Assembly: GCA_015485595.1 (NCBI GenBank)
Contig: WFTH01000001.1
Span: 1 to 7,645, forward strand
DNA from: Candidatus Microgenomates bacterium
Lineage (GTDB): Bacteria > Patescibacteriota > Microgenomatia > UBA1400 > PJMF01
DNA length: 7,645 nucleotides
Reading direction: 5' to 3'
Under the pieces are notes generated by a model. It searched no databases, had not been told where the DNA came from, and worked only from the letters and a program-made list of their open reading frames with translations. Made by a program: the position numbers and the translations under genes. Positions 1-7,645 of the stretch are shown piece by piece. The first letter of the stretch is position 1. Each line of letters begins with the position of its first letter.

Positions 1-2
1 CT

Positions 3-827
3 AGCCTGATCGGAAACCAAGCCGACACCAAGACTTCAAGCTTTCAAACCCCTAAGAAAACTAGTCGCATGATGTCAGATGCTCCTTTTGTTCAAACTAA
101 ATCCACCAAAACAACTTCGACTAAGCCCAAAGATAAGCCAACTACAGACCCTAAACCTAATCAAAAAAACACCCCAGCAAAAAATGAGCAAGCTAAAACC
201 AAAGTAAGCCCAGAAAGTCTGACCGAAAAGCTACCTCAAACGATCCAGGAGGAGTTAATAGTCGACTGGGTAGCTGCCGCCAGACCCTATAAACGTCGTT
301 CGCGTCAGTTTTTTAGTACCATGTGGGCCATTGCTTTGCTTTTAATTATCATCTTAATCTTTGCTAACCAGGTTATTTTTGCTATGGTGATCGCCTCTTT
401 AGCCTTTATGGCACACCTAATGTTTAGAGTTCCTCCAGGCAACATCTACTACGCCTTAACTACTTTTGGGGTGCGCGTGGGCGAGGGGCTTTACTTCTGG
501 GAAGAGCTAAATCACTACTGGTTTGACACTAAGTACGGCCAACGGGTCTTGATGATCGACTCGATTCGGTTTCCCCACCGACTTACTCTGGTTATCTTTC
601 CTGAGGATGAGGAGATCTTAAGGCGTTTATTATCTACGGTCTTACCGGAGTTTAAACCTAAACCGACTCTTTATGAAAAGTGGGCCAACTGGTTAGCCAA
701 AACCTTTCCCTTAGAAGAAGAAAAATCAACTCAAACCAAAGTTGAAAACCATAAACCCTCACCATCCAAGGTAAATAAAACTACCAAGCAACACTCACTC
801 AAAAACCTTAAATCAAGTCAGAAATAA
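3..827 (+). CDS. Two-TM membrane protein with PH-like cytosolic domain, 5' end probably outside window
   Basis: I do not recognise a named family. The first ATG is at 69, but the frame is open to the left edge with no stop, no ribosome binding site precedes 69, and the upstream codons give the same Thr/Ser/Lys/Gln-rich composition, so the true start is probably upstream. Numbering from the ATG at 69: residues 1-60 are low-complexity and polar (Lys, Thr, Pro, Gln), probably disordered. Two adjacent hydrophobic helices follow at about 84-99 and 101-119, preceded by a basic stretch (RPYKRRSR). Residues 121-215 form a compact domain with alternating strands (IYYALTTFGVRVGEGLYFWEEL, then LMIDSIRFPHRLTLVIF) and a closing helix. 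This resembles the bacterial PH-like domains that follow a TM hairpin in small membrane proteins, but that fold is inferred. The tail from 216 is again Lys/Ser/Thr-rich. It converges on the downstream ligase gene with 55 bp between stops. Role unknown. Confidence 0.75.
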   Translation, partial: SLIGNQADTKTSSFQTPKKTSRMMSDAPFVQTKSTKTTSTKPKDKPTTDPKPNQKNTPAKNEQAKTKVSPESLTEKLPQTIQEELIVDWVAAARPYKRRSRQFFSTMWAIALLLIIILIFANQVIFAMVIASLAFMAHLMFRVPPGNIYYALTTFGVRVGEGLYFWEELNHYWFDTKYGQRVLMIDSIRFPHRLTLVIFPEDEEILRRLLSTVLPEFKPKPTLYEKWANWLAKTFPLEEEKSTQTKVENHKPSPSKVNKTTKQHSLKNLKSSQK

Positions 828-846
828 CAGACTCACTTCCATCTTC

Positions 847-888
847 TTATCCAGTTAACATCCAACATCTAGTATCCAGCATCTAACG
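847..888. repeat. Degenerate heptamer tandem repeat, spacer copy 1
   Basis: Six consecutive 7-nt units read on the + strand: TTATCCA, GTTAACA, TCCAACA, TCTAGTA, TCCAGCA, TCTAACG. It fills most of the gap between two convergent genes. The stop codon (TAG) of the leftward gene lies inside the last unit, so the array may have set that gene's 3' end. No terminator hairpin is visible between the two stops. Confidence 0.6.
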
Positions 889-1671
889 CCCCAGTCCCTT
901 CTGCCACTCCACCGACTTTAATACCGGCGCATAAAGATCTTCTTCTAGACTAACATAGATCTTTTTGATCTCATCTTTAGTCGGTGGTCTATCTTGAAAA
1001 TCAACTCGAGTGATTGCCTTAACACCTCGCACTAACGCCACTGGCCTAGCTTCGTCCACCTCTCCCATGGCAAAAACCGCTGCTTGAGCAATGCTTAAAG
1101 GCAAGTTAATCTTAGTCACCTGCATCTCTCTGCCAAATAGATCTTTCTCGCCCACATGATCTACGATGGCTTGAAAACCACAGTGTGCCAGGCTACTGCC
1201 AAACACTCCCCACCTAAGTGGCATACTCACACTATCGGAAATTACCACCCCCACTTCGCTCAAGTTGAATCTTTTCTTTAGATAGCGCCAGATCTTTTCT
1301 GCAGATGCATAAGGGTCTTTTGGCAGGAGTAAGTAGTGGTTTTTACCAATATTTGACTCATCTATACCAGCATTAACTGCCAAAGTCCCATCTTTAATCG
1401 TTAGCATAAAGTTATACTGCGACTTTTCCGCTGGTAAAAAATAATCTGCTTCTTTTTTAACTAGTGCGTGTTTTTCTGCCTTCGTACCCGTCTTTTTCTT
1501 TACTACTCTTTCTTCTGCCAAAGCGACAATCTTACTGGTTACCACCACAATATCTTTTTCTTTAACATTAGTCAGGTGCTTGTCAAAAAAGGCAAACAGA
1601 TCATCGCTCAGGTGAAACTTATCGGTGATGATAGGAGTGATGGTTAACTTAGGTGATGTTGATGACAACAT
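883..1671 (-). CDS. CofE/FolC2-like gamma-glutamyl ligase
   Basis: A 262-aa protein of the F420-0:gamma-glutamyl ligase fold, close to the usual length of about 250 aa. Family landmarks in order: DIVVVTSKIVALAEERVV (40-57), NAGIDESN (100-107), VVISDSVSMPLRWGVFGSSL (142-161), GEKDLFGREMQVT (174-186) and AVFAMGEVDEARPVALVRG (198-216). The Asp residues in GIDESN (104) and ISDS (146) sit where CofE binds metal. CofE adds glutamate to coenzyme F420-0 using GTP. Homologues in bacteria without F420 have been proposed or shown to act as folate polyglutamylation enzymes (FolC2 type). No F420 or folate gene is nearby, so the substrate is open, and folate or another glutamylated cofactor seems likelier than F420. 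The enzyme should be cytosolic. The ATG at 1671 fits because a TATAAT lies 8 nt upstream and no Shine-Dalgarno is present, suggesting a leaderless mRNA. The ISDSVSMP segment departs from the commoner ISDTxGRP form. Confidence 0.85.
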   Translation of the reverse strand: MLSSTSPKLTITPIITDKFHLSDDLFAFFDKHLTNVKEKDIVVVTSKIVALAEERVVKKKTGTKAEKHALVKKEADYFLPAEKSQYNFMLTIKDGTLAVNAGIDESNIGKNHYLLLPKDPYASAEKIWRYLKKRFNLSEVGVVISDSVSMPLRWGVFGSSLAHCGFQAIVDHVGEKDLFGREMQVTKINLPLSIAQAAVFAMGEVDEARPVALVRGVKAITRVDFQDRPPTKDEIKKIYVSLEEDLYAPVLKSVEWQKGLGR

Positions 1672-1679
1672 ATCGGAGC

Positions 1680-1685
1680 ATTATA
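1680..1685 (-). promoter_or_regulatory. -10 box of ligase gene, leaderless geometry
   Basis: A consensus TATAAT on the minus strand ends 8 nt before the ATG at 1671. Transcription would start at about the ATG itself. No clear -35 hexamer lies 16-18 nt upstream, where heptamer-repeat sequence occupies the spot. Confidence 0.6.
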
Positions 1686-1713
1686 CCCCATCCATCCAGT
1701 ATCTAGTTTCTAA
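1686..1713. repeat. Degenerate heptamer tandem repeat, spacer copy 2
   Basis: Units on the + strand: CCCCATC, CATCCAG, TATCTAG, TTTCTAA. The words closely resemble copy 1 (847-888). It abuts the -10 box of the leftward ligase gene and ends just before the -35 of the rightward tRNA promoter. Confidence 0.5.
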
Positions 1714-1718
1714 CAGCC

Positions 1719-1747
1719 TTCAAAGGTTGTGCTCCCTGTGTTAAAAT
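1719..1747 (+). promoter_or_regulatory. Promoter of tRNA-Arg gene
   Basis: TTCAAA (1719-1724), a 17-nt spacer, then TAAAAT (1742-1747) preceded by TGT, making an extended -10. The predicted start is near 1754, about 28 nt before the mature tRNA 5' end. It is divergent from the ligase promoter about 35 bp away. Confidence 0.6.
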
Positions 1748-1781
1748 ACAACTCTAATCAAGAAGCGAGAACTTAAAGCCT

Positions 1782-1853
1782 GCGCCCATAGTTTAACGGA
1801 TAGAACAGTGGTTTGCGGAACCACCGATCCAGGTTCGATTCCTGGTGGGCGCA
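1782..1853 (+). tRNA. tRNA-Arg (anticodon GCG)
   Basis: A full 72-nt cloverleaf. The acceptor stem GCGCCCA pairs with TGGGCGC (7 of 7). The D stem GTTT/GAAC includes one T-G pair. The anticodon stem GTGGT/ACCAC encloses loop TTGCGGA, giving anticodon GCG at 1815-1817. The variable loop is 4 nt. The T stem CCAGG/CCTGG encloses TTCGATT. The discriminator is A73, and A20 follows the G18G19 pair, as expected for arginine identity. CCA is not encoded (CAG follows A73), so it must be added by a nucleotidyltransferase. It reads CGC and CGU. G34 is unusual, since most bacteria read this box with ACG edited to inosine. It converges on polX. Confidence 0.95.
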
Positions 1854-1854
1854 C

Positions 1855-1892
1855 AGAGTTAGTTGGGAGTCAGGAGTTGGTAATTGGGAATC
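1855..1892. repeat. Degenerate heptamer tandem repeat, spacer copy 3
   Basis: Units on the + strand: AGAGTTA, GTTGGGA, GTCAGGA, GTTGGTA, ATTGGGA, then ATC. It begins one base after the tRNA 3' end. The words match the TTGGTAA/TTGGGAR type of short tandem repeat. Confidence 0.65.
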
Positions 1893-1910
1893 AAAAACGC
1901 TGATGACGTT
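1893..1910 (-). terminator. Weak intrinsic terminator candidate after polX
   Basis: On the minus strand, 5 nt after the polX stop: AACGT, loop CATCA, GCGTT, then TTT. The stem is 5 bp including one G-U pair, followed by a short U run, so it is marginal. Confidence 0.35.
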
Positions 1911-1915
1911 CTAAT

Positions 1916-3616
1916 CTAGATACAAGGTTTGAATTGAAACAAGTCTTGTCTTTCCAGCCCCGCTTTTCTCCCTACCCAAACACCATACTTAATCAAATCA
2001 AGATCCTCTATCGAGTGAGCGTCGGTGTTGATTACTAGCTTAACCCCATAACTTTTGGCTAGCTTGGCCATCTGCCAAGAAAGATCAAGTCGTGCCGGAT
2101 AAGAGTTTATCTCCATAGCCACTCCTTTTTCAGCTGCTAAGGCAAAAACCTTTTTAGCATTAAACTTAATACCCTCTCGCTGACCAAGTAAACGCCCCGT
2201 GGGATGACCGATGATGGTTACTAGCGGATGACTTACAGCCTCAAACATGCGCTCAGTGGCGGTTTTTTCATCTTGGTAAAACGAAGAGTGAATCGAGGCG
2301 ATCACGTAGTCAAGCTTCTTAAGTAACCTTTGAGGAAAGTCTAGCTTGCCGCTTGGCTTGATGTTTACCTCACCCCCAGCCAAGATCTTTATCTTATTCT
2401 GATACTTAACCTTTGCTTGACTTATAGCCTTTAGGTAATCACCAAACTCATCCGCCTCAACCGCATTAGCCACCGCTAGCTTACCCAAGTGATCGCTAAT
2501 GCCGATGTACTTATAGCCACGCTTAATCGCCGCTTGCACCATCTCGTCCACTGTGGCTACTCCATCAGAAAAAGTGGTGTGGGTGTGCAGGTCACCTATA
2601 ACATCACTAACGTCAATAAGCTTGGGCAGCCTACCTTTAAGCGCCAACTCAATCTCGCCGTCATCCTCCCTTAACTCTGGCTCGATATAATGCCCAACCA
2701 AGAGCTTATAGATCTCTTTCTCATCTGCTCCAGCCACTTTCTTGCCCGTGGACTTTAAAAACAGACCGTACTCATTTAACTTGTAACCTTTTTTAACCGC
2801 GATCTTCCTTAAGTGTACCCCATGATTTTTGCTACCGGTAAAGTACTGCAAAGCCGCGCCATAAGACTCAGACTTTACCGCTCTTAGATCCACCTGAATC
2901 TTATCCTTAAGCCAGACACTCGCCTTGGTCTCTCCTTGACCAAGCACCTTAATCACCTTAGGATAGTTTACAAAGGTGTTTATGGTTCTTTTAGCCAAAG
3001 CCGAGACCGCCAATAAGTCCACATCACCAATAGTATCCAGTCGTCGCCGTAAAGAACCGGCGTAAGTGAGCTTCGCAATACTGGGGTCTGCTTTTTTTAA
3101 GTAGTTTATGTACTCATGAGCCACCGCCAAAGCCTGATCAAGCCGCACCCGCTGATTCTCATCCAAGATAGTAAAACGTAAAGCATCTAGGATTTTTTCT
3201 TGAGACTTCTGACCAAAACCAGGCAACTTGGCAACCTCGCCCGCCTCGGCCACTCGGCGTAAGTCGTCTACATTTTTCACACCTAGCTCAAAGTAAAGCC
3301 GTTTGACCGTCTTAGGACCTATACCAGAGATGCGAGTGAGGCTTTCTAGGTCCACCGGGATCTGTTTTTTTAGATCTTTAAGGTACTTGATCTTGCCGGT
3401 GGTGACATACTCATGGATTTTTTCGGCGATCGCCTCACCCACACCTGGTAAAGCCTTAAGTTCAGCCAGGTTGAGTTTGGCCACATCGGTCGGGTAGTTA
3501 TCCACCACTAAGGCCGCCTTACGATAAGCGCGAATCCGAAATGGGTTGGTGGTGGGGTCCATCTCTAGATAGTCGGCTATGGTGGAGAGCGCTTGAGCAA
3601 CCTGGTGATTGGTCAT
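1916..3616 (-). CDS. polX: DNA polymerase X with C-terminal PHP exonuclease domain
   Basis: Full-length bacterial/archaeal PolX (566 aa; the Bacillus subtilis enzyme is about 570). It is a gap-filling repair polymerase with 3'-5' exonuclease and AP-endonuclease activities in the PHP domain, acting in base-excision repair. Residues 1-80 are the helical 8-kDa-like domain. Helix-hairpin-helix elements lie at LKALPGVGEAIAEKI (53-67), LTRISGIGPKTVKRLY (93-108) and VAKLPGFGQKSQEKIL (128-143). The palm has GSLRRRLDTIGDVDLL (187-202) with catalytic Asp198 and Asp200, and the third Asp at 243 (IQVDLRAV). YFTGSKNHGVHLR (258-270) is the nucleotide-binding segment. The PHP domain (about 338-566) keeps its metal ligands: His344, His346, Asp351, Asp375-His376, Glu416, His443, His471, Asp532 and His534, so both activities should be intact. 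The ATG at 3616 is supported by a TATACT 8 nt upstream and the absence of a Shine-Dalgarno. It is divergent from korA and ends facing the tRNA gene. Confidence 0.97.
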   Translation of the reverse strand: MTNHQVAQALSTIADYLEMDPTTNPFRIRAYRKAALVVDNYPTDVAKLNLAELKALPGVGEAIAEKIHEYVTTGKIKYLKDLKKQIPVDLESLTRISGIGPKTVKRLYFELGVKNVDDLRRVAEAGEVAKLPGFGQKSQEKILDALRFTILDENQRVRLDQALAVAHEYINYLKKADPSIAKLTYAGSLRRRLDTIGDVDLLAVSALAKRTINTFVNYPKVIKVLGQGETKASVWLKDKIQVDLRAVKSESYGAALQYFTGSKNHGVHLRKIAVKKGYKLNEYGLFLKSTGKKVAGADEKEIYKLLVGHYIEPELREDDGEIELALKGRLPKLIDVSDVIGDLHTHTTFSDGVATVDEMVQAAIKRGYKYIGISDHLGKLAVANAVEADEFGDYLKAISQAKVKYQNKIKILAGGEVNIKPSGKLDFPQRLLKKLDYVIASIHSSFYQDEKTATERMFEAVSHPLVTIIGHPTGRLLGQREGIKFNAKKVFALAAEKGVAMEINSYPARLDLSWQMAKLAKSYGVKLVINTDAHSIEDLDLIKYGVWVGRKAGLERQDLFQFKPCI

Positions 3617-3624
3617 TTAAGTTT

Positions 3625-3630
3625 AGTATA
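3625..3630 (-). promoter_or_regulatory. -10 box of polX, leaderless geometry
   Basis: TATACT on the minus strand ends 8 nt before the polX ATG, repeating the spacing seen at the ligase gene. The -35 region is weak (no better than 2-3 matches to TTGACA at 16-18 nt spacing). Confidence 0.5.
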
Positions 3631-3717
3631 CAACAGTCATTAATGAAAAATTGATAATTAAAAAGGCAAGGCACAATCAAACAAACAAAATGAACTAGAT
3701 TCTAAAATAACTTCAGA

Positions 3718-3746
3718 ATGACAACTGCGCTTAACTTCATTATAAT
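3718..3746 (+). promoter_or_regulatory. korA promoter: ATGACA-17-TATAAT, leaderless
   Basis: ATGACA (3718-3723, 5 of 6 to TTGACA), a 17-nt spacer, then consensus TATAAT (3741-3746) located 7 nt before the ATG at 3754. The predicted start point falls at about 3752-3754, so the transcript has no leader. An upstream in-frame ATG at 3718 is the first three bases of the -35 and would be upstream of the transcript. Confidence 0.75.
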
Positions 3747-3753
3747 AAAGCCA

Positions 3754-5538
3754 ATGTCAACCAAGTGTTCCCAGTTTTCTATCAAGGTAGCCGGACCAGC
3801 CGGCTCAGGTGTGAAAAGCACTGGCCACCTCCTGCAACGCTCTCTCAAACGCCTCTGCTTTTCCACGCTTGGTTACCTAGGCTACCCTTCACTTATTCGC
3901 GGTGGTCAAAACACCTATCAAGTCGACCTCTCTCGAAACAAAGTACTTGCACCCAAGTCTACCACCAACATCCTGTTAGCCCTAAACTTTGACGCTCTAG
4001 AGAAGTACGCTCAAACATTAGCGTCAAACTCACTGGTAATTATTGATGAAACTCAGGTCAAAGATGCCCATGCAGAGACTTTAAGCCAACTGGAAAAAAA
4101 ATATAGTTTCGACATTATCGAGTTATCGGTCAGCCAAACCCTAAACGAAAACCAACTACCCCCCATCGTTCAAAACAGCTTCTTGGTTGGGGCAGTGTTT
4201 GAGCTTCTTAACTACCCTACTCAACCTGTTATACATCTTTTAAAAGAGATGTTTGAAAGAAAGGGTCAGGTAGTAGTCAAGGCTAACGTCCAAGCGGTTA
4301 AACTTGGAACTAAAGCGGCTCAAAGGTTTAAAAAAAACCTAAACCCCAAACTTAAAGCTGGAGTTGATCTTTCCCCCGTTTGTCCTACTGGCAAAGCCAA
4401 GGTAGAAACCGTGGTGGTTACCGGCAACGACACTATTGCCATGGGTTTTATAAAAGCCGGTGGTCAGTTTTACAGTGCCTACCCAATGACACCATCAAGC
4501 AACATCTTGCATTTTTTAGAAAAACATGGGAAGAAGCATGGCTTGGTCGTGCGTCAGGCCTCAAACGAGATCGAGGCGGTTGGGGCTGCTATTGGCGCCA
4601 GCTACGCTGGCGCCCGTTCAATGGTAGCTACCTCTGGAGGTGGACTGGATCTTATGAGTGAGTTTATCTCCATGGCCGCTACCACCGAAACTCCGATCGT
4701 GGTCGTAAACGCCCAACGGACCGGCTCTGGCACCGGCCTACCTACCTGGACCGAGCAAGCTGATCTTAATATGGCTAAACATACCGGCCACGGTGAGTTT
4801 CCTAGGGTAGTAATCGCCCCTGGCACCCCACTAGAAGCTTATAAACTCACTCAAGAGGCTCTTAACCTAGCCGATAAATACCAGATTCCAGTCATCCTCC
4901 TATCTGACAAGTACTTAAGCGAAAGTGTCTTTACCCTAACCGCTCGTAAAATAAACCACGTTAACCTCCCAATAGACCGAGGTCAACTCATCACTACAGA
5001 TACCCCAGAGGGGTATCTAAGATACAAGCTGACTAACAATGGTGTTAGCCCAAGAACCATTCCCGGAGTCAAAGGTGGTCTGCATGTGGCCAACAGTGAC
5101 GATCATGATGAGTATGGCAACTCGATTGAGTCTGATAAGATGAGAGTAAAGATGCAGACAAAGAGGTTAAAAAAGCTTGAAACTTTAAAGAAAAAACTAC
5201 CACTGCCGCAAGTTTTAGGTAGCAAGCAAGCTAAGGTAGCCTTGGTGGGTTGGGGTAGCACCAAAGGTGTGTTAGAAGCAGTAGCAGAGAGGTTGTCTAC
5301 GCCCACGGCCGTGGTTCACTTTACTTACCTCTATCCACTTGATCATGAACGGCTGACTCAAGTGTTTGAGCCGTTTGAAAAAGTAGTCTTGGTGGAGAAT
5401 AACAGTACCGGCCAACTCAAAGAAGATCTTATACTAGCTGGAGCTAACCTAACCCAGATGATCTTAAAGTTTGATGGCGAACCGTTCTTTGTGGACGAGT
5501 TGCTGGCAGAAGTGGAAGATGTTATTAATAATGCATGA
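3754..5538 (+). CDS. korA: 2-oxoacid:ferredoxin oxidoreductase, fused gamma-alpha subunit
   Basis: With KorB it catalyses CoA-dependent oxidative decarboxylation of a 2-oxoacid, passing electrons to ferredoxin, and the reaction can run in reverse. It is cytosolic. Residues (594 in all) 8-190 are the gamma domain, starting with FSIKVAGPAGSGVKSTG and continuing YLGYPSLIRGGQNTYQV (41-57). The alpha pyrimidine-binding domain starts near 220 (TGNDTIAMGFIKAGG) and holds YPMTPSS (243-249, the substrate/CoA Thr), ASNEIEAVGAAIGASYAGAR (269-288), ATSGGGLDLMSE (292-303) and TGLPTWTEQADL (327-338). GHGEFPRVVIAPG (345-357) and LADKYQIPVILLSDKYLSES (372-391) follow. The C-terminal domain II is at about 490-594 (VALVGWGSTKG). 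Family length is about 570-600 aa. The frame extends to an ATG at 3718, but that lies in the -35, so 3754 is preferred. The stop is TGA. Exact substrate (2-oxoglutarate, pyruvate or other) cannot be read from sequence. A 204-bp spacer separates it from the next gene, and korB is two genes further on. Confidence 0.93.
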   Translation: MSTKCSQFSIKVAGPAGSGVKSTGHLLQRSLKRLCFSTLGYLGYPSLIRGGQNTYQVDLSRNKVLAPKSTTNILLALNFDALEKYAQTLASNSLVIIDETQVKDAHAETLSQLEKKYSFDIIELSVSQTLNENQLPPIVQNSFLVGAVFELLNYPTQPVIHLLKEMFERKGQVVVKANVQAVKLGTKAAQRFKKNLNPKLKAGVDLSPVCPTGKAKVETVVVTGNDTIAMGFIKAGGQFYSAYPMTPSSNILHFLEKHGKKHGLVVRQASNEIEAVGAAIGASYAGARSMVATSGGGLDLMSEFISMAATTETPIVVVNAQRTGSGTGLPTWTEQADLNMAKHTGHGEFPRVVIAPGTPLEAYKLTQEALNLADKYQIPVILLSDKYLSESVFTLTARKINHVNLPIDRGQLITTDTPEGYLRYKLTNNGVSPRTIPGVKGGLHVANSDDHDEYGNSIESDKMRVKMQTKRLKKLETLKKKLPLPQVLGSKQAKVALVGWGSTKGVLEAVAERLSTPTAVVHFTYLYPLDHERLTQVFEPFEKVVLVENNSTGQLKEDLILAGANLTQMILKFDGEPFFVDELLAEVEDVINNA

Positions 5539-5542
5539 TACA

Positions 5543-5570
5543 TTAATGATTAGTAATTAGTAATTGAGTG
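5543..5570. repeat. Degenerate heptamer tandem repeat, spacer copy 4
   Basis: Units on the + strand: TTAATGA, TTAGTAA, TTAGTAA, TTGAGTG, the middle two identical. It starts 4 nt after the korA stop and opens the 204-bp spacer. Confidence 0.65.
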
Positions 5571-5572
5571 TT

Positions 5573-5599
5573 GTCGTCCTGAACTTGTTTCAGGATCTC
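5573..5599. repeat. Palindromic intergenic repeat (TCCTGAA/TTCAGGA)
   Basis: TCCTGAA (5577-5583), loop CTTGT, TTCAGGA (5589-5595): a perfect 7-bp hairpin with flanks GTCG and TCTC. From memory, nearly the same sequence recurs between genes in many unrelated bacterial genomes as a short dispersed palindrome. It has no U-tract after the stem, so it is not a standard intrinsic terminator, though it could protect the korA 3' end. Confidence 0.6.
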
Positions 5600-5607
5600 A
5601 ATAACAT

Positions 5608-5697
5608 GAGTAGAAAGTAAGATGTAAGTTAGTATGAAATCAGAAGTTTAAAGATTGAAGATTTTTCTTTTTACTTCCTACATTCTACTTTTTACTC
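5608..5697. repeat. Imperfect long inverted repeat made of heptamer arrays
   Basis: The left arm (5608-5631) is made of TAGAAAG, TAAGATG, TAAGTTA units after GAG. The right arm (5671-5697), read on the minus strand, is GAG followed by TAAAAAG, TAGAATG, TAGGAAG. The arms match at most positions over roughly 20-25 nt, enclosing an AT-rich centre (5632-5670). On the minus strand the array continues to about 5715. It could fold as a long bulged hairpin in RNA or be a miniature repeat element. Together with the two elements to its left it fills nearly the whole korA-to-next-gene spacer, where I see no convincing promoter. Confidence 0.5.
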
Positions 5698-5742
5698 AAC
5701 TCACTACCTACTACATAGTAAACAGTTTTAAGTTTAAAAACC

Positions 5743-6093
5743 ATGCAGATTACCTATCATAAAAACTTAACAGTTGATAAATGGAGCAGTCTTAGCCTGA
5801 CAGAGCAACTAGCCAACATCGGCGCAGAGATCAAGCGAGCTTTGTTTTGGCAAGAAAGAAAAAAGCCAAATTTGGCTAAAAGCGCACTTTATCGTGCACT
5901 GGAGCTTTTTGACCTAACGCTTGCAAGTTTAAAAAGCTACCCTGCTTTAAAAGAAGTCGCTCGCACCAGAGAAGTTGTAGTAGATTATTTTGTGGGAGAT
6001 AATCAGTACCAGTCAACACCAAACAACCTTAATCGGTACTTTTATCACTTTAATTTACTGGTTAACTACAGGAAGTATGAAACTAATAAATAA
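5743..6093 (+). CDS. Small unknown protein paired with DUF5674
   Basis: A 116-aa protein of unknown function. It has no signal peptide or membrane segment and looks largely helical. Recognisable blocks are WSSLSLTEQLANIGAEIKRA (14-33), ALYRALELFDLTLAS (48-62), LKEVARTREVVVDYFVGDNQ (69-88) and NRYFYHFNLLVNYR (97-110). From memory, proteins with this block order (LSLxEQLxNIGxEI ... RALELxDLT ... REVxxDxFxGxN) occur next to DUF5674 genes in several poorly characterised phyla. That pairing is recollection, not a search. A four-helix bundle is a plausible inference. The ATG at 5743 has neither a Shine-Dalgarno nor a clear -10. It may be read from the korA transcript, or from a weak promoter in the AT-rich stretch before it. 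It overlaps the next gene by 17 bp. Sampled base composition is lower in GC than korA and korB. Confidence 0.75.
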   Translation: MQITYHKNLTVDKWSSLSLTEQLANIGAEIKRALFWQERKKPNLAKSALYRALELFDLTLASLKSYPALKEVARTREVVVDYFVGDNQYQSTPNNLNRYFYHFNLLVNYRKYETNK

Positions 6094-6427
6094 ACCAATC
6101 ACCATCAACGAGCTTAAAAGCATCGCCTCTTCTCTTTTTAAAGATGTCACAAAAGCCGTGGTGGATGTAGAAAAAGAGATCATGGTAGTTAACGCTGAAC
6201 TTCACTCAGATCAAGAGTCTTGGCTTCTGAAACGTGGATCTAAGCAATCTGACCTTTGGGGAATTAATCTTTATCCAGACTTATTTGGCAATGAAGACTT
6301 TATAGAGTTTGACTCAATGATAAACTTAAGACCGGGACAAGGAAACCCCACCAGGGGCGTTGAAAATAAAAACACCAGAGAAAAAATAAAAAAGATTGTC
6401 TATAAACTAATTAAACCAAGCAACTAG
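6077..6427 (+). CDS. DUF5674 family protein
   Basis: A 116-aa protein matching the DUF5674 pattern end to end: MKLINKPITINELKSIA (1-17), KAVVDVEKEIMVVNAELHSD (26-45), GSKQSDLWGINLYP (54-67), DFIEFDSMINLRPGQGNPTR (74-93) and a C-terminal helix REKIKKIVYKLI (101-112). No function is established for the family. The conserved polar residues (Asp30, Glu41-His43-Asp45, Asp59, Glu77, Asp79, Arg85, Arg93) look like a binding or catalytic surface, but that is inference. The frame is open back to an ATG at 5990. The start at 6077 is chosen because the family begins at this Met-hydrophobic strand, and an AGGAAG sits just before it, though with only 1 nt spacing. The start lies inside the upstream gene, so translation is probably coupled to it. 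korB follows 3 nt after the stop, so the three genes are almost certainly co-transcribed. Confidence 0.85.
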   Translation: MKLINKPITINELKSIASSLFKDVTKAVVDVEKEIMVVNAELHSDQESWLLKRGSKQSDLWGINLYPDLFGNEDFIEFDSMINLRPGQGNPTRGVENKNTREKIKKIVYKLIKPSN

Positions 6428-6430
6428 TTT

Positions 6431-7306
6431 ATGCAAAAACAATCAGTAAATAAACCAAAATCAACCGACTACCACTCAGAGATCAAACCTACCTGGTGTC
6501 CTGGCTGTGGTGACTGGACCATCGGTTTTGGCCTCATGCAAGCCTTAGCTGACCTGGGCTACGAACCACACCAAGTGGCCTTAGTCTACGACATTGGCTG
6601 CACGGGTAACGGAGCGGACAAGATTAAAGCCTACACCTTTAAGAGTCTTCATGGTCGGGCGGTTATCACTGCCGTTGGTATTAAGTACGCTAACCATAAC
6701 CTGCCCGTAATCACCATGATTGGTGATGGTGGCATGTACTGGGAAGGCGCGGCTCACTGGATCACCAGCGCCCAAAGAAACGAGGATGTAACCGTGTTTG
6801 TGGCTGACAACCAGATCTACGGCTTAACCACCGGTCAGACCTCACCTACTACCGAGGTTGGCTGTAAGACCAAGACTCAACCAGAGGGCACCCTAGATGA
6901 GCCGGTCAACCCAATCGCCACCTCGATTGCTGCAGGAGCTACCTTTGTGGCTCGCGCCTGGGTGGGAGATCCACTTCATATGCAAAAAATGATGAAAGCA
7001 GCTATTAGCCATAAAGGCTTTGCCATCGTAGACATCTTGCAGACCTGCGTTACCTTCAACCAAGTTAACACTCTGGAGTACTACCGTGAGCGGGTTTATA
7101 AACTAGAAGAAACCGAGCACGATCCCACCAGTAAAATCCAAGCCTATCAAAAAGCTGAAGAAACGGGAAAAACTCCCCTGGGAATCTTTTACCAAATTAA
7201 TAAAGCCACTATATCCGATAAATATTTACCTTTAAAATCAAGAATGCCCCTCTTTGCTCAAAAACCAAAAACCAACATTAAACCATTACTTAAGTTATTT
7301 CAATAA
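6431..7306 (+). CDS. korB: 2-oxoacid:ferredoxin oxidoreductase, beta subunit (TPP, [4Fe-4S])
   Basis: A 291-aa beta subunit, a normal length for the two-subunit (KorAB/OorAB) class. KPTWCPGCG (19-27) supplies Cys23 and Cys26. Cys57 in DIGCTG and Cys206 in DILQTC complete the four ligands expected for the single [4Fe-4S] cluster. The thiamine-diphosphate site is GDG (98-100) with DNQIYGLTTGQTSPTT (126-141) carrying the Mg-binding Asn127. KSLHGRAVITAVGIKYAN (71-88) is also typical. The segment after GDG is GMYWEGAAHW, where many family members have a GGNH, a modest departure. An additional Cys145 is present. Electrons leave to an external ferredoxin, not encoded here. The gene starts 3 nt after the DUF5674 stop with no Shine-Dalgarno, so translation probably relies on coupling or reinitiation. 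Its TAA stop lies in the A-tract of the terminator hairpin. The unusual point is its separation from korA by two unrelated genes. Confidence 0.95.
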   Translation: MQKQSVNKPKSTDYHSEIKPTWCPGCGDWTIGFGLMQALADLGYEPHQVALVYDIGCTGNGADKIKAYTFKSLHGRAVITAVGIKYANHNLPVITMIGDGGMYWEGAAHWITSAQRNEDVTVFVADNQIYGLTTGQTSPTTEVGCKTKTQPEGTLDEPVNPIATSIAAGATFVARAWVGDPLHMQKMMKAAISHKGFAIVDILQTCVTFNQVNTLEYYRERVYKLEETEHDPTSKIQAYQKAEETGKTPLGIFYQINKATISDKYLPLKSRMPLFAQKPKTNIKPLLKLFQ

Positions 7307-7332
7307 AAGATCAGCTTAAAAGCTGATCTTTT
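7305..7332. terminator. Bidirectional intrinsic terminator between korB and ferritin-like gene
   Basis: Perfect arms AAAAGATCAGCTT (7305-7317) and AAGCTGATCTTTT (7320-7332) around AA, with the realistic loop about TTAAAA. An A-tract on one side and TTTTAT on the other give a U-run in both directions, so it can end both converging transcripts. The left arm includes the last two bases of the korB stop codon. Confidence 0.93.
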
Positions 7333-7358
7333 ATAAGTTTCAAACTAAAAAGCTAAAA

Positions 7359-7613
7359 CTAGTCGTGCTCTTCAAACTTACGATCAAACTCTGGATCGTG
7401 TTTTCTAAGGTACTCGATCAGCATGGCCGCATGCTCTTTTTCTTCGTCACGATTGTGAGCTAACACCCGCTTAAGATCCTCGTCATCTGTAGCTTGAATT
7501 CTTTCTTCATAAACCGTAACCGCATCAAGTTCTTCAATCAAAGACTGGCGTGCTCGAGCTAAATCTTTAGCCTTTTCGTCCAGATGTTGAGTATCGTTTA
7601 AGTTGTAACTCAT
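7359..7613 (-). CDS. Encapsulated-ferritin-like (EncFtn family) ferroxidase, stand-alone
   Basis: Numbering here starts at the ATG at 7613 (84 aa). The block SLIEELDAVTVYEERIQA (24-41), then LKRVLAHNRDEEKEHAAML (47-65) and RKHDPEFDRKF (70-80), closely parallels the Rhodospirillum rubrum encapsulated ferritin. By that alignment Glu28, Glu58 and His61 correspond to its ferroxidase ligands Glu32, Glu62 and His65, and Tyr35 to Tyr39, while Trp38 is replaced by Val34. EncFtn subunits are two-helix proteins that assemble into a ring of dimers, bind iron between subunits and oxidise Fe(II). In other bacteria they deliver it to an encapsulin shell. Here the protein ends at EEHD with no C-terminal encapsulin-targeting peptide, and a terminator lies directly downstream, so no encapsulin gene follows in the operon. 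The start is the ATG at 7613, because AGGAGG sits 5 nt before it and the in-frame GTG at 7619 overlaps that AGGAGG. A rubrerythrin-like role is the main alternative. Confidence 0.87.
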   Translation of the reverse strand: MSYNLNDTQHLDEKAKDLARARQSLIEELDAVTVYEERIQATDDEDLKRVLAHNRDEEKEHAAMLIEYLRKHDPEFDRKFEEHD

Positions 7614-7618
7614 AAACA

Positions 7619-7641
7619 CCTCCTTTTTTTAAACTATTTTA
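7619..7641 (-). promoter_or_regulatory. -10 box and strong Shine-Dalgarno of ferritin-like gene
   Basis: On the minus strand, AGGAGG occupies 7624-7619, five nt (TGTTT) before the ATG at 7613. A TAAAAT at 7641-7636 is a plausible -10, with a start near 7629 and a leader of about 16 nt. The -35 would lie past the window edge. This is the only gene here with a full Shine-Dalgarno. Confidence 0.65.
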
Positions 7642-7645
7642 ATAC

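Follow-up and report, generated by a model that had tools for sequence, protein, structure and literature searches.

The window, i.e., the whole stretch of DNA that was analysed, is a contig of 7,645 bases from a genome of 688 kb in 102 contigs. Four of its genes, korA, U, D, and korB, lie on one strand and in that order, with D standing for the DUF5674 protein and U for the uncharacterised protein encoded beside it. The features of this region are the following:

3754-5538, plus strand: korA, alpha subunit of a 2-oxoacid:acceptor oxidoreductase, KorA/OAFO-type (TIGR03710, 3.2e-169)
5539-5742: spacer between korA and U, 204 bp, 28.4% GC, with short internal repeats
5571-5703, plus strand: dispersed intergenic element, also matched in three further contigs of this genome (C43, C83, and C11)
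5743-6093, plus strand: U (U1 class), 116 aa, uncharacterised protein, predicted four-helix bundle, partner of DUF5674
6070-6075, plus strand: AGGAAG, Shine-Dalgarno-like, within the U coding region and unusually close to the ATG of D, read from the sequence
6077-6093, plus strand: overlap of U and D, 17 bp
6077 (ATG) to 6427 (stop), plus strand: D, DUF5674 protein, 116 aa (PF18924 match, 6.4e-32)
6431-7306, plus strand: korB, beta subunit of a 2-oxoacid:acceptor oxidoreductase, KorB/PorB-type (TIGR02177, 4.2e-90)

The korA ORF possibly starts at 3718 instead of 3754, and 3 bp separate the stop codon of D from the ATG of korB. A previous sequence-only reading had reported two genes of 116 aa each that share 17 bp, a distance of 3 bp to korB, and a GC content of the pair below that of korB, all of which we could reproduce. 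The U-D pair has a GC content of 38.1%, compared to 46.7% for korA and 46.9% for korB, and GC3 amounts to 37.6% in both U and D, 46.6% in korA, and 49.7% in korB. The same reading had described the pair as flanked by repeats; short internal repeats are indeed present in the spacer, but they do not flank the pair, as they occur upstream of it only. Repeats were also considered as carriers of the module and rejected, since they represent intergenic elements dispersed through this genome itself and adjoin the pair on one side only. The dispersed element contains a palindromic core (CCTGAACTTGTTTCAGGAT, 5578-5596), of which the genome holds eight copies with up to two mismatches, the copy in the window included; a control pattern yielded none. 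Regarding the remaining parts of the window, a gene similar to F420-0:gamma-glutamyl ligase (883-1671, minus strand) is present in this very small genome, its best match being a putative folate gamma-glutamate ligase model, below the curated cut-off of that model. A short gene of the EncFtn-like (encapsulated ferritin) type lies directly 3' of korB (7359-7619, minus strand).

D is a clear member of the DUF5674 family, scoring 110.3 bits against the Pfam model PF18924 at a cut-off of 27. At least 7,988 homologues passed the threshold among the top 8,000 candidates scored in one search. The residues K26, D30, H43, E47, and N83 are kept at 98-100% across 172 distinct sequences and, judged from this alignment, look enzyme-like. 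The structure model of D displays an alpha/beta fold (pLDDT 96), whose best structural match is the phosphohistidine phosphatase PHPT1; this match is weak and its sequence statistics are marginal. The corresponding profile PF05005 matched neither the window D in hmmscan nor any of 54 members at E-values up to 10. Searches of Pfam, NCBIfam, and PADLOC revealed no known toxin family in D: Pfam returned DUF5674 only, without a nucleotidyltransferase profile, and NCBIfam a single chance-level match (E 0.13). The Pfam description of DUF5674 gives no function, and neither DUF5674 nor PF18924 is named in the open-licence literature searched; the constant partner described below is the new part.

U matched no Pfam or NCBIfam family at E-values up to 1, and a single chance-level match in PADLOC (E 0.015), so that neither U nor D has a credible match in this collection. 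A total of 607 homologues of U were retrieved at E ≤ 0.001. The U1 structure was modelled as a four-helix bundle (pLDDT 92), and an alignment of 67 sequences revealed ten invariant residues (W14, Q22, G27, R32, R51, L55, E71, R74, E77, and Y99). The motif R-x4-6-H is absent among the conserved columns of U1, H6 being the sole highly conserved histidine.

To describe the pairing of D and U, we used 80 named loci, which were retained as the best 80 among 254 relatives of D and thus favour D like that of the window, as well as numbered genomes, which overlap with the named loci in part. According to their record titles, the named loci stem from Patescibacteria, Omnitrophota, Acidobacteria, Bacteroidetes, Dependentiae, a Rhabdochlamydiaceae bacterium, and others. 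In all 80, a U1 gene follows downstream of D on the same strand. With gene starts chosen by script as the nearest ATG, the gap between D and U ranges from -17 to +15 bp in 78 of the 80 loci; the genes overlap in 60 loci, in 47 of them by 4 bp, and the two outliers have gaps of 66 bp (L049) and 883 bp (L080). Among 379 Patescibacteria genomes, D was detected in 96 (100 rows, corresponding to 99 places, as one broken D accounts for two rows) and U1 in 78 (84 rows), mostly with one copy per genome. Sixty-eight of the D rows (67 places) adjoin U1, 67 of them in the order D-then-U; among all pairs seen, the window alone has U-then-D. In each of the remaining 32 rows, D is followed by a small U-type ORF. 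Three of them were known (L016, L017, and L020), and in the 29 newly examined ones the ORF starts at -14 to +71 bp and matches a U profile at E ≤ 0.01 in 28 cases and at 0.022 in the last (L224). In total, a U-type gene accompanies 100 of 100 Patescibacteria D rows, a few of them at wider gaps. In the 89 genomes related to that of the window, 37 D rows comprise ten with adjacent U1, 26 with a U2-type ORF, and one in which both genes are damaged (L171).

Partners fall into three classes, i.e., U1, the type of the window, U2, found beside diverged type B D genes, and U3, found on plasmids. A protein of 75-100 aa follows D in 20 of 20 type B loci (L016-L035). Twenty-seven cyanobacterial plasmid records contain DUF5674, 14 of these plasmids being called conjugative, and an ORF of 116-124 aa directly follows D in all 12 plasmid regions viewed. 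For ten of these 12 regions, the sequences of the partners were also compared. Near their start, U1, U2, and U3 share a motif resembling L-x-x-[DE]-[LV]-x-R, as judged by eye and less clearly in U3. The hhalign probabilities among the three were low (13%, 1%, and 5%). In profile comparisons, U1-U2 scored narrowly above the maximum of 100 shuffles (20.8 vs. 20.6) and U2-U3 better than all 100, whereas U1-U3 did not exceed the shuffles, 28 of 100 being as good. The partner in L217 matches all three U profiles (E 1.5e-4, 3e-4, and 2e-7; about 35 proteins were searched), and, together with that in L234, resembles an intermediate between subclasses. Based on these sequence comparisons, U1, U2, and U3 likely represent one family with three subclasses. 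Pairwise distances of D and U1 correlate over 83 loci (rho = 0.58, five of 88 rows having been dropped as duplicates or because U was cut by a contig end), while 999 permutations reached at most 0.23 and none was as high, which fits joint inheritance of the two genes. D and U make up one two-gene module. The two-component module proposed by the sequence-only reading is thereby borne out, D always being accompanied by a U-type partner unless D itself is damaged.

The two genes differ in how they are lost. No intact D without a U-type partner was found in the sets examined, while U1 lacks a neighbouring D at 16 loci of the 379-genome Patescibacteria sample; three genomes (G259, G377, and G434) carry a solitary U1 plus a D-U1 pair elsewhere. 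U is interrupted in one of the 16 loci (L240), and another retains a D remnant alongside (L248); the remaining 14 solitary genes have an open frame across most of the profile length and varied neighbours. Two solitary U1 genes (L245 and L246) start at the very end of what we take to be a gyrB-like gene. Conversely, D is interrupted or degenerate beside an open partner in six loci (L068, L012, L256, L028, L161, and L040), including a plasmid locus (L161) and a short D remnant read by eye (L040). In L171 and L257, damage affects D as well as U, and only a U fragment is present in L047. Fifteen U rows were flagged for stop codons: seven paired ones were examined and are all open (L249-L255), five further paired ones have open frames of 108-111 aa, and three are solitary. 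None of the loci examined combines an intact D with a broken U. The difference of six vs. none yields p = 0.016 in a one-sided sign test, with the proviso that stop codons in D could be sequencing errors. A candidate toxin that does not stay intact without its partner, and a partner that may be solitary, are what a toxin-antitoxin pair should display. The asymmetry of loss therefore favours toxin-antitoxin action, but is also expected of an enzyme that needs U.

Presence of the module is patchy, with D in 35 and U1 in 12 of the 89 related genomes. The D tree mixes phyla; as many of its forks are unresolved, this mixing is no proof of transfer. The 152 neighbour genes at the 80 named loci form homologous groups of at most three members. 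Pfam and PADLOC scans covered 137 of these genes and revealed diverse Pfam families, and the genes that directly adjoin the pair at the 80 loci have no mobile-element gene in common. An IMG/VR contig (L158) carries one D-U pair, preceded upstream (about 3800-3975) by what is presumably the C-terminal part of a tyrosine recombinase. In another locus (L119), we observed further U1 gene fragments (6640-6693 and 9267-9392) near an intact D-U pair. Taken together, the distribution suggests that the D-U module probably moves horizontally.

We then compared the kor locus with its counterparts. A korB match was obtained in 51 of the 89 related genomes, that of the window included. In 29 of 29 loci retrieved from other genomes, korA directly precedes korB and the pair is absent, which is the uninterrupted junction that the sequence-only reading had suggested looking for. 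The extrapolated korA-korB gap ranges from -48 to 290 bp in these loci, compared to 896 bp in the window, and the short gaps leave no room for the pair in any of the 29. Among the 80 named D-U loci, with flanks of up to 5 kb, 79 are without a kor match; the single match is a weak one to korA (L063, 58 bits). In three other genomes (L048, L049, and L051), the D-U pair has a gatC-like gene on one side and an amidase-like gene on the other, an assignment derived from homologous neighbour groups and Pfam counts. A location inside an operon of enzyme subunits is thus not special to kor, and the link to kor looks accidental.

We propose, with a probability of about 0.45, that D-U is a horizontally moving two-gene unit, probably toxin-antitoxin-like, which entered the korA-korB junction. 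The constant pairing with tight spacing, the D-U distance correlation, the diverse neighbours, the intact korA-korB junction in relatives, the solitary U1 genes, the decay of D, and the low GC content of the pair all point in this direction. In mechanistic terms, the module would have reached the junction in this genome by horizontal movement. D would be an enzyme that handles phosphate in a pocket resembling that of phosphohistidine phosphatase and formed by H43, S80-M81, and perhaps K26. D would be harmful unless bound and restrained by U, for which a helical bundle is predicted. In the usual order, with D first and the start of U overlapping the stop of D, U may be made in fixed proportion to D; the inverted order in the window, with its 17-bp overlap, may keep this coupling while U is made first.

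The main rival, which we regard as a serious possibility, is that D is a non-toxic accessory enzyme and U its obligate subunit or activator, both spread horizontally for a useful activity, e.g., metabolite or protein dephosphorylation; an extra role of U would then explain the solitary U genes. Strong conservation of both D and U, mostly single copies per genome, the enzyme-like residues of D, and the lack of toxin-family matches in Pfam, NCBIfam, and PADLOC agree with this explanation, whereas the patchy presence in related genomes, D on plasmids, and the repeated decay of D beside an open U speak against it. It is improbable that the pair is the passenger of a larger element, i.e., a phage, plasmid, or transposon, with no function linked to pairing. 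The pair on the IMG/VR contig downstream of the recombinase-like end and the D copies on cyanobacterial plasmids could be read in this way, but D and U stay paired in widely differing contexts and with different partner subclasses, and the named loci lack a shared mobile-element gene next to the pair. The passenger explanation is already weak. That the pair assists or regulates the 2-oxoacid:ferredoxin oxidoreductase, as the sequence-only reading had offered, is very improbable: the position between korA and korB, 3 bp from the latter, probably entails co-transcription, but conserved linkage to kor genes, as expected of an accessory Kor subunit, is lacking, the relatives' kor loci have no space for the pair, kor is absent within up to 5 kb of the named D-U pairs elsewhere apart from the weak match, and the pair also occurs between the gatC-like and amidase-like genes, which largely contradicts a role in Kor and led us to reject a kor regulator.

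Returning to the toxin-antitoxin-like module, we further considered that D-U might belong to an extensive, as yet undescribed class of two-gene conflict modules that are mobile and occur in candidate phyla as well as on cyanobacterial plasmids. In this speculative extension, which we consider unlikely as a whole, a phosphatase toxin of PHPT1 fold would attack a phosphorylated cell component, the helical partner would have split into specificity classes, and solitary antitoxins would serve as immunity genes. DUF5674 is very common, and a defined partner family turns this orphan domain into a testable system. The pairing suggests that Patescibacteria and other phyla poorly represented in culture harbour a mobile module for conflict or stress, and plasmids of cyanobacteria such as Nostoc and Trichormus are sources of pairs for laboratory tests. 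The locus also cautions against assuming that, in a small genome, every gene within a metabolic operon contributes to the function of that operon.

Three known systems invite comparison. Unlike PHPT1 and the Janus/Ocnus family (PF05005), D is not recognised by the family profile and occurs with a U partner. K26 of D pairs with K21 of PHPT1 by eye only, as the profile alignment is offset there; R78 of PHPT1 has no obvious counterpart in D, and the profile comparison is marginal. HEPN/MNT modules consist of a small helical-bundle protein encoded next to a second small protein, and U, as a predicted small helical bundle adjoining D, resembles this arrangement; however, U1 lacks the conserved R-x4-6-H and D a nucleotidyltransferase profile match. 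Type II toxin-antitoxin modules include toxin-first pairs, e.g., higBA and hicAB. D-U differs from them in that both proteins are unusually strongly conserved, no DNA-binding domain was seen, and Pfam, NCBIfam, and PADLOC revealed no homology to known toxin or antitoxin families, which would not be required of a new family. In common with type II modules, D and U are encoded by small, adjacent, co-oriented, and usually overlapping or tightly spaced genes that are kept across taxa, are patchily distributed among unrelated neighbours, and combine a D that is not found intact alone with solitary copies of U.
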